A program made the position numbers and the translations under genes. A model generated the notes under the pieces. It did not search any database and was not told where the DNA came from. It was given only the letters and a program-made list of their open reading frames with translations. Below, in pieces: positions 1-64,000 of a stretch of 64,000 nt of DNA (the first letter of the stretch is position 1; every line of letters begins with the position of its first letter). Origin of the DNA: an uncultured Aquimarina sp. (GTDB lineage: Bacteria; Bacteroidota; Bacteroidia; Flavobacteriales; Flavobacteriaceae); NCBI GenBank assembly GCA_947498785.1, contig CANMLS010000026.1:16761-80760 (forward strand), read 5' to 3'.

Positions 1-737
1 TTCACCAATCTATCTTCTAAGGAATGATAAGAGATTAAGCTTATTCTTCCTCCTTCACTCAGCAATTCTGTGGTTTGCTCCAAAAATTCTTTTAGAACTT
101 CTATTTCTTGATTTACCTCAATACGAATTGCTTGATAAATCTGAGCTAAAACCTTATGCTCTTTATGTTTTGGAAAAAATGGCTTTAGAACCTCTTTTAG
201 CTCTACACTTGTTTTAATTGGACCTTCTTTTCTTGATCCAACTATTGCTCTTGCTAATTTAGGCGCATTACGTAACTCACCATATTGTAAAAACATCACT
301 TTTAAATCTGACTCATCATATTCATTAATTATATGATAGGCTGACACTTCTCCATTTTGATTCATTCTCATATCTAAATCAGCTTCAAATCTTGTAGAAA
401 AACCTCTATCTGCAACATCAAACTGATGAGAAGAAACTCCAAAATCTCCAAGAATACCATCTACTTTTCTAATCGAATTAAACCGTAAAAACCTCTTAAT
501 AAATCTAAAATTTTCGTTTATCAAAATAAATCTATCATCATCAATTACATTACCTAAAGCATCCTGATCCTGATCAAACGCAAACAATTTTCCTTGCGGG
601 CCTAATCGTTTTAATATCTCGCTAGAATGTCCTCCTCCTCCAAACGTAACATCTACATAAACCCCATCTGACTTGATTGCCAAACCGTCTACAGTTTCTT
701 TAAGTAAAACAGGATTGTGATATTCCATCTGTTCCAT
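1..737 (-). CDS. rsmH: 16S rRNA (cytosine(1402)-N(4))-methyltransferase RsmH, 3' part truncated by window edge
   Basis: Reverse strand reads MEQMEYHNPVLLKETVDGLAIKSDGVYVDVTFGGGGHSSEILKRLGPQGKLFAFDQDQDA, with the RsmH SAM-binding motif GGGGHS; adjacent to mraZ. Confidence 0.93.
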   Translation of the reverse strand, partial: MEQMEYHNPVLLKETVDGLAIKSDGVYVDVTFGGGGHSSEILKRLGPQGKLFAFDQDQDALGNVIDDDRFILINENFRFIKRFLRFNSIRKVDGILGDFGVSSHQFDVADRGFSTRFEADLDMRMNQNGEVSAYHIINEYDESDLKVMFLQYGELRNAPKLARAIVGSRKEGPIKTSVELKEVLKPFFPKHKEHKVLAQIYQAIRIEVNQEIEVLKEFLEQTTELLSEGGRISLISYHSLEDRLV

Positions 738-814
738 TTCTATCTTTTTAAATAATCACACAAACGTTTAATTCCCAAACACTTTTTGGATCAAGTATTT
801 TATAACATTAAATA

Positions 815-1282
815 TTAATCAAGACTTATTTCATCATCAAACCCCATCACTTCCTCTGCCAAATCTCCAAAATCATCAGCGACATCATCTATTGCTTTTT
901 CATACTTATCTTTATCCCAGATTTCGATAATATTAACAGCTGATGACAACACCAGTTCCTTAGTGATTCCAGCAAAACTCACTAAATCCTTAGGAATTAA
1001 AAGACGACCTGCCGAATCAATTTCTACTATTTTCACTCCAGCCGTAAACCTTCTGATGAAATCATTATTTTTCTTCTTAAAGCGGTTTAATTTGTTTAGT
1101 TTTTGCATTAAAAGATTCCATTCAGCCATTGGATACAACTCCAAACAAGACTGAAAAACAGCTCTTTTTATTACAAATCCATCTTGAAGCACAGGCGAAA
1201 GTTGCTTTTTGAAAGCCACAGGCATCATAAGACGCCCCTTAGCATCTGCCTTACATTCATATGTACCGATTAGATTTACCAC
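815..1282 (-). CDS. mraZ: Transcriptional regulator MraZ
   Basis: ORF 155 aa; N-terminal LIGTYECKADAKGRLMMP and second DSAGRLLIP motif of AbrB-like MraZ; upstream of rsmH. Confidence 0.93.
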   Translation of the reverse strand: MVNLIGTYECKADAKGRLMMPVAFKKQLSPVLQDGFVIKRAVFQSCLELYPMAEWNLLMQKLNKLNRFKKKNNDFIRRFTAGVKIVEIDSAGRLLIPKDLVSFAGITKELVLSSAVNIIEIWDKDKYEKAIDDVADDFGDLAEEVMGFDDEISLD

Positions 1283-1326
1283 TTTATTCCCCTAAACGTT
1301 TAATTAGTCAAATATATTGAAAAATT

Positions 1327-1356
1327 TACCACATTTTACCACATTTTACCACATTG
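1327..1356 (-). promoter_or_regulatory. Putative MraZ box: three 10-bp direct repeats (AAATGTGGTA on minus strand)
   Basis: taccacattt taccacattt taccacattg immediately upstream of mraZ; 10-bp periodicity typical of MraZ operators. Confidence 0.6.
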
Positions 1357-1582
1357 TTAATAAGTTGTACTTAAAACGGCGTGCTGCAAACTGTCAAAAA
1401 CTTTAAAATTTTGTTTATCAAGACACTAGAGTAAGCTTATGAATTCGCTGCTTTAACCAATCCTAGAAGGAAAAAACAATCTTAAAAAAAATATAAAAAC
1501 TCATTTCGCAGTATTAATAAAAAAAACTCAAAACTAATTATGAAAATGCTATATTTGCTTTTAATTCTTGTAAGAAATATTA

Positions 1583-2353
1583 ATGAAGCACGAATTAAAA
1601 AAAGACGGAAAATTTAGTTATCTAGATTTAGGGGAAGGTACACCGATCATCATTTTACACGGATTGATGGGTGGTTTAAGTAACTTTGAAGGTGTAAATT
1701 CTCACTTTCCTAAAAATGGATATAAAGTGCTAACTCCTGAACTGCCAATTTATACATTACCTTTATTAAAAACCAAGGTTATTACGTACGCAAATTATCT
1801 TAAAGATTTTATAGATCATTTGGGTTATGGTGATAAAGAAGTAATTCTTCTTGGAAATTCTTTGGGTGGTCATATTGCACTTTTGTGTACTAAAATGTTT
1901 CCTGAAAAAATAAAAGGACTTGTTATCACTGGGAGCTCTGGACTTTACGAAAGTGCCATGGGAGAAAGCTACCCTAAACGAGGTGACTATGAATACATTA
2001 GAACTAAAGCAGAAAGTGTCTTTTACGATCCGAAAATAGCAACAAAAGAAATTGTAGACGAAGTCTACTCTACAGTAAACGATCGTAATAAATTAATACG
2101 AACTCTTGCAATTGCTAAAAGTGCGATTCGCCATAATATGGCAAAAGATTTGCCTAATATGAATACACCAACATGTGTTATATGGGGGAAAAACGACAAT
2201 GTTACCCCTCCAGAAGTTGCAGATGATTTCAACAGATTATTACCTGACTCTGATTTGTACTGGATAGATAAATGTGGACATGCCGCTATGATGGAACATC
2301 CAGAAGAATTTAACCATTTATTTCACAATTGGTTACTAGAACGTAACTTCTAA
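1583..2353 (+). CDS. Alpha/beta hydrolase
   Basis: HGLMGG oxyanion region, GNSLGGH nucleophile elbow, terminal CGHAAMMEHPEEF. Confidence 0.88.
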   Translation: MKHELKKDGKFSYLDLGEGTPIIILHGLMGGLSNFEGVNSHFPKNGYKVLTPELPIYTLPLLKTKVITYANYLKDFIDHLGYGDKEVILLGNSLGGHIALLCTKMFPEKIKGLVITGSSGLYESAMGESYPKRGDYEYIRTKAESVFYDPKIATKEIVDEVYSTVNDRNKLIRTLAIAKSAIRHNMAKDLPNMNTPTCVIWGKNDNVTPPEVADDFNRLLPDSDLYWIDKCGHAAMMEHPEEFNHLFHNWLLERNF

Positions 2354-2366
2354 TTTTATTAATGCG

Positions 2367-2972
2367 ATGAAGATTAGCAGCGCTGAATTTGTAATGAGTA
2401 ATAGCGATGTTGCCAAATGCCCTAAAGACAGACTCGCAGAGTATGCCTTTATAGGAAGATCTAATGTTGGTAAATCCTCATTGATCAACATGCTTACCAG
2501 TAGAAAAAGTCTTGCTAAAACTTCTGGTAGACCAGGAAAAACTCAACTAATTAACCATTTCATTATTAACAAGAGCTGGTTCTTGGTCGATTTACCAGGC
2601 TACGGATATGCAAGAGTATCCAAATCGTCAAAAAAGGTTTTTCAAAAATTCATTACGGCATATTTTTCAAAACGCACTCAACTAGTAAGTGCTTTTGTTT
2701 TAGTTGATTGTCGTCATGAACCCCAAAAAATAGATCTTGAGTTTATGCAATGGCTTGGTGAACACCAAATCCCTTTTTCTATAGTTTTTACAAAAGCTGA
2801 TAAACTCACAAAGACTAAATTACCTATTCAGATAAACAATTACATAGAAGAGATGCTAAAGTACTGGGAAGAAATGCCTAATTATTTTATAACATCATCC
2901 TCTTCTCGATTAGGTAAAGATGAAATACTTAGCTATATCTCTGAAATTAATACACAACTAAAAAACTCTTAA
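2367..2972 (+). CDS. engB: Ribosome biogenesis GTP-binding protein YihA/YsxC (EngB)
   Basis: GRSNVGKSSLIN P-loop, DLPGYGYARVSK G3 region, TKADK G4. Confidence 0.95.
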   Translation: MKISSAEFVMSNSDVAKCPKDRLAEYAFIGRSNVGKSSLINMLTSRKSLAKTSGRPGKTQLINHFIINKSWFLVDLPGYGYARVSKSSKKVFQKFITAYFSKRTQLVSAFVLVDCRHEPQKIDLEFMQWLGEHQIPFSIVFTKADKLTKTKLPIQINNYIEEMLKYWEEMPNYFITSSSSRLGKDEILSYISEINTQLKNS

Positions 2973-3355
2973 ACCTCATCGTATTGCTTCACAAGATCAA
3001 TTAAATCTTTAACCGAAGATAGAGACGTTACTACTTTTGAATCAAAAAGAATTTCTATTACTGAATTTTCTTTTTTAAAAACCAAAGGAAACGTTAAGTT
3101 TTCAATATTTAAATCCGAATATGCACCTAAGAATTCATCCTTATACATAAATACCAACTCTGAACTTGTCTTCTCTCTAAAATCTTTCCATATCTGTTTT
3201 TCAGAAAAGCTACCATGGGTAAGGTTACAAAGGTCACAGGAATATGTTGTTGGGCTTACAATTTTATGAACTGCATCTAAATATTTATTCAAAATATCTG
3301 ATTTGGCATTATATACAAAAATCAAAGCTTTTTTCAAAATACCTATTTTAAACAT
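2969..3355 (-). CDS. Conserved hypothetical protein
   Basis: 128 aa ORF, end overlaps engB stop by 4 nt, cysteine pair CDLC. Confidence 0.6.
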   Translation of the reverse strand: MFKIGILKKALIFVYNAKSDILNKYLDAVHKIVSPTTYSCDLCNLTHGSFSEKQIWKDFREKTSSELVFMYKDEFLGAYSDLNIENLTFPLVFKKENSVIEILFDSKVVTSLSSVKDLIDLVKQYDEV

Positions 3356-3385
3356 TAGTCAAAAAGATGGTCAAAACTCATCAAA

Positions 3386-3724
3386 TTACTTTTGTTTTAA
3401 TTCTAGTTTTTCTGCAAAGTAATCACAAAAATCTTTCATTGTAGCAGACATTTTTTCATCCTGCGTAGCACGATAAAAAGTATCACTCATTGCAACTAAC
3501 GTCTGATGAAAAAAGATTTTCATTTCATCTACTGGCATATCTTTGGTCCACAAATCAATACGAAGACTTTCCTTACTTTTACTATCCCATACAGATAACA
3601 ACAATGCTTTGGTTTCTTCATTTTCTACCCCTCCATCTTTGGCTGTCCATTCTAATTTTTCAGGAATTCGATTCTCATCTAATTCTATATCTATTTTAAT
3701 CTCTGACTTGTGTCCCTTTATCAT
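3386..3724 (-). CDS. gldC: Gliding motility protein GldC
   Basis: DENRIPEKLEWTAKDGGVENEETKALLLSVWD...LRIDLWTKDMPVDEMKIFFHQTL typical of GldC; next to gldB. Confidence 0.92.
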   Translation of the reverse strand: MIKGHKSEIKIDIELDENRIPEKLEWTAKDGGVENEETKALLLSVWDSKSKESLRIDLWTKDMPVDEMKIFFHQTLVAMSDTFYRATQDEKMSATMKDFCDYFAEKLELKQK

Positions 3725-4692
3725 TATCTTTTGGGTTTATATTTTGACCTGTTAAAAATCGTTTCAGCATCTTCTAACAATAATTGTTGCAAAGATACAT
3801 TGTTATTTTCCATATATGAAGTCACAATTTCCCAACCTATAAATTGGCCTACTCTGTCTGGTGATTCATTATCTATTTCTTCTAAATAAAATTTTGAAAA
3901 AGGAGCAGGATATAAAAACCTAGGCATTAACTCACTATCAGTACTATACAACAACTGCTTATCTACAAAATATCTCCATATTTCCTCTTCATTTGCTTCT
4001 ACCCAAGCATACTGTTCTTCACTGTATCCCATTTTTATTGAATTACTTATCTTAGGTAAAAACAAGTTTTTTAAATATAACTCCTTACCAAAAGATATCA
4101 TATTTCCCAAAAACGTCCTATCTCTTATTGGTCCAACTTTATTTTTTGCATACATAGAAGCTACATCAGATACTATTTGATTTCTTTCAAAATTTTGCTT
4201 CAAATATTTTTGTATTCCTTCATAAAAATGATGATCTGATCCTAGATAAGTATCTAAAGCTATAATCAACAAACCTTTTGAGATCACTATTTTATTTTGA
4301 TAATCCACATCAGATGTAATTGTAATCACTCTTGGTTCTTTAATTTCAGGAAAATAATACTTAATGTGTTGAAAAAGCAAATTAAGCTGTTCTTCCTCTT
4401 CAGAAAGATCTTTAAAAGTCTTCTTTATCTCATCATTTATCTCTAATTGAATAGTGTCTTTTGATTTATTAACCCATACACTATCTGCATATTTATTTGA
4501 AAATAGAAAAGGGTAGTTTTCTTTTAAATCAGGTAGGTTTTCTCTTGTTAATTTTGCAAATGATTGATCAAAACGTTCGATTTTAATATCAACAGGGATC
4601 TTAACTATCTCTTTTTCAACTTTATTTTCATGCGAACAAGAAAACAATATGTAAAAAACGATAGTGAATTTTAAAAATCTAATACTATTCAT
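3724..4692 (-). CDS. gldB: Gliding motility lipoprotein GldB (start probably internal to the 3724..4743 ORF)
   Basis: MNSIRFLKFTIVFYILFSCSHE lipoprotein signal; IERFDQSFAKL...; overlaps gldC start. Confidence 0.88.
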   Translation of the reverse strand: MNSIRFLKFTIVFYILFSCSHENKVEKEIVKIPVDIKIERFDQSFAKLTRENLPDLKENYPFLFSNKYADSVWVNKSKDTIQLEINDEIKKTFKDLSEEEEQLNLLFQHIKYYFPEIKEPRVITITSDVDYQNKIVISKGLLIIALDTYLGSDHHFYEGIQKYLKQNFERNQIVSDVASMYAKNKVGPIRDRTFLGNMISFGKELYLKNLFLPKISNSIKMGYSEEQYAWVEANEEEIWRYFVDKQLLYSTDSELMPRFLYPAPFSKFYLEEIDNESPDRVGQFIGWEIVTSYMENNNVSLQQLLLEDAETIFNRSKYKPKR

Positions 4693-4863
4693 TCTCAAAT
4701 TATAATATGTTTCTAAATAATGTCTATTACTCAAGAACGCCATCTTTTTTTATTAATTTTATAATCGCAAAGGTAATATATCAAATTACGAATTTCGAGA
4801 TTAAAATTGATAGATATATTTGTTTTAGCTTAGCAGATAGTAAATAATAATAAATCATAAAAC

Positions 4864-5652
4864 ATGCAGACAGAAAAAGTTATTGATCACATTGTAAATT
4901 GGCTAAAAGATTACGCTACCAAAGCTAATATAAACGGATTTGTTGTTGGAGTGAGTGGAGGAATTGATAGTGCCGTTACTTCTTCTTTGTGTGCCAAAAC
5001 AGGCCTAAAAACAATTTGTGTCGAAATGCCAATTCATCAGGCAGAAAGTCAAATAACTAGAGCTCAAGAACATATATCCCAATTAAAAGAAAGATTTTCT
5101 AATGTTTCAGATATAAGGGTAGACCTTACTCCTGTTTTTGAAGAATTTAAATCTGTTGTTCCAAAAACAGAACAAAGCGCACAACTTGATTTATCTCTAG
5201 CAAATACCAGAGCACGATTAAGAATGTCTACATTATATTATTTTGCTGGGTTACATAAATACCTTGTGGCTGGAACAGGGAATAAAGTTGAAGATTTTGG
5301 TGTTGGGTTTTATACTAAATATGGTGATGGAGGTGTAGATTTAAGCCCTATAGCTGATCTGTTAAAAAGTGAAGTTTATGATATTGGCAAAGCTTTAGAT
5401 GTTCCAAATTCTATACAAGTTGCAGCCCCTACTGATGGATTATTTGGTGATAGCAGAAGCGATGAAGATCAAATTGGAGCAAGTTATGATGAATTAGAAT
5501 GGGCTATGAGAATGCAAGAAAATGGTAAAAACATAGAAGACTTTGAAGGAAGAAAACAAGAGGTTTTCAAAATTTTTATACGCTTAAATACCGTAAACCA
5601 GCATAAAATGAGACCGATTCCTGTCTGTAATATACCCTTTAATCTAAAATAA
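4864..5652 (+). CDS. nadE: NAD(+) synthase (ammonia-dependent type)
   Basis: GVSGGIDSAVTSSL PP-loop, GTGNKVEDFGVGFYTKYGDGGVDLSPIADLLKSEV. Confidence 0.95.
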   Translation: MQTEKVIDHIVNWLKDYATKANINGFVVGVSGGIDSAVTSSLCAKTGLKTICVEMPIHQAESQITRAQEHISQLKERFSNVSDIRVDLTPVFEEFKSVVPKTEQSAQLDLSLANTRARLRMSTLYYFAGLHKYLVAGTGNKVEDFGVGFYTKYGDGGVDLSPIADLLKSEVYDIGKALDVPNSIQVAAPTDGLFGDSRSDEDQIGASYDELEWAMRMQENGKNIEDFEGRKQEVFKIFIRLNTVNQHKMRPIPVCNIPFNLK

Positions 5653-5799
5653 TCAACAGTTTATCGATAAATTCGTAAAAAAAAGTTTACGAGGACTAGT
5701 TCTTAGTAATTTTGCACAAAGAATACAAAATTACCCCCCTAACCTTAAAAGAATGTTAAACACTTAATATTAAACTAACATTAACAATCGTAAACAAGA

Positions 5800-6432
5800 A
5801 TGACAACCGTATTAATCGCAGATCATCATCCAATCACAAGGAAGGGGATCGTTTCTTTATTTCGCCACTCAGAAGAATATGAAATTATTGGCAAAGTAAG
5901 TAACGGTAATGAGATGTATGATGTTTTGAAATCCAACACTCCTGATGTACTCATCATGGAATTAGACCTACCTCAGATCAATGGAATTATGGCATTGAGA
6001 ACAATCAAAAAAGAATTTTCTGGAATAAAAGTAATTATTTTTAGTTCTCATCCTGAAGAAATGTATGCTTTAAGTGCTATTAAAGCAGGGGCATCGGCAT
6101 ATCTAGCTAAGACAGTCCCGACAAAAACACTAAAAAAAGCAATAGAACGTGTTGCACGAGGAGGCATTTATTTAAATGATAACCTCACACAACAATTAGC
6201 TAATGGAAACGCTAATGAAAATAACATGGTCGTTAAGTATAAAAAACTTTCTTCACGAGAGATAGAAGTTCTTAATCTACTTTCTTCTGGGAAACGCAAT
6301 AAAGATATAGCTACTACACTATCTATTAATGAAAAAACGGTAAGTACATATAAAACCAGATTATTAAAAAAATTAAAAGTGGATAATCTTGCAGATTTAA
6401 TTCATCAGTCAAGATTATTACACATTAGTTAA
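5800..6432 (+). CDS. LuxR/NarL-type response regulator transcription factor
   Basis: REC domain (ADHHPITRKG...MELDLPQINGI) and C-terminal LSSREIEVLNLLSSGKRNKDIATTLSINEKTVSTY HTH. Confidence 0.92.
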   Translation: MTTVLIADHHPITRKGIVSLFRHSEEYEIIGKVSNGNEMYDVLKSNTPDVLIMELDLPQINGIMALRTIKKEFSGIKVIIFSSHPEEMYALSAIKAGASAYLAKTVPTKTLKKAIERVARGGIYLNDNLTQQLANGNANENNMVVKYKKLSSREIEVLNLLSSGKRNKDIATTLSINEKTVSTYKTRLLKKLKVDNLADLIHQSRLLHIS

Positions 6433-8393
6433 ATCACTCGATTTAATTTTCTATATAATAATTTTTTAAGAGTTTGATAATCTCGAATATCCTCTAAAAT
6501 ATTCATATTATTATTTTCAGTATCCTGAGCTTTCACTTCTTGTGAAAGCTCATTTATTTTTTGATCTATCAAAAACCCTCTAAGGCCTAGTATAATATTA
6601 TTTACATATTCTGATATAGAATCTGTTTTTTGTTTTACATGAATTTCTACATCTACCCATCTATGAAGTTCATAGCGATCTTCGTTCATCATTATTTCCG
6701 TAATTTCTGAGGCGATTTCTGGCGGAATTTTATTTATAAAACTTTCTATTTTAAACTCAGTATCCAAATTTAGTTCTTCGATCAAAATCGTATATATATC
6801 TTTAAAGATTTGATCAGTAAATTCAATTTCATCATCTTGTAAATCCAAAAATATTTTTTCAAAAACCTTTGCCGTTTGTATTTCAGGCTCTAACACAAGC
6901 TCTCCTTCTTCATTCTCTTTCATTATCAAATCTTCAAATTCTTCTTCCTGAACCCCATATAACAATAACGCCTTTATAATATGACGTTCTAATATGTATT
7001 GCCTATTTACCTTGGGATGTTTTTCTGTTTCGGTTTTGACTACTTCTAATGATTTATGCTTTTGTTTTTGCTGTTTCCGTTGATCTTTTGCATCTACATT
7101 ACGTATTTGTGCCAGAGTATCAAACAATACATCTTCAGAAATATCCATAATTCTAGAACATTCCTGCACATAAATTTCTCTCTTAATTACATCAGGAATT
7201 TTGGAAATACTAGTCACCATATCCCTAACCAATTCAGCTTTCTTTATTGGATCATTTTTTGACTCCTGTTGTAACAATGAAGCCTTAAAACCTATAAAAT
7301 CCTGAGTATTCTCTACGAGATATGAGTTAAGTTCTTCTAAAGTATTTTGTTTTGCAAAACTATCAGGGTCTTCCCCTTCAGGAAAACTACATACTTTCAC
7401 ATTCATTCCCTGTTCCAAAATCAAGTCAATTCCTCGTATAGAAGCTCTCATCCCTGCTGCATCACTATCAAATAGGACTGTGATATTTTTTGTCAATCTG
7501 CTAATCAATCGTATCTGATCTGTTGTTAGCGCTGTCCCTGAAGAAGAAACTACATTTTCTACTCCTGTCTGATTAAACTGAATAACGTCTGTATACCCTT
7601 CTACGAGATAACAGTTATCTTCTTTGGCTATAGATTGCTTAGCATGATAAATTCCGTAAAGTACTTTACTTTTATGATAGATATCACTCTCTGGTGAGTT
7701 AAGGTATTTAGCCGCTTTTTTATCATTTGTTAATATCCTACCTCCAAAACCTAGAACACGACCAGACATGGACTGAATTGGAAACATCACTCTACCCTTA
7801 AAGCGATCAAACTGTTTTTCTTCTTTTACTATAGTTAAACCTGTTTTTTCTAGATAATCTAATTGATATCCTTTTTTAACAGCTTCAGAAGTAAAAGCAT
7901 CCCAAGAATCGGGAGAATATCCCAGATCAAACTTTTTTATGGTTTCTTCAGTAAATCCTCTTTCTTTAAAATAGGATAATGCAATCGCTTTGCCTTGTTC
8001 TGTTTTAAGTAATGAATTTTGGAAAAATGTATTTGCAAATTCACTAACCAGATACATACTTTCACGTTCATTAGCCTGTTGCTTTTGTTCATCAGTCTGT
8101 TCTGTTTCTTCTATTTCTATATTGTATTTCTTTGCGAGATATTTTATAGCTTCTGGATAAGTGAAGTGCTCATGTTCCATCAAAAAAGCAACTACATTCC
8201 CTCCTTTACCACTAGAAAAATCTTTCCATATCTGTTTTACGGGAGAAACCATAAATGATGGGGTTCTTTCATCACTAAAAGGACTTAATCCTTTAAAATT
8301 ACTCCCTGCTTTTTTTAATTGTACAAAATCCCCTATAACCTCTTCTAATCTAGCGGTTTCAAATACAGCATCTACAGTGGACTTATGAATCAT
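6429..8393 (-). CDS. dnaG: DNA primase
   Basis: Toprim motif region VEGYTDVIQFNQTGVENVVSSSGTALT, SDAAGMRA; N-terminal FSDERTPSFMVSP zinc-binding-like region. Confidence 0.95.
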   Translation of the reverse strand: MIHKSTVDAVFETARLEEVIGDFVQLKKAGSNFKGLSPFSDERTPSFMVSPVKQIWKDFSSGKGGNVVAFLMEHEHFTYPEAIKYLAKKYNIEIEETEQTDEQKQQANERESMYLVSEFANTFFQNSLLKTEQGKAIALSYFKERGFTEETIKKFDLGYSPDSWDAFTSEAVKKGYQLDYLEKTGLTIVKEEKQFDRFKGRVMFPIQSMSGRVLGFGGRILTNDKKAAKYLNSPESDIYHKSKVLYGIYHAKQSIAKEDNCYLVEGYTDVIQFNQTGVENVVSSSGTALTTDQIRLISRLTKNITVLFDSDAAGMRASIRGIDLILEQGMNVKVCSFPEGEDPDSFAKQNTLEELNSYLVENTQDFIGFKASLLQQESKNDPIKKAELVRDMVTSISKIPDVIKREIYVQECSRIMDISEDVLFDTLAQIRNVDAKDQRKQQKQKHKSLEVVKTETEKHPKVNRQYILERHIIKALLLYGVQEEEFEDLIMKENEEGELVLEPEIQTAKVFEKIFLDLQDDEIEFTDQIFKDIYTILIEELNLDTEFKIESFINKIPPEIASEITEIMMNEDRYELHRWVDVEIHVKQKTDSISEYVNNIILGLRGFLIDQKINELSQEVKAQDTENNNMNILEDIRDYQTLKKLLYRKLNRVI

Positions 8394-8465
8394 AAATAAT
8401 ACAGCAATAAATTATATACGACAAAAATAATATAATTCCTGAGACGCGAACCCTCTTACTTATTA

Positions 8466-8497
8466 TATAAAAAAGGGCTACCTAAAAAGGTAGCCCT
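8466..8497 (-). terminator. Intrinsic terminator of the 8524..11538 gene
   Basis: AGGGCTACCT-AAAA-AGGTAGCCCT stem followed on the minus strand by TTTTTTTATATAA. Confidence 0.8.
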
Positions 8498-8523
8498 AGA
8501 AATTAAATAATCATTTGTAAAAA

Positions 8524-11500
8524 CTATTTTCTATTCGCAATAACGAATTGTCTTGTTACCATGATTTCTTTTCCTGTAATTCTAGCAAAATATGTTCCAG
8601 CTGGAAGATTACTCACATCTACTTTTTGCTTAGTTCCTTGATCTTTAACACTACGAACTAATTGACCAAACATAGAAAAAATCTCAATATTTTCAATTGG
8701 TGTTTCTCCAACTAATACATTCAAGATACCATTATTAACAGGGTTTGGTGATAAAATAAAACTCTGATTATTTTTTTCAACATCTGTCAATTCATATGTA
8801 TCTAACTTGATAGATCCCTGAACACAGAATTCTTCACTTTCAGAACTTTCGAATTCTCCTCCCGATACAATGGTTCCTTCGCTACTTGATAATATATATG
8901 AGCCATTTCCAAAATTACAGCACATACCATCTCCAAGAGAATCAGAAATTGTAAAAGTATAGCTCCCAGAAGCTAACCCTGTAATAGTTTCAATAACTGA
9001 TAATCCATCAAGATTGTCTGTAGAATAAGTTTCTGTCGCTACGATAGTTCCATCTGCATCAACCAATGACCAAGATGTCTCTTGAGGATAGCTATCAAAT
9101 GTAATACTTAAGCTTAAATCACCTGCTGCACAGTTTCCTCTAGGTCCACCAGCAGTAAGAGATATAGCATCTATTGCTGCATCAGCTTGCCAAGTCCCAC
9201 CTGTAAGGCGATTAAATCGTAATTGCAATCCAGATCCCAGATAGGCTGCTAAATCTATGACAGCAGTCTGCCAAGAGTTTCCTTGATTACCACTTCTTGT
9301 CCAAATACTAGTCCAGGTTACTCCTTCGTCATTACTTGCTTCAACATCTAATGATCCAAAATTTGAAGAACCAAACATATGATATTTAAATGAAAATATA
9401 GCTGCTGTAGCATCGTTAAGATCAAAACAAGGTGAGTTTAAAATTGCTCGTTTATCAGGAAAACCTGTACCATTACCAGATGCTTCTACATAAATATAAT
9501 TTGAACCATCATCTGCACTTGAAGGGCCTGTATTATTGGATGGAGTTCCCGCAGAATCTATTGCCCAATCAAGATCATCATCTGAAGCCTGAGTCCAAGC
9601 CCCTAAATCAGTTTCAAAACTTTCGCTATAAGGTGCTAATAACCCATCTATACAACCAGGTCCAGTTGTACTATCTAATGTAGTAATGCTCACTGTATTA
9701 CTAGCAGCTGATTCGTTACCAGAAGCATCTTTTGCAATTACAGAAAAACTATATGTAGTAAGAGGTGTTAATCCAGTTACTATAAATGTTTCATCAGAAG
9801 CTGTAGCAATTACTACTCCGTCCTGATAAATATCGTACCCTGTAACTCCTACATTATCTGTAGAAGCGTCCCAGTTTAATGTAGTCTGTCTTGCTGTTGT
9901 ACCAGAAGCTACTAAATTAGTAGGAGTTGATGGTGCTTCAACATCAACAATTGCTGGTTCTATTTTAAAAGCGACAACGTGGCTTCTTCTTACATTTGGA
10001 GCTGGTCCTTTCATATACTCACTAATGTGCCAGAAAGTCATATCATCTGTTGGATCAATAGTTATTTGTCCATAATCCCCATATCTACCATCAAATCTGT
10101 TATTTTGAGCATCACCATTAGCAGAAACTTGTTCTATTGCAGTCATTGTATTAAGAGGGTCACTTGACAATCTACCAGTATAACGCAGTGAAGTATACAC
10201 ATTACTACTTACAACAGTATACGCTAATCCTATATTACCTTGAGCATCTTGAGCGATACTACCACAAAAGGCACTAAGACCATCTGGTTGAACATAGGTT
10301 CCTTCTTGATAGATTGTCCAAGGAGCACCATCGGCAGTTTGTCTTAATTCATACCAGCGAATACCCGCCAAACTATCTGTCCCGTCTAGATCTACTACAA
10401 AATTTAAAACAACAGAATTATGAGTCCCAAAACGTCTATAGTTAGTCATATACATCATTGTTGCTTGAAGCGCATCTATATCAGGACCTGTACCCGGTTC
10501 ATCAAGATTCTGAAAAGATCCCCCATCAAACACACTATCGAATGGTGCTGTAGGTACACTTTGTGGCGCAGAAATTGATGAATTAGCTGGAGTTGTCCAA
10601 TCTACATCGGTTGTCCAAATCTTTAACTCATCTTGAGAAACACCTGCCCAACTATCATCTTGTAAATACACTATAGAGCAACCCGTACCTACAGGAGGTA
10701 ATGTTGAACCTGTTGCATTAAATCCTCCTGGACTATAAAAACCACTAGTTTTTGCTCCTGGTAGTGGGAAACCAATGATTTGTGCTCCAGAATCTCCCAC
10801 AAGCATTTGATCTCTTTCTACTACAAATACAACATCATTAACGTCAGGAGCATTTTGATCCTTATTTGCAGTAATATAATATCCATCACTCCAGATTGAA
10901 AGCTTTTCATAATCAGGAAATGAACCTGTATTAAATCGATACGTGAACCACCCGTCATTAACAGGATCTGGTCCTTGACAAACTGCAATCAGAAACCCAT
11001 TTGGAGTATTACTAAATTGCATAACAATAAATCGATCTGCAAAGTTATCATATACCACAACTGGATCCCCTAATGATTCTCCAGGAAATAGTGTTGCTAG
11101 AGAAGCTTCTGCCAATAAAACATTTCCATCTCTGTCCAAAATACCAAAACCAGAGTTAAAGGCGTAAACATAGTGGTTTGGTCCAATCGCACCAGTAGCA
11201 TCATTTAGCACAGTACCTACATGTGCATCAAAAGAAGCAACAGGGGCACTGGTAGCCATTTTTGAGACCGATCTTCTTGCAGCCTCTTTAAAGAAAGGAT
11301 CATTTCCTTGCGGATATCCTTTTCCCTGAACATAGGTATTACTGCCTCTACTTTTCTTTGGCGCTACATGCCCTTGACCTTTGGCAGAAATAATGTTATC
11401 CATTTTGGAAAAAGCTGGGATTTTTCTCATGTAAGCAGCTTGACCAATTAGGCTAGCCTTCATTGAGGCATCATTCTGAGCAAAAAGCCCTAAACTGCAA

Positions 11501-11538
11501 AACATAAACAATGTAAAATAAAAGAATTTTGTTTTCAT
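8524..11538 (-). CDS. Large secreted protein with fibronectin type III domain and T9SS type A C-terminal sorting domain
   Basis: Signal peptide [21 protein letters not shown]; Fn3 segment [39 protein letters not shown]; C-term [19 protein letters not shown]...[26 protein letters not shown]. Confidence 0.88.
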   Translation of the reverse strand: [1004 protein letters not shown]

Positions 11539-12030
11539 TTGTGTGAAATTTGGTTAATAATATATATAAATAATGAGTATATAAATTCAATTTCAAGAAG
11601 CAAAAAGGCACAAGCTTTTATACTTAAATTAAGGAAGGAATTATTTCAAAAAATGACTGATTAAATATAAATCATTTCAATAAAAAACAAAAAATAAACA
11701 CCACAAAATACTCATTCTCAAAACACTGCGCTTAACCCGTAAATTAACGATGGATTTTGTTTTACTCCTTTATGTAACCATTGTGTTATTCAATAGGATA
11801 TAATTTCATCTTTTGGAGACATTATCCTACCAGATGTCTATGACATTAGAAGAAAATTAAATTTATTTAAAAGAAATAATAATTTTAAACAACAAAAGAG
11901 CTGAGAATAACTCAACTCTTTGTTTAAATATAAATTTACAAGCATTAAAAATATTACCAAAAAACACCTTCCTAATTCTTTATTGACACATGAAAATCAG
12001 AAAACAGATTTAACATTTTACTAACCAATA

Positions 12031-13098
12031 TTAAAGGTCAAAACGCAACCCTAAAGACACATTATTTTGGTCTACCGTCGCATTTCTAAAAATCGGTTGC
12101 AAATCATACTTTAGATATAGTGTCATATCTCCAAAACCAACATATCCACTCCATCCATAAATCAGATCATTCGTATTGTAATCTCTTTTAATTTTATCCT
12201 TAACTCGGTCGCCATTATCTCTATATTTTAGTTTTTGACGTGTACTTATATTTACTCCGACATATCCTCCTAAACCAATTTTGAATTTATTTGAGGTATT
12301 ATACCTGATTTTTTTTTCTGTTTCTACGATCTTAGATGGACCAAATTCGAAATGTATAGGGATTACCAAATTATCCATTCTAAATTTTGATTTATTCAAT
12401 TCTACTCTAAACTCCTCTAATTCTGTCTGATTGCCATTTTCTACAAAATATCTATTATCTGTAGGTTTCAAGCCATTTGAAGTATAAGAAATCCCATATT
12501 TAAATCTCAAAAAATTACTCTTTTTAAACACTCTGGTCTTCCAAGCCCAGCCTATCTCAAAAAACCTACTTCCTGCAATTTTATAATCAGAATCATCTAG
12601 AGACTTCCCATCCACAATTACATTGTTAAGCCCAAATGCAACTACAATATTGGATCTTGTTCGTATATCATATTTTATTTTCCTTTCTCTACCTGTATTT
12701 ACTTTTAATCCTAATATCACATCTGCATTTTCTTCTTTGGTATTTAAACCTATAAAGATCTTAGAATCTTCAGTATTTACATTCTCTAATCCGTTGCGTT
12801 CTAATAATGCAATCTTATTATCGATAATAGCTAATCTATTTTCGATATTAAGGGCATGATTCTCTGCTGCGGTTTCTTTCAATTTCTGAGCCTCATTTCT
12901 AGTAATTTCATTATTAATTAGTCTTTCATTTATATTTTCTACTTCTTTTTTGAGCGCTTCTTTTTCTACATTAATAACGCGCTCTTTTTGCTCTATGAGT
13001 TCTTGCACAACATCGTTTTTATTAGTCTTCTGTGCACTTAACAATTGAGTAAATAATGTCATGACCATATATATGGCAATAGTAACTATCGTCTTCAT
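12031..13098 (-). CDS. Hypothetical secreted protein with coiled-coil N-terminus and predicted outer-membrane beta-barrel C-terminus
   Basis: Signal peptide, long charged helical region, then alternating beta segments ending NNVSLGLRFDL. Confidence 0.65.
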   Translation of the reverse strand: MKTIVTIAIYMVMTLFTQLLSAQKTNKNDVVQELIEQKERVINVEKEALKKEVENINERLINNEITRNEAQKLKETAAENHALNIENRLAIIDNKIALLERNGLENVNTEDSKIFIGLNTKEENADVILGLKVNTGRERKIKYDIRTRSNIVVAFGLNNVIVDGKSLDDSDYKIAGSRFFEIGWAWKTRVFKKSNFLRFKYGISYTSNGLKPTDNRYFVENGNQTELEEFRVELNKSKFRMDNLVIPIHFEFGPSKIVETEKKIRYNTSNKFKIGLGGYVGVNISTRQKLKYRDNGDRVKDKIKRDYNTNDLIYGWSGYVGFGDMTLYLKYDLQPIFRNATVDQNNVSLGLRFDL

Positions 13099-13121
13099 TT
13101 TTTTTTGAATTTTACTATTGC

Positions 13122-13150
13122 AACCTCCCTTCTTTTAAGAAGGGAAGGTT
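13122..13150. other. Strong intercistronic hairpin
   Basis: AACCTCCCTTCTT TTA-type loop AAGAAGGGAAGGTT, about 13 bp stem with one bulge, no T-tract on the minus strand. Confidence 0.6.
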
Positions 13151-13179
13151 ACAAATCTGATTTGATTGATGAATACACC

Positions 13180-14034
13180 TTAATTATCTCTTTCTACTAC
13201 AGCAGTTTTAACTTTCTGAAAACCTGTCTTAAGCGCTTCAAAAACACGTTGTTTAAAAGTTTCATCAAGCTCATTTTCTACATCCTGTAAAAGAGCTGAT
13301 GCACTTACTTCATTAGAAGATTGAAATATTTTTTTTGTTGTAATTTCTCTTTGTGCTTTAAGTAACAATTGATTAATTTCTTCATCGGTCACTTGAGCTT
13401 TATTTTTTTGAAGTTCTTTTATCTGCGCTACAACATTTGCCACCTTATCCTCTATCATCAAAGAATCAACAGGTAAAACCTTTTCTCTTATTGTCCCCGT
13501 TTCTTTATTATTTTCTACCAACTTTGCTGTATTATATTGCTGGTTACCATAACTCAATTTGGGTATAGAATCTTTAGGCTCTATATTCTTTAAAGAAGAG
13601 GAAGAGGTAATGATTGTAGCATCATCATTTGTCACGATTCTATTTTCCTTTTCTACGTTCTTATCCTCTTTATTAACTTTTTTATGACTATTCTCTACAA
13701 TTGTTTGATTATTATCTTTGATAATCTTTTCTGGTTTATTCTTATCTAAAACAACTTGTATATCATCATTTTTTATAATCTCTTCACTGTTATCAACAAA
13801 TTGAGTATCTCTCTGTTTTGACGCAGGATCTTGATTTATCATTATTGAAGTCATTATTAAAACTCCAATAAAAATTGCTGCAATCGTATACCACCATCTT
13901 CTTTTAATTCCTTTTTTCTTATATTGAACATCATCCAATTGAGCGACTAATTGTTCCCAGGAATTATCTGAAGGTTTTATAGCGCGCTGCTCTAGCTTTT
14001 CCTTTATCTTTTCTTCAAATTTCAATGGCGCCAT
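13180..14034 (-). CDS. Single-pass membrane protein, probable anti-sigma-like partner of the adjacent ECF sigma factor
   Basis: Cytoplasmic N-terminus then KRRWWYTIAAIFIGVLIMTSIMI TM helix; start overlaps the sigma factor gene end. Confidence 0.6.
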   Translation of the reverse strand: MAPLKFEEKIKEKLEQRAIKPSDNSWEQLVAQLDDVQYKKKGIKRRWWYTIAAIFIGVLIMTSIMINQDPASKQRDTQFVDNSEEIIKNDDIQVVLDKNKPEKIIKDNNQTIVENSHKKVNKEDKNVEKENRIVTNDDATIITSSSSLKNIEPKDSIPKLSYGNQQYNTAKLVENNKETGTIREKVLPVDSLMIEDKVANVVAQIKELQKNKAQVTDEEINQLLLKAQREITTKKIFQSSNEVSASALLQDVENELDETFKQRVFEALKTGFQKVKTAVVERDN

Positions 14035-14584
14035 TGCTAATCTTATTTTGTTGGTTTAACTTTTGCTGTAGCATTTTTCTAGCTTTAAAGAGTTGAGATT
14101 TTGATGTACTTTCTGAAACCTCTAACATTTTCGCTATCTCGCTATGTTTGTATCCTTCTACAGCATATAATACAAACACCATTCTATATCCTTCTGGTAA
14201 ACTATCGATCAATTTCTGAATTTGATCTACTTCTAATTCTGAGTTTATATTATTCCAAGATTTTTCATTGTATCCTGTTGTTTCTTCTGTAAAAAAGATT
14301 TGTTTTTCTTTTCTGAGAAAGGAAATAGACTCATTTACCATTATTCTTCTTATCCAACCTTCAAAACTTCCTTCGAATTTAAATTTTTTGAGATTCATAA
14401 AAACTTTTAAAAAACCACTCAACATTACTTCTTCTGCAAACTGTATATCTTTTATATATCTACGACATATACTCAACATTTTAGGTGCATATTGATTGTA
14501 CAACTGATGTTGCGCATCACGATGCTGTTTTGCAGCTTTCTTAATGAGTAGTGTTTCGCTTTTATAAAATTGAATAACTTTCAA
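14015..14584 (-). CDS. RNA polymerase sigma-70 factor, ECF subfamily
   Basis: Region 2 QHQLYNQYAPKMLSICRRY...FEGWIRRIMVNESISFLRKE and region 4 LPEGYRMVFVLYAVEGYKHSEIAKMLEVSESTSKSQLFKARKML. Confidence 0.93.
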   Translation of the reverse strand: MKVIQFYKSETLLIKKAAKQHRDAQHQLYNQYAPKMLSICRRYIKDIQFAEEVMLSGFLKVFMNLKKFKFEGSFEGWIRRIMVNESISFLRKEKQIFFTEETTGYNEKSWNNINSELEVDQIQKLIDSLPEGYRMVFVLYAVEGYKHSEIAKMLEVSESTSKSQLFKARKMLQQKLNQQNKISNGAIEI

Positions 14585-14695
14585 ATTGACAAATCAATTA
14601 ATTAGATCATCTATTTACATAGACGTGAATAAAAAGAAAAAGGTTGCCTGAAGTTTATTTTTTTTAAATTTATGTTATAAATCAATAGCTATATT

Positions 14696-15673
14696 CTACT
14701 TTTTGCGATCGATTACATAGTTAACCATAAGCTCTAAGGATGTCTTATAATTTGAATCTGGGTATTCTGATAAAATAGAAAGAGCTTTGTTTTTAAATTC
14801 ATGCATTATTGTAATTGCATACTCTAATCCGCCACTTGTTTTTACAAAATTTATTACTTCTTTGACTCTTTTTTTATCCTTATTATGGTTCTTTACAGAA
14901 TTAATGAGCCATTTCTTTTTTTGTGGAGTACAATGATTTAGTGTATAAATCAGAGGAAGGGTCATTTTTTGTTCTTTAATATCAATTCCTGTAGGTTTTC
15001 CTATAACCGCATCCCCGTAATCAAATAAGTCATCCTTAATCTGAAAAGCCATACCTATAAGTTCACCAAACTTTTTCATTTTTTGAACATGATCAGAATC
15101 AGGTGCTACAGAACATGCTCCCAAACTACAACAAGCAGCAATTAATGTTGCTGTTTTCTGACGAATAATTTCATAATAGATTTCTTCTGTAATATCAAGA
15201 TTTCTAGCTTTTTCTATTTGTAGCAATTCTCCTTCGCTCATCTCTCGCACTGCCACAGAAATAATCTTTAAAAGATCAAAATCTCCATAATCAATAGATA
15301 ACAACAATCCTTTAGACAATAAATAATCACCCACTAAAACTGCTATCTTATTTTTCCAAAGTGCATTAATAGAAAAAAAACCTCGCCTCTGATTAGAGTC
15401 ATCAACGACATCATCATGAACCAGAGTAGCCGTATGGATTAGCTCTATTACTGAGGCTCCTCTATAGGTCCGCTCATTAATCTCACCACCAGAAACCATT
15501 TTTGAAACCAAAAAAACAAACATTGGTCGCATTTGCTTTCCTTTTCGATTTACAATATAATGAGTTATTCTATTGAGCAGAGCAACTTTGGAAGACATTG
15601 ATTCTGAAAACTTTTGTTCAAAAAGCTCCATTTCATCAATGATTGGTAATTTTATTTGTTCAACAACTTTCAA
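14696..15673 (-). CDS. Polyprenyl synthetase family protein
   Basis: HTATLVHDDVVDDSNQRRG (FARM) and FQIKDDLFDYGD (SARM) motifs. Confidence 0.94.
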   Translation of the reverse strand: MKVVEQIKLPIIDEMELFEQKFSESMSSKVALLNRITHYIVNRKGKQMRPMFVFLVSKMVSGGEINERTYRGASVIELIHTATLVHDDVVDDSNQRRGFFSINALWKNKIAVLVGDYLLSKGLLLSIDYGDFDLLKIISVAVREMSEGELLQIEKARNLDITEEIYYEIIRQKTATLIAACCSLGACSVAPDSDHVQKMKKFGELIGMAFQIKDDLFDYGDAVIGKPTGIDIKEQKMTLPLIYTLNHCTPQKKKWLINSVKNHNKDKKRVKEVINFVKTSGGLEYAITIMHEFKNKALSILSEYPDSNYKTSLELMVNYVIDRKK

Positions 15674-15792
15674 TAGATCTTACTTGATTCTGTTTCCTTT
15701 TCTAATGCTAAGATACTGTAAATAGTTTTTCTTTGAAACAGATTGCATTATATATAGAAACATTAACTTTTTAATCAAAAAATGTATATTTT

Positions 15793-16332
15793 CTACGATG
15801 ATTTAATTTTTATACTTCCCTTTATTTCTTTAGAAACTTTTACTGCATAATTTTCATCTGTATACATTTGATGATTTTTTTCTATACTAATTTCGTAATC
15901 CACTCTTAATTGTTCGAGCCAATTTGTTGTTGGTTTAAAGGTATCGTATTCTCCAAAAAAAAGCTTTACATAGCCTTTTGGTTTTGTGGTTTCATATCTT
16001 AATCTTGTTGAAGATATTGCATAAAATTTATCAATACTCAAACCTTTCAACGCAGCTTTCCATGCGATTGTTCCACCTATACTGAAAGCAAGAATATTGA
16101 TTTTTTCTTTTTCTAGCTCTAGTAATCGATCTGTTGCGATACTAATTCCTCTTTCTAGAAATTGAGAGTGAATATTACTCTCTTCATATATTTTTTTGTT
16201 TACTTTTCCTAATTCGCAAGAATCGTAATATTGTATATCAAACTCAGTTTCTAAAATCTTCACATACGTTATAATCCAATCTGATTTTTCGATTCCCCAG
16301 ATATCAGACAAAATTATAAGTCTTGGTTTCAT
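15793..16332 (-). CDS. Small alpha/beta hydrolase-like protein
   Basis: FSIGGTIAWKAAL nucleophile-elbow-like segment; short 179 aa. Confidence 0.6.
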   Translation of the reverse strand: MKPRLIILSDIWGIEKSDWIITYVKILETEFDIQYYDSCELGKVNKKIYEESNIHSQFLERGISIATDRLLELEKEKINILAFSIGGTIAWKAALKGLSIDKFYAISSTRLRYETTKPKGYVKLFFGEYDTFKPTTNWLEQLRVDYEISIEKNHQMYTDENYAVKVSKEIKGSIKIKSS

Positions 16333-16389
16333 AAAGAAATTAGTTTTTTAATATCGTTATCTATTATAGTTAATCAACAAGAGGTATTG

Positions 16390-17430
16390 TTATGATTTAT
16401 TAGCGAGTTGGCCGCAAGCAGCATCAATATCTTTTCCTCTACTACGACGTACATTGACAACAATTCTTCGGGCTTCTAGTGTAGTTATATAATTATCAAT
16501 GGCTTTGGTCGAAGCTTGCTGAAACTCATCATCATCAATTGGATTGTATTCTATCAAATTTACCTTACAAGGAACATAAGAACAGAATCTTACCAAAGCA
16601 TCTATATCTTCCTGTCTATCATTTATACCATTCCAAACTACATATTCGTAGGTTATTCTACTATTTGTTTTTTTATACCAATACTCGAGAGACTCCTGGA
16701 GATCTGAAAGAGGAAACGTTTGATTAAATGGCATTATTGAGGTTCTTACATCATCAATTGCTGAATGTAAGGAGACTGCTAATTTAAACTTTACTTCATC
16801 ATCTGCCATTTTCTTAATCATTTTTGGCACTCCAGAGGTTGACAAAGTAATTCTCTTTGGAGACATCCCTAACCCCTCTGTAGAAGTAATTTTATCTATA
16901 GCCTTAATCACATTATTGTAGTTCATTAACGGTTCTCCCATCCCCATGAAAACAATATTTGATAATGGTCGATTATGATATAGTTTACTTTCTTTATCAA
17001 TAGCCATAACCTGATCATAAATCTCATCTGCATTAAGGTTTCTCATTCTTTTTAACCTAGCTGTAGCACAAAACTTACAATCCAAACTACACCCTACCTG
17101 AGATGACACACAGGCTGTTGTTCTTGTTGGAGTCGGTATTAACACTGATTCTACAATCAATCCATCATGTAATCTTACTGCATTTTTTATAGTACCATCA
17201 GTACTGCGTTGCATTTGGTCAACCCTAATATGATTAATCACAAAATTTTCTTCAAGCATTTGTCTCGTTACTTTTGAGATATTAGTCATATCGTCAAAAC
17301 TATGAGCTCCTTTACTCCACAACCATTCGTAGACCTGATTACCTCTAAATGGTTTATCTCCATTTTCTCTAAAGAATACTCGTAACTGATCCTTTGTTAA
17401 TGCTCTTATATCTTTTTTCTTCACATCCAT
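16390..17430 (-). CDS. rlmN: 23S rRNA (adenine(2503)-C(2))-methyltransferase RlmN (start at MDVKKKD preferred)
   Basis: SSQVGCSLDCKFCATA radical SAM CxxxCxxC, NIVFMGMGEPLMNY, RRSRGKDIDAACGQL. Confidence 0.95.
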   Translation of the reverse strand: MDVKKKDIRALTKDQLRVFFRENGDKPFRGNQVYEWLWSKGAHSFDDMTNISKVTRQMLEENFVINHIRVDQMQRSTDGTIKNAVRLHDGLIVESVLIPTPTRTTACVSSQVGCSLDCKFCATARLKRMRNLNADEIYDQVMAIDKESKLYHNRPLSNIVFMGMGEPLMNYNNVIKAIDKITSTEGLGMSPKRITLSTSGVPKMIKKMADDEVKFKLAVSLHSAIDDVRTSIMPFNQTFPLSDLQESLEYWYKKTNSRITYEYVVWNGINDRQEDIDALVRFCSYVPCKVNLIEYNPIDDDEFQQASTKAIDNYITTLEARRIVVNVRRSRGKDIDAACGQLANKS

Positions 17431-17489
17431 ATGTTTTACAAAAATAAAAAGATAAAACGGTACACCCCGCAACAACTCTCTTCTTTATT

Positions 17490-17524
17490 AAAAAACCCCT
17501 GACATTGCTATCAAGGGTTTTTAT
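17490..17524 (-). terminator. Intrinsic terminator of 17543..18466
   Basis: AAAACCCTTGATAGCAATGTCAGGGGTTTTTTAAT on minus strand. Confidence 0.7.
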
Positions 17525-17542
17525 ATTTTATTATAATACATT

Positions 17543-18466
17543 TTACTCTTTCACCTTTTTCCAACGATGAATACCTCCACCTCCTTTATACTTCACATTA
17601 AGAATATTAGTATTATTCTCATCAATCCACATTTGACAATCTGAGACATCACCATTTTTGATATTTGTATATTTTCCATTTACATATCTATCTCCTTTCA
17701 ATTTTAAACCTTTTATGATTACTAATCCCTCTACATTTTGATTTTTATCATCTCCTTGACATTCATAACATATAGCATCTCTTTCTGAAATCCGCAACAT
17801 TCTTTGAATAGATCCATACACTTTATTCTCTATAATATATAGCTGAACTATATTTATAGCCACCCCACTCTTCTTATCATATGTTTTCCATTTTCCTAAA
17901 ATAGGGTTAGGTTCATATGAAGCTAATAAATCTTCTTTTAGCTCCATATCAACAGGGTTCTCTCCTAACCAAATTTTAAATAAAGCTTTTTTAAACTCCT
18001 TACTATTTATTGTACCTAAGCGTTCTTTATTTTTAAATATAGACAGACCTCCTCCTTTAACATAAAGGATTTTAAAAATGTCAAACTTGTTAATCTTATT
18101 AGGAAGAAGATGTAGAAAATCTCTTATTTGATTTTCTAACAAATAACTATTTCCGTCTGTTGCTCTTTCTAAACCATTTCTCACAATGTCCTTAAAATCA
18201 CTACCCTCAATTGAAGATGTGATTTTGATTGTTATTGCCATTGTTTTGTCTTTTTCGGCTACCATTATACCATCTTCTACTCCATCTACTTCAAAATCAA
18301 GATATAAAGCAATAGCATACATTTTTTCTTTTGCTCCTGCTCCATTGAGCATGAGTTCTGACTTATCAAAAACATCAACATCGTTAAAATAGGTATCTCC
18401 AACTTTGGTTTGAGCATAAGAAATAGCGGCGCAAAAGAAGGCTACAAAATAAAGTACTCTTTTCAT
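17543..18466 (-). CDS. Secreted fusion protein: chalcone isomerase-like N-terminus plus DUF2147-like C-terminus
   Basis: N-term KVGDTYFNDVDVFDKSELMLNGAGAKEKMYAIALYLD; C-term NPILGKWKTYDKKSGVAINIVQLYIIENKVYGSI. Confidence 0.75.
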   Translation of the reverse strand: MKRVLYFVAFFCAAISYAQTKVGDTYFNDVDVFDKSELMLNGAGAKEKMYAIALYLDFEVDGVEDGIMVAEKDKTMAITIKITSSIEGSDFKDIVRNGLERATDGNSYLLENQIRDFLHLLPNKINKFDIFKILYVKGGGLSIFKNKERLGTINSKEFKKALFKIWLGENPVDMELKEDLLASYEPNPILGKWKTYDKKSGVAINIVQLYIIENKVYGSIQRMLRISERDAICYECQGDDKNQNVEGLVIIKGLKLKGDRYVNGKYTNIKNGDVSDCQMWIDENNTNILNVKYKGGGGIHRWKKVKE

Positions 18467-18605
18467 TATATTTTATATAGGTTAAATTCTTGTATCATAA
18501 ATTTGGGACATACAAAAAAGTAATGCAAATCTATAAAAAGTACATTTATAAGCCTCATAAAATACACTTTTCAATAAAAATGGTAATATTATTTTCTACA
18601 CACAA

Positions 18606-18633
18606 TAAAAATTACGGATTAACCGTAATTTTT
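18606..18633. terminator. Bidirectional-looking terminator hairpin
   Basis: AAAAATTACGG-ATTAA-CCGTAATTTTT. Confidence 0.55.
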
Positions 18634-18700
18634 GGGCATCGAAAATACCACTTTTTTTACAAAAAAAACAATTTAAGACCCTAATTTATGTAATTTTATT

Positions 18701-18738
18701 AAAAAACCCTACCAAATTCGGGGTTTAGCAGGGTTTCA
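18701..18738 (-). terminator. Intrinsic terminator of queA
   Basis: Minus strand AAACCCTGCTAAACCCCGAATTTGGTAGGGTTTTTTAATAAAA. Confidence 0.7.
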
Positions 18739-18755
18739 TGCAAAACTTTTAAAAT

Positions 18756-19805
18756 TTAAATAATTAACATCGCATCACCATACGAATAGAATTTATATTT
18801 TTCTTTAACTGCTTCTTCATAAGCTTCTTTGATAAAATCGTGTCCTGCAAATGCTGAAACCATCATTAACAATGTTGATTTAGGTGTATGAAAATTAGTT
18901 ATCATACAATTAGCAATACTAAAATCATATGGAGGAAAGATAAACTTATTAGTCCACCCTCTAAATTCATTTAATGTTCTATCTGATGACACAGAACTTT
19001 CTAAAGCTCTCATTACAGTAGTACCTACTGCACAAATTCTCCTTTTATTTGTGATTCCGTTATTGATTGTATCAGCAGCTTTGGCAGTAACATAAGCCTC
19101 TTCGCTATCCATTTTATGTTTGGATAAATCTTCTACTTCTACAGGGTTAAATGTTCCTAAACCTACGTGTAGTGTAATTTCTGAAAAATCTACTCCTTTA
19201 ATTTCAAGACGTTTCATCAAATGCTTGGAGAAATGAAGCCCTGCTGTTGGAGCAGCTACAGCTCCTTCATTTTTGGCATATATCGTTTGATACCTTTCTT
19301 CATCTTCTGGCTCAGCTTCTCTTTTGATATATTTTGGAAGTGGAGTTTCTCCTAAATCATTAAGTTTTTGTCTAAATTCATCATATGAACCATCGTATAA
19401 AAAACGTAAAGTACGTCCTCTAGATGTAGTATTATCAATTACTTCTGCAACTAAACTTTCATCATCTCCAAAGTATAGTTTGTTTCCGATACGTATTTTT
19501 CTGGCAGGATCAACCAAAACATCCCAAAGGCGAGTTTCAGAATTTAACTCCCGTAGTAAGAACACTTCAATTCTAGCACCTGTTTTCTCTTTATTTCCAT
19601 ACAATCTGGCAGGAAAAACTTTAGTATTATTGACAACCATAACATCATTAGGTTCAAAATAATCTATAAGATCCTTAAACTGCTTATGCTCTATTGTCTG
19701 CTCCTTTCTATTAAGAACCATCAAACGAGATTCATCTCTGTTTTCTGCAGGATACTCGGCCAATAGCTCTTGTGGAAGGTCAAAATTGAAATGTGATAGC
19801 TTCAT
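18756..19805 (-). CDS. queA: tRNA preQ1(34) S-adenosylmethionine ribosyltransferase-isomerase
   Basis: [53 protein letters not shown]. Confidence 0.96.
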
Positions 19806-20044
19806 TCGTATTTATTTTTTGAAGGTGCAAATATACAATCTTGTGATAGGCGTTGTCAAGTAAATTATGATATATTTTCTTTGTTTATTTTACTGTTTTA
19901 CAGACCAAACACATTATTCAAATTCAAAAAGCAATACTATTCTTGTTTCTTTATATCTATATTTTTTAGTATTTTTACCTCAACTCTTTCTTTATATCTT
20001 CATTATGAAGCAAAAACAGTATACTATCTATAGTAAAAAACATA

Positions 20045-21271
20045 CTATATACTAGAACTATCAAAACCTAATTTCTTTAAATCTAACCAAAAATCAGGGT
20101 AAGATTTTGAAACTACGTTTGCATCTTCTACAAATAGTGAGGTTTTTAATGCCAATGGCGCAAAAGCCATTGCCATACGATGATCATTATAAGTTGCTAT
20201 AGACACATCTTCATTGATTGTATTAGAAGGCTCTAATTGCAAAGTATTTTCTGTTATATGTACCTGTCCACCTAATTTTTCAATTTCTATTTTCAAAGCC
20301 TCTAATCGATCTGTTTCTTTAATCTTTAGAGTATGAAGACCTGTAAGGTAACATCCTATCCCTAATCCAAAACAGGTTACAGCAATTGTTTGTGCAATAT
20401 CAGGAGAATTAGATAAATCTAGCTCATCTGGAAACTCTAGAGGTGAATCTGAAACTTTTTTTAACGTAATCGTATTTTCATCAAAAATAGTTTCTACTCC
20501 TAAGTATTTATATATCTCTGATAGGAATGAATCTCCTTGATAACTTTCTTTTTTATAACTCCCAATAGTTACTGACCTATCGTTAGATAATGCAACAATA
20601 CTATAAAAATATGATGCAGAACTCCAATCTGATTCTACAATCACATTTTTTGAAACAACTTGCTCATAAGAGTCAATGGTTATAATGTTATTTTGAAACC
20701 TTCCCTCAATTCCGATATCTTTTAGTAAACTTAGTGTCATATTAATATAGGGTACGGAGGTTATTTTTCCTTCTAATGAAATTTCTAATCCATTCGACAA
20801 TGAAGGAGCAATAAGCATCAATGCAGAAATGTACTGACTGCTTACATTTGCCTGTAAAGCAACACGATTTGTACTAGGCTGTTTTCCTTGAATTCGAATT
20901 GGCGGATATCCATGTTCATTCTCATAACTAATTTCACAACCTAATTGTTGTAAAGCCTCAACCAATATTTTTATTGGTCGTTCTTTCATTCTTTTACTTC
21001 CGGTAAGCACTGTTTCTCTTCCTTCTTTAACTGCAAAATATGCTGTGAGAAACCTCATTGCTGTTCCTGCATGATGTATATCTACAACTAAATCATCACT
21101 TTGTAATGCCTTTTGCATTAATTCTGAGTCATCACTATTCGATATATTTTCAATACTTATATTTGGATATAATGCCTGAAGTATTAATAATCTATTGGTT
21201 TCACTTTTTGACCCTGTGATTTGTAATGTGTTATTTTTAATATTCGAAATGTGTTCTAATTTCAAATTCAT
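20045..21271 (-). CDS. aroA: 3-phosphoshikimate 1-carboxyvinyltransferase
   Basis: GSKSETNRLLILQAL, HAGTAMRFLTAYFA, KETDRLEAL, YNDHRMAMAFAPLAL. Confidence 0.95.
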   Translation of the reverse strand: MNLKLEHISNIKNNTLQITGSKSETNRLLILQALYPNISIENISNSDDSELMQKALQSDDLVVDIHHAGTAMRFLTAYFAVKEGRETVLTGSKRMKERPIKILVEALQQLGCEISYENEHGYPPIRIQGKQPSTNRVALQANVSSQYISALMLIAPSLSNGLEISLEGKITSVPYINMTLSLLKDIGIEGRFQNNIITIDSYEQVVSKNVIVESDWSSASYFYSIVALSNDRSVTIGSYKKESYQGDSFLSEIYKYLGVETIFDENTITLKKVSDSPLEFPDELDLSNSPDIAQTIAVTCFGLGIGCYLTGLHTLKIKETDRLEALKIEIEKLGGQVHITENTLQLEPSNTINEDVSIATYNDHRMAMAFAPLALKTSLFVEDANVVSKSYPDFWLDLKKLGFDSSSI

Positions 21272-21272
21272 G

Positions 21273-21527
21273 TTATCTATTTGATTTTCGTTTTCTTAAT
21301 TCAAAATAATATCCCATAATCACCCCATACATTAGCCCTCCAGTTACACGAGATAAAAAATACCTCACCCATTTTCCTTCACTAATTCTTTCTTCCATAA
21401 ACATATCCAAAGACAAGCCTTTATATCGCATTAAATGTTCTATCACACTAAAGACAATAACAAATCCTATACCTATAAAAGTAACCGTTTTCCAATATTT
21501 TTTAGAAGAAATTATCTCTACGAACAT
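21273..21527 (-). CDS. Small membrane protein, hypothetical
   Basis: 84 aa with two hydrophobic segments; abuts aroA and the MazG-like gene. Confidence 0.6.
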   Translation of the reverse strand: MFVEIISSKKYWKTVTFIGIGFVIVFSVIEHLMRYKGLSLDMFMEERISEGKWVRYFLSRVTGGLMYGVIMGYYFELRKRKSNR

Positions 21528-21853
21528 TATTTTAATTTTTCGTTACTATGATGACGATCGTGATCTCTTTTTGTCTTTATGTCTAATTTTTTATTAAACG
21601 CTTCTTGTAAATTGACTCCAGTTTGGTTAGCCAAGCACAATACTACAAATACAACATCTGCTAATTCCTCTCCCAGATTCTTATTTTTATCACTCTCTTT
21701 CTCACTTTGTTCTCCGTATCGTCGAGCAATAATTCTGGCTACTTCGCCTACTTCTTCTGTAAGCTGTGCCATATTAGTGAGTTCATTAAAATACCTGACT
21801 CCGTGATTTTTGATCCAATCATCTACGACTTCTTGTGCATTTTGAATATCCAT
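21527..21853 (-). CDS. MazG-like nucleotide pyrophosphohydrolase
   Basis: MAQLTEEVGEVARIIARRYGEQ...KNLGEELADVVFVVLCLANQTG (EExxE...ExxD motif). Confidence 0.9.
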   Translation of the reverse strand: MDIQNAQEVVDDWIKNHGVRYFNELTNMAQLTEEVGEVARIIARRYGEQSEKESDKNKNLGEELADVVFVVLCLANQTGVNLQEAFNKKLDIKTKRDHDRHHSNEKLK

Positions 21854-21855
21854 AA

Positions 21856-22026
21856 TTATATATTTTTGAGCACTATTTGTTCATAATAATCTAAAATTAA
21901 AACTTTCACTAACTCCTTTTCATATTTTTTCATTCCTTTAACGATATATTCTTCAATTTCATCAAAACCAAACTTATTTTTAAAACGTTCTATTTCGCTT
22001 TTTTCATCTTTTGCTTCGTTTGTTAC
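21856..22026 (-). pseudogene. Open 56-codon remnant without a proper start (VTNEAKDEKSEIERFKNKFGFDEIEEYIVKGMKKYEKELVKVLILDYYEQIVLKNI)
   Basis: Continuous charged reading frame with no ATG at its head, preceded by an in-frame TAG. Confidence 0.4.
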
Positions 22027-22082
22027 CTAAACATCTATTTTTTAAATTGGAACCATATATTGTAACTGAATTCTATCAACAC

Positions 22083-22490
22083 TTAACAGAAAACTGATAT
22101 AGGTTTCCAACGTTGTATAAATGCTATGGAGGAGTTTTCTATTTCATCCTCAAATTTTTCTTTTTTACTTTTTATTTCTTTCCCAAAAGCATTACACATA
22201 ACCATTTCTAACTTTCTAATCTTTCTTGATGAACTATATCCTTCATATGAATTAAAATATATATTACCATACTTACATAAAACAGTATTGGTTCTTTTCG
22301 TTTTAACAACAACAGAAGTAACAGAATTGATTTCAATGATAATATTTTGCAATCCAACTATAGCATTAGCATTTTTGGTCAGTGTAGAATCAAGGAGTAC
22401 AGTTTGTAATTTTACATTATCCTGAGCAGTAACCTGCTCTATCCTAAATCGTGCAAATACAAACAAAACCAGTAATATTTTTTGTAGCAT
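22083..22490 (-). pseudogene. Degenerate DUF3857/transglutaminase-like protein fragment
   Basis: Signal-peptide-like start, DUF3857-like N-terminus (NAIVGLQNIIIEINSVTSVVVKTKRTNTVLCKYGN...RKIRKLEMVMCNAFGKEIKSKKEKFED), then jumps to NSSIAFIQRWKPIS and stops. Confidence 0.5.
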
Positions 22491-22515
22491 AAAAAATGTT
22501 TTTTAAGGAGTATTC

Positions 22516-22968
22516 TTATTCTTTATTTTTTGTATCTACAATTATGGTAACTGGCCCATCATTAAGTAATGATACTTTCATATCAGCTCCAAATATACCT
22601 GTACCTACTTTCTTTTCCAAATCCATCTCAAATTGTTTCACAAAGCATTCGTATAAAGGAATTGCTGTTTCTGGTCTTGCTGCTTTTATGTAACTTGGTC
22701 TATTCCCTTTTTTTGTACTTGCGTGTAATGTAAATTGGCTTACAACTATTGCATCTCCATTTATCTGTTGAATACTTTTATTCATGACACCTTCACTATC
22801 TGCAAATATCCTAAGTCTGGATATTTTTCCCGACAGCCATTGTATATCTTCTTCTGAATCATCTTCCTCAATTCCGACTAGAATAAGTAACCCTTGATTT
22901 ATTTTGGAAACAACTTTATTCTCTACGGTGACTGATGCCTCAGAAACTCTTTGAATTACTGCTCTCAT
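22516..22968 (-). CDS. dtd: D-aminoacyl-tRNA deacylase
   Basis: MRAVIQRVSEASVTVENKV, VSQFTLHASTKKGNRPSY, NDGPVTIIVD. Confidence 0.96.
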   Translation of the reverse strand: MRAVIQRVSEASVTVENKVVSKINQGLLILVGIEEDDSEEDIQWLSGKISRLRIFADSEGVMNKSIQQINGDAIVVSQFTLHASTKKGNRPSYIKAARPETAIPLYECFVKQFEMDLEKKVGTGIFGADMKVSLLNDGPVTIIVDTKNKE

Positions 22969-23132
22969 TTATTTTATTAATAATTAAAAAGCTAAATCTT
23001 AATTTAAATGCACATTCAATTTACAGTATAAATACACATCCTATATGTTTGATTTTTTTAAACTTATACCTATTAAAAAAATCATGCTAATTGATTTACT
23101 CTGATCGTCTATTAATAATTACAATAAAAAAA

Positions 23133-24089
23133 TCAATCTTCATCATAATTATTTTTCCTGTAATGCTCTTCTTCTCCTTCTAGGATCTGCAAATAACTTT
23201 TATATCTTGACCATGCAATTTTTTCATTATCCAAAGCTATTTTAACAGCACATTTTGGTTCATTGATATGCAGGCAATTATTAAATTTACACTCCGATTT
23301 TAATTCAAAAAACTCAGGGAAATAATCTCCAAGTTCTTCTTTATCCATATCAACAACTCCAAACCCTTTTATTCCTGGTGTATCAATAATTTTAGCATCA
23401 AAACTCAAATCAAACATTTCTGCAAAAGTTGTTGTATGCTGACCTTGTTGATGTTGGTTACTAATTTCTGCTGTTTTTAATGAGAACCCCTTTTCTATAG
23501 TATTTATCAATGTAGATTTACCAACGCCACTATGCCCTGAAAACATGCTTACATTACTTTCCATAATCGATTTTACTTTATCTACATTCTTAGCTGTTTT
23601 TGCCGATATCCCTATACATTCATATCCAACTTTTCTATACAGCGCTGCAAGATATTTAACCTCAACAAGCTCATCTTCATTATAGGTATCAATCTTATTA
23701 AAAAGTAATACAGCCCTAATCCCATAAGCCTCTGCTGTTATCAAAAACCGATCAATGAATGTCGTGAATGTTGTAGGATTATTTAAAGTTACTAACAAAA
23801 AGACAACATCTATATTTGACGCAATTATATGAGTCTGTTTTGACAAATTCACAGATTTTCTAATAATATAGTTCTGTCTTTCATGAATATTCTCAATTAC
23901 TCCTGTCTTCTGATCATTATTAGCTTCTATTTTAAAATCTACCATATCACCTACAGCTACTGGATTTGTACTTTTAATACCTTTGATCCTAAATTTGCCT
24001 TTTATTCGGCATTCGTAAATTTTACCGTTGTCTGTTTTAACGGTATACCAACTTCCTGTAGATTTATAAACAGTACCTGTCATAAGCAC
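23133..24089 (-). CDS. rsgA: Ribosome small subunit-dependent GTPase A
   Basis: GHSGVGKSTLIN, IIDTPGIKGFG, CKFNNCLHINEPKCAV zinc motif; circularly permuted order. Confidence 0.96.
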   Translation of the reverse strand: MLMTGTVYKSTGSWYTVKTDNGKIYECRIKGKFRIKGIKSTNPVAVGDMVDFKIEANNDQKTGVIENIHERQNYIIRKSVNLSKQTHIIASNIDVVFLLVTLNNPTTFTTFIDRFLITAEAYGIRAVLLFNKIDTYNEDELVEVKYLAALYRKVGYECIGISAKTAKNVDKVKSIMESNVSMFSGHSGVGKSTLINTIEKGFSLKTAEISNQHQQGQHTTTFAEMFDLSFDAKIIDTPGIKGFGVVDMDKEELGDYFPEFFELKSECKFNNCLHINEPKCAVKIALDNEKIAWSRYKSYLQILEGEEEHYRKNNYDED

Positions 24090-24218
24090 AAAGATGCGAA
24101 TATTAATATTTTCAAAGGGTTTATTTTTTTCTTAATTTAAAAAAGGCATCTTATATTCTTCTTTTCTGGCATAACTATTGATTATATTGCTTGGAATAAA
24201 TCTAAAATTCAATTAATC

Positions 24219-24674
24219 ATGAAAAAACAATTATTATTTTTTGCTATACTTATTCTTGGTATAGGATCCACTTTTGCACAAGATGTTTATGAGTTTCAAA
24301 TTGTTACCGTAATCGAATCAATTGTTCCTAATGGCTTAGGTAGATCAAGAATGCTTACCACAAATGAAGTCAGAGATTATAAAGAATTTACTTCTACTCG
24401 TACTGGTGAAAAAGACAAAAGAAACAAATCAGACCGTGGAGAAATTCGAGTTAAAGGTTTTGATGAAACTAAGCTTTTGAACTTTTATAATCTTGGTGGA
24501 ATTCGTTTTCAAAACATTGTTGCCAATGATGCTATTGTAACCTCTAAACTTAACACGATGTCTTCTGAAGGCTGGGAATTAGCTTTTGTTAATAGTGGAG
24601 TAGAAAGTTATGGCGGTAAAGGCGATGGTAACGGGATATATATTACTCGTTACACCTTCAAAAGAAAAAAATAA
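24219..24674 (+). CDS. Hypothetical secreted protein
   Basis: Signal peptide MKKQLLFFAILILGIGSTFAQ, 151 aa. Confidence 0.7.
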   Translation: MKKQLLFFAILILGIGSTFAQDVYEFQIVTVIESIVPNGLGRSRMLTTNEVRDYKEFTSTRTGEKDKRNKSDRGEIRVKGFDETKLLNFYNLGGIRFQNIVANDAIVTSKLNTMSSEGWELAFVNSGVESYGGKGDGNGIYITRYTFKRKK

Positions 24675-24690
24675 TATCTCACAATATAGT

Positions 24691-24733
24691 ATACCCTCCT
24701 GTTGTTCTTGAACAACAGGAGGGTATTTTTTAT
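24691..24733. terminator. Bidirectional terminator between convergent genes
   Basis: ATACCCTCCTGTTGTTC-TT-GAACAACAGGAGGGTATTTTTTA. Confidence 0.75.
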
Positions 24734-25812
24734 CCTCTTGCTACTTTCTCTTGATGATTAATTGATTCTTGATGAATTGCTTTATAAATTCTCAATATAA
24801 ATTCTTCACTCAATCCTTTTTCTTCTCCTTCAAGAATCATTTTTCCTAATATTTCGTTCCAACGTTTGGATTGTAAAATAGCAACATTCTGTTTAGCTTT
24901 TACCTTCCCTATCTCATCAGAGATTTTCATTCTTTTTGACAAAGTTTCTAACAATTGATCATCTGCTATATCAATTTTTGCACGAAGTTCTCCCAATGCT
25001 TTTTGATACGCTTCATCCACTCCAACTTCTTTACGAATCTTTAAATCTTTCATATGCTGAATTAGAGTGTCTGGTGTAATTTGCTGTTTAGCATCACTCC
25101 ATGCATTATCTGGATCATAATGAGCCTCTACAATCAACCCGTCAAAATTTAAATCTAAAGCTGTTTGCGATAAATCAAAAATCAAATCTCTTCTTCCTGC
25201 AATATGAGAAGGATCAAGGATCAACGGTAAATCAGGAAAACGATTCTGTAAATCAATTGGAATTTGCCACTCTGGAATATTGCGATATTTTGTCTTTTCG
25301 TATGTTGAGAAGCCTCTATGTATTACACCTAGATTTTTAACATCAGCAGTATAAAAACGTTCTACGGCTCCTAACCAAAGTGATAAGTCAGGATTAATTG
25401 GATTCTTTATTAATACCGGATTGTCTATTCCTTTGCAGGCATCTGCAATATCCTGCACGATAAAAGGAGATACGGTACTTCTGGCACCAATCCAAAGGAT
25501 ATCTACCCCATGTTCTAAAGCTAGTTCCACATGATGAGGACTTGCTACTTCTGTAGCAATTTTCATCCCAGTTTCTTCTTTAGCACGTTTCAACCATTTC
25601 AAGCCTAAGGCTCCAACGCCTTCAAAATTACCTGGTCTGGTCCTTGGTTTCCAAATACCTGCACGCAATACAGTCGCATCAGAATCTTTAAGTTGGTGTG
25701 CAATTTTCAACACTTGATCTTCTGTTTCTGCACTACAAGGTCCACTGATAACTAATGGGTGATCCAAATTATATGCATCAAGCCAGTTTCTAAGTTCTTT
25801 CTTATTCTCCAT
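24730..25812 (-). CDS. Bifunctional 3-deoxy-7-phosphoheptulonate synthase / chorismate mutase type II
   Basis: N-terminal DAHP synthase (VISGPCSAETEDQ..LRAGIWKPRTRPGNFEG), C-terminal CM (LRAKIDIADDQLLETLSKRMKISDEIGKVKAKQNVAILQSKRW). Confidence 0.93.
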   Translation of the reverse strand: MENKKELRNWLDAYNLDHPLVISGPCSAETEDQVLKIAHQLKDSDATVLRAGIWKPRTRPGNFEGVGALGLKWLKRAKEETGMKIATEVASPHHVELALEHGVDILWIGARSTVSPFIVQDIADACKGIDNPVLIKNPINPDLSLWLGAVERFYTADVKNLGVIHRGFSTYEKTKYRNIPEWQIPIDLQNRFPDLPLILDPSHIAGRRDLIFDLSQTALDLNFDGLIVEAHYDPDNAWSDAKQQITPDTLIQHMKDLKIRKEVGVDEAYQKALGELRAKIDIADDQLLETLSKRMKISDEIGKVKAKQNVAILQSKRWNEILGKMILEGEEKGLSEEFILRIYKAIHQESINHQEKVARG

Positions 25813-25874
25813 CTCTATTTTTAATCTTTGTTTTTATTGTTATTTTTTATGTGTTTACGTAAGTTATACCATCT

Positions 25875-26723
25875 TTAAGTTATTCCTTTCAAAATTGCTT
25901 TAATATGGTTTGTATCTTCCATTTCTTTATAAATTTCATCAAAATTATCCTCTTTCATTAATTTTTTAAATTGCTCTAGATTCGCAATATATTCTTCCAG
26001 CGTTTCGATTACATTATCCCTATTATGCTTAAATATGGGAGCCCACATCGCAGGCGAACTCTTTGCTAAACGAACGGTTGAAGCAAATCCACTTCCTGCC
26101 ATATCAAAAATATCCCTTTCATTTTTCTCTTTTTCAATCACTGTTTTTCCTAACATAAAAGAACTAATATGTGATAAGTGAGAAACGTAGGCAATATGTT
26201 TATCATGAGACGAAGGATCCATATATCTAATCCTCATCCCTAATCTAGAAAAAATCTCCATTCCTTTTTCTTGCAATTTAAATGCTGTTTTTTCAACCTC
26301 ACAAATGATATTGGTTTTTCCTCTATATAAATTTGCAATTGCTGCTTGTGGTCCAGAAAATTCTGTTCCCGCGATTGGATGCACTGCCAGATAGTTTCTA
26401 CGTTTAACATGCCCTGAAATCGTATTGCATAATTTTTCTTTGGTTGAACCTGTATCAAAAACCAAGCAATCATCATGTATACTATCCAAAATCATAGGTA
26501 ATATTCCTACCGTTGTATCTACAGGTATTGCCACAATTACCACATCGGCTTTATCTAACTTATCGATACTCGATTTATGGTCAATCAACCCTAACTCTAG
26601 TGCTTTTTCAAGATTTTTTTCACTCCTATCTATACCATATATTTTTGCTTCATTAAATGCAGCTTTAATATCTATAGCAAATGACCCTCCGATTAATCCT
26701 ATTCCTATAATGAATACTTTCAT
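25875..26723 (-). CDS. tyrA: Prephenate dehydrogenase (start at MKVFIIGIG preferred)
   Basis: MKVFIIGIGLIGGSFA dinucleotide-binding motif, VFDTGSTKEKLC, HPIAGTEFSGP. Confidence 0.92.
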   Translation of the reverse strand: MKVFIIGIGLIGGSFAIDIKAAFNEAKIYGIDRSEKNLEKALELGLIDHKSSIDKLDKADVVIVAIPVDTTVGILPMILDSIHDDCLVFDTGSTKEKLCNTISGHVKRRNYLAVHPIAGTEFSGPQAAIANLYRGKTNIICEVEKTAFKLQEKGMEIFSRLGMRIRYMDPSSHDKHIAYVSHLSHISSFMLGKTVIEKEKNERDIFDMAGSGFASTVRLAKSSPAMWAPIFKHNRDNVIETLEEYIANLEQFKKLMKEDNFDEIYKEMEDTNHIKAILKGIT

Positions 26724-27877
26724 ACTGTTACTTGTAATCTTTTTATAGCTTCTTTTATATCTTCTTTGGATACACAAAGTGAAAAACGAATATATCCTTT
26801 TCCATTACTTCCAAAAATATCTCCAGGAGCAATAAATATATCGTTCTTATATAATATGTTATCTATAAACTCAACTGCATTGACTTCTTCGGGTAATTTT
26901 GCCCAAACAAACATCCCTATAGCCGTTGTATCATAACTACACCCCAATAATGTAGCCAATTCCCATATTAAGTTTCTTCTTTCTTTATAAACTGCATTCA
27001 TTTTATCATACCAATCATCTGCAATCTGTAATGCTGCTATTGCTCCACGTTGTATGCCTTGAAACATACCACTATCCATATTACTTTTCACTTTAAGAAT
27101 TGCTTCAATCTTATCTGCATTTCCACTTACCATTCCTACACGCCAACCTGCCATGTTAAAAGTTTTACTTAAAGAGTTTAGTTCTAATGCTACTTCTTTT
27201 GCTCCTTCTATTGATAATATACTTATAGGGTTTTCATTTAGAATAAAGCTATATGGATTATCTTGCACCAATAGAATACTATGTTTTTTAGCAAAATCGA
27301 TCATCTTTTTATAGAGCGCTACACTTCCTGAAGCTCCTGTAGGCATATTAGGGTAATTAACCCACATAATTTTAACCTTACTCAAATCTATTTTTGAAAG
27401 ACTATGAAAATCAGGCTCCCAACCATTATTCTCTAAAAGATCATAGAACACTGGTTTTGCTCCTACCAAATTAGCAACTGAAGTATACGTAGGATATCCT
27501 GGATTAGGTACTAACACCTCATCTCCTTCATTTAGGTATGCCAATGAAATATGCATAATCCCTTCTTTAGAACCCATCAAAGGAAGAATTTCATTTTCGG
27601 GATTTAAAGATACCTGATACTTTGCATCATAAAAACCTGAAATAGCTTCTCTTAATTCTGGTAATCCCTGATAACTTTGATATTTATGCGCTCCATTTAC
27701 CGTTACTGTATTTTGTATCGCCTGTACAACAACTTTAGGGGGATCTAAATCTGGACTCCCAATAGCCATGTTAAGAATAGGTTTACCAGCTGCTAATAAA
27801 CCTCTTACTTCTCTCAATTTGCTCGAAAAATAATATTCTTCTACTGTTTCTAATCGTTTTGCAGTTTGAATGCTCAT
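26720..27877 (-). CDS. Pyridoxal phosphate-dependent aminotransferase (class I/II), aromatic biosynthesis operon
   Basis: MAIGSPDLDPP, NYPNMPTGASGS, LSKTFNMAGWRVG. Confidence 0.9.
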   Translation of the reverse strand: MSIQTAKRLETVEEYYFSSKLREVRGLLAAGKPILNMAIGSPDLDPPKVVVQAIQNTVTVNGAHKYQSYQGLPELREAISGFYDAKYQVSLNPENEILPLMGSKEGIMHISLAYLNEGDEVLVPNPGYPTYTSVANLVGAKPVFYDLLENNGWEPDFHSLSKIDLSKVKIMWVNYPNMPTGASGSVALYKKMIDFAKKHSILLVQDNPYSFILNENPISILSIEGAKEVALELNSLSKTFNMAGWRVGMVSGNADKIEAILKVKSNMDSGMFQGIQRGAIAALQIADDWYDKMNAVYKERRNLIWELATLLGCSYDTTAIGMFVWAKLPEEVNAVEFIDNILYKNDIFIAPGDIFGSNGKGYIRFSLCVSKEDIKEAIKRLQVTV

Positions 27878-28707
27878 CCGTTTTGATTTTTATATTCTCC
27901 AAGTACTTTTAATTCTAACGCCATTATTTTTAAAATAGACATTGCTTTCTCATAATCTTTGTACGATGTAAAGGTAACATCAACAAAAAAAGAATATTTC
28001 CAAGGCATACTGATAACGGGCAATGATTGAATTTTGGTTAAATTAAGACCACAATCGCTCATAACATTAAGCACTGTTGCAAGACTTCCTCTTTTATGAT
28101 CTGTAAGAAATTTTAAGGATGCCTTATTAACTTCTTCTTTTTCTGGAATTATATCTTTTCTAGTATTTAGAATAAAAAAACGAGTACTATTAGACTTTAT
28201 GGTTTGGATCTCTTTGGCTAAAATATTTAGTTGGTAGATATTCGCTGCTGTTTCACCCGCTACGGCAGCAATCCCTTTTAATTGTTGATCATGAATACGT
28301 TTAGCCACATCTGCTGTATCTGCATCTTCTACTAATTTAATATGTGGTAATCCTTTAAAAAATTCTTTACATTGTAGTAATGCCATAGGATGAGAATACA
28401 CTTCATTAATATCTGAAATTTCTTGTCCCTCTAAAGCCATTAAACAGTGGTGAATTGGCTGAAAATATTCTCCACTAATAGTAATATTATGTTCATCTAT
28501 ATAGGCATAATTAGGAATAATTGACCCTGCAATAGAATTCTCTATTGCCATAACAGCATCTGTGCTTTTATTTTGTTCTAGGCTATGTATCAATTCCTGA
28601 AATGACATACATTCATCTACAACGACATCTTCTCCAAAATATGCTTGAGCAACACCATGATGATACGATCCTTTTATTCCTTGTATGGCAACCTTTTTTT
28701 CTTTCAT
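27874..28707 (-). CDS. pheA: Prephenate dehydratase
   Basis: VAIQGIKGSYHHGVAQAYF, AIENSIAGSI, SNSTRFFIL (TRF motif), ACT region HKRGSLATVLNVMSDCGLNLTKIQSLPV. Confidence 0.94.
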   Translation of the reverse strand: MKEKKVAIQGIKGSYHHGVAQAYFGEDVVVDECMSFQELIHSLEQNKSTDAVMAIENSIAGSIIPNYAYIDEHNITISGEYFQPIHHCLMALEGQEISDINEVYSHPMALLQCKEFFKGLPHIKLVEDADTADVAKRIHDQQLKGIAAVAGETAANIYQLNILAKEIQTIKSNSTRFFILNTRKDIIPEKEEVNKASLKFLTDHKRGSLATVLNVMSDCGLNLTKIQSLPVISMPWKYSFFVDVTFTSYKDYEKAMSILKIMALELKVLGEYKNQNG

Positions 28708-28770
28708 AGACTATCTTGGTTCGTATTGGTATGTTTTTTATGATTCATTGGTTTTTTACATTTTGTTTCA

Positions 28771-28799
28771 AAAAAAAATCCCGATTTTTCATCGGGATT
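28771..28799 (-). terminator. Intrinsic terminator in the pheA leader (candidate attenuator)
   Basis: Minus strand AATCCCGAT-GAAAA-ATCGGGATTTTTTTTT between the leader peptide stop and pheA. Confidence 0.85.
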
Positions 28800-28829
28800 C
28801 TAGTTTTATAAATTTCTGCTTTATTTATT

Positions 28830-28907
28830 TTACATAGCGATCCCATTCTTACTTTTAAGATAAAAGAAGAAAAAATAAAATCGATTCCAAGTAAATAAAG
28901 TATCCAT
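28830..28907 (-). CDS. Phenylalanine-rich leader peptide MDTLFTWNRFYFFFFYLKSKNGIAM
   Basis: Codon by codon: ATG GAT ACT TTA TTT ACT TGG AAT CGA TTT TAT TTT TTC TTC TTT TAT CTT AAA AGT AAG AAT GGG ATC GCT ATG TAA; 6 Phe and 2 Tyr in 25 residues, upstream of pheA. Confidence 0.75.
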   Translation of the reverse strand: MDTLFTWNRFYFFFFYLKSKNGIAM

Positions 28908-28928
28908 TATTGTTTCATTATTACAATG

Positions 28929-28957
28929 CTAAAGTAGCTAAAACTATTACTATTCAA
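28929..28957 (-). promoter_or_regulatory. Candidate Bacteroidetes promoter for the phe leader (TTG-N18-TACTTTAG)
   Basis: Minus strand TTGAATAGTAATAGTTTTAGCTACTTTAG, near the TTG-N19-TAnnTTTG consensus, about 20 nt upstream of the leader ATG. Confidence 0.5.
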
Positions 28958-29100
28958 AATAATTTTTGTTTTTTTTCATCAACTTAAAAGCATTATCATC
29001 AAATTTTAAAATTTTAGTCAGAAAACATGAAATATTTCAATCAAAAACCAACATAACTTACGAATCTTCTATATTTCAACCTGCTAACAAACGTTTGTGT

Positions 29101-30288
29101 TCATATCACCTTCAATTCTTTGCCAACTTTTGTAAAAGCTTTGACCGCCTTTTCTAAATGATAACGTTCGTGACCTGCAGACAATTGGACTCTAATTCTT
29201 GCTTTTCCTTTCGGAACAACAGGATAGAAAAATCCTATAACATAAATTCCCTCTTCCAATAATTTTGCAGCAAATTCCTGAGCTAACTTAGCCTCATATA
29301 ACATGACTGGAACAATAGGATGATCACCAGAGATAATATCAAATCCAGCAGCGGTCATTTCTGATCTAAAATATTTTGTATTTTCTTCTAATTTATCCCT
29401 AAGCTTGGTAGAGGAACTTAATAAGTCTAACACTTTTATCGATGCTCCTACAATGGATGGTGCTACTGTATTAGAAAATAAATAAGGTCTAGAGCGCTGT
29501 CTTAACATCTCTACAATTTCTTTTCTGGCTGCCGTAAAACCTCCAGAAGCTCCTCCAAGAGCTTTACCATAAGTACCTGTAATAATATCAACCCTACCCA
29601 TAACATTATGATACTCATGTGTTCCGCGTCCTGTTTTACCCAAGAAACCTGTGGAATGACATTCATCTATCATTACCATCGCATTATATTGATCTGCCAA
29701 ATCACAAATTTTATCTAATTGCGCAATCGTTCCATCCATAGAAAACGAACCATCTGTTACTATAAGTACACGTCTGGATCCTTCTGCTGATTTTAACTGT
29801 TTTTCCAGATCAACCATATTATTATGCTCATATCTAAAACGTTTTGCTTTACATAACCTTACCCCATCAATAATCGAAGCGTGATTTAAAGCATCTGAAA
29901 TAATAGCATCCTCTGATCCAAGAATAGGTTCAAACACACCCCCATTAGCGTCAAAGGCCGCTGCATAAAGAATACAATCTTCCATACCCAAAAACTCTGC
30001 AGTCTTACGTTCTAATTCTTTATGAATATCTTGAGTTCCACAAATAAAACGTACAGATGATAATCCATATCCGTGAGAATCAATGGCATTTTTTCCTGCT
30101 TCTATTACATCAGGATGAGAAGAAAGTCCTAAATAATTGTTAGCACAAAAATTGAGAACATCTTTGGTATTTGTTGTATCTATCTTTGCTCCTTGCGGTG
30201 TAGTTATTATTCTTTCGGATTTATATAATCCTGCTGCGGTAATTTCATCCAGCTCTTTTTGTAAACCTTCTTTTATAGTAGAGAACAT
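29101..30288 (-). CDS. kbl: Glycine C-acetyltransferase (2-amino-3-ketobutyrate CoA ligase)
   Basis: [50 protein letters not shown]. Confidence 0.94.
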
Positions 30289-30352
30289 AATAATTATACT
30301 TTATTGTTATTTTTAATTAGTACCAAAATTTATCCATATTTATACTTAGGAG

Positions 30353-31327
30353 CTAAAACATCAATGTTTCCAAATTTCTTGATCCTGTTTTGTATTCTTC
30401 TTGTAGCTTTTCTATCATAATGCTTGTAATGGATTCAAGATCATATTCTGGTTTCCAATCCCAATCTTTTCTAGCAATAGAATCATCTATTACTTTTGGC
30501 CACCTAGAAGCAATTTCTTGCCTAAAATCTGGCTCGTAAGAGATTTTAAAATCAGGATATAATTTATGAATTTCTAACGCTACTTCGGCAGGAGAAAAAC
30601 TAATTCCTGCTATATTATAAGAAGTACGGATAGTAATATCATCTTTAGGAGCATCCATTAATTCTAAAGTAGCACGTATAACATCATCCATAAAAATCAT
30701 CGGGAGTGTCGCATCTTCTTTCAAGAAGCACTTAAATTCTTTTTTAAGCACCGCTTTATGGTAAATATCAACTGCATAATCTGTTGTACCTCCACCAGGT
30801 AATGATTGATATCCAATCACACCAGGATAACGAATTGATCTAACATCCAATCCATATCTCATAAAATAATATTGTGCCCAATTTTCTCCTGCAGCTTTAC
30901 TAATACCGTACACAGTAGCTGGATCTAGATAAGCATTATTGGGAGTATTATCAAGAGGAGCACCCTCACCAAATACAGCAATAGAACTAGGAAAAAAAAC
31001 CTTATCTATTTTATGGTGCCTAGAAACCTCCAGAACATTAAATAAAGTCTTCATATTAATATCCCAGGTTACTAATGGAGTCTGCTCTCCTCTAGCTGAT
31101 AGAATAGCTGCAAGGTGGTATATCTGCGTTACGTTATACTGAGTCACTACATCATGAATCCTATTCATATCAGTTGCATCGATTATTTCAAAAATACCTT
31201 CATATCCTTCTCTAAATCTCAAATCAGAAGCAATTACATTATTGTTCCCAAATTTATGCTTCAATGATTCTGTTAGAACAGATCCTAATTGACCATTTGC
31301 TCCTATTACCAAAATAACTGTTTCCAT
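30353..31327 (-). CDS. SDR-type L-threonine 3-dehydrogenase / NAD-dependent epimerase family
   Basis: IGANGQLGSVLTESL, PSSIAVFG, YGISKAAGENWAQYY; adjacent to kbl. Confidence 0.88.
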   Translation of the reverse strand: METVILVIGANGQLGSVLTESLKHKFGNNNVIASDLRFREGYEGIFEIIDATDMNRIHDVVTQYNVTQIYHLAAILSARGEQTPLVTWDINMKTLFNVLEVSRHHKIDKVFFPSSIAVFGEGAPLDNTPNNAYLDPATVYGISKAAGENWAQYYFMRYGLDVRSIRYPGVIGYQSLPGGGTTDYAVDIYHKAVLKKEFKCFLKEDATLPMIFMDDVIRATLELMDAPKDDITIRTSYNIAGISFSPAEVALEIHKLYPDFKISYEPDFRQEIASRWPKVIDDSIARKDWDWKPEYDLESITSIMIEKLQEEYKTGSRNLETLMF

Positions 31328-31511
31328 AGTATCTTAAAATTTTAACATCTTTAAGTGTTATTTCCTTACCAAAATACAAAACATAGTTTTTATATCCACA
31401 AAAAAAACAATAATTAAACAATAATTACTTTGAATTGTAATTTTTTTAGATATATTTACTTTTACATATATTTAAATTCAAGTTTTAAAGTAATTTTTTT
31501 TAAACCTAACA

Positions 31512-31973
31512 ATGGAACAATTAGATCATACCGACGTTACTATCCTTAGAATTTTACAAGAAGATGCTAAAAAAACAGCAAAAGAAATTGCCAAAATCCT
31601 TAATCTTACACCATCCCCTATATATGAAAGAATCAGAAGACTTGAGAAGCAAGGGTTTATAAAAAAGTATGTTGCTATCTTGGATAAAAAACTGATAGAT
31701 CGATCTATCACTACAATTTGTCAAGTTTCTATGCGATATCATAACGAAGCGTTTATAGAAAATTTTGAAAAGCAAATTCAAAACTTACAAGAAGTACAAG
31801 AATGTTACCATATGGCAGGTCAGGTAGATTTTATTCTAAAAATCCATACTAAAAGCCTAGAAGAATACCATGATTTCATAAAAACCAAATTGTCAAAAAT
31901 TGAAAATATTGGTATATTAAACAGCACTTTTGTGCTTAAAGAGATCAAACACACTTCAGAGTTTTATATTTGA
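31512..31973 (+). CDS. Lrp/AsnC family transcriptional regulator
   Basis: LDHTDVTILRILQEDAKKTAKEIAKILNLTPSPIYERIRRLEKQGFIKKYVAILD. Confidence 0.94.
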   Translation: MEQLDHTDVTILRILQEDAKKTAKEIAKILNLTPSPIYERIRRLEKQGFIKKYVAILDKKLIDRSITTICQVSMRYHNEAFIENFEKQIQNLQEVQECYHMAGQVDFILKIHTKSLEEYHDFIKTKLSKIENIGILNSTFVLKEIKHTSEFYI

Positions 31974-33269
31974 TAGGTATTTCTTTAACCAAAATGCAGA
32001 TTTTTTCATTTTGCGTTGCATGGTTTTTCTATTGAAGCTTATAATACCAAATTTTGGAATAAAGCCTTCTGCCCATTCAAAATTATCTACAAGTGTCCAA
32101 AGCAAAATACCTTTAAGGTTTATTCCTTTTTTTAGGACTATCTTCATCCCATCTACTACACTTTGATAATATTCTATTCGTGCGTTGTCATCCTCTTTTT
32201 CTGACAAGGCCATTCCGCACTCCGATAACCATAGTGGTTTTTTGGGATCATATGAAGAAAATCGTTCTAAGAAATATTGTGTTCCTTGAGGATAAGTTTC
32301 CCATCCCATTATAGATACCGGAATTTTTCTTTTTTTTGGTTTTATGGGCAACGCTCCCATATACGGAATATACCAAGCTGCTTTAATCACTTCTCGAGTA
32401 TAAGTCTGGATACCCCAAAAATCGAAATCAGTTTTAAGCGCTTCAATATCTCCGATTTTATAATATCTCGAAATGCGTTTTAAAATAGGTAAATCATCAT
32501 CAGGATATCCTAACCCCAAATGAGGTTCTATAAACAAACGATTCATCAGTGTATCAATTCTATTGGCCGCTTTACGATCTGCTGATGTATTTCTATACGG
32601 TTCTATTTTAGTACAACTTACTGCTGTACCTACCTGAAGACCTTCTTTTTTCTTTAATATTCTGAATCCTTCTGCTTGAGCTAACAAAAGATGATGTGTG
32701 CTCGAAATAAAATTTCGAATTCCTCTTTTACCTGGAGCGTGTACACCAAGAAAATAACCCCCTCCCAAACATACTATTCCCTCATTAATCAATATCCAAT
32801 ATTTAACACGATCAGAAAAATGATCTCTCAATACTTGCACATAATCCTTATACCAATCAACAATTTCTCTATTTGTCCACCCTCCTTTATCTTCAAGTTT
32901 TTGGGGCAAATCCCAATGATAGGTTGTAATCCATGGTTCTATACCTACCAATAGACAATAATCAATTACTTCGTTATAAAATTCGATTCCTTTTTGATTG
33001 ACCATCCCTGTACCTTCGGGCAATATTCTTGGCCAGGAGATAGAAAAACGAAAAATCTTTAGTCCGATATCTATTGCTAGGTCTATATCTTCCTTAAATC
33101 TATGATAAAAATCTGTTGCCTCTTTAATGTTAGAACCATCTTTGATCTTATGAGGTTTTTGAGTAAATGTATCCCAGATAGAAAGACCTTTGCCGTCTTT
33201 ATCATAAGCGCCTTCTGTTTGAGCAGCTGCAATGGTTACTCCCCATTCAAGATGCCTAAATTCATTCAT
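31956..33269 (-). CDS. Glycoside hydrolase family 1 (beta-glucosidase)
   Basis: WGVTIAAAQTEGAYDKDGKGLSIWDTF, NEG acid/base region, PLWLSECGMA nucleophile region. Confidence 0.92.
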   Translation of the reverse strand: MNEFRHLEWGVTIAAAQTEGAYDKDGKGLSIWDTFTQKPHKIKDGSNIKEATDFYHRFKEDIDLAIDIGLKIFRFSISWPRILPEGTGMVNQKGIEFYNEVIDYCLLVGIEPWITTYHWDLPQKLEDKGGWTNREIVDWYKDYVQVLRDHFSDRVKYWILINEGIVCLGGGYFLGVHAPGKRGIRNFISSTHHLLLAQAEGFRILKKKEGLQVGTAVSCTKIEPYRNTSADRKAANRIDTLMNRLFIEPHLGLGYPDDDLPILKRISRYYKIGDIEALKTDFDFWGIQTYTREVIKAAWYIPYMGALPIKPKKRKIPVSIMGWETYPQGTQYFLERFSSYDPKKPLWLSECGMALSEKEDDNARIEYYQSVVDGMKIVLKKGINLKGILLWTLVDNFEWAEGFIPKFGIISFNRKTMQRKMKKSAFWLKKYLSNIKL

Positions 33270-33586
33270 TTTTTATAAAAATTCCAGAAAACAAAACACG
33301 GTGCATACTACTATCTGAATATTTCTTTTTTAAGGAAAGGAAATATTATAGAGAAAATAATACGCTGAACTAAGTAAACCAGCCTATTAAAAAAACTACG
33401 GATTATTTTTTTGATCTTATACAATAACATACTGAAAATCTTTGTTTTATAAAAATAACGCATTAAGCATCAGATCATTTTACGTTAACGTTATCTTAGT
33501 GTTAAGATCATTTTTTATCAGTTTATCATACAATAAATATTGAATTATGTACTTTTGAATGTAAGTAGATTTTATAAATATTCTAT

Positions 33587-34483
33587 ATGTCAATTTCTGT
33601 ATCCAATATCTCCAAACTTTATAACGATCAAAAAGCATTAAACAATATTTCTTTTGAAATAAAAGAAGGGGAAATTGTTGGCTTTTTAGGCCCTAACGGG
33701 GCAGGAAAATCTACTATGATGAAGATTCTAACCACATATCTTGATCCTTCTGAAGGTTCAGCTATAGTAAACAATTTTGATATTCATTCTCAATCCATAG
33801 ATGTGCAACGAAGCATTGGTTATCTCCCAGAACACAATCCTTTATATTTGGAAATGTATGTTAGAGAATACCTTATATTTAATGCAAGAGTTTATAAAAT
33901 TTCTAAATCGAGAATTGAAGAAGTGATTAAATTAACAGGTTTAACTCCTGAAGCTAATAAAAAGATTGATCAGCTTTCTAAAGGATATCGCCAACGTGTA
34001 GGTTTAGCTTGTGCTCTTCTTCATGACCCTCAGGTATTGATTCTTGATGAACCTACAACTGGTTTGGATCCAAATCAATTAGTCGAAATTAGAGAACTCA
34101 TAAAATCCATTGGTGCTGCAAAAACTGTATTCTTATCTACTCATATTATGCAAGAGGTTGAGGCTATGTGTGACCGAGTCATTATTATCAATAAAGGAGA
34201 AGTCGTCGCTGACAAAAATCTTGATGAAATATCGGATGAAACTCACCAAATTATAGAGGTAGAGTTTGATTATCGTATAGAAGAAGCATTTTTATCAAAG
34301 TTACCAAATGTCTCTGAAGTAAAAAACATTCATGGTTTTTCTTATCAAATCACTTTTGATACCAAAAAGGATATGCGCCCTACTGTTTTTGATTTTGCTC
34401 ATGACAACAAATTGAAAATATTACAACTATCAAGAAAGAACAAAAATCTAGAAAGTCTTTTTAGAGAATTAACCAATTCTTAA
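33587..34483 (+). CDS. gldA: Gliding motility-associated ABC transporter ATP-binding subunit GldA
   Basis: GPNGAGKSTMMK, LSKGYRQRVGLACALLHDPQVLILDEPTTGLDPNQ; full-length match to GldA pattern. Confidence 0.9.
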   Translation: MSISVSNISKLYNDQKALNNISFEIKEGEIVGFLGPNGAGKSTMMKILTTYLDPSEGSAIVNNFDIHSQSIDVQRSIGYLPEHNPLYLEMYVREYLIFNARVYKISKSRIEEVIKLTGLTPEANKKIDQLSKGYRQRVGLACALLHDPQVLILDEPTTGLDPNQLVEIRELIKSIGAAKTVFLSTHIMQEVEAMCDRVIIINKGEVVADKNLDEISDETHQIIEVEFDYRIEEAFLSKLPNVSEVKNIHGFSYQITFDTKKDMRPTVFDFAHDNKLKILQLSRKNKNLESLFRELTNS

Positions 34484-34497
34484 AAAAATTGTAGAAA

Positions 34498-34908
34498 TTA
34501 AATCAGTTTCGTTTTCTCTATATCGCATAAAATTTCTTTAAGTTTTTCAACAGAAATTGGCTTAACAATATAGTCACTTACACTTTCATAGGATTTAGCT
34601 CTAAGAATATCTTCTGGGTCTACAGAGGAAGAAACTACATAAATGATAATTTTCTTTACACAAGGAACCTTTATAAACTCTTCCAAAAATTGTAGACCGT
34701 CAAGAACTGGCATATTCAAATCCAACAAAATAACATCAGGTAATTTTTCATTTGCCGATATAATGGCTTTCAGATTGTTTAATGCTTCTTCTCCATTACG
34801 AAAAACCATAAAACCATTACAAAAATCAACAAGTTCCATTATTTTTTTTATGCCAAATACAAAAATTGGATCATCATCAATAATACAAGCTATATCAATT
34901 TTTTTCAT
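34498..34908 (-). CDS. CheY-like response regulator (REC only)
   Basis: IDDDPIFVFGIKK, DVILLDLNMPVLDGLQFL, VSSSVDPED; overlaps kinase stop. Confidence 0.92.
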   Translation of the reverse strand: MKKIDIACIIDDDPIFVFGIKKIMELVDFCNGFMVFRNGEEALNNLKAIISANEKLPDVILLDLNMPVLDGLQFLEEFIKVPCVKKIIIYVVSSSVDPEDILRAKSYESVSDYIVKPISVEKLKEILCDIEKTKLI

Positions 34909-37624
34909 GCTTCATGTATATTTTAAATATTGTTCCTTTATTTACTGTACTTTCAACTTCAATTTTACCTCCCATTGCTTCAACTTGGTTTTTTGTTATA
35001 AACAATCCTATCCCTCTAGCTTCTTTATTGTTATGAAAAGTCTTGTACATCCCAAAAAGCTTAGCTTGATGCTTTTTTAAATCAATGCCTAATCCATTAT
35101 CCTCAATACTCAACACTACAAAATCACCCTCTATTTTGGTACTTAAGGTTACATAACTATCTCGTTCATTAGAACTATATTTTATTCCGTTTGTAATAAA
35201 GTTAAGCAGAATGCTATCCAAATAAGCAGGAATTCCCATGATCCCAATATTTGGTTCAGAAATATTATTAATAACTACGTTTGTTTCTATCGCGATGGCA
35301 GAAATACTCTCTATTGATTTATTAATTGATTCGTGCAAGTTTAATCCAGTTAAGTTTTCATCTACCGATGTATTCATTAACACTACTTCATTTAAATGTA
35401 CGATAGTTTCGGTAAGGTTGTCTGATGCTGTTTTAAAAAGTTTTATAATCTCGTTATCTTCTAGTTCAGAATTCTCCTGAATCAACAAATCTAATAGCAT
35501 TTGGAAATTCCCCGAATGTGATTTTAAATTATGAGAAACTATATGCGCAAAATTTCTCAATCTTTTATTTTGATCTTCTGCAACAGATAACCATGATTTT
35601 AAATCTTGTTCTACTTTCTTAATCTCACTTATATCTACTGCTACCCCCAGATAACCAATAATTTTATTATTTTCTTTAATTGCTGATATCGTTAATTGAA
35701 CAGGAAAAAATGTACCGTCTTTTCTTACATGAGTCCATTCTCTAGTATTATATCCCTCTTCTCCTAGCTCTGCTGTAAAAGCTTCTAGCCATCTAATTTC
35801 CCTATTAAATATTAATGATAACTCTTCTTTTCTTTTTTCAATTTCTTCCTTTGGATATAGTATTATGGCATGTTTTTTAAACATTACTTCTTTCTTACTA
35901 TATCCTAATAAATTCTCTGCCCCTCTATTGAAAGTCGTAATCAAACCTTCTTGATCTGTACCAATAATACTTACCTGAGTAATATCGTCGATTATATTTT
36001 CTAGTTTAACAATAGCCTCATTGAGTTTTCTCCTTGCAAAAATTCTATGGCTAACATCTACAACTTGTCCTACAAAGTATGCAGGCTCATTATGTTCATT
36101 TTTAATAACTGATACCGAAAGATTTACATATATAATGTCTCCATTTTTACGAAAACATCTTTCTTCCATATTGGCATTCAATGTTTCTCCTTTAAATAAT
36201 TTCTCCAACCATACGCTTTTATCTATCAGGTCATCAGGATGAATAATATCTTTAAAGGATAATTTGAGCAATTCCTGATCAGTATATCCAAGGGTTTCGC
36301 ATAATTTATCATTTACCTTTGTAAAATACCCTTTTTTATCTACCATAACCATTCCTATTGCTGCATTTTCGAAGTTTCTCCTGAAAATATCTTCGCTAAT
36401 ACGCAGACGCATTTCTGCCTCTTTGGTTCTTGTAATATCGGCTGTATGCATCAAAATTCCACCTATTTTATTTTCATCGGTGTACCAAGGTCGTATTTCC
36501 AACGTGAGCCATTGCACAGTCCCATCTAATCTTTTAAAGCGACTTTCGTCACTTTTAAACACCCTTCCTTCTAGGCATTTTTTATGGTCAACTTTCCATT
36601 CATCGCTAATTTCTGGAAAGACTTCATAGTGTGACTTACCTATTATGTTACTATGCTTAATGTTATAATCTCGATACCATTTTTGAGAAGCTGCCAAATA
36701 CTTCATATCCTTATCAAACATGGCTATTGCACTTGGCGCTTGTTTTATAAACAATTTATTTTTTTCCAGATCCTTCTTACTTTTGGTAATTTCCTGATGT
36801 GAACCGATCATCCATTCTGGGTTTCCGTCAGTATCCCAACTCACTACTTTTCCTTTATCCAAAACCCAAATCCACTCTCCGTTTTTATGTTTCATGCGAG
36901 CTTCACACTCATAGACTGGTGATTTTCCGGCAAAATGATCTTGTAGAAGTTGGTTTGATTTTTTCAGGTCATCAATATGTGATAATTTTAACCATGTATC
37001 GATTGAAACAGGACTCAATTCTAAAAGAGTATATCCCGAAATATTTGCCCACCTCTCATTAAAAATTGTTTCTCCTGTTTTTATATTCCATTCCCAAGTT
37101 CCAAGATGTGTGCCTTCAATGATATGCTCATAACGATCTACCTGTCGTTGTAATCTTATTTCTGTTTTTTTTAATTTAGTAATATCAGAATGTGCTCCTA
37201 GCATACGCACTGGTTTCCCAGTATCATCTCTAATTACCATTCCTCTACACTGGATCCAAACTGTATGTCCTAATTTGTGTTTGTATCGTACAATCTGATC
37301 ATAGGGATGCGAAGAATCTTTACAATGTTTTGCAAAATTACTGAACACCAATTTTAAATCTTCTTTATTAATAATGTCCTGCCATGAAGATACGTTATGA
37401 GGCATTTCATTGGGATCATACCCTAACGTTGTCCAAAACTTAGGATTCATCCATTCATTTTCTGGGGCATCTAAATCCCAGAACCAAAGCCCATCAAGTC
37501 CTGCTTCTTGAATAAAATCAAAAATAGAATCATCTCTTTTTAAAAGAGAGTATAATTCTTTCTTAAGATAATTATCATCAATATTGTTAATGCTGTGTGC
37601 GCTATCAGGCTTGTTTTCAATCAT
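34895..37624 (-). CDS. Multi-PAS sensor histidine kinase
   Basis: Several PAS/PAC repeats, NFAHIVSHNLKSHSGNF HisKA H-box, ILLNFITNGIKYSS N-box, GLGIDLKKH. Confidence 0.92.
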   Translation of the reverse strand: MIENKPDSAHSINNIDDNYLKKELYSLLKRDDSIFDFIQEAGLDGLWFWDLDAPENEWMNPKFWTTLGYDPNEMPHNVSSWQDIINKEDLKLVFSNFAKHCKDSSHPYDQIVRYKHKLGHTVWIQCRGMVIRDDTGKPVRMLGAHSDITKLKKTEIRLQRQVDRYEHIIEGTHLGTWEWNIKTGETIFNERWANISGYTLLELSPVSIDTWLKLSHIDDLKKSNQLLQDHFAGKSPVYECEARMKHKNGEWIWVLDKGKVVSWDTDGNPEWMIGSHQEITKSKKDLEKNKLFIKQAPSAIAMFDKDMKYLAASQKWYRDYNIKHSNIIGKSHYEVFPEISDEWKVDHKKCLEGRVFKSDESRFKRLDGTVQWLTLEIRPWYTDENKIGGILMHTADITRTKEAEMRLRISEDIFRRNFENAAIGMVMVDKKGYFTKVNDKLCETLGYTDQELLKLSFKDIIHPDDLIDKSVWLEKLFKGETLNANMEERCFRKNGDIIYVNLSVSVIKNEHNEPAYFVGQVVDVSHRIFARRKLNEAIVKLENIIDDITQVSIIGTDQEGLITTFNRGAENLLGYSKKEVMFKKHAIILYPKEEIEKRKEELSLIFNREIRWLEAFTAELGEEGYNTREWTHVRKDGTFFPVQLTISAIKENNKIIGYLGVAVDISEIKKVEQDLKSWLSVAEDQNKRLRNFAHIVSHNLKSHSGNFQMLLDLLIQENSELEDNEIIKLFKTASDNLTETIVHLNEVVLMNTSVDENLTGLNLHESINKSIESISAIAIETNVVINNISEPNIGIMGIPAYLDSILLNFITNGIKYSSNERDSYVTLSTKIEGDFVVLSIEDNGLGIDLKKHQAKLFGMYKTFHNNKEARGIGLFITKNQVEAMGGKIEVESTVNKGTIFKIYMKHEKN

Positions 37625-37914
37625 TTTTGAATATAAGCTTTGGAATAAAAATTTGGTGTCTTATAAAGTTAGCTATTAATTTCTATTACCCACAACTCAA
37701 ATTCCACAAACCTTTTGAGGTAATACCTTTGTTTTCAATGCATTACATTTTATTAAAAACAAAATTATAAAAACCCGATTTTTAAACACCAAAAAAGAAA
37801 CAATCTATCAAAATTTAATTTGCTAATTAAATTAAACAAAGAAATCACATGACATTTTTTTGTATAAAAAAGAGGAAATTCCCCATTAATTTGCAATAAA
37901 ATATTTCATTCATA

Positions 37915-38658
37915 TTATTGAAATATCAATTTCCCAGTAAAAAATGTTGAAACCTCTACGATCATAGGACGATTTACCGAAATTACATCTCCTGTGCTTC
38001 GGATTTCTCCTCGAATAGATTCTTGAGGATTTATAATCATTTTATTTGTTCCTCTATGAAAAATCTGAACATTTTCTGCTATTAAATCAGCTCCTTCAAA
38101 CCTTCCTGTGCCAGAGAAAAGACCTATGGTCAAGTTCTCAACCTTTCCAGAAATAAAAAACGAAGCTATATTATTTCCTACGACACCAATACTTTCACAA
38201 TCCACCTGCAAGTTAAATATTCCTGTAGTGGTTTCTGTTTCTCCTATAAAATCCTCAGATAATAATTTAAGCGAAGGATATGTTAATATCCCATCTGAAG
38301 AAATATCAAATTGGGTTCCGCTTCTGATTTCGGTTATATCAGGAGCTGTAACAAAAATTTTGGTCTGATTAAGATCTCTAAAAAAAGCACAATCATTAGT
38401 ATTACTTAGTATTAGACGATCATCTTCTACCACAGCAGAGACTTCCTCTATTAGATTGTCTCCAGTTTCAATCACAACAGAAGTAGTTTCTCCTTCTTTA
38501 ATGATAAGCTCTACGTTTGGGTTTACCAAAATTTTGGTAAAATCAGGTGTCTCAATTTCTTTTGTAATAATAGCTCCTGTACGTTGAAAACAATCCGAAG
38601 CTTTTTCAGAATCACAACCGAGAAACAATAATCCAAATATTAAAATAAATCTATTCAC
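37915..38658 (-). CDS. Lipoprotein with head GIN/DUF2807-like domain
   Basis: MNRFILIFGLLFLGCDSEK lipobox; PDFTKILVNPNVELIIKEGETTSVVIETGDNLIEEVSAVVEDDRLILSN. Confidence 0.8.
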   Translation of the reverse strand: MNRFILIFGLLFLGCDSEKASDCFQRTGAIITKEIETPDFTKILVNPNVELIIKEGETTSVVIETGDNLIEEVSAVVEDDRLILSNTNDCAFFRDLNQTKIFVTAPDITEIRSGTQFDISSDGILTYPSLKLLSEDFIGETETTTGIFNLQVDCESIGVVGNNIASFFISGKVENLTIGLFSGTGRFEGADLIAENVQIFHRGTNKMIINPQESIRGEIRSTGDVISVNRPMIVEVSTFFTGKLIFQ

Positions 38659-38737
38659 ATCTTATCTTTAAACAAACTTCAACATTTTATAATCGAAATT
38701 CTAATTGCTAAAAAACTATACTCCCAATAACATATAC

Positions 38738-39835
38738 CTATAATCTATATCCTATCGAAAACTCCATGGCTTCTGCCTTTGCTGCATGAGACCTAACGGT
38801 AAGTGAACCAAATATATTTTTAGTAAAATAATATCGAAGTCCAGCTCTAAGATATGTTTGTCCTTCAAAATCGTATGGGTAATAAAAATAATAACCAAAC
38901 TGAGTTATCAAAGAAGTTTTGCCTACATTCAATTCGTGCCCCAAAAACACCCCTGCTCGTTTAGCATCTTCATTTCCTGTTGTTCCATCATTAAAATCTC
39001 CACTTGCTCTAAAATCTATATATCGTTCTAAGGCTTTAGAAAAAAACACTTCGGCTCCTGCCTGAATAGTACTTTTCTTATTCAACCTCTTATCTGCAAA
39101 AGCGGCAAAAGTATAAAACGGAAATCTCCCTGAACCAACGACATCACTTTCGTTGATTCCTGTTCTAAAAACAAATCCATAACTAATCGGTTCTCCTCCT
39201 TTTAAAAGACCTTTTTCTTTTTCTATATATTCTGGAGAATCCTGATCAAATGTATACGTAACTCCTGCATTTAAAAACAATGTATTTGTACTCTTATTAG
39301 GCGCTTTAGAATTACCATTAGAATAATGAACAACACCTAGTCCTGCCTGAATTCCCAACCCTTTAAATATATCTGCTTTTTTAAAATTTAATAGTGCATA
39401 TGATCCACTCACCAAATGTGTACCATATGCTACATTTCTAAAATTATTATCCTCATCATAAGGAGTTGTATTATAAGACACCCCTTGCGCTATTCTAAAC
39501 ATTAAAAGACGATTAAAAAAATAAAAATTATAATGCAAAAACACCCCATAATGCTCCCCTAAGTATTTGTTATCCAAATTTTGATATAAAAATGAGATTC
39601 CATAATCTGGAGTATTATATAATCGTTGCCATACTTTATCTCCAAAAGTTTTACGCTGAAAAGAAAGAATCAAACCAGACGGATGGCCTGTTATCAAATG
39701 AGAAATATCCGGATTATGCTTTAGGATAGAGCCATAAAAATTATTTACGTCCAATGTATAGTTAGCTTTTGATTCAACCTGAGCATACAGCCCAAAATGA
39801 ATAACACCAAATACTAAACAAATCTGTTTTATCAT
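38738..39835 (-). CDS. Acyloxyacyl hydrolase / lipid A deacylase (PagL-like) outer-membrane protein
   Basis: Signal peptide, GLGVVHYSNGNSKAPNKSTNTLFLNAGVTY (HxSN-type motif), beta-barrel terminus. Confidence 0.75.
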   Translation of the reverse strand: MIKQICLVFGVIHFGLYAQVESKANYTLDVNNFYGSILKHNPDISHLITGHPSGLILSFQRKTFGDKVWQRLYNTPDYGISFLYQNLDNKYLGEHYGVFLHYNFYFFNRLLMFRIAQGVSYNTTPYDEDNNFRNVAYGTHLVSGSYALLNFKKADIFKGLGIQAGLGVVHYSNGNSKAPNKSTNTLFLNAGVTYTFDQDSPEYIEKEKGLLKGGEPISYGFVFRTGINESDVVGSGRFPFYTFAAFADKRLNKKSTIQAGAEVFFSKALERYIDFRASGDFNDGTTGNEDAKRAGVFLGHELNVGKTSLITQFGYYFYYPYDFEGQTYLRAGLRYYFTKNIFGSLTVRSHAAKAEAMEFSIGYRL

Positions 39836-40046
39836 CAGGCAAATGTAATAATACCTTTTTAAATAGTTACAGAGGTTTTAAAATAGCTCTTGAAACTATA
39901 AAAAACATCAACTACTATATACGTTCCTGAAAAATAGCTTTTAAAATATTGATATTTGATCAACAACATATCAACCTAACAAGAAGTATAATAGTATTAA
40001 GGGGATTAAAAATACTCTGAAAAACATAACAAGTTTACTCTAAAAC

Positions 40047-41042
40047 TTAGAATACCTCTGCCGCAATCTTCTTGATATTATCTGATTTTCCCATCGAGTA
40101 ATAATGCAATACTGGAACTCCATACTCCATTAATTCTTTGGATTGTTGTATTGCAAATTCTACTCCTACTTCTCTTACTGCTGCATTGTTTTTGCAACTT
40201 TCTATTGCCCTCACAAGTTCGTCTGGCATATCGAGTTTAAAAACCTGAGGTAAAAGTTGCAAATGTCTTTTTACTGCTGCTGGTTTAATACCAGGGATAA
40301 TAGGTACGTCTATTCCTGCCGCTCTTGCTTTTTCTACAAAAGAAAAATATCTTTTATTATCAAAAAACATTTGGGTCACTACATAGTCTGCTCCTGCATC
40401 AACCTTATCTTTCAACCTTCTTATGTCTGAATCCATAGAAGGAGCTTCCATATGCTTTTCTGGGTAACCAGCAACTCCAATACAAAAATTAGATTTATTA
40501 TCAGTTTCTACAACTTCGTGCAAAAATTGTCCTTTGTTCATGTTCACAATCTGAGTAACCAGTTCGTTTGCATAACCATGCCCGCCTTTTGTTGGTTTAA
40601 AATATTTTTCCTCCTTCATCGCATCCCCACGTAACGCCATTATATTATCAATTCCCAAATAATGACAATCAACCAATAAGTATTCTGTTTCTTCTTTGGT
40701 GAATCCACCACATAATACATGCGGAATCGTATCCACATTATATTTATGAGTAATCGAAGCACAGATCCCCACCGTTCCTGGTCGCATTCTTGTTAGTTTT
40801 TTATCTAATAACCCTTCGCGATCAATATATATAAATTCTTCTCTAGAGGTAGTAACATCAATAAAAGGAGGATTAAACTCCATCAACGGATCAATATTAT
40901 TATACAGTTCCTGGATACTTCTTCCTTTTTGTGGTGGTATTAATTCAAAAGAGAATAAAGTTTTACCCTCTGCTTTTTTTATATGATCTGTTACTTTCAT
41001 CTGTTTTAGATTATTTTTAATCGTAGATAGAATTTTGAACAA
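40047..41042 (-). CDS. metF: Methylenetetrahydrofolate reductase (start possibly MKVTDHI)
   Basis: FSFELIPPQKGRSIQELY, DNIMALRGDAM, AGADYVVTQMFFDNKRYF. Confidence 0.94.
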   Translation of the reverse strand: MFKILSTIKNNLKQMKVTDHIKKAEGKTLFSFELIPPQKGRSIQELYNNIDPLMEFNPPFIDVTTSREEFIYIDREGLLDKKLTRMRPGTVGICASITHKYNVDTIPHVLCGGFTKEETEYLLVDCHYLGIDNIMALRGDAMKEEKYFKPTKGGHGYANELVTQIVNMNKGQFLHEVVETDNKSNFCIGVAGYPEKHMEAPSMDSDIRRLKDKVDAGADYVVTQMFFDNKRYFSFVEKARAAGIDVPIIPGIKPAAVKRHLQLLPQVFKLDMPDELVRAIESCKNNAAVREVGVEFAIQQSKELMEYGVPVLHYYSMGKSDNIKKIAAEVF

Positions 41043-41120
41043 TTAATATTCGATATATAACGGTTTTTTAATAGTGTCAGTTTTATCTACTTTTTTTCTG
41101 TTTTTAATTGATTCTTTTTA

Positions 41121-41225
41121 GGCGTTCGAGCGGGCTATTCGCTATATCTTTTTATACATTTCACTTCTTATTGAGAGACTTTAGAGATAATTTACAAAAA
41201 GGATGTCGCTACTATCCCTAACGCT
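41121..41225. repeat. Palindromic REP-like intergenic element
   Basis: Ends GGCGTT...AACGCT; inner arms GGGCTATTCGCTATATCTTTTT / AAAAAGGATGTCGCTACTATCCC are imperfect reverse complements. Confidence 0.5.
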
Positions 41226-41320
41226 TTATCATATTATATCTACCACTCATTGTAATTGATATATTCTTTAATAAATCTGTTCTTTCGAGTACTCATTTCC
41301 TTCCGGGGAGCAGGCACTTA

Positions 41321-41809
41321 CTAATTCAATAATATTTTTATTTTAATTTGACTATATATCATATTTATCTGCCCCAAATGATATATGTCGTGTTGTATTG
41401 CTCCTTTTATCATATACTCATTTTTATATGTAGTACCTACAATATTTTCATACATCCATGAATCAGGTTTTGTGGTTAACAATTCACATATCAGTTTTTG
41501 TGTTTTAATTAACTCTTTTAGTATGATTTCTTTTTGAGTTTCTGTCTGTACTAACACATCTTTTCTCCAATCTTTTCCAGAATTTATTTCGATACTAAAC
41601 GATTCGTTATCTTTTAATTTTTCTATTACAAACACTCTCCAATCCATCATATGATAAACAAGTTCTGTAATCGAATGTGATACATTTCCTGATTTCTTAT
41701 CCCAAAATTCAACAGGAATAAGCTTTAATGATTTTAGTATAGAAGAACCGAACCATGGTTCTCCTTCAAAAATTTCTTCAAATTGTGTTATACTATCTTC
41801 TATATTCAT
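41321..41809 (-). CDS. DinB family / DUF1572-like protein
   Basis: VSHSITELVYHMMDWRVFVIEKL ... IVGTTYKNEYMIKGAIQHDIYHLGQINMI, three-His DinB pattern. Confidence 0.8.
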   Translation of the reverse strand: MNIEDSITQFEEIFEGEPWFGSSILKSLKLIPVEFWDKKSGNVSHSITELVYHMMDWRVFVIEKLKDNESFSIEINSGKDWRKDVLVQTETQKEIILKELIKTQKLICELLTTKPDSWMYENIVGTTYKNEYMIKGAIQHDIYHLGQINMIYSQIKIKILLN

Positions 41810-41820
41810 TATAAAAATTA

Positions 41821-44514
41821 TTATTCGATAAGATTAGGATTCAACCATTTCTTGGCATATTCAAAATCTATACTTTTTCTAGTTGCAAAATCTTTTACCT
41901 GATCTTCTTTTATTTTTCCTAATCCAAAATATCGAGCTTCTGGGTTTGCAAAATAATATCCAGATACTGATGCAGCTGGCCACATAGCAAGGCTTTCTGT
42001 TAACTCTACTCCTATTCTTTCGTTGATCTGGAGTAACTCCCAAATCGTTATTTTCTCCAAATGATCAGGACATGCTGGATACCCTGGAGCAGGACGAATA
42101 CCTTTATATGCTTCTTTGATCAATTCAGCGTTACTTAACGTTTCATTATTAGCATAACCCCAATCTTCTTTACGAACTTTTTGATGTAAATATTCAGCAA
42201 AAGCTTCTGCCAAACGATCTGCTAATGCTTTAATCATTATAGAATTATAATCATCATGATCAGCCTCAAAAGCATCTGCAAGTTCTTTTGTTCCAAATCC
42301 TGTAGTTACACAAAAACATCCCATATAATCCTGAATACCACTTTCTTTTGGAGCTATAAAATCGGATAAAGCAAAATTTGGTTTTTGAGCATGTTTTTTT
42401 AGTTGCTGACGTAGTGTTCTAAATATAGTTTTTCTTTCTTCAGAAGAAACTTCTATATCATCATCATTTATACTATTTGCTTCAAATAATCCATACACTG
42501 CCTTTGCTCCCAACAACCTTTTATCAAAGATTTTTTGTAATAATTCTTGCGCGTCATGAAATAAAGAAGCTGCTTGTTCTCCAACTACTTCATCACTTAA
42601 AATAGCTGGGTATTTACCGTGCAAATCCCAAGATCTGAAAAATGGAGTCCAGTCAATATATGGCTCTAGGGCTCGAAGATCTTGATTTTCTATTGTTTTA
42701 ATTCCCAATTCATTTGGCGTTACAATTTCAGAAGTTTTCCAGTCTATGCTATATTTATTTTGTCTAGCATCCTGAATACTTAAGTATTCCTTTTGTTTTG
42801 TTCTCTTTAGGAATCCCTCTCTAAATTTTTCATAGTCCTCCTTTAAATCTCCAACATATTTTTGGTTACTTCTTTTGTTTAATAAGTCTCCTACAACTGT
42901 TACTGCTCTCGAAGCATCGTTTACATGCACTACAGCATTTTTATATTGTGGATCAATTTTAACCGCAGTATGTGCCTTGGATGTGGTTGCTCCACCAATG
43001 AGTAAAGGAATATTAAAATTCTTACGTTCCATTTCCTTTGCGAGATATACCATTTCATCTAATGAAGGTGTAATTAAACCACTTAAACCAATAATATCGA
43101 CTTGTTCGTCTATAGCAGTCTGAATAATTTTTTCTGGCGGCACCATAACACCCATATCAACAATCTCATAATTATTACATCCAAGAACTACTGAAACAAT
43201 ATTTTTACCAATATCATGCACATCCCCTTTTACAGTTGCCATTAATACTTTACCTGCGTTTTCCTGACCGTTAGAAGATGTTGGGTTTTTCTTTTTTTCT
43301 TCTTCAATATAAGGAAGCAAATGAGCTACTGCTCTCTTCATAACTCGAGCAGATTTAACAACTTGAGGCAAGAACATTTTCCCTGATCCAAATAAATCTC
43401 CCACTACATTCATTCCTGTCATCAGGTTTCCTTCTATCACTTCGATAGGTTTATCTGCATTTTGTCTTGCCTCTTCAACATCTTCGACAATATATTGATC
43501 AATACCTTTAACCAATGCTCTGGTAATTCTATCTTGTAATGGTTCTAGCCTCCATGAAAGATCTACAGTTTTTTCTTTACTTGTTCCTACTACCGTTTCT
43601 GCAAAATCTAGTAACCGTTCTGTAGCATCATCTCTTCGATCTAAAATTACATCTTCTACATACTCTAACAAGTCTTTAGGAATATCATCATAAATCTCTA
43701 ACATGGCTGGATTTACAATCCCCATGTTCATTCCTGCTTTGATTGCATGGTATAAAAAAACTGAGTGCATAGCTTCTCTAACTGTATTATTTCCTCTAAA
43801 AGAAAAAGAAACATTACTCACTCCTCCACTAACACTACAATGCGCCAAGTTTTCTCTTACCCATCGTGTTGCTTCAATAAAGTCAATTGCATTTCTTCGA
43901 TGTTCCTCCATACCAGTAGCAACTGGAAAAATATTAAGATCAAAGATGATATCTTCTGGCGGAAGCTTTACTTGATTAACAAGGATATCATATGATCGTT
44001 TAGAAATCTCTAAACGTCTCTCATAATTATCTGCTTGTCCAACCTCATCAAATGCCATGACAATTACCGCAGCACCATATCTTTTGACCGCTTTTGCATG
44101 TGCTATAAATTCTTCTTCACCTTCTTTAAGACTAATTGAGTTTACTACACATTTTCCTTGTACTACCTGTAATCCAGCCTCTATAATTTCCCATTTGGAG
44201 CTATCGATCATAATAGGTACTCTAGCAATATCTGGTTCTGCCATGATAAGGTTTAAAAATCTAACCATGGCTTCTTTACCATCTATCAAGCCATCATCCA
44301 TATTGATATCGATAACTTGTGCTCCTCCTTCAACCTGATGTCTGGCAATATCTAAAGCCTCGTCAAATTTTTCTTCTTTCACCAAACGTAAAAACTTGCG
44401 TGATCCTGCCACATTTGTACGTTCGCCTACATTTATAAAGTTTGTCTCGGCAGAAACAATCATTGGTTCTAAACCAGAAAGTTTCAAATATTTCCTTGTT
44501 TCTTGCTTATTCAT
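41821..44514 (-). CDS. metH: Methionine synthase, pterin/cobalamin/activation domains (split MetH)
   Basis: [68 protein letters not shown] activation domain. Confidence 0.95.
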
Positions 44515-44517
44515 ATC

Positions 44518-45519
44518 CTATACTACAGCTCCAATACTTCTTGGAGTATATTTTTTAGCTAAATCTGCAATTGCTTTTATATGTTCTGGAGTTGTACCAC
44601 AGCAACCTCCAATAATATTTACCAAATTTTTATCCATATATTCTTTTATCTGTGCTGCCATCTGTTCTGGAGATTCATCATACTCTCCAAATGCATTTGG
44701 TAAACCTGCATTTGGATGGGCAGATACTCCAAAATTTGTTTTTTGTGCCAATACTTCTAAATGTGGAGTCAATTGATTCGCCCCTAAAGCACAATTAAAC
44801 CCTACTGTTAACATAGGAATATGTGAAACTGAAATCAAAAAAGCCTCTGCAGTTTGTCCCGATAATGTTCGGCCACTGGCATCAGTTATTGTACCACTTA
44901 CCATAATTGGCACCTCTATATTTCTTTCATCTTTAACTTCTTCTATAGCAAAAAGTGCTGCTTTCGCATTTAAGGTATCAAAAATAGTTTCTACTAATAA
45001 GATATCAGCTCCCCCATCTAATAGCCCTTCTACCTGTTGTTTATATGCTATTCTTAACTCATCAAAAGTTACTGCTCTAAACCCAGGATCATTAACATCA
45101 GGAGACATACTTGCTGTTCTATTTGTCGGGCCGATGGATCCAGCTACAAATCGAGGTTTATGGGGCTCATCTTTTGTAAACTCCTCTGCTACTTCTTTTG
45201 CTATTTTTGCAGATTCGTAATTTAATTCATAAACTAATTCTTCCATTTCATAGTCCGCCATGGCAATAGTCGTACCAGAAAACGTGTTAGTTTCTACAAT
45301 ATCTGCTCCCGCTTCAAAATATAACCGATGTACTTCTTTTATTGCCTCTGGTTGAGTTATACTAAGCAAATCATTATTTCCTTGCACAGGAACCGACCAA
45401 TCTTTGAACCGTTCTCCTCTAAAATCCTCTTCTGTAAATTTATGACGCTGTAACATAGTTCCCATAGCTCCATCAAGCACAAGAATTCTTTCTTCCAATA
45501 TTTTTTTTATGTCATTCAT
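44518..45519 (-). CDS. Homocysteine S-methyltransferase domain protein (N-terminal half of split MetH)
   Basis: [46 protein letters not shown] zinc Cys pair. Confidence 0.94.
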
Positions 45520-45687
45520 TTCTTAACATACATTTTTTTAAATTCTGGTTAACACTAGAATAATATTTTTAATCACTATTATAAAAACACTATAAATAGA
45601 TGAAGTGCAATCAAATAGTATTCTTTTTTAAAAAGAAAAAATATATCAAGAAAATAATGGAAAAATATAGCAGAGCTATACATTTTC

Positions 45688-45787
45688 GTTATCTAGTCCG
45701 TAACCGGATAGAATGTAGCACCTTCTTTAACAGATAAAGGGTTGCTAAGGTTTCACAGGGTCTATTCCCTCCACCTTTCTTGATAAC
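45688..45787 (-). ncRNA. SAM-I (S-box) riboswitch upstream of metH operon
   Basis: Minus strand GTTATCAAGAAAGGTGGAGGGAATAGACCCTGTGAAACCTTAGCAACCC...GAAGGTGCTACATTCTATCC...GATAAC; S-box core and closing P1. Confidence 0.93.
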
Positions 45788-46368
45788 ATTTTAAATAAAT
45801 TTATGAACTAGATAGCATTTATTGCTAATCTGAACACAAAGAAAAGGCATAGTTATTTCTTTTGCAAGAAAAAAAACAAAAATAACAGTTGTGTTTAAAT
45901 CTATTTCTCAATCTTCAATAGGATTATATCGACTAATGCTTAATCTACTCCTTCACTTATGGAATTAAGACATATGTACAGAGGGAGATAATTAAACTAC
46001 ACACTACTGAGTAAAGAGGTTATGTTTGCTGTTGTTTTCATTTTTTCAATTCTCGTGTGGACTTCTTATGTATTGAATTCTACCAATTAATATGAGGCAC
46101 TTATAGTCATTTAACCTTATAAAGATAATTATCTGCAAAACTTCTACTCAAAATACTATGTCTGAAGCTATTTGATCTATATTCAATCCACAGAAATAAC
46201 TAAAGTAAATGCTGTCATTAACATAATCCTCGACTTTATTAAATTATTTTAACCTGCTTTGATATGTGATCCGCAACACCTACTCTTTATAATATGTCTT
46301 TACTAAAAACCTGAAGACTATTTACTCATGTTTTATACACTCTAATAATAGTTATAATTCTACAACTT

Positions 46369-46800
46369 ATGAATGAAGTGTTTTATAAAAAAGGTTGGTG
46401 GCATAAACATTGGAAATGGGTACTCCCAACGACAACTATATTAACTTTAACCTTCATATTTTTCTTTATGACAGGAGATGCCCTCTTTAGATATGGATCT
46501 GTATACGCACAACCTTCTCTTGTAAATAATGCTATAGAGATAACCAAAGAAAATGACCTTGTTATTGAAAAATTAGGTGAATTATCGCCTCATGATTTTT
46601 TTCGCCTATTAGAAGGAGAAGTCCAATACCTAAATCATAACAACGGAATCGCTATAACCGTTGGAATCAGAAGTATTAATGGTAAAAAAGCAAAACTAGA
46701 TATTATTGCTCATCAAAACGGAAAAAATTGGGAATATCAAAAAATTACAGTAAGGATTAAAAAGCCCAAAAAAGAGACTATAAAAATACTTGAAAAATAA
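46369..46800 (+). CDS. Coa1-like (cytochrome c oxidase assembly factor family) membrane protein
   Basis: N-terminal TM helix and YAQPSLVNNAIEITKENDLVIEKLGELSPHDFFRLLEGEVQY. Confidence 0.65.
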   Translation: MNEVFYKKGWWHKHWKWVLPTTTILTLTFIFFFMTGDALFRYGSVYAQPSLVNNAIEITKENDLVIEKLGELSPHDFFRLLEGEVQYLNHNNGIAITVGIRSINGKKAKLDIIAHQNGKNWEYQKITVRIKKPKKETIKILEK

Positions 46801-46805
46801 TCTAT

Positions 46806-47126
46806 TTAAGATTCTGGAGCTAATTCTATTTCTAGCCCATCTAGCTCTGGAGTGATTGGTATCTGACACCCTAATCGACTATTATCTTCTACATAAAACG
46901 CTTCTGCTAACATCAAATCCTCGTCCTGTCCCATTTCTGGCAATTTGTGATCTGATAAAACATAGCATTGACAAGATGCACACATTGCCATACCTCCGCA
47001 AGTACCTTCTACAGGAAGTTCATATGCTTTACAAACCTCCATTAGGTTCATTGCCATATCGGTTGGCGCCAATATTTCGTGTATCGCTCCTTCTCTATCT
47101 TTTATCTTTATAGTAATATCTGACAT
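46806..47126 (-). CDS. 2Fe-2S ferredoxin
   Basis: CGGMAMCASCQCYVL ... RLGCQIPITPELDGLEIELA. Confidence 0.93.
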   Translation of the reverse strand: MSDITIKIKDREGAIHEILAPTDMAMNLMEVCKAYELPVEGTCGGMAMCASCQCYVLSDHKLPEMGQDEDLMLAEAFYVEDNSRLGCQIPITPELDGLEIELAPES

Positions 47127-47152
47127 AACTGCTTATTTCTGTACAAAATATA

Positions 47153-47192
47153 TTTAAAAACCTCATAATTTGCTACAGCAAATTATGAGGTT
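47153..47192 (-). terminator. Intrinsic terminator between FNR and ferredoxin genes
   Basis: Minus strand AACCTCATAATTTGCT-GT-AGCAAATTATGAGGTTTTTAAAT. Confidence 0.7.
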
Positions 47193-47212
47193 CAAAAATA
47201 AAATATTATCCT

Positions 47213-48274
47213 TTACACTATTGCTTTTACCACTTCTTTTTTGGCTTCTTTTTTAGTGCCATCAAATCCTTCTACACCACCTACAGTAGTATATTTCATC
47301 ACATATTTCTTATCAGGAAAAATTCTCTGATACGCACTTTGACACATAATGGCAGCTTCATGGAAACCAGAAAGGATCAATTTAAGTTTTCCTTTATAGG
47401 TATTCACATCTCCAATAGCATAAATACCTGGGATATTAGTTTGATAATCATAAGAATTATCTACTTTAATTGCATTTTTTTCAATTTCTAATCCCCAATC
47501 TCCTATAGGGCCGAGTTTTGGTGAAAGACCAAATAACGGGATAAAATAGTCTGTATCTACATGAATATCTCCTTGTGTTTTATGCTTAATCCCTACGCCT
47601 GTAATATGATCTTCTCCTTTTAGTTCTTTAACCTCAGCTTCGGTAATTAGGTTTACTTTTCCTAGCTTGGTCAATTCTGCAACTCTCTCTACAGAATCTA
47701 ATGCTCCTCTAAATTCATTACGTCTATGTACTAAAGTTACTTCACTTGCTACATCAGCTAAGAAAATAGTCCAATCTAATGCAGAATCACCACCTCCAGA
47801 AATCACAACTCGTTTATCTCTATACACCTCTGGATCTCGAATAATATATGCTACTCCTTTATCCTCAAAATCTACAATATTAGGGATAGGTGGTTTACGT
47901 GGTTCAAAAGAACCTAATCCTCCTGCTATAGCAACTACTGGTGCATTATGTTGTGTTCCTTTATTAGTAGTCACCAAAAATGTATCATCCTCTAACTTCT
48001 CGATAGTTTCTGCTCTCTCTCCTAAGGTAAAACCAGGATTAAAAGGTTTGATTTGCTCCATTAAATTATTCACTAAGTCCCCTGCCAATATTTCTGGAAA
48101 TCCTGGAATATCATATATTGGTTTTTTGGGATATATTTCTGAACATTGCCCACCTGGTTGTGGTAAAGCATCGATAAGATGCGTTTTTAATTTCAGCAAT
48201 CCTGCTTCAAATACAGTGAATAATCCCGTTGGGCCAGCTCCGATTATTAAAATATCAGTCTTGATCATTTTCAA
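47213..48274 (-). CDS. Ferredoxin--NADP reductase, thioredoxin reductase-like (NAD(P)/FAD-dependent oxidoreductase)
   Basis: IIGAGPTGLFTVFEAGLL, SGGGDSALDWTIFLADVA, AIGDVNTYKGKLKLILSGFHEAA. Confidence 0.9.
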   Translation of the reverse strand: MKMIKTDILIIGAGPTGLFTVFEAGLLKLKTHLIDALPQPGGQCSEIYPKKPIYDIPGFPEILAGDLVNNLMEQIKPFNPGFTLGERAETIEKLEDDTFLVTTNKGTQHNAPVVAIAGGLGSFEPRKPPIPNIVDFEDKGVAYIIRDPEVYRDKRVVISGGGDSALDWTIFLADVASEVTLVHRRNEFRGALDSVERVAELTKLGKVNLITEAEVKELKGEDHITGVGIKHKTQGDIHVDTDYFIPLFGLSPKLGPIGDWGLEIEKNAIKVDNSYDYQTNIPGIYAIGDVNTYKGKLKLILSGFHEAAIMCQSAYQRIFPDKKYVMKYTTVGGVEGFDGTKKEAKKEVVKAIV

Positions 48275-48857
48275 CTTCTTTTTTTCCTATTAATCCTTTG
48301 GTAAATTCGTTTAGTGTTTCCACTTTTTCTTCGAAATCACCTTTTATTGTTTTTCTATATTCGTTTAAATTTTTGACTAAGTCATCAATGTTTTCTGGAA
48401 CTACTTCTTCAAAAAACTGACGTAATCGTTTTGCGGTTGTCGGCGACTTTCCGTTAGTCGAAATAGCCACTTTGACATTACCTTTGGTTACAATCCCTCC
48501 CATATAAAAATCACAATATGGAGGGTTATCTGCTACATTAACCAATTTATTTTTCTTCCTACAATCTTTATACACTTGTATATTAACCTCAGGAATATCT
48601 GTAGTAGCAATCACAATATGTTTTCTTTTTAAAAACCGTTTGCGATATTTTTTTTGTATCATTTCTATTCCGAATCTCTCTGCTAATGCTATCGTACCTT
48701 TTCTAAACATTGGTGATACTATAGTTACCTTTGCATCCGGACTAGATTTTAATAAGAACGTAAGTTTTTCTTCGGCTACATTTCCTCCTCCAACTATAAG
48801 TACTTCGAGGTTTTTAACCTTTAAAAAAACCGGGTATAAATTATTTCTTTTTTCCAT
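48255..48857 (-). CDS. Precorrin-2 dehydrogenase / siroheme synthase N-terminal domain protein (Met8-like)
   Basis: NLYPVFLKVKNLEVLIVGGGNVAEEKL, ATDIPEVNIQVY, VAISTNGKSPTTAKRLRQ. Confidence 0.92.
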   Translation of the reverse strand: MEKRNNLYPVFLKVKNLEVLIVGGGNVAEEKLTFLLKSSPDAKVTIVSPMFRKGTIALAERFGIEMIQKKYRKRFLKRKHIVIATTDIPEVNIQVYKDCRKKNKLVNVADNPPYCDFYMGGIVTKGNVKVAISTNGKSPTTAKRLRQFFEEVVPENIDDLVKNLNEYRKTIKGDFEEKVETLNEFTKGLIGKKEVENDQD

Positions 48858-48877
48858 TTTATTACTAACCCAAACTA

Positions 48878-49645
48878 TTAAGATACAACTTCTTCTCGTA
48901 TCTCTTTATAAATTGAAGCTAGTTTTGCTCTTTGACTCACAACTTCACCTATCACAATTATTGCTGGTGACGATAGTTTTTCTTCTATAACTATTTGCTC
49001 AATTGTATTTATAGTACCTAATCCGAATTTCTCATTTTCAGTTGTTCCATTCTGAATAATTGCTACAGGAATATCTTGCTTTTTCTCTGTAGTAAAGATA
49101 CTAACTATTTCACTCAGCTTACTCATCCCCATTAAAACCACTACAGTTGCTTTTGATTTTGCTGCCAGATATATATCTTGGGATAATTTATGTGATTTTG
49201 TTGTTCCTGTAATTACCCAAAAACTCTCAGAAAATCCTCTTTTGGTTAAAGAAATACCTTGATACGCAGGCACTGCAAATGATGATGATATCCCAGGAAC
49301 CATATCAGTTTCTATACCAAATTGTTGCACATAATCAATTTCTTCTGCTCCTCTACCAAAAATAAATGGATCTCCTCCTTTCAATCTTACTACATGACCA
49401 TGGCTTTTTGCTCTATCTACAATTAATTCATTAATTTGTTCTTGTTGATAAGCATAGCACCCTTTTCGTTTCCCTACAAAAATCTGCTCCGCTTTTGATG
49501 CGTATTTTAGTAATGTTTCATTTATAAGAGCATCATACAACACCACATCGGCTGATTCTAAAGCTTTAACAGCTTTAAGCGTAATCAAGTCAGGATCTCC
49601 TGGCCCTGCTCCTACTACGGTCAATTTTGGTGTTTTATTGTTCAT
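48878..49645 (-). CDS. cobA: Uroporphyrinogen-III C-methyltransferase
   Basis: VVGAGPGDPDLITLKAVKAL, VRLKGGDPFIFGRGAEEI, VPGISSSFAVPAYQGISLTKRG. Confidence 0.94.
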   Translation of the reverse strand: MNNKTPKLTVVGAGPGDPDLITLKAVKALESADVVLYDALINETLLKYASKAEQIFVGKRKGCYAYQQEQINELIVDRAKSHGHVVRLKGGDPFIFGRGAEEIDYVQQFGIETDMVPGISSSFAVPAYQGISLTKRGFSESFWVITGTTKSHKLSQDIYLAAKSKATVVVLMGMSKLSEIVSIFTTEKKQDIPVAIIQNGTTENEKFGLGTINTIEQIVIEEKLSSPAIIVIGEVVSQRAKLASIYKEIREEVVS

Positions 49646-49711
49646 TATTTATTGTTTTAATCATTTACCATCTTTGTAATTATCACTAAGAAGTTGATCA
49701 AATTTACGGCT

Positions 49712-51802
49712 TTATACGTTCTCTACTTCAAGTGCTCTAAATTCTTGCACTTTTTGTAAAAATTGCTCTGCTTTTTTGATATAATCCACCGCAAAATCCT
49801 TACTTGGTGCATTTTTCTGAATTTGATATATTAAATCAGCAAACGTGCCATCTACGTTTATCTTTCCATTAGCTACAAACTCATCATCAAACTGGCTTAT
49901 AATACCTGCATGTGTATTTGTTTTCTTATTCTCTGCCAACAACAATGCTTTTGCCGAATTTACTAAAGAACTATATGCGTGATATACGGCATCAGAATAT
50001 ATTTCATTTTCAAAAGAGAGTTTTGCATTTTCAATTTTCTCTTCACTTTCTAAAAACAAAGTAGCAATTAAATCAATAACAACTCCTGCACATTCTCCAA
50101 TCCCAATCGCTTTAACATAATTTTCCTCTGTCCCCCAATCAATAAAATCTTCTTGAGTAAGGTTATCAGCATTGGATAGGTCAGTAAGTAAATCATAGAA
50201 ATATTTCTCCCCTTTATCAGCATAATATGCTACAAATGGCTTTCCATTTGCATTTGCTTCAAAATCATTTAATATTCTTCTTAATGCTTCTGGTCCTCTT
50301 CTACTAGGAATTTTCACAACTTTGTCGGCAAACTTTCCTTTTCCATCACCTAGATTACCACCTCCTAGCAATACTTGTAATGCTGGAGCTACTAGTTTAT
50401 CTTTTGTACGTATAGACATTCCCTGAAAGCCAATATTCGCCATATTATGTTGCCCACAAGCATTCATACACCCACTAATTTTGATCACCAAATCTTCTTT
50501 TTCAAGATATTGAGGGTATTCAGTTTTGATTACTCGTTCTAACTCTTCTGCAATACCTGTACTACTTGCAATACCCAAATTACATGTATCTGTACCAGGA
50601 CAAGCGGTAATATCCACAGCTTTATTATATCCAGATTCTACGAATCCTAATTTTTCTAGTTCCTGGTAGAAAAAAGGCAATAAATCTTCCTTTACAAAAG
50701 GAATCAAAATATTCTGACGTAAGGATAATCGAATCTCTCCAGCAGCATATTTTTCGACAAGATCAGCTAACAATCGAGCTTTATCTGTATAAAAATCTCC
50801 TAACAATACTTTTATCCCTATTGCAACATATCCTTGTTGCTTTTGGGAGATTACATTAGTTGTTTTCCATAACTCAAAAGCTTTTTGATTTTTAATGTCT
50901 ACTTGTGGAGCTTCAACTGTTACGGGAACAGAAACTTCATATGCATCAGCATTGATTGCAACTGTTTTTTGCTTGATGGCTTTTTGTTCTGCTTCTACCA
51001 ATTCTTTGAATGCTTCTAAACCAATATCTTTAAGCAAAAATTTCATTCTAGCTTTAGCTCTGCTCTTACGTTCTCCATGGCGATCGAATATTCTCAATAC
51101 TCCTTCCATTAAAGGAATAATCTTATCTGTCGGTAAGAAATTATATAATTCATCTGCATGTCTAGGCTGAGATCCTAATCCACCACCTAACATCACTTTA
51201 AACCCTCGAACTCCATTTTCAATTCTTGCGATAAAACCTAAATCATGCATATAAGATAAACCCGTATCTTCATCTGTTCCAGAAAAGGACACTTTGAACT
51301 TACGCCCCATTTCCTGACAAATCGGATTCCTTAAAAAGAAACGAAACAATGCATCTGCATATGGAGATACATCAAAAGGTTCTTTTGGATCTATTCCTGC
51401 AGTTTCTGAAGCAGTTACATTACGTACTGTATTTCCACAAGCTTCTCTTAATGTTACATCATCCTTTTCTAATTCTGACCAAAGTTCTGGGGTTCTATTT
51501 AAATCTACATAATGAATCTGGATATCTTGACGTGTTGTGATATGTAATCTCCCTCTAGAATATTCATCAGATACCTCACAGATACGTCTTAATTGATTAC
51601 TCAATACCTTACCATAAGGTAGTTTAATACGAATCATTTGCACTCCCTCTTGACGCTGACCATATACTCCACGTGCTAAACGAAGGCTTCGAAATTTTTC
51701 TTCATCTATCTTACCTTTATGGAATTGCTCTATTTTATTAGCCAATTCTACAATGTCTTTCTGGACAATCGGGTTTTCTATTTCGGTTCTAAAACTTTGC
51801 AT
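49712..51802 (-). CDS. Siroheme nitrite/sulfite reductase with C-terminal HEPN-like domain
   Basis: TACPGTDTCNLGIASSTG and KISGCMNACGQHNMANIGF (4Fe-4S/siroheme Cys motifs); C-terminal SDAVYHAYSSLVNSAKALLLAENKKTNTHAGI HEPN-like segment. Confidence 0.93.
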   Translation of the reverse strand: MQSFRTEIENPIVQKDIVELANKIEQFHKGKIDEEKFRSLRLARGVYGQRQEGVQMIRIKLPYGKVLSNQLRRICEVSDEYSRGRLHITTRQDIQIHYVDLNRTPELWSELEKDDVTLREACGNTVRNVTASETAGIDPKEPFDVSPYADALFRFFLRNPICQEMGRKFKVSFSGTDEDTGLSYMHDLGFIARIENGVRGFKVMLGGGLGSQPRHADELYNFLPTDKIIPLMEGVLRIFDRHGERKSRAKARMKFLLKDIGLEAFKELVEAEQKAIKQKTVAINADAYEVSVPVTVEAPQVDIKNQKAFELWKTTNVISQKQQGYVAIGIKVLLGDFYTDKARLLADLVEKYAAGEIRLSLRQNILIPFVKEDLLPFFYQELEKLGFVESGYNKAVDITACPGTDTCNLGIASSTGIAEELERVIKTEYPQYLEKEDLVIKISGCMNACGQHNMANIGFQGMSIRTKDKLVAPALQVLLGGGNLGDGKGKFADKVVKIPSRRGPEALRRILNDFEANANGKPFVAYYADKGEKYFYDLLTDLSNADNLTQEDFIDWGTEENYVKAIGIGECAGVVIDLIATLFLESEEKIENAKLSFENEIYSDAVYHAYSSLVNSAKALLLAENKKTNTHAGIISQFDDEFVANGKINVDGTFADLIYQIQKNAPSKDFAVDYIKKAEQFLQKVQEFRALEVENV

Positions 51803-51927
51803 CTCTCTCTTTTTTTTTTCGTATTTCTATCCTTAAAAAAGGACATAATTATGACTTTTGTATGATAGCTTTATCTATTAAAAAAATTGTTGTTTTCTTC
51901 TCATAATAGAAAAAAACTTTTTATTTA

Positions 51928-53175
51928 TTACTCTATAAAGCCTACTCCAGAAGTATTATTAGTTTGTGAATCTATTAATATAAATGACCCTGACGCTTTA
52001 TTCTTACTATAAGAATCAATTGCTAAAGGCTTACTTAATTGTATTTGAACTTTTCCTATTTCATTTAAGCTTAATGAATTTTTTGAAATATCTTCTCCAG
52101 AAAAATCGGTGGCAATAGTCCCACTTATGCTTTTCACCTTTGCCAAAATTCTACTACTCCCGCTTTGCAAAAAATAATTAGCTCCAGAGTTAAGATCTTT
52201 ACTATCCATCCAACAAACCGTAGCTGTCAACAGCTTTTCTACTCTTGGTTTTTCTGAGGATTTCACAATCATGTCTCCACGGCTAACATTTACATCATCC
52301 TCCAAAGTAATCGTACATGAGCTTCCTCTTCCTGCGGTATCAAATTTTTGATCAAAAAAGTAAATTTCTTTTACTTTTGACGTAGTTAATGAAGGCAAGA
52401 TAGTAACTTCATCTCCAACTGAAATATCTCCTCCATATAACTTTCCTGCATATCCTCTAAAATCATGAAATTCATCCTTTTTGGGGCGAATTACTGTCTG
52501 AATTGGAAAACGTACCTGAGCTTTTTCATAAACATCTTGTGCATCCAATTCTTCTAGATGTTCTAATAATGTCTGACCAGAATACCAAGGTGTTCTTTCT
52601 GATTTATCTACTACATTATCTCCTTGCAAAGCACTAACCGGAATAAAAGTTATATTCTGTTCTTTATAATCACTTTTTGCTATCAGAGTCTCGAAATCTT
52701 TTTTTATCGCTTCAAATTTTTCTTGAGAAAAATCTACTAAATCCATTTTATTAATCGCAACTATTACATCCTTAACTCTCAATAAGTTATTGATGAAAAA
52801 ATGTCGATATGTCTGCTCTATAACTCCTTTACGAGCATCTACCAAAATAATAGAAGCTTGAGAGGTTGATGCTCCTGTGACCATATTTCTAGTGTACTCT
52901 ATATGACCTGGAGTATCTGCAATAATGTAACTTTTCTCTTTTGTAGAAAAATAAATATGAGCGACATCTATAGTTATTCCTTGTTCTCGCTCTGCTACCA
53001 AACCATCTGTAGCTAATGAAAAATCTAGGTAATCAAATCCATTAGCTTTACTTCTAGTTTCGATTGCTTCTAATTTATCTGTAGTTAGTGATTTTGTATC
53101 ATATAGGATACGACCAATTAAGGTACTTTTACCATCATCTACACTTCCTGCTGTTGCTATTTTTAATACGTCCAT
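51928..53175 (-). CDS. cysN: Sulfate adenylyltransferase subunit 1
   Basis: ATAGSVDDGKSTLIGRILYDTK, EREQGITIDVAHIYF, DTPGHIEYTRNMVTGAS. Confidence 0.95.
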   Translation of the reverse strand: MDVLKIATAGSVDDGKSTLIGRILYDTKSLTTDKLEAIETRSKANGFDYLDFSLATDGLVAEREQGITIDVAHIYFSTKEKSYIIADTPGHIEYTRNMVTGASTSQASIILVDARKGVIEQTYRHFFINNLLRVKDVIVAINKMDLVDFSQEKFEAIKKDFETLIAKSDYKEQNITFIPVSALQGDNVVDKSERTPWYSGQTLLEHLEELDAQDVYEKAQVRFPIQTVIRPKKDEFHDFRGYAGKLYGGDISVGDEVTILPSLTTSKVKEIYFFDQKFDTAGRGSSCTITLEDDVNVSRGDMIVKSSEKPRVEKLLTATVCWMDSKDLNSGANYFLQSGSSRILAKVKSISGTIATDFSGEDISKNSLSLNEIGKVQIQLSKPLAIDSYSKNKASGSFILIDSQTNNTSGVGFIE

Positions 53176-53233
53176 AGCTATTGTTATTTTTACTCTTGAG
53201 AGCAGTATTCTTTATTGTTGATTATTAGTATTC

Positions 53234-54193
53234 TTAGAAATACCCTTGTTGTTTACGTTTTTCCATCGCTGCTTCAGATCGTTTGTCATCTATACGCGCT
53301 CCTCGTTCTGAAATTGTTGATTGCCTAATCTCATCAACAACTTTATCAATGGTAATCGCATCTGATAGCACTGCGGCTGTACATGACATATCCCCTACTG
53401 TACGAAATCTTACCATTCGTTCTTCTACTACTTCATCTTCTTCTCTATACACCACACCATCTTCTGCTGACCAAATCATACCATCTCGAATAAATATTTT
53501 ACGTTTATGTGCAAAATATATTGATGGAATCTCAATGGCTTCTTTTTGAATGTAACTCCATACATCTAATTCTGTCCAGTTACTAATTGGAAATACTCGT
53601 ACATTTTGACCTAAATCTATCTTTCCATTAAGGTGATCAAATAATTCTGGACGTTGATTTTTTTCATCCCACTGTCCAAAATCATCTCTAACTGAAAATA
53701 TACGCTCTTTAGCTCTTGCCTTTTCTTCATCTCTTCTAGCTCCTCCTATGGCAGCATCAAACTTAAATTCTTCTAAAGCGTCCAAAAGTGTAGTAGTTTG
53801 CAAACTATTACGACTTGCATATTTCCCTTTTTCTTCTACTACCTTACCTTGATCAATAGAATCCTGAACATTTCGAACAATCAGTTCTACTCCTAATTCT
53901 TTAGCCAAGCGATCTCTAAATTCTATAGTTTCAGGAAAATTATGCCCTGTGTCAATATGTAATAATGGGAAAGGAATTTTTCCTGGGTAAAATGCTTTCT
54001 GAGCTAATCGCACCAAAGTAATAGAATCTTTTCCTCCTGAAAAAAGCAATACTGGTTTTTCGAATTGCGCAACTACTTCTCTAAAAATATAAATTGCTTC
54101 GCTCTCCAAAGGATTTACCTTAAGAACAGATGACCCTACCAGATTACTAGCTGATCCATTTAATTGTTCTACATTCTTTTCTAGTATTTCCAT
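53234..54193 (-). CDS. cysD: Sulfate adenylyltransferase subunit 2
   Basis: EKPVLLFSGGKDSITLVRLAQKAF, HIDTGHNFPE, C-term RGARIDDKRSEAAMEKRKQQGYF. Confidence 0.96.
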   Translation of the reverse strand: MEILEKNVEQLNGSASNLVGSSVLKVNPLESEAIYIFREVVAQFEKPVLLFSGGKDSITLVRLAQKAFYPGKIPFPLLHIDTGHNFPETIEFRDRLAKELGVELIVRNVQDSIDQGKVVEEKGKYASRNSLQTTTLLDALEEFKFDAAIGGARRDEEKARAKERIFSVRDDFGQWDEKNQRPELFDHLNGKIDLGQNVRVFPISNWTELDVWSYIQKEAIEIPSIYFAHKRKIFIRDGMIWSAEDGVVYREEDEVVEERMVRFRTVGDMSCTAAVLSDAITIDKVVDEIRQSTISERGARIDDKRSEAAMEKRKQQGYF

Positions 54194-54214
54194 TCTTATC
54201 TTTTTCGTAATTTA

Positions 54215-54841
54215 TTAGTTAGTATGTAACCCACACTCTCTATTTTCTAACACTTTCGTAGGGTCAAAATATTTGAATTCGTTTGGTAGTTTATTTTTCT
54301 CTAAATACACATCCAATTCTGCATCACTGTAATAATAAAAAGGACTTACTTTTAAAACACCATCTTTTCCAAGACTTAAAATATCTAAAGAATCCCGTAA
54401 TGCTGTTTGTCCTTTTCTAAGATTTGTAAACCATACATCAGGAGCAAAATCTAACATTGCTCTTTTGAAAGGTTCTAACTTTACTTGTTCTGTAAAAATC
54501 TTATGCTTAGGATCATCAATATCAGGAATTCCCATCACTACATCTCTGTGTGCCGAAGTTTGTTTTGGAACATATAATTGAACATTTAAGTCAAGTAAAT
54601 CAATTACTTCTTCTGCATGCTTATATGTATTTGGTGTATTATACCCAGAATCACACCAAATCACTGGTATATCATTTAACGCTTCTGCACAAACACCAAG
54701 AATAGCTGCTTCATATGGTCTAAAATTGGTAGTAACAACTGGAGTTTCTGCATTCAAAATAGCCCATTGAGTAATTTCTAGAGGAGTTTTATCCTTTAGT
54801 GATTTATTTAGGTCTGATATTTCTTTTTCTGTTAAGTTCAT
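54215..54841 (-). CDS. cysH: Phosphoadenylyl-sulfate (or adenylyl-sulfate) reductase
   Basis: WCDSGYNTPNTYKHAEEV; C-terminal ECGLHTN catalytic motif; between cysD and DUF2061 gene. Confidence 0.9.
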   Translation of the reverse strand: MNLTEKEISDLNKSLKDKTPLEITQWAILNAETPVVTTNFRPYEAAILGVCAEALNDIPVIWCDSGYNTPNTYKHAEEVIDLLDLNVQLYVPKQTSAHRDVVMGIPDIDDPKHKIFTEQVKLEPFKRAMLDFAPDVWFTNLRKGQTALRDSLDILSLGKDGVLKVSPFYYYSDAELDVYLEKNKLPNEFKYFDPTKVLENRECGLHTN

Positions 54842-54899
54842 AATTTTCTTTCTTTTACCATGGCTAAAACCCTAAAATGAATTCGGGATGAGATAAATA

Positions 54900-55166
54900 T
54901 CACTTTCCCCATTTAATTCGATTCCAAATTCTTTCATGAAAGAAATATAAAATCATTTTGGTCACAAAATCAATAGACGCTATAGAAGTAGCAAGTGCTA
55001 TTTCTCCAGTTAAAATATAGGATACAATCAATGTATCTAATGTCCCCACCACTCTCCAGCTTACTGCTTTTGCAATACTACGTATAGGTTTCTCAGAAGT
55101 TTTATCACCCTGATATGTTGTTTTCTGTACGGATACTTTATCTAATATCATTTGATCTACAATCAT
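54900..55166 (-). CDS. DUF2061 domain membrane protein
   Basis: SIAKAVSWRVVGTLDTLIVSYILTGEIALATSIASIDFVTKMILYFFHERIWNRIKWG. Confidence 0.9.
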   Translation of the reverse strand: MIVDQMILDKVSVQKTTYQGDKTSEKPIRSIAKAVSWRVVGTLDTLIVSYILTGEIALATSIASIDFVTKMILYFFHERIWNRIKWGK

Positions 55167-55186
55167 TTTTTCTTAAATTCTATTAC

Positions 55187-55203
55187 CCTATCGGATTAGT
55201 AGA
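55187..55203. promoter_or_regulatory. Putative operator, promoter-proximal copy (CCTATCGGATTAGTAGA)
   Basis: Same TCTACTA-N3 half as the distal palindrome; just downstream of a TACATTTG -7-like box (55212..55219). Confidence 0.5.
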
Positions 55204-55300
55204 TTAAAAAACAAATGTATATATAAAATTTGTGTATTAGTCCAAAATACCAAAAAATTCTTACCAAAATGTAATGAATTACGATATCCTCAACAAAAAC

Positions 55301-55317
55301 TCTACTAGTTTAGTAGA
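55301..55317. promoter_or_regulatory. Putative operator, perfect 7-bp inverted repeat TCTACTA-GTT-TAGTAGA
   Basis: Exact palindrome with 3-nt spacer in the sulfate operon upstream region. Confidence 0.55.
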
Positions 55318-55478
55318 TTATTAAAACAATATTCAGGAATTGGACGTAACAATTAACAAATGATTCTATAATTTTCATTAAGTATTCTTAAAAATCACAA
55401 AAAAACAGGTTAATTTAAAAACAGTTACAATATGCTTCCTTACTCGCCGTTGTTCTCATATTAGTAATTAAAAACAAT

Positions 55479-56024
55479 ATGATCAAAATGAAAAGATTTG
55501 CAATGCTTTTATTCTTAGTAAGTACTCCGTTATTTTTTTCTTGCAATAGCGATGATGATGATACTCCTACACAAATAGATTTAAATTTAATCTCTGGAGA
55601 ATGGGACTTAACAGGAATTAAATCCGAGGATGGAAAAGCTTCTGCTACTATTAGTAATATTTCTGTAAATGGCGACTACAATGTTTCTGGAAAAGATTTC
55701 AACGCTGAGGCTATTTTTACAGATGGTGAACCCAACACTTTTACCAGCTCAGGAAGCTTTATTTCGGTAGCCTCAATTACTTTTGCAACTCAAGATCCCA
55801 TTGAGTATGAAAGAGAAATACCTAATTTTATCGGAGCAGGAGAATGGAAAGCTGAGGGTAATATATTAACGACTATTGTTGAGGGTGTAAAAAGCTCATT
55901 CGAAATTGTTTCTTTAACTGAAGAGACAATGAGTTTAAAAGTGGAAATTAACGAAACCATTGAGCAACAAAATATTACTTTTGAGATAACAGGAAGTCAG
56001 GTTTTCACCTTGACTAAAAAATAA
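55479..56024 (+). CDS. Lipocalin-like lipoprotein
   Basis: MKRFAMLLFLVSTPLFFSCNSDDD lipobox; LISGEWDLTGIKSEDGKAS... Confidence 0.65.
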   Translation: MIKMKRFAMLLFLVSTPLFFSCNSDDDDTPTQIDLNLISGEWDLTGIKSEDGKASATISNISVNGDYNVSGKDFNAEAIFTDGEPNTFTSSGSFISVASITFATQDPIEYEREIPNFIGAGEWKAEGNILTTIVEGVKSSFEIVSLTEETMSLKVEINETIEQQNITFEITGSQVFTLTKK

Positions 56025-56042
56025 AAACATTTTTTATTATCT

Positions 56043-56079
56043 AAAAAAAGACTCAGTGTTTTACTGAGTCTTTTTTTTT
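56043..56079. terminator. Bidirectional terminator between convergent genes
   Basis: AAAAAAAGACTCAGT-GTTT-TACTGAGTCTTTTTTTTT. Confidence 0.8.
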
Positions 56080-57256
56080 ATACTTTTCCTAATGCTTGTT
56101 CTATATCCTTAATAATATCATCGACATGTTCCAACCCTACAGAACATCTAACCATACCATCTGTAATCCCCACAACTTCTTTATCTTCATCAGCTAATTT
56201 GCTATGTGTTGTAGAAGCAGGATGCGTTACTATAGTCCTAGTATCTCCAAGATTAGCCGATAAAGAACACATTTTAATACTATCAAAAAAGGTTTTCCCT
56301 GCCTGCACTCCTCCACTCACTTCAAAAGCAACAATATTGCCTCCTGATTTCATTTGCCGTCTAGCGATTTCATATTGTGGGTGAGATTTTAGAAATGGAT
56401 ATTTCACCCAATTAATTTTGGGATGTGCTTCTAAAAACTCAGCTAATTTATAGGCATTTTCACAATGACGATCTACACGAACAGCCAATGTTTCTAAACT
56501 TTTAGATAATACCCAGGCATTAAAAGGTGATAGTGCTGGTCCTGTATTGCGAGAGAATAAGTAAATCTCTCTAATCAACTCTTTTTTACCCACGGTTACC
56601 CCTCCTAATACTCTTCCTTGACCGTCTATCAACTTGGTAGCCGAATGTATAACAAGATCTGCTCCAAACTGAATGGGGTTTTGTAAATATGGAGTTGCAA
56701 AACAGTTATCAATAATCAAAAGTAAATTATGCTTTTTAGCAATTTTACCCAACACCTCTAAATCCAGAATATCTACTCCCGGGTTTGTAGGAGATTCTGC
56801 ATATAGAATTTTGGTATTAGGCTGAATCAAACTCTCTATCTTTTCGGTCTCGTCTACTCTAAAATAACTTGTTTCTATATTCCACTTAGGGAAATACTTA
56901 GTAAACAATGTATGTGTAGATCCAAAAATAGATCGTGCTGATATAATGTGATCCCCAGAATCTAATAAAGCTGCAAATGTCGAGAAGACCGCTGCCATAC
57001 CAGTTGCAAATGCATACCCATCTTCTGCTCCTTCTAACTTACAAATTTTATCTACAAATTCTGTAGTATTAGGGTTACTAAAGCGGCTATATAGATTACG
57101 ATCTTTCTCTTCTGCAAAAGCTGCTCTCATTTCCTCAGAATCTTCAAAAACAAATCCCGAAGTCAAATACATTGGTGAAGAATGCTCCAAAAACTGTGTT
57201 TTTTCGGTCTGTGTTCTAACTGCTTGTGTTTCAAAATTTATACTATCGAGACTCAT
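56078..57256 (-). CDS. metZ: Trans-sulfuration PLP enzyme, O-succinylhomoserine sulfhydrylase-like
   Basis: YSRFSNPNTTEFVDKICKLEGAEDGYAFATGMAA, SATKLIDGQGRVLGG, THPASTTHSKL. Confidence 0.88.
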   Translation of the reverse strand: MSLDSINFETQAVRTQTEKTQFLEHSSPMYLTSGFVFEDSEEMRAAFAEEKDRNLYSRFSNPNTTEFVDKICKLEGAEDGYAFATGMAAVFSTFAALLDSGDHIISARSIFGSTHTLFTKYFPKWNIETSYFRVDETEKIESLIQPNTKILYAESPTNPGVDILDLEVLGKIAKKHNLLLIIDNCFATPYLQNPIQFGADLVIHSATKLIDGQGRVLGGVTVGKKELIREIYLFSRNTGPALSPFNAWVLSKSLETLAVRVDRHCENAYKLAEFLEAHPKINWVKYPFLKSHPQYEIARRQMKSGGNIVAFEVSGGVQAGKTFFDSIKMCSLSANLGDTRTIVTHPASTTHSKLADEDKEVVGITDGMVRCSVGLEHVDDIIKDIEQALGKV

Positions 57257-57678
57257 ACTACCTTATTATTTACTACCACTTTATATGCTATTGTAGCAGT
57301 TGGTTCCAATGTTTTAGATACCGAGCAATATTTTTCAAATGATAATTGCGCTGCTCTTTTTGCTTTTTCGGGAGCTATTTCCCCTTCAAGAAATACAGTT
57401 ACTACTATATTTTTAAAAGGCTTTGCTCCATCAATTTCTTCTCGACTACCATCGACTTCTGCTCTATAATCCGTAATTTCTTGTCGTTGTTTCCTTAAAA
57501 TTGATATTACATCAATCGCGCTACATCCTGCAACTCCCATTAACACATACTCCATTGGGCTCGGTGCTAAATCATGTCCTCCAACCTCGGCTTTACTATC
57601 AATATGAGTGACGTGCCCTCTCTCATTTTTTAACTCGAAATGGTAATCGTTATCTATTCTTTTGAGTTGTATTTTCAT
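57253..57678 (-). CDS. OsmC family protein
   Basis: APSPMEYVLMGVAGCSAIDVISILRKQRQEI, KRAAQLSFEKYCSVSKTL. Confidence 0.92.
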   Translation of the reverse strand: MKIQLKRIDNDYHFELKNERGHVTHIDSKAEVGGHDLAPSPMEYVLMGVAGCSAIDVISILRKQRQEITDYRAEVDGSREEIDGAKPFKNIVVTVFLEGEIAPEKAKRAAQLSFEKYCSVSKTLEPTATIAYKVVVNNKVV

Positions 57679-57711
57679 TATTCTAATATTTATTTTTCAA
57701 TTTAACATGAC

Positions 57712-58917
57712 TTAATTAATATCCCCTCCAACCGGAAGACCACTCGGAACAGCACTCACAACTTCTTTATCAAAATCAGTTTCATTTAATGTATTCAAAA
57801 AAGAAATGATTGGCGCCATATCTTTAACTTTAATTCGTATTTTTTTTACCAAAGAATCTAATTGATCGTCAGCAATATTAGGGTTTTGAGATTTTCCTGA
57901 AGCTATATCTTCATAAAACTCTAATACTTTTTGTAAGCTTTTCATGTTACCATTATGCATATACGGTGCTGTAAATTGCAAATTTCTTAAGGTTGGAGTT
58001 CTAAAAGAAAACTGTTCATCAAAACCTCTGTCTGGTATTTTTAATATATCATTTTCTTGTAATCCCAAAACATGCATTTTATAATCAGAAAACATAGGCC
58101 CTATATGGCAATTCGCACAACCTACTTTTTTAAACAACTTAAAACCTTCTTTTTCTGAAAGGGAAATTGCATTTTCGTCTCCTGCTATATATTGATCAAA
58201 ACGAGAATTATTTGTTACCAAAGTTCTTTCAAAAACAGCTATCGTTTTGGATAAATTAACACTATTAATAGCATCTTTCTCTCCAAACGCCTCTTCAAAT
58301 AATTGTTGATATTCAGGAATTGCTTTCAATCTAGCAATAACAACATCCAGGATGTCCTTTTCAGCATATTTACGACCTCTCATTTCTTCAAGAGCTTTGA
58401 TTGGTTCTAAAGCCTGTTTTTCTAAACTTTCTACTCTCGAATCCCAAAACATCGGAGCTTTATCAGGGTCATATTCATTATTCATGTCAATACCATTATA
58501 TGCTGTATTTAAAATAGTATGAGCATTTCTTTTCACAAAAGGAATATCATTTGGTTTATTAAAAACCCGATTACTTCCAAAACCTTTTCCATTTACACCA
58601 ATAGAAATATCCCGAAACTCAGCATAACCATTCTTAGGATGATGACAAGTAGCACAAGCTACATCTTTATTACCTGACAATATCGGATCAAAAAAAAGTA
58701 ATTTTCCTAAAGCAGCTTTTTCAGGAGAACTAGGATTATCTTTGGGTGATTTTACCGTTTTAGGGAGCGCTGTATATTGAACTAACACATCTTCTTTAGC
58801 AATTGTTTCATAATTAACTTTTTCTGAATTAAAGCAACCGACTACAAAAAAGCACACTAAACCTAACAATAAGTTCTTTTTTTGCCAAATAATTGTATAT
58901 CCTATTGTAATCTTCAT
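57712..58917 (-). CDS. Di-heme cytochrome c peroxidase family lipoprotein
   Basis: Two heme motifs CATCHHP and CANCHIGP; FDPILSGNKDVACATCH, FRTPTLRNLQFTAPYMHNG; lipobox VVGCF. Confidence 0.92.
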   Translation of the reverse strand: MKITIGYTIIWQKKNLLLGLVCFFVVGCFNSEKVNYETIAKEDVLVQYTALPKTVKSPKDNPSSPEKAALGKLLFFDPILSGNKDVACATCHHPKNGYAEFRDISIGVNGKGFGSNRVFNKPNDIPFVKRNAHTILNTAYNGIDMNNEYDPDKAPMFWDSRVESLEKQALEPIKALEEMRGRKYAEKDILDVVIARLKAIPEYQQLFEEAFGEKDAINSVNLSKTIAVFERTLVTNNSRFDQYIAGDENAISLSEKEGFKLFKKVGCANCHIGPMFSDYKMHVLGLQENDILKIPDRGFDEQFSFRTPTLRNLQFTAPYMHNGNMKSLQKVLEFYEDIASGKSQNPNIADDQLDSLVKKIRIKVKDMAPIISFLNTLNETDFDKEVVSAVPSGLPVGGDIN

Positions 58918-61331
58918 TATCCTTTTTCTGTTAATCTCAATATATCTCCAAAAACACCTCTTGCTGTAACTGCTGCACCAGCACCAGCACCTTGAATTAC
59001 TATGGGTTGGTCTCCATAAGACTCTGTATAAATCTCGAATATAGAGTCAGAACCTTTTACCTGTCCTAATGCGCTACTTTGAGGAACAGAAACTAATTTT
59101 ACATCAAGATTTCCTTTTTCTTTGGATAAATCTCCCCAAAGATCACCAATATACCTCAATACATGATTAGGTTTTTGCTCTTCTTTAATTTTTTGGTATA
59201 CAGGGTTCAAGTTATTTAATTTTTCTAAAAACTCTTGAGCTCTTCCTAATCTCAATTCTTCTGGAATTAAATTATGAATATTTATGTCATCAAATTCGTT
59301 GCTTAAATCCAATTCTCTTGCCAAAATCAATAACTTTCTTCCTACATCATTTCCACAAAGGTCTTCACGAGGATCTGGCTCTGTAAACCCTTTATCAATC
59401 GCTTCTTGTAGAACTTCACTAAACAATCGATTTTCATTAGAATATGTATTAAACAAATAGCTTAATGACCCCGAAAAAACTCCTTTGATTCTTGTGATAT
59501 TTTCTCCTGACAAATGCAACAATTTGATAGTATCAATAAGTGGCAATCCAGCTCCTACATTAGTTTCATATAAATACTGTTTTTGATTGCGCTCTAGTTT
59601 TTCTCTTAATTTTTTATAAAAATCAAAACTTAATGTATTTGCTACTTTATTTGAAGACACCAAATCAAAACCATGTTCTACCAGATGTATATAATGTGCT
59701 GTAAATGCTTCGCTTGCTGTATTATCTATAGCTATCAAATTTTCTAGATGATGTTCATCTGCATATCTAACAATATCTTCTATGGTATATGAAATTCCTT
59801 TTTCATCGATATCGTCTTTCCAATGTTTATTTATGCCATTTTTATCTAAAAGTACTTTTCTAGAATTCGCTACTGCAAAAATATTAAGGTTTATTTTTTT
59901 TCGTTTTTCGATCTGCTCTGAAGATTTCAGAATTTGTTCTATCAACGTACCTCCTACTAATCCGTGACCAAATATTGCAAGGTTAATTTTTTTAGCGATT
60001 TCAAAAATTTCTCCATGAATTACGTTTAACGCACGATGCAATTGTTCTTTTTTCACTACTAAACTTACGGTTGCACCAGTAACTGTATTATTAAAAAGTA
60101 ATGGGATCACTTGGTTTTTGATCAGTGCATTATAGGGTTTATGAAATGTACTCAAATCTTGACCAATAATTGAAATCACCGATACATTTTCTTCTATTGA
60201 AATACCACTAACATCGCGTTTGTGAAAATCAGATTCAAACTCTTGTTCTAATACAGCCTTAGCTTCTTTTGCTTTATCTGCTTCAACAACAAATCCTATT
60301 CCTCGCTCTGAAGAACCTTGAGAAATAATACTAACACTAATATTTTTATGTGCTAATACTCTAAATATTCTTGCATCTACACCTACTTTACCTAAAAGTC
60401 CTCTTCCTTCAAGGTTAATCAAAGCTACATCCTCTATAACTGAAAGAGATTTAATTCCTTTTTCACTTGAAGTAGCGGTAATTAAAGTTCCATCATTTTT
60501 ATAATCAAAAGTATTCAATATCCTAAGAGGAATGTTCTTTTCTATTAGCGGTATAATGGTCTTTGCATGAAGAATATTAGCTCCAAAGTATGCTAATTCA
60601 TTAGCTTCTGCAAATGACAATCTTTCTATTTTCTTCGCATCTGGGACCAAATCTGGATTTGCTGTATAAATCCCATTAACATGAGTAAAATTTTGTAATT
60701 CCTCAGCTTCTAGATAATTTGCCAATAATGATGCTGTATAATTGCTTCCATTCCTACCTAAAGTAGTTGTTTCATTATTGGTATTAGATGCTATAAAACC
60801 AGTAACTACATTTACAGTAGTTCCATTATGTTTATTAAAATGGCTAATCACATTTTCTTTAGACAACTTATCCAGAGGTTGGGCATCTCCAAACTGAGTA
60901 TCCGTAATTATAAGCGATCTACTATCAGTAAAATTAGCTTTAATATCTTTTTCTCGCAGGAGTTGTGTCACCAATTTTGCTGAAATCACTTCCCCTTGAG
61001 ATAGTACTTGATCTTTTATTCTTTTACTATAATCTCCTAAAAGAGACACTCCTTCAAAAAGTTTGTCAAGTGTTTCGAATTCCTGAGTAAAATCTACACC
61101 CTTAAAATCATCTAATTGATATTTTTTAAGAACTTCTAATTGTTCTTGATAAGGTTTGCCTTTTGATGCTTTTTCGAGAATCTCTTCTAGTTCATCTGTG
61201 GTATTACCCCTTGCAGAGAGCACCACTGTTATCCTCTCATTTTTTCTAACTTTATCTTCAATTATATTAATTACAGAATGAATTCCTTTTCCATTAGCTA
61301 ATGATTTTCCTCCAAATTTTAAGATTTTCAT
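58917..61331 (-). CDS. thrA: Bifunctional aspartate kinase / homoserine dehydrogenase I
   Basis: MKILKFGGKSLANGKGIHSV, TTLGRNGSNYTASLLANYL, GHGLVGGTLIEQIL, ETNVGAGLPLIDTI. Confidence 0.96.
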   Translation of the reverse strand: MKILKFGGKSLANGKGIHSVINIIEDKVRKNERITVVLSARGNTTDELEEILEKASKGKPYQEQLEVLKKYQLDDFKGVDFTQEFETLDKLFEGVSLLGDYSKRIKDQVLSQGEVISAKLVTQLLREKDIKANFTDSRSLIITDTQFGDAQPLDKLSKENVISHFNKHNGTTVNVVTGFIASNTNNETTTLGRNGSNYTASLLANYLEAEELQNFTHVNGIYTANPDLVPDAKKIERLSFAEANELAYFGANILHAKTIIPLIEKNIPLRILNTFDYKNDGTLITATSSEKGIKSLSVIEDVALINLEGRGLLGKVGVDARIFRVLAHKNISVSIISQGSSERGIGFVVEADKAKEAKAVLEQEFESDFHKRDVSGISIEENVSVISIIGQDLSTFHKPYNALIKNQVIPLLFNNTVTGATVSLVVKKEQLHRALNVIHGEIFEIAKKINLAIFGHGLVGGTLIEQILKSSEQIEKRKKINLNIFAVANSRKVLLDKNGINKHWKDDIDEKGISYTIEDIVRYADEHHLENLIAIDNTASEAFTAHYIHLVEHGFDLVSSNKVANTLSFDFYKKLREKLERNQKQYLYETNVGAGLPLIDTIKLLHLSGENITRIKGVFSGSLSYLFNTYSNENRLFSEVLQEAIDKGFTEPDPREDLCGNDVGRKLLILARELDLSNEFDDINIHNLIPEELRLGRAQEFLEKLNNLNPVYQKIKEEQKPNHVLRYIGDLWGDLSKEKGNLDVKLVSVPQSSALGQVKGSDSIFEIYTESYGDQPIVIQGAGAGAAVTARGVFGDILRLTEKG

Positions 61332-61341
61332 TTTTCTTGCT

Positions 61342-62304
61342 TTAAAAAATATCTTTTAACAATTTACTTAATTGCTCAAACTCTATTAAAAAAGCATCAT
61401 GACCATGTACAGAATTAATAATCCCATGGGTAACATTATGCTTCACTTCTTGTAACTCTTTAAACGTTATTTTATCTTCAGCTGCCGTAAAAAAGATATC
61501 AGAATCCACACTAATAATATGAATATTAGAATGTATATACTTAGCTACTTCTCTAAAACTCCCTCTATTTTCTGTAATATCGATATTGGCCAGAATATGA
61601 TTTAATTCTTTATATGCAGAAAGTGTAAATCTACTATCCAATCGTTCTCCGTGATACATAAGCCAACTTTCTACATTATAAACACTTCTTTCTTCATTAA
61701 AAGTTCTATCAAATTTTTGTTTAAACGATTCTGGAGATCTATAAATAAGCATTGCATGCAATCTTGCATCATGAACTGGGTTATTAGAATTTAATAAAAT
61801 CTGTTCTTGCACCAGACAATTTGCTTTTAACCAATCTGTAGATTTCCAATCTGTGGCAACAGGAATAAGGTTCTTTATTAATCTAGGTTCTAGAGCAGCC
61901 ATTTCCCATGCTATTCCTCCTCCTACAGAACCTCCAATTACAGCATATAATTCGTCTATTTTTAGTAATTTCAATCCTTCAGAAAAGATGGCTGCAATAT
62001 CTCTTGCATTAAAAGTTTTATAATCTTCAATTAAATTCTCTTTAATCCCATCATACCCGTTTCCGGGAATATTAAATGATAAAACAGTATATCGATTAGT
62101 ATCAATACATTTTCCTTCTCCTATCAGACCACTCCACCATCCGTCTGAACCGCATACCGTAGAATTACCAGTAAGCGCATGATTCACCAATACAATTGGC
62201 GCTTGATAAAGTGGTCTACCAAACACTTGATATGTTAGTGTAATATGATGGATACATCTAGTTTTTACAGTAGTAAAATTCGAAATGTCAAGTTTTTGAA
62301 GCAT
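61342..62304 (-). CDS. Homoserine O-acetyltransferase-like alpha/beta hydrolase
   Basis: VLVNHALTGNSTVCG, VIGGSVGGGIAWEMAALEP; gene neighbourhood thrA / sulfhydrylase. Confidence 0.85.
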   Translation of the reverse strand: MLQKLDISNFTTVKTRCIHHITLTYQVFGRPLYQAPIVLVNHALTGNSTVCGSDGWWSGLIGEGKCIDTNRYTVLSFNIPGNGYDGIKENLIEDYKTFNARDIAAIFSEGLKLLKIDELYAVIGGSVGGGIAWEMAALEPRLIKNLIPVATDWKSTDWLKANCLVQEQILLNSNNPVHDARLHAMLIYRSPESFKQKFDRTFNEERSVYNVESWLMYHGERLDSRFTLSAYKELNHILANIDITENRGSFREVAKYIHSNIHIISVDSDIFFTAAEDKITFKELQEVKHNVTHGIINSVHGHDAFLIEFEQLSKLLKDIF

Positions 62305-62332
62305 GGGAAAAGTATATATAACTCTTTAATTT

Positions 62333-63622
62333 TTATTTGACAGTTTCGGTTATCTTGGCAAAAGCCCTCTCTAAATCCCCTTTTAGATCTTCGATATCCT
62401 CTAATCCAACGGACAATCTTATTAAATCCTGTGTTACACCTGTAGACTCTTGTTGACTAGTATCTAATTGTTGATGCGTAGTACTTGCAGGGTGAATAAT
62501 CAAAGATTTTGTATCCCCAATATTAGCTAGTAAAGAAAAAATCTTTGTCTCATTTGCTACAGTTTTTGCGGAATCAAATCCTCCTTGTACTCCAAAAGTT
62601 ATGATACCGCTTTGTCCTTTTGGCAAATATTCTTGAGCTAATTTATAATACGAATCTCCTTCTAATCCAGGGTATTTCACCCAAGTTACTTCATCTCTAT
62701 TTTGTAACCATTTTGCTAAAGCTAATGCATTCTCGCTATGCTTTTTAATTCTAATCTCTAAAGTTTCTAAACCTTGCAAAATCTGAAATGCATTAAATGG
62801 ACTTAATGCAGCACCATGATCTCTCAATCCTTCTATTCTTGCTTTAGCAATAAACGCCGCTGCGCCCAATGCTTCATGATATATTAATCCATGATATCCA
62901 GGAGATGGCTCTGTAAATTCAGGAAATTTACCACTAGACCAATCAAAAGTTCCTGCATCTATAATTGCACCTCCCAAAGAAGTTCCATTACCGCTGATAT
63001 ATTTGGTAAGAGAATGAATAACGATATTAGCCCCGTATGCTATAGGATTTAACAAAGCTGGGGTGGCAACGGTATTATCCACAATTAAGGGTACTTTATG
63101 AGCTTTAGCTTCTCGTGAAATTGCTTTTAGATCTAGTACATCCAACTTTGGATTACCAAGAGATTCTACAAAAAATGCTCTTGTATTTTCTTGTGTGGCA
63201 TTTTTAAAATTTTCAGGATTCGAAGGATCCACAAATGTAGTAGTAATCCCAAATCTCGGTAAGGTAACCCCCAAAAGGTTATAGGTTCCACCATACAAAC
63301 TACTCGAAGCAACAATATGATCGCCAGCTTTAAGTAACGTGAGTAATGTCGTATTGATTGCTGCAGTACCTGATGCGGTTACAACTGATGCAATACCTCC
63401 CTCTAATGCCGCAAGACGTTGTTCTAAAACGTCATTTGTAGGATTGTTTAAACGGGTATAAATATATCCAGATTCTGATAAATTAAACAAGCTTGCCGCA
63501 TGATCGGCATCCTTAAAAACATATGAAGTGGTTTGATAAATCGGTACCGCTCTGGTTCCCGCATTAGCAGATACGTCATGCCCAACATGTAAAGCTTCTG
63601 TTGCAAATTTTTGTGTGCTCAT
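62333..63622 (-). CDS. metY: O-acetylhomoserine aminocarboxypropyltransferase (sulfhydrylase)
   Basis: FATEALHVGHDVSANAGTRAVPIYQTTSYVFKDADHAASLF, YTRLNNPTNDVLEQRLAALEGG, HSLTKYISGNGTSLGG. Confidence 0.93.
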   Translation of the reverse strand: MSTQKFATEALHVGHDVSANAGTRAVPIYQTTSYVFKDADHAASLFNLSESGYIYTRLNNPTNDVLEQRLAALEGGIASVVTASGTAAINTTLLTLLKAGDHIVASSSLYGGTYNLLGVTLPRFGITTTFVDPSNPENFKNATQENTRAFFVESLGNPKLDVLDLKAISREAKAHKVPLIVDNTVATPALLNPIAYGANIVIHSLTKYISGNGTSLGGAIIDAGTFDWSSGKFPEFTEPSPGYHGLIYHEALGAAAFIAKARIEGLRDHGAALSPFNAFQILQGLETLEIRIKKHSENALALAKWLQNRDEVTWVKYPGLEGDSYYKLAQEYLPKGQSGIITFGVQGGFDSAKTVANETKIFSLLANIGDTKSLIIHPASTTHQQLDTSQQESTGVTQDLIRLSVGLEDIEDLKGDLERAFAKITETVK

Positions 63623-63735
63623 AATTTTCTGTTTAAAATTTTAATAATAAAATACAAATACATCAAACATTATGTTTGGTTATAGAAAATTAAAAAGAAA
63701 GGAAAACGACAATTACAAGAAAGCAATTGTATCGA

Positions 63736-63840
63736 GTTATCTTTTTCGCCGAAACGAATAGAATTTAGCACCTTCTCTAAATGAATCTAAAGGGTTGCTA
63801 AGGTTTCACTGGGTCTATTCCCTCCACCTTTCTTAATAAC
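63736..63840 (-). ncRNA. SAM-I (S-box) riboswitch upstream of metY operon
   Basis: Minus strand GTTATTAAGAAAGGTGGAGGGAATAGACCCAGTGAAACCTTAGCAACCCTTTAGA...GAAGGTGCTAAATTCTATTCG...GATAAC. Confidence 0.94.
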
Positions 63841-63935
63841 TTACTAATATGTATAAGAAACTTCATGACAAAACTAGTGAATATTTTTAAACTGTATCAT
63901 TTTTATTTAAAAAATTATTTTATTCAGTAAATAAT

Positions 63936-63956
63936 CCTCGGGGCAAGCCCACGAGG
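63936..63956. repeat. REP-like bulged hairpin CCTCGGGGCAAGCCCACGAGG
   Basis: CCTCG/CGAGG and GGGC/GCCC stems with a single-nucleotide bulge and short loop, intergenic. Confidence 0.5.
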
Positions 63957-64000
63957 CATTAAAATAATCTTAACTGATTATCTTTTTTCAAAACCTTATA

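Follow-up and report, generated by a model that had tools for sequence, protein, structure and literature searches.

A candidate ribosome-mediated Phe/Tyr attenuator ahead of the pheA operon in Aquimarina and most tested relatives in the class Bacteroidia

Introduction

Leader-peptide attenuation of E. coli pheA is textbook knowledge, and Proteobacteria are the group in which classical attenuation is best known; how Bacteroidota regulate the synthesis of aromatic amino acids is, to our knowledge, little described. Here we analysed a window of 64,000 nucleotides from an uncultured Aquimarina sp. (contig CANMLS010000026.1), in which a short Phe-rich open reading frame (ORF) and a hairpin lie on the minus strand between kbl and the genes for phenylalanine and tyrosine synthesis. 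Do these elements form an attenuator, and if so, which amino acids would it sense? A sequence-only reading of the window had described a promoter-like site, a 25-codon ORF, an antiterminator core (GGGAT, 28844..28840), a terminator and pheA in that order, all of which were borne out to the base on the minus strand, while translation confirmed the six Phe and two Tyr codons that it had counted among the 25 codons of the leader MDTLFTWNRFYFFFFYLKSKNGIAM (Table 1).

Results

Organization of the leader and of the operon

The terminator begins 28 nt after the leader stop, and its fold scores z = -4.5 against dinucleotide shuffles, with z = -3.5 for the whole leader. Downstream, pheA, the aminotransferase gene and tyrA overlap or abut, with the DAHP synthase/chorismate mutase gene next in line, and the aminotransferase gene adjoins pheA in 138 of 139 Flavobacteriales loci. 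In one non-Flavobacteriales family (L179, L180, L183, L187, L194) no aminotransferase gene was found beside pheA, and the Phe/Tyr leader is kept. In another genome of the same genus (G027:C1:3855447-3856272) pheA apparently consists of two overlapping fragments and has an internal TAG, which is either a pseudogene or an assembly error; the leader of this locus (L079) is intact.

Table 1. Features of the leader region and operon, with positions in the window
Feature	Position	Strand	Evidence or remark
Promoter-like site, TTG-N18-TACTTTAG (Bacteroidetes -33/-7 type)	28929..28957	minus	Sequence; TTG at 28957..28955, TACTTTAG at 28936..28929
Leader peptide ORF, MDTLFTWNRFYFFFFYLKSKNGIAM	28830..28907	minus	ATG at 28907, stop codon ends at 28830; 25 aa
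Phe/Tyr regulatory codons of the leader			F10, Y11, F12-F15, Y16
Segment 1 (protector strand)	28876..28896	minus	Codons for LFTWNRF, overlaps start of Phe run
Segment 2	28828..28845	minus	Antiterminator core GGGAU 28844..28840 plus 3' flank pairing with segment 1
Segment 3, terminator 5' arm, AGAATCCCGAT	28791..28801	minus	Pairs with segment 2 or segment 4
Segment 4, terminator 3' arm, ATCGGGATTTT, plus T tract	28770..28785	minus	Hairpin search, fold z = -4.5
Intrinsic terminator, AGAATCCCGAT-GAAAA-ATCGGGATTTT plus T tract	28801..28775	minus	11 pairs
pheA, prephenate dehydratase, first structural gene	27874..28707	minus	NCBIfam PRK11898, 188.6 bits, below equivalog cut-off of 219
PLP-dependent aminotransferase	26720..27877	minus	Overlaps pheA stop
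tyrA, prephenate dehydrogenase	25875..26723	minus	NCBIfam PRK08507, 389.6 bits, above cut-off of 295
DAHP synthase/chorismate mutase fusion, operon end	24730..25812	minus	Matches to DAHP synthase and chorismate mutase models, each below cut-off
16-pair hairpin	24726..24691		After DAHP synthase/chorismate mutase gene

The leader and terminator are conserved upstream of pheA

The sequence-only reading had staked its proposal on the enrichment and conservation of Phe codons in the leaders of relatives. We drew pheA loci from 57 relatives, 148 genomes of the order and 80 named genomes, and compared 159 pheA upstream regions, nearly all from Flavobacteriales; an aromatic-rich leader with a terminator is present in 148 of them, so the proposal was not refuted on this count. 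To gauge chance, we asked for an ORF that starts with ATG, spans 14-35 codons, packs 5 or more Phe/Tyr into a stretch of 8 residues and has a terminator after it; this combination occurred in 142 of 158 genuine upstream regions of pheA and in 0 of 6,320 first-order Markov shuffles. A similar leader and terminator test was passed by 28 of 44 further upstream regions from other Bacteroidia. What we predict to be the same switch is found, then, in most of the relatives tested across the class Bacteroidia.

The leader peptides of Aquimarina follow the pattern MxxLFTWNRFYFFFFYFK..GIAM; elsewhere they take forms such as MSNNRFYFSNSFYFFF in Flavobacterium, MTKQYFWNGFYFYFFF in Arenibacter and Maribacter, and MKQICTFGLFYYFGFYY in more distant families. 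Promoter-like sites accompany them. In the 75 nt preceding the leader ATG, TAnnTT(A/T)G is present at 96 of 148 loci, compared with 10.7% of shuffles, and its commonest distance from the ATG is 17-22 nt; the full TTG-N15-23-box is seen in 65 of 148 (1.4% of shuffles). That the strict -7 motif is missing in about a third of loci counts against an attenuator. The combination of leader and terminator was not found in, among others, L072-L076, L070 and L071 (from 600-kb genomes), L056, L063 and L069, and in L086 the leader is present with its terminator beyond the search range. L072-L076, which belong to one family of the same order, have a distant pheA (~31% identity) with no aromatic leader upstream, and the attenuator appears to have been lost or replaced in this family. 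Near the pheA of a Flavobacterium-like genome we also observed a Flavo-1 RNA (RF01705, 80.1 bits; L031 94..175, minus strand).

A plainer reading would be that the hairpin merely stops transcripts running on from kbl and that a T-rich spacer happens to contain a Phe-rich ORF. It draws on the position of kbl, which precedes the leader in the same orientation with no further minus-strand terminator detected by hairpin search in between, and on the fact that T-rich spacers often hold Phe codons: an aromatic-rich ORF, with the terminator requirement dropped, turns up in 3.9% of shuffles. Against this, conservation of the leader extends through the order and the class regardless of the upstream gene, and the leader tail covaries with the terminator (see below), which a plain terminator would not need. 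Since the upstream gene lies on the opposite strand in 47 of 132 loci, read-through termination, which the sequence-only reading had itself named as the alternative, fails as a general function, and we give it almost no credence.

Alternative pairings covary across genera

Across lineages the terminator core varies (AUCCCG, AUCCUG, GUCUCG, GUCCCG, GCCUCG, ACCGCU and others), and the leader tail changes along with it, so that a 2:3 helix can form. The last aromatic codon is followed by segment 2 at a distance of 3-14 nt (median 8), and relative to the end of the stop codon segment 2 finishes between 24 nt upstream and 14 nt downstream. With RNAalifold the Aquimarina sequences by themselves recover 1:2 and 3:4, and because the leader is too invariant inside this genus to inform further, we used permutation tests between genera.

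In these tests the 2:3 duplex reached -10.1 kcal/mol with its own partners and -7.1 kcal/mol with permuted ones (z = -17), with 0 of 20000 permutations as good, and when partners were assigned by terminator class, only the true one of 40320 assignments was as good. Related sequences are not independent, a limit on these statistics that is partly met by the class-level permutation, by 41 divergent representatives in which the 2:3 covariation also holds, by its repetition in 28 loci of an independent set from Bacteroidia outside the Flavobacteriales (z = -7, 0/20000), and by the 1:3 pairing, a negative control that did no better than chance in the permutation test (z = -0.6, 5431/20000). The columns of 2:3 and 3:4 change jointly (A-U/G-C, U-A/C-G, C-G/U-A/G-C), with 37-40 of 40 sequences paired in five of the six columns. 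The GGGAU/AUCCC antiterminator that had been proposed for the window is upheld by this covariation, with the qualification that the window's own core is weaker, at 5 bp (duplex -7.7 kcal/mol) compared with the 8-bp helices of many relatives, which counts against the attenuator here.

A further helix, which the sequence-only reading had missed, is predicted between segment 1 and segment 2 with its 3' flank. No permutation out of 20000 matched this 1:2 pairing in 115 sequences, nor did any once the aromatic run had been left out in the 41 divergent representatives (z = -9.3, 0/20000). It may account for the conserved codons outside the Phe run, namely LFTWNRF and the NGIAM-stop end. When the window RNA is folded, the ribosome-free pre-terminator transcript gives 1:2, a ribosome on the Phe run gives 2:3, and a ribosome at the stop gives 3:4; despite the short core, the stalled-ribosome fragment still folds as 2:3, at -10.2 kcal/mol. 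Comparison of the sequences thus yields a leader ORF, its Phe/Tyr content, a terminator and a set of mutually exclusive 1:2, 2:3 and 3:4 pairings.

In Aquimarina, insertions and deletions as far as the last codon of the Phe run come in multiples of 3, while beyond the run both frame and stop are free to move and segment 2 is retained. Such a pattern would be expected of a run that serves as codons and a tail that serves as RNA.

One could also suppose that the leader works mainly through the translation of pheA, by translational attenuation or coupling, or through an RNA-binding protein or ligand, with no ribosome-controlled termination. Nothing direct speaks for this, though leader peptides are reported to have roles in trans elsewhere (PMC7298713), and we regard it as very unlikely: the conserved hairpin is, with its T tract, a canonical terminator and sits tens to more than 100 nt before pheA in most loci, and no sequence-conserved aptamer was seen in segments that change their sequence and keep their pairing.

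A model for ribosome-mediated control

The features by which an attenuator is recognized are present together: a leader ORF rich in codons for the products of the pathway, a terminator before the first gene, a covarying antiterminator, a protector helix, and a segment 2 that closely follows the regulatory codons and lies close to the stop of the leader. Leader conservation and covariation both support the analogue of the Phe attenuator that had been proposed for a Bacteroidetes pheA operon, and we are strongly inclined to read the locus as a ribosome-mediated transcription attenuator that would set the expression of pheA, the aminotransferase, tyrA and the DAHP synthase/chorismate mutase according to how much charged Phe-tRNA and, probably, Tyr-tRNA is available.

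In the model that we infer, the transcript would begin ~15 nt before the leader ATG and the ORF would be translated. With Phe and Tyr in ample supply, the ribosome would reach the stop and cover segment 2, the terminator 3:4 would form, and transcription would end before pheA. With Phe (or Tyr) in short supply, the ribosome would stall on the FYFFFFY run and cover segment 1, leaving segment 2 free just downstream; 2:3 would then form and RNA polymerase would enter the operon. Were the leader left untranslated, 1:2 would form and the terminator would win.

Both aromatic residues occur in every distinct leader

The sequence-only reading is further refined by the presence of Tyr in every distinct leader. 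Phe and Tyr both lie inside the aromatic run in 139 of 139 distinct leaders, the runs of which comprise 616 F, 307 Y and 56 of all other residues together. A joint Phe/Tyr sensor is favoured because both residues are in every run, which suggests that Tyr would be sensed alongside Phe.

Alternatively, the attenuator might sense Phe only, its Tyr codons being tolerated by-products of TTY to TAY changes. Phe is indeed commoner in the runs by the counts above, and E. coli pheA is governed by a Phe leader without Tyr codons. However, Tyr is present in all of the runs, in which hardly any of the other residues one base away from Phe occur (17 S, 3 C and 2 I, with L and V absent), and the operon also holds tyrA and DAHP synthase; we consider a sensor of Phe only rather unlikely. 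The joint Phe/Tyr sensor, taken further, would be a bivalent attenuator of the whole class Bacteroidia in which mixed codons jointly control the whole operon, an ancient RNA family absent from Rfam, and this broader proposal we favour with some reserve.

A pattern search of the genome for a second Phe/Tyr run returned this leader as the only exact match; with one to two mismatches allowed, the counts (75/73) were barely above those of a reversed-pattern control (62/61).

Other amino-acid leaders in the same genome

Before trpE of the same genome (L219 2050..2172, minus strand, contig C5) stand the leader MKVILTNNWWWSSQNENVVR and a terminator; this element matches Bacteroid-trp (RF01692) at 62.7 bits and, by analogy, gives attenuation a precedent within the genome itself. 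Just upstream of hisG (L218, contig C1) lies a short ORF, MKNILLHHHHSYILAQAW, which contains HHHH, ends shortly before the hisG frame and is likely a His leader peptide with no Rfam match. The window also encodes the homoserine dehydrogenase domain of a thrA-like fusion gene (58938..59543, minus strand), and a Thr leader or Thr-rich ORF was looked for upstream of this gene and not found.

Discussion

The closest known counterpart is the E. coli pheL-pheA attenuator (Rfam Phe_leader, RF01859), which likewise has a Phe-rich leader ORF, protector, antiterminator and terminator segments, and pheA as its first structural gene. The pheL peptide differs in sequence from the leader found here, and in contrast to pheL-pheA the Aquimarina-type leader always has Tyr and stands before an operon to which tyrA and DAHP synthase also belong. 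RF01859 aligns with the window full-length and in the right register at 20.9 bits (E = 0.68), below its gathering score of 55, and matches 0 of 20 relatives. Bacteroid-trp is also a leader-peptide attenuator, from the same phylum, but it uses Trp codons and serves the trp operon; it had no match at pheA in the window or the 20 relatives and matched only at trpE of the same genome. In a scan with Rfam of the window and 20 relatives, the pheA element drew only sub-threshold Phe_leader, Trp_leader and chance matches. Codons of more than one amino acid are known from the Lactococcus Leu/phe leader (RF01743) and the enteric ilv leader, which differ from the present one in their amino acids and operons.

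For Bacteroidetes attenuators our search of the literature found only a transcriptome study of Flavobacterium psychrophilum (PMC9723704, 2021) and a general remark in PMC7366714. The former describes strong clues that amino-acid operons are subject to leader-peptide attenuation, and its main text lists, with no architecture given, a structured 5' element before pheA that is conserved among further genera of Flavobacteriaceae and has no Rfam match. To judge from that text, this is almost certainly the same element as ours, and because of it and the attenuation clues the principle of attenuation at pheA is not new. The class-wide family, the full architecture and the Phe plus Tyr character appear to be new, and no earlier statement of a Phe plus Tyr leader was found in the literature searched, which lay mostly outside subscription journals.

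A conserved, class-wide Phe/Tyr attenuator would provide a ready-made RNA family and would explain how Phe and Tyr synthesis could be co-controlled without a TyrR-like regulator. If the bivalent reading is true, shortage of either Phe or Tyr would open the whole branch, and the attenuator would offer a natural pair of amino-acid inputs testable in culturable Flavobacteriaceae.
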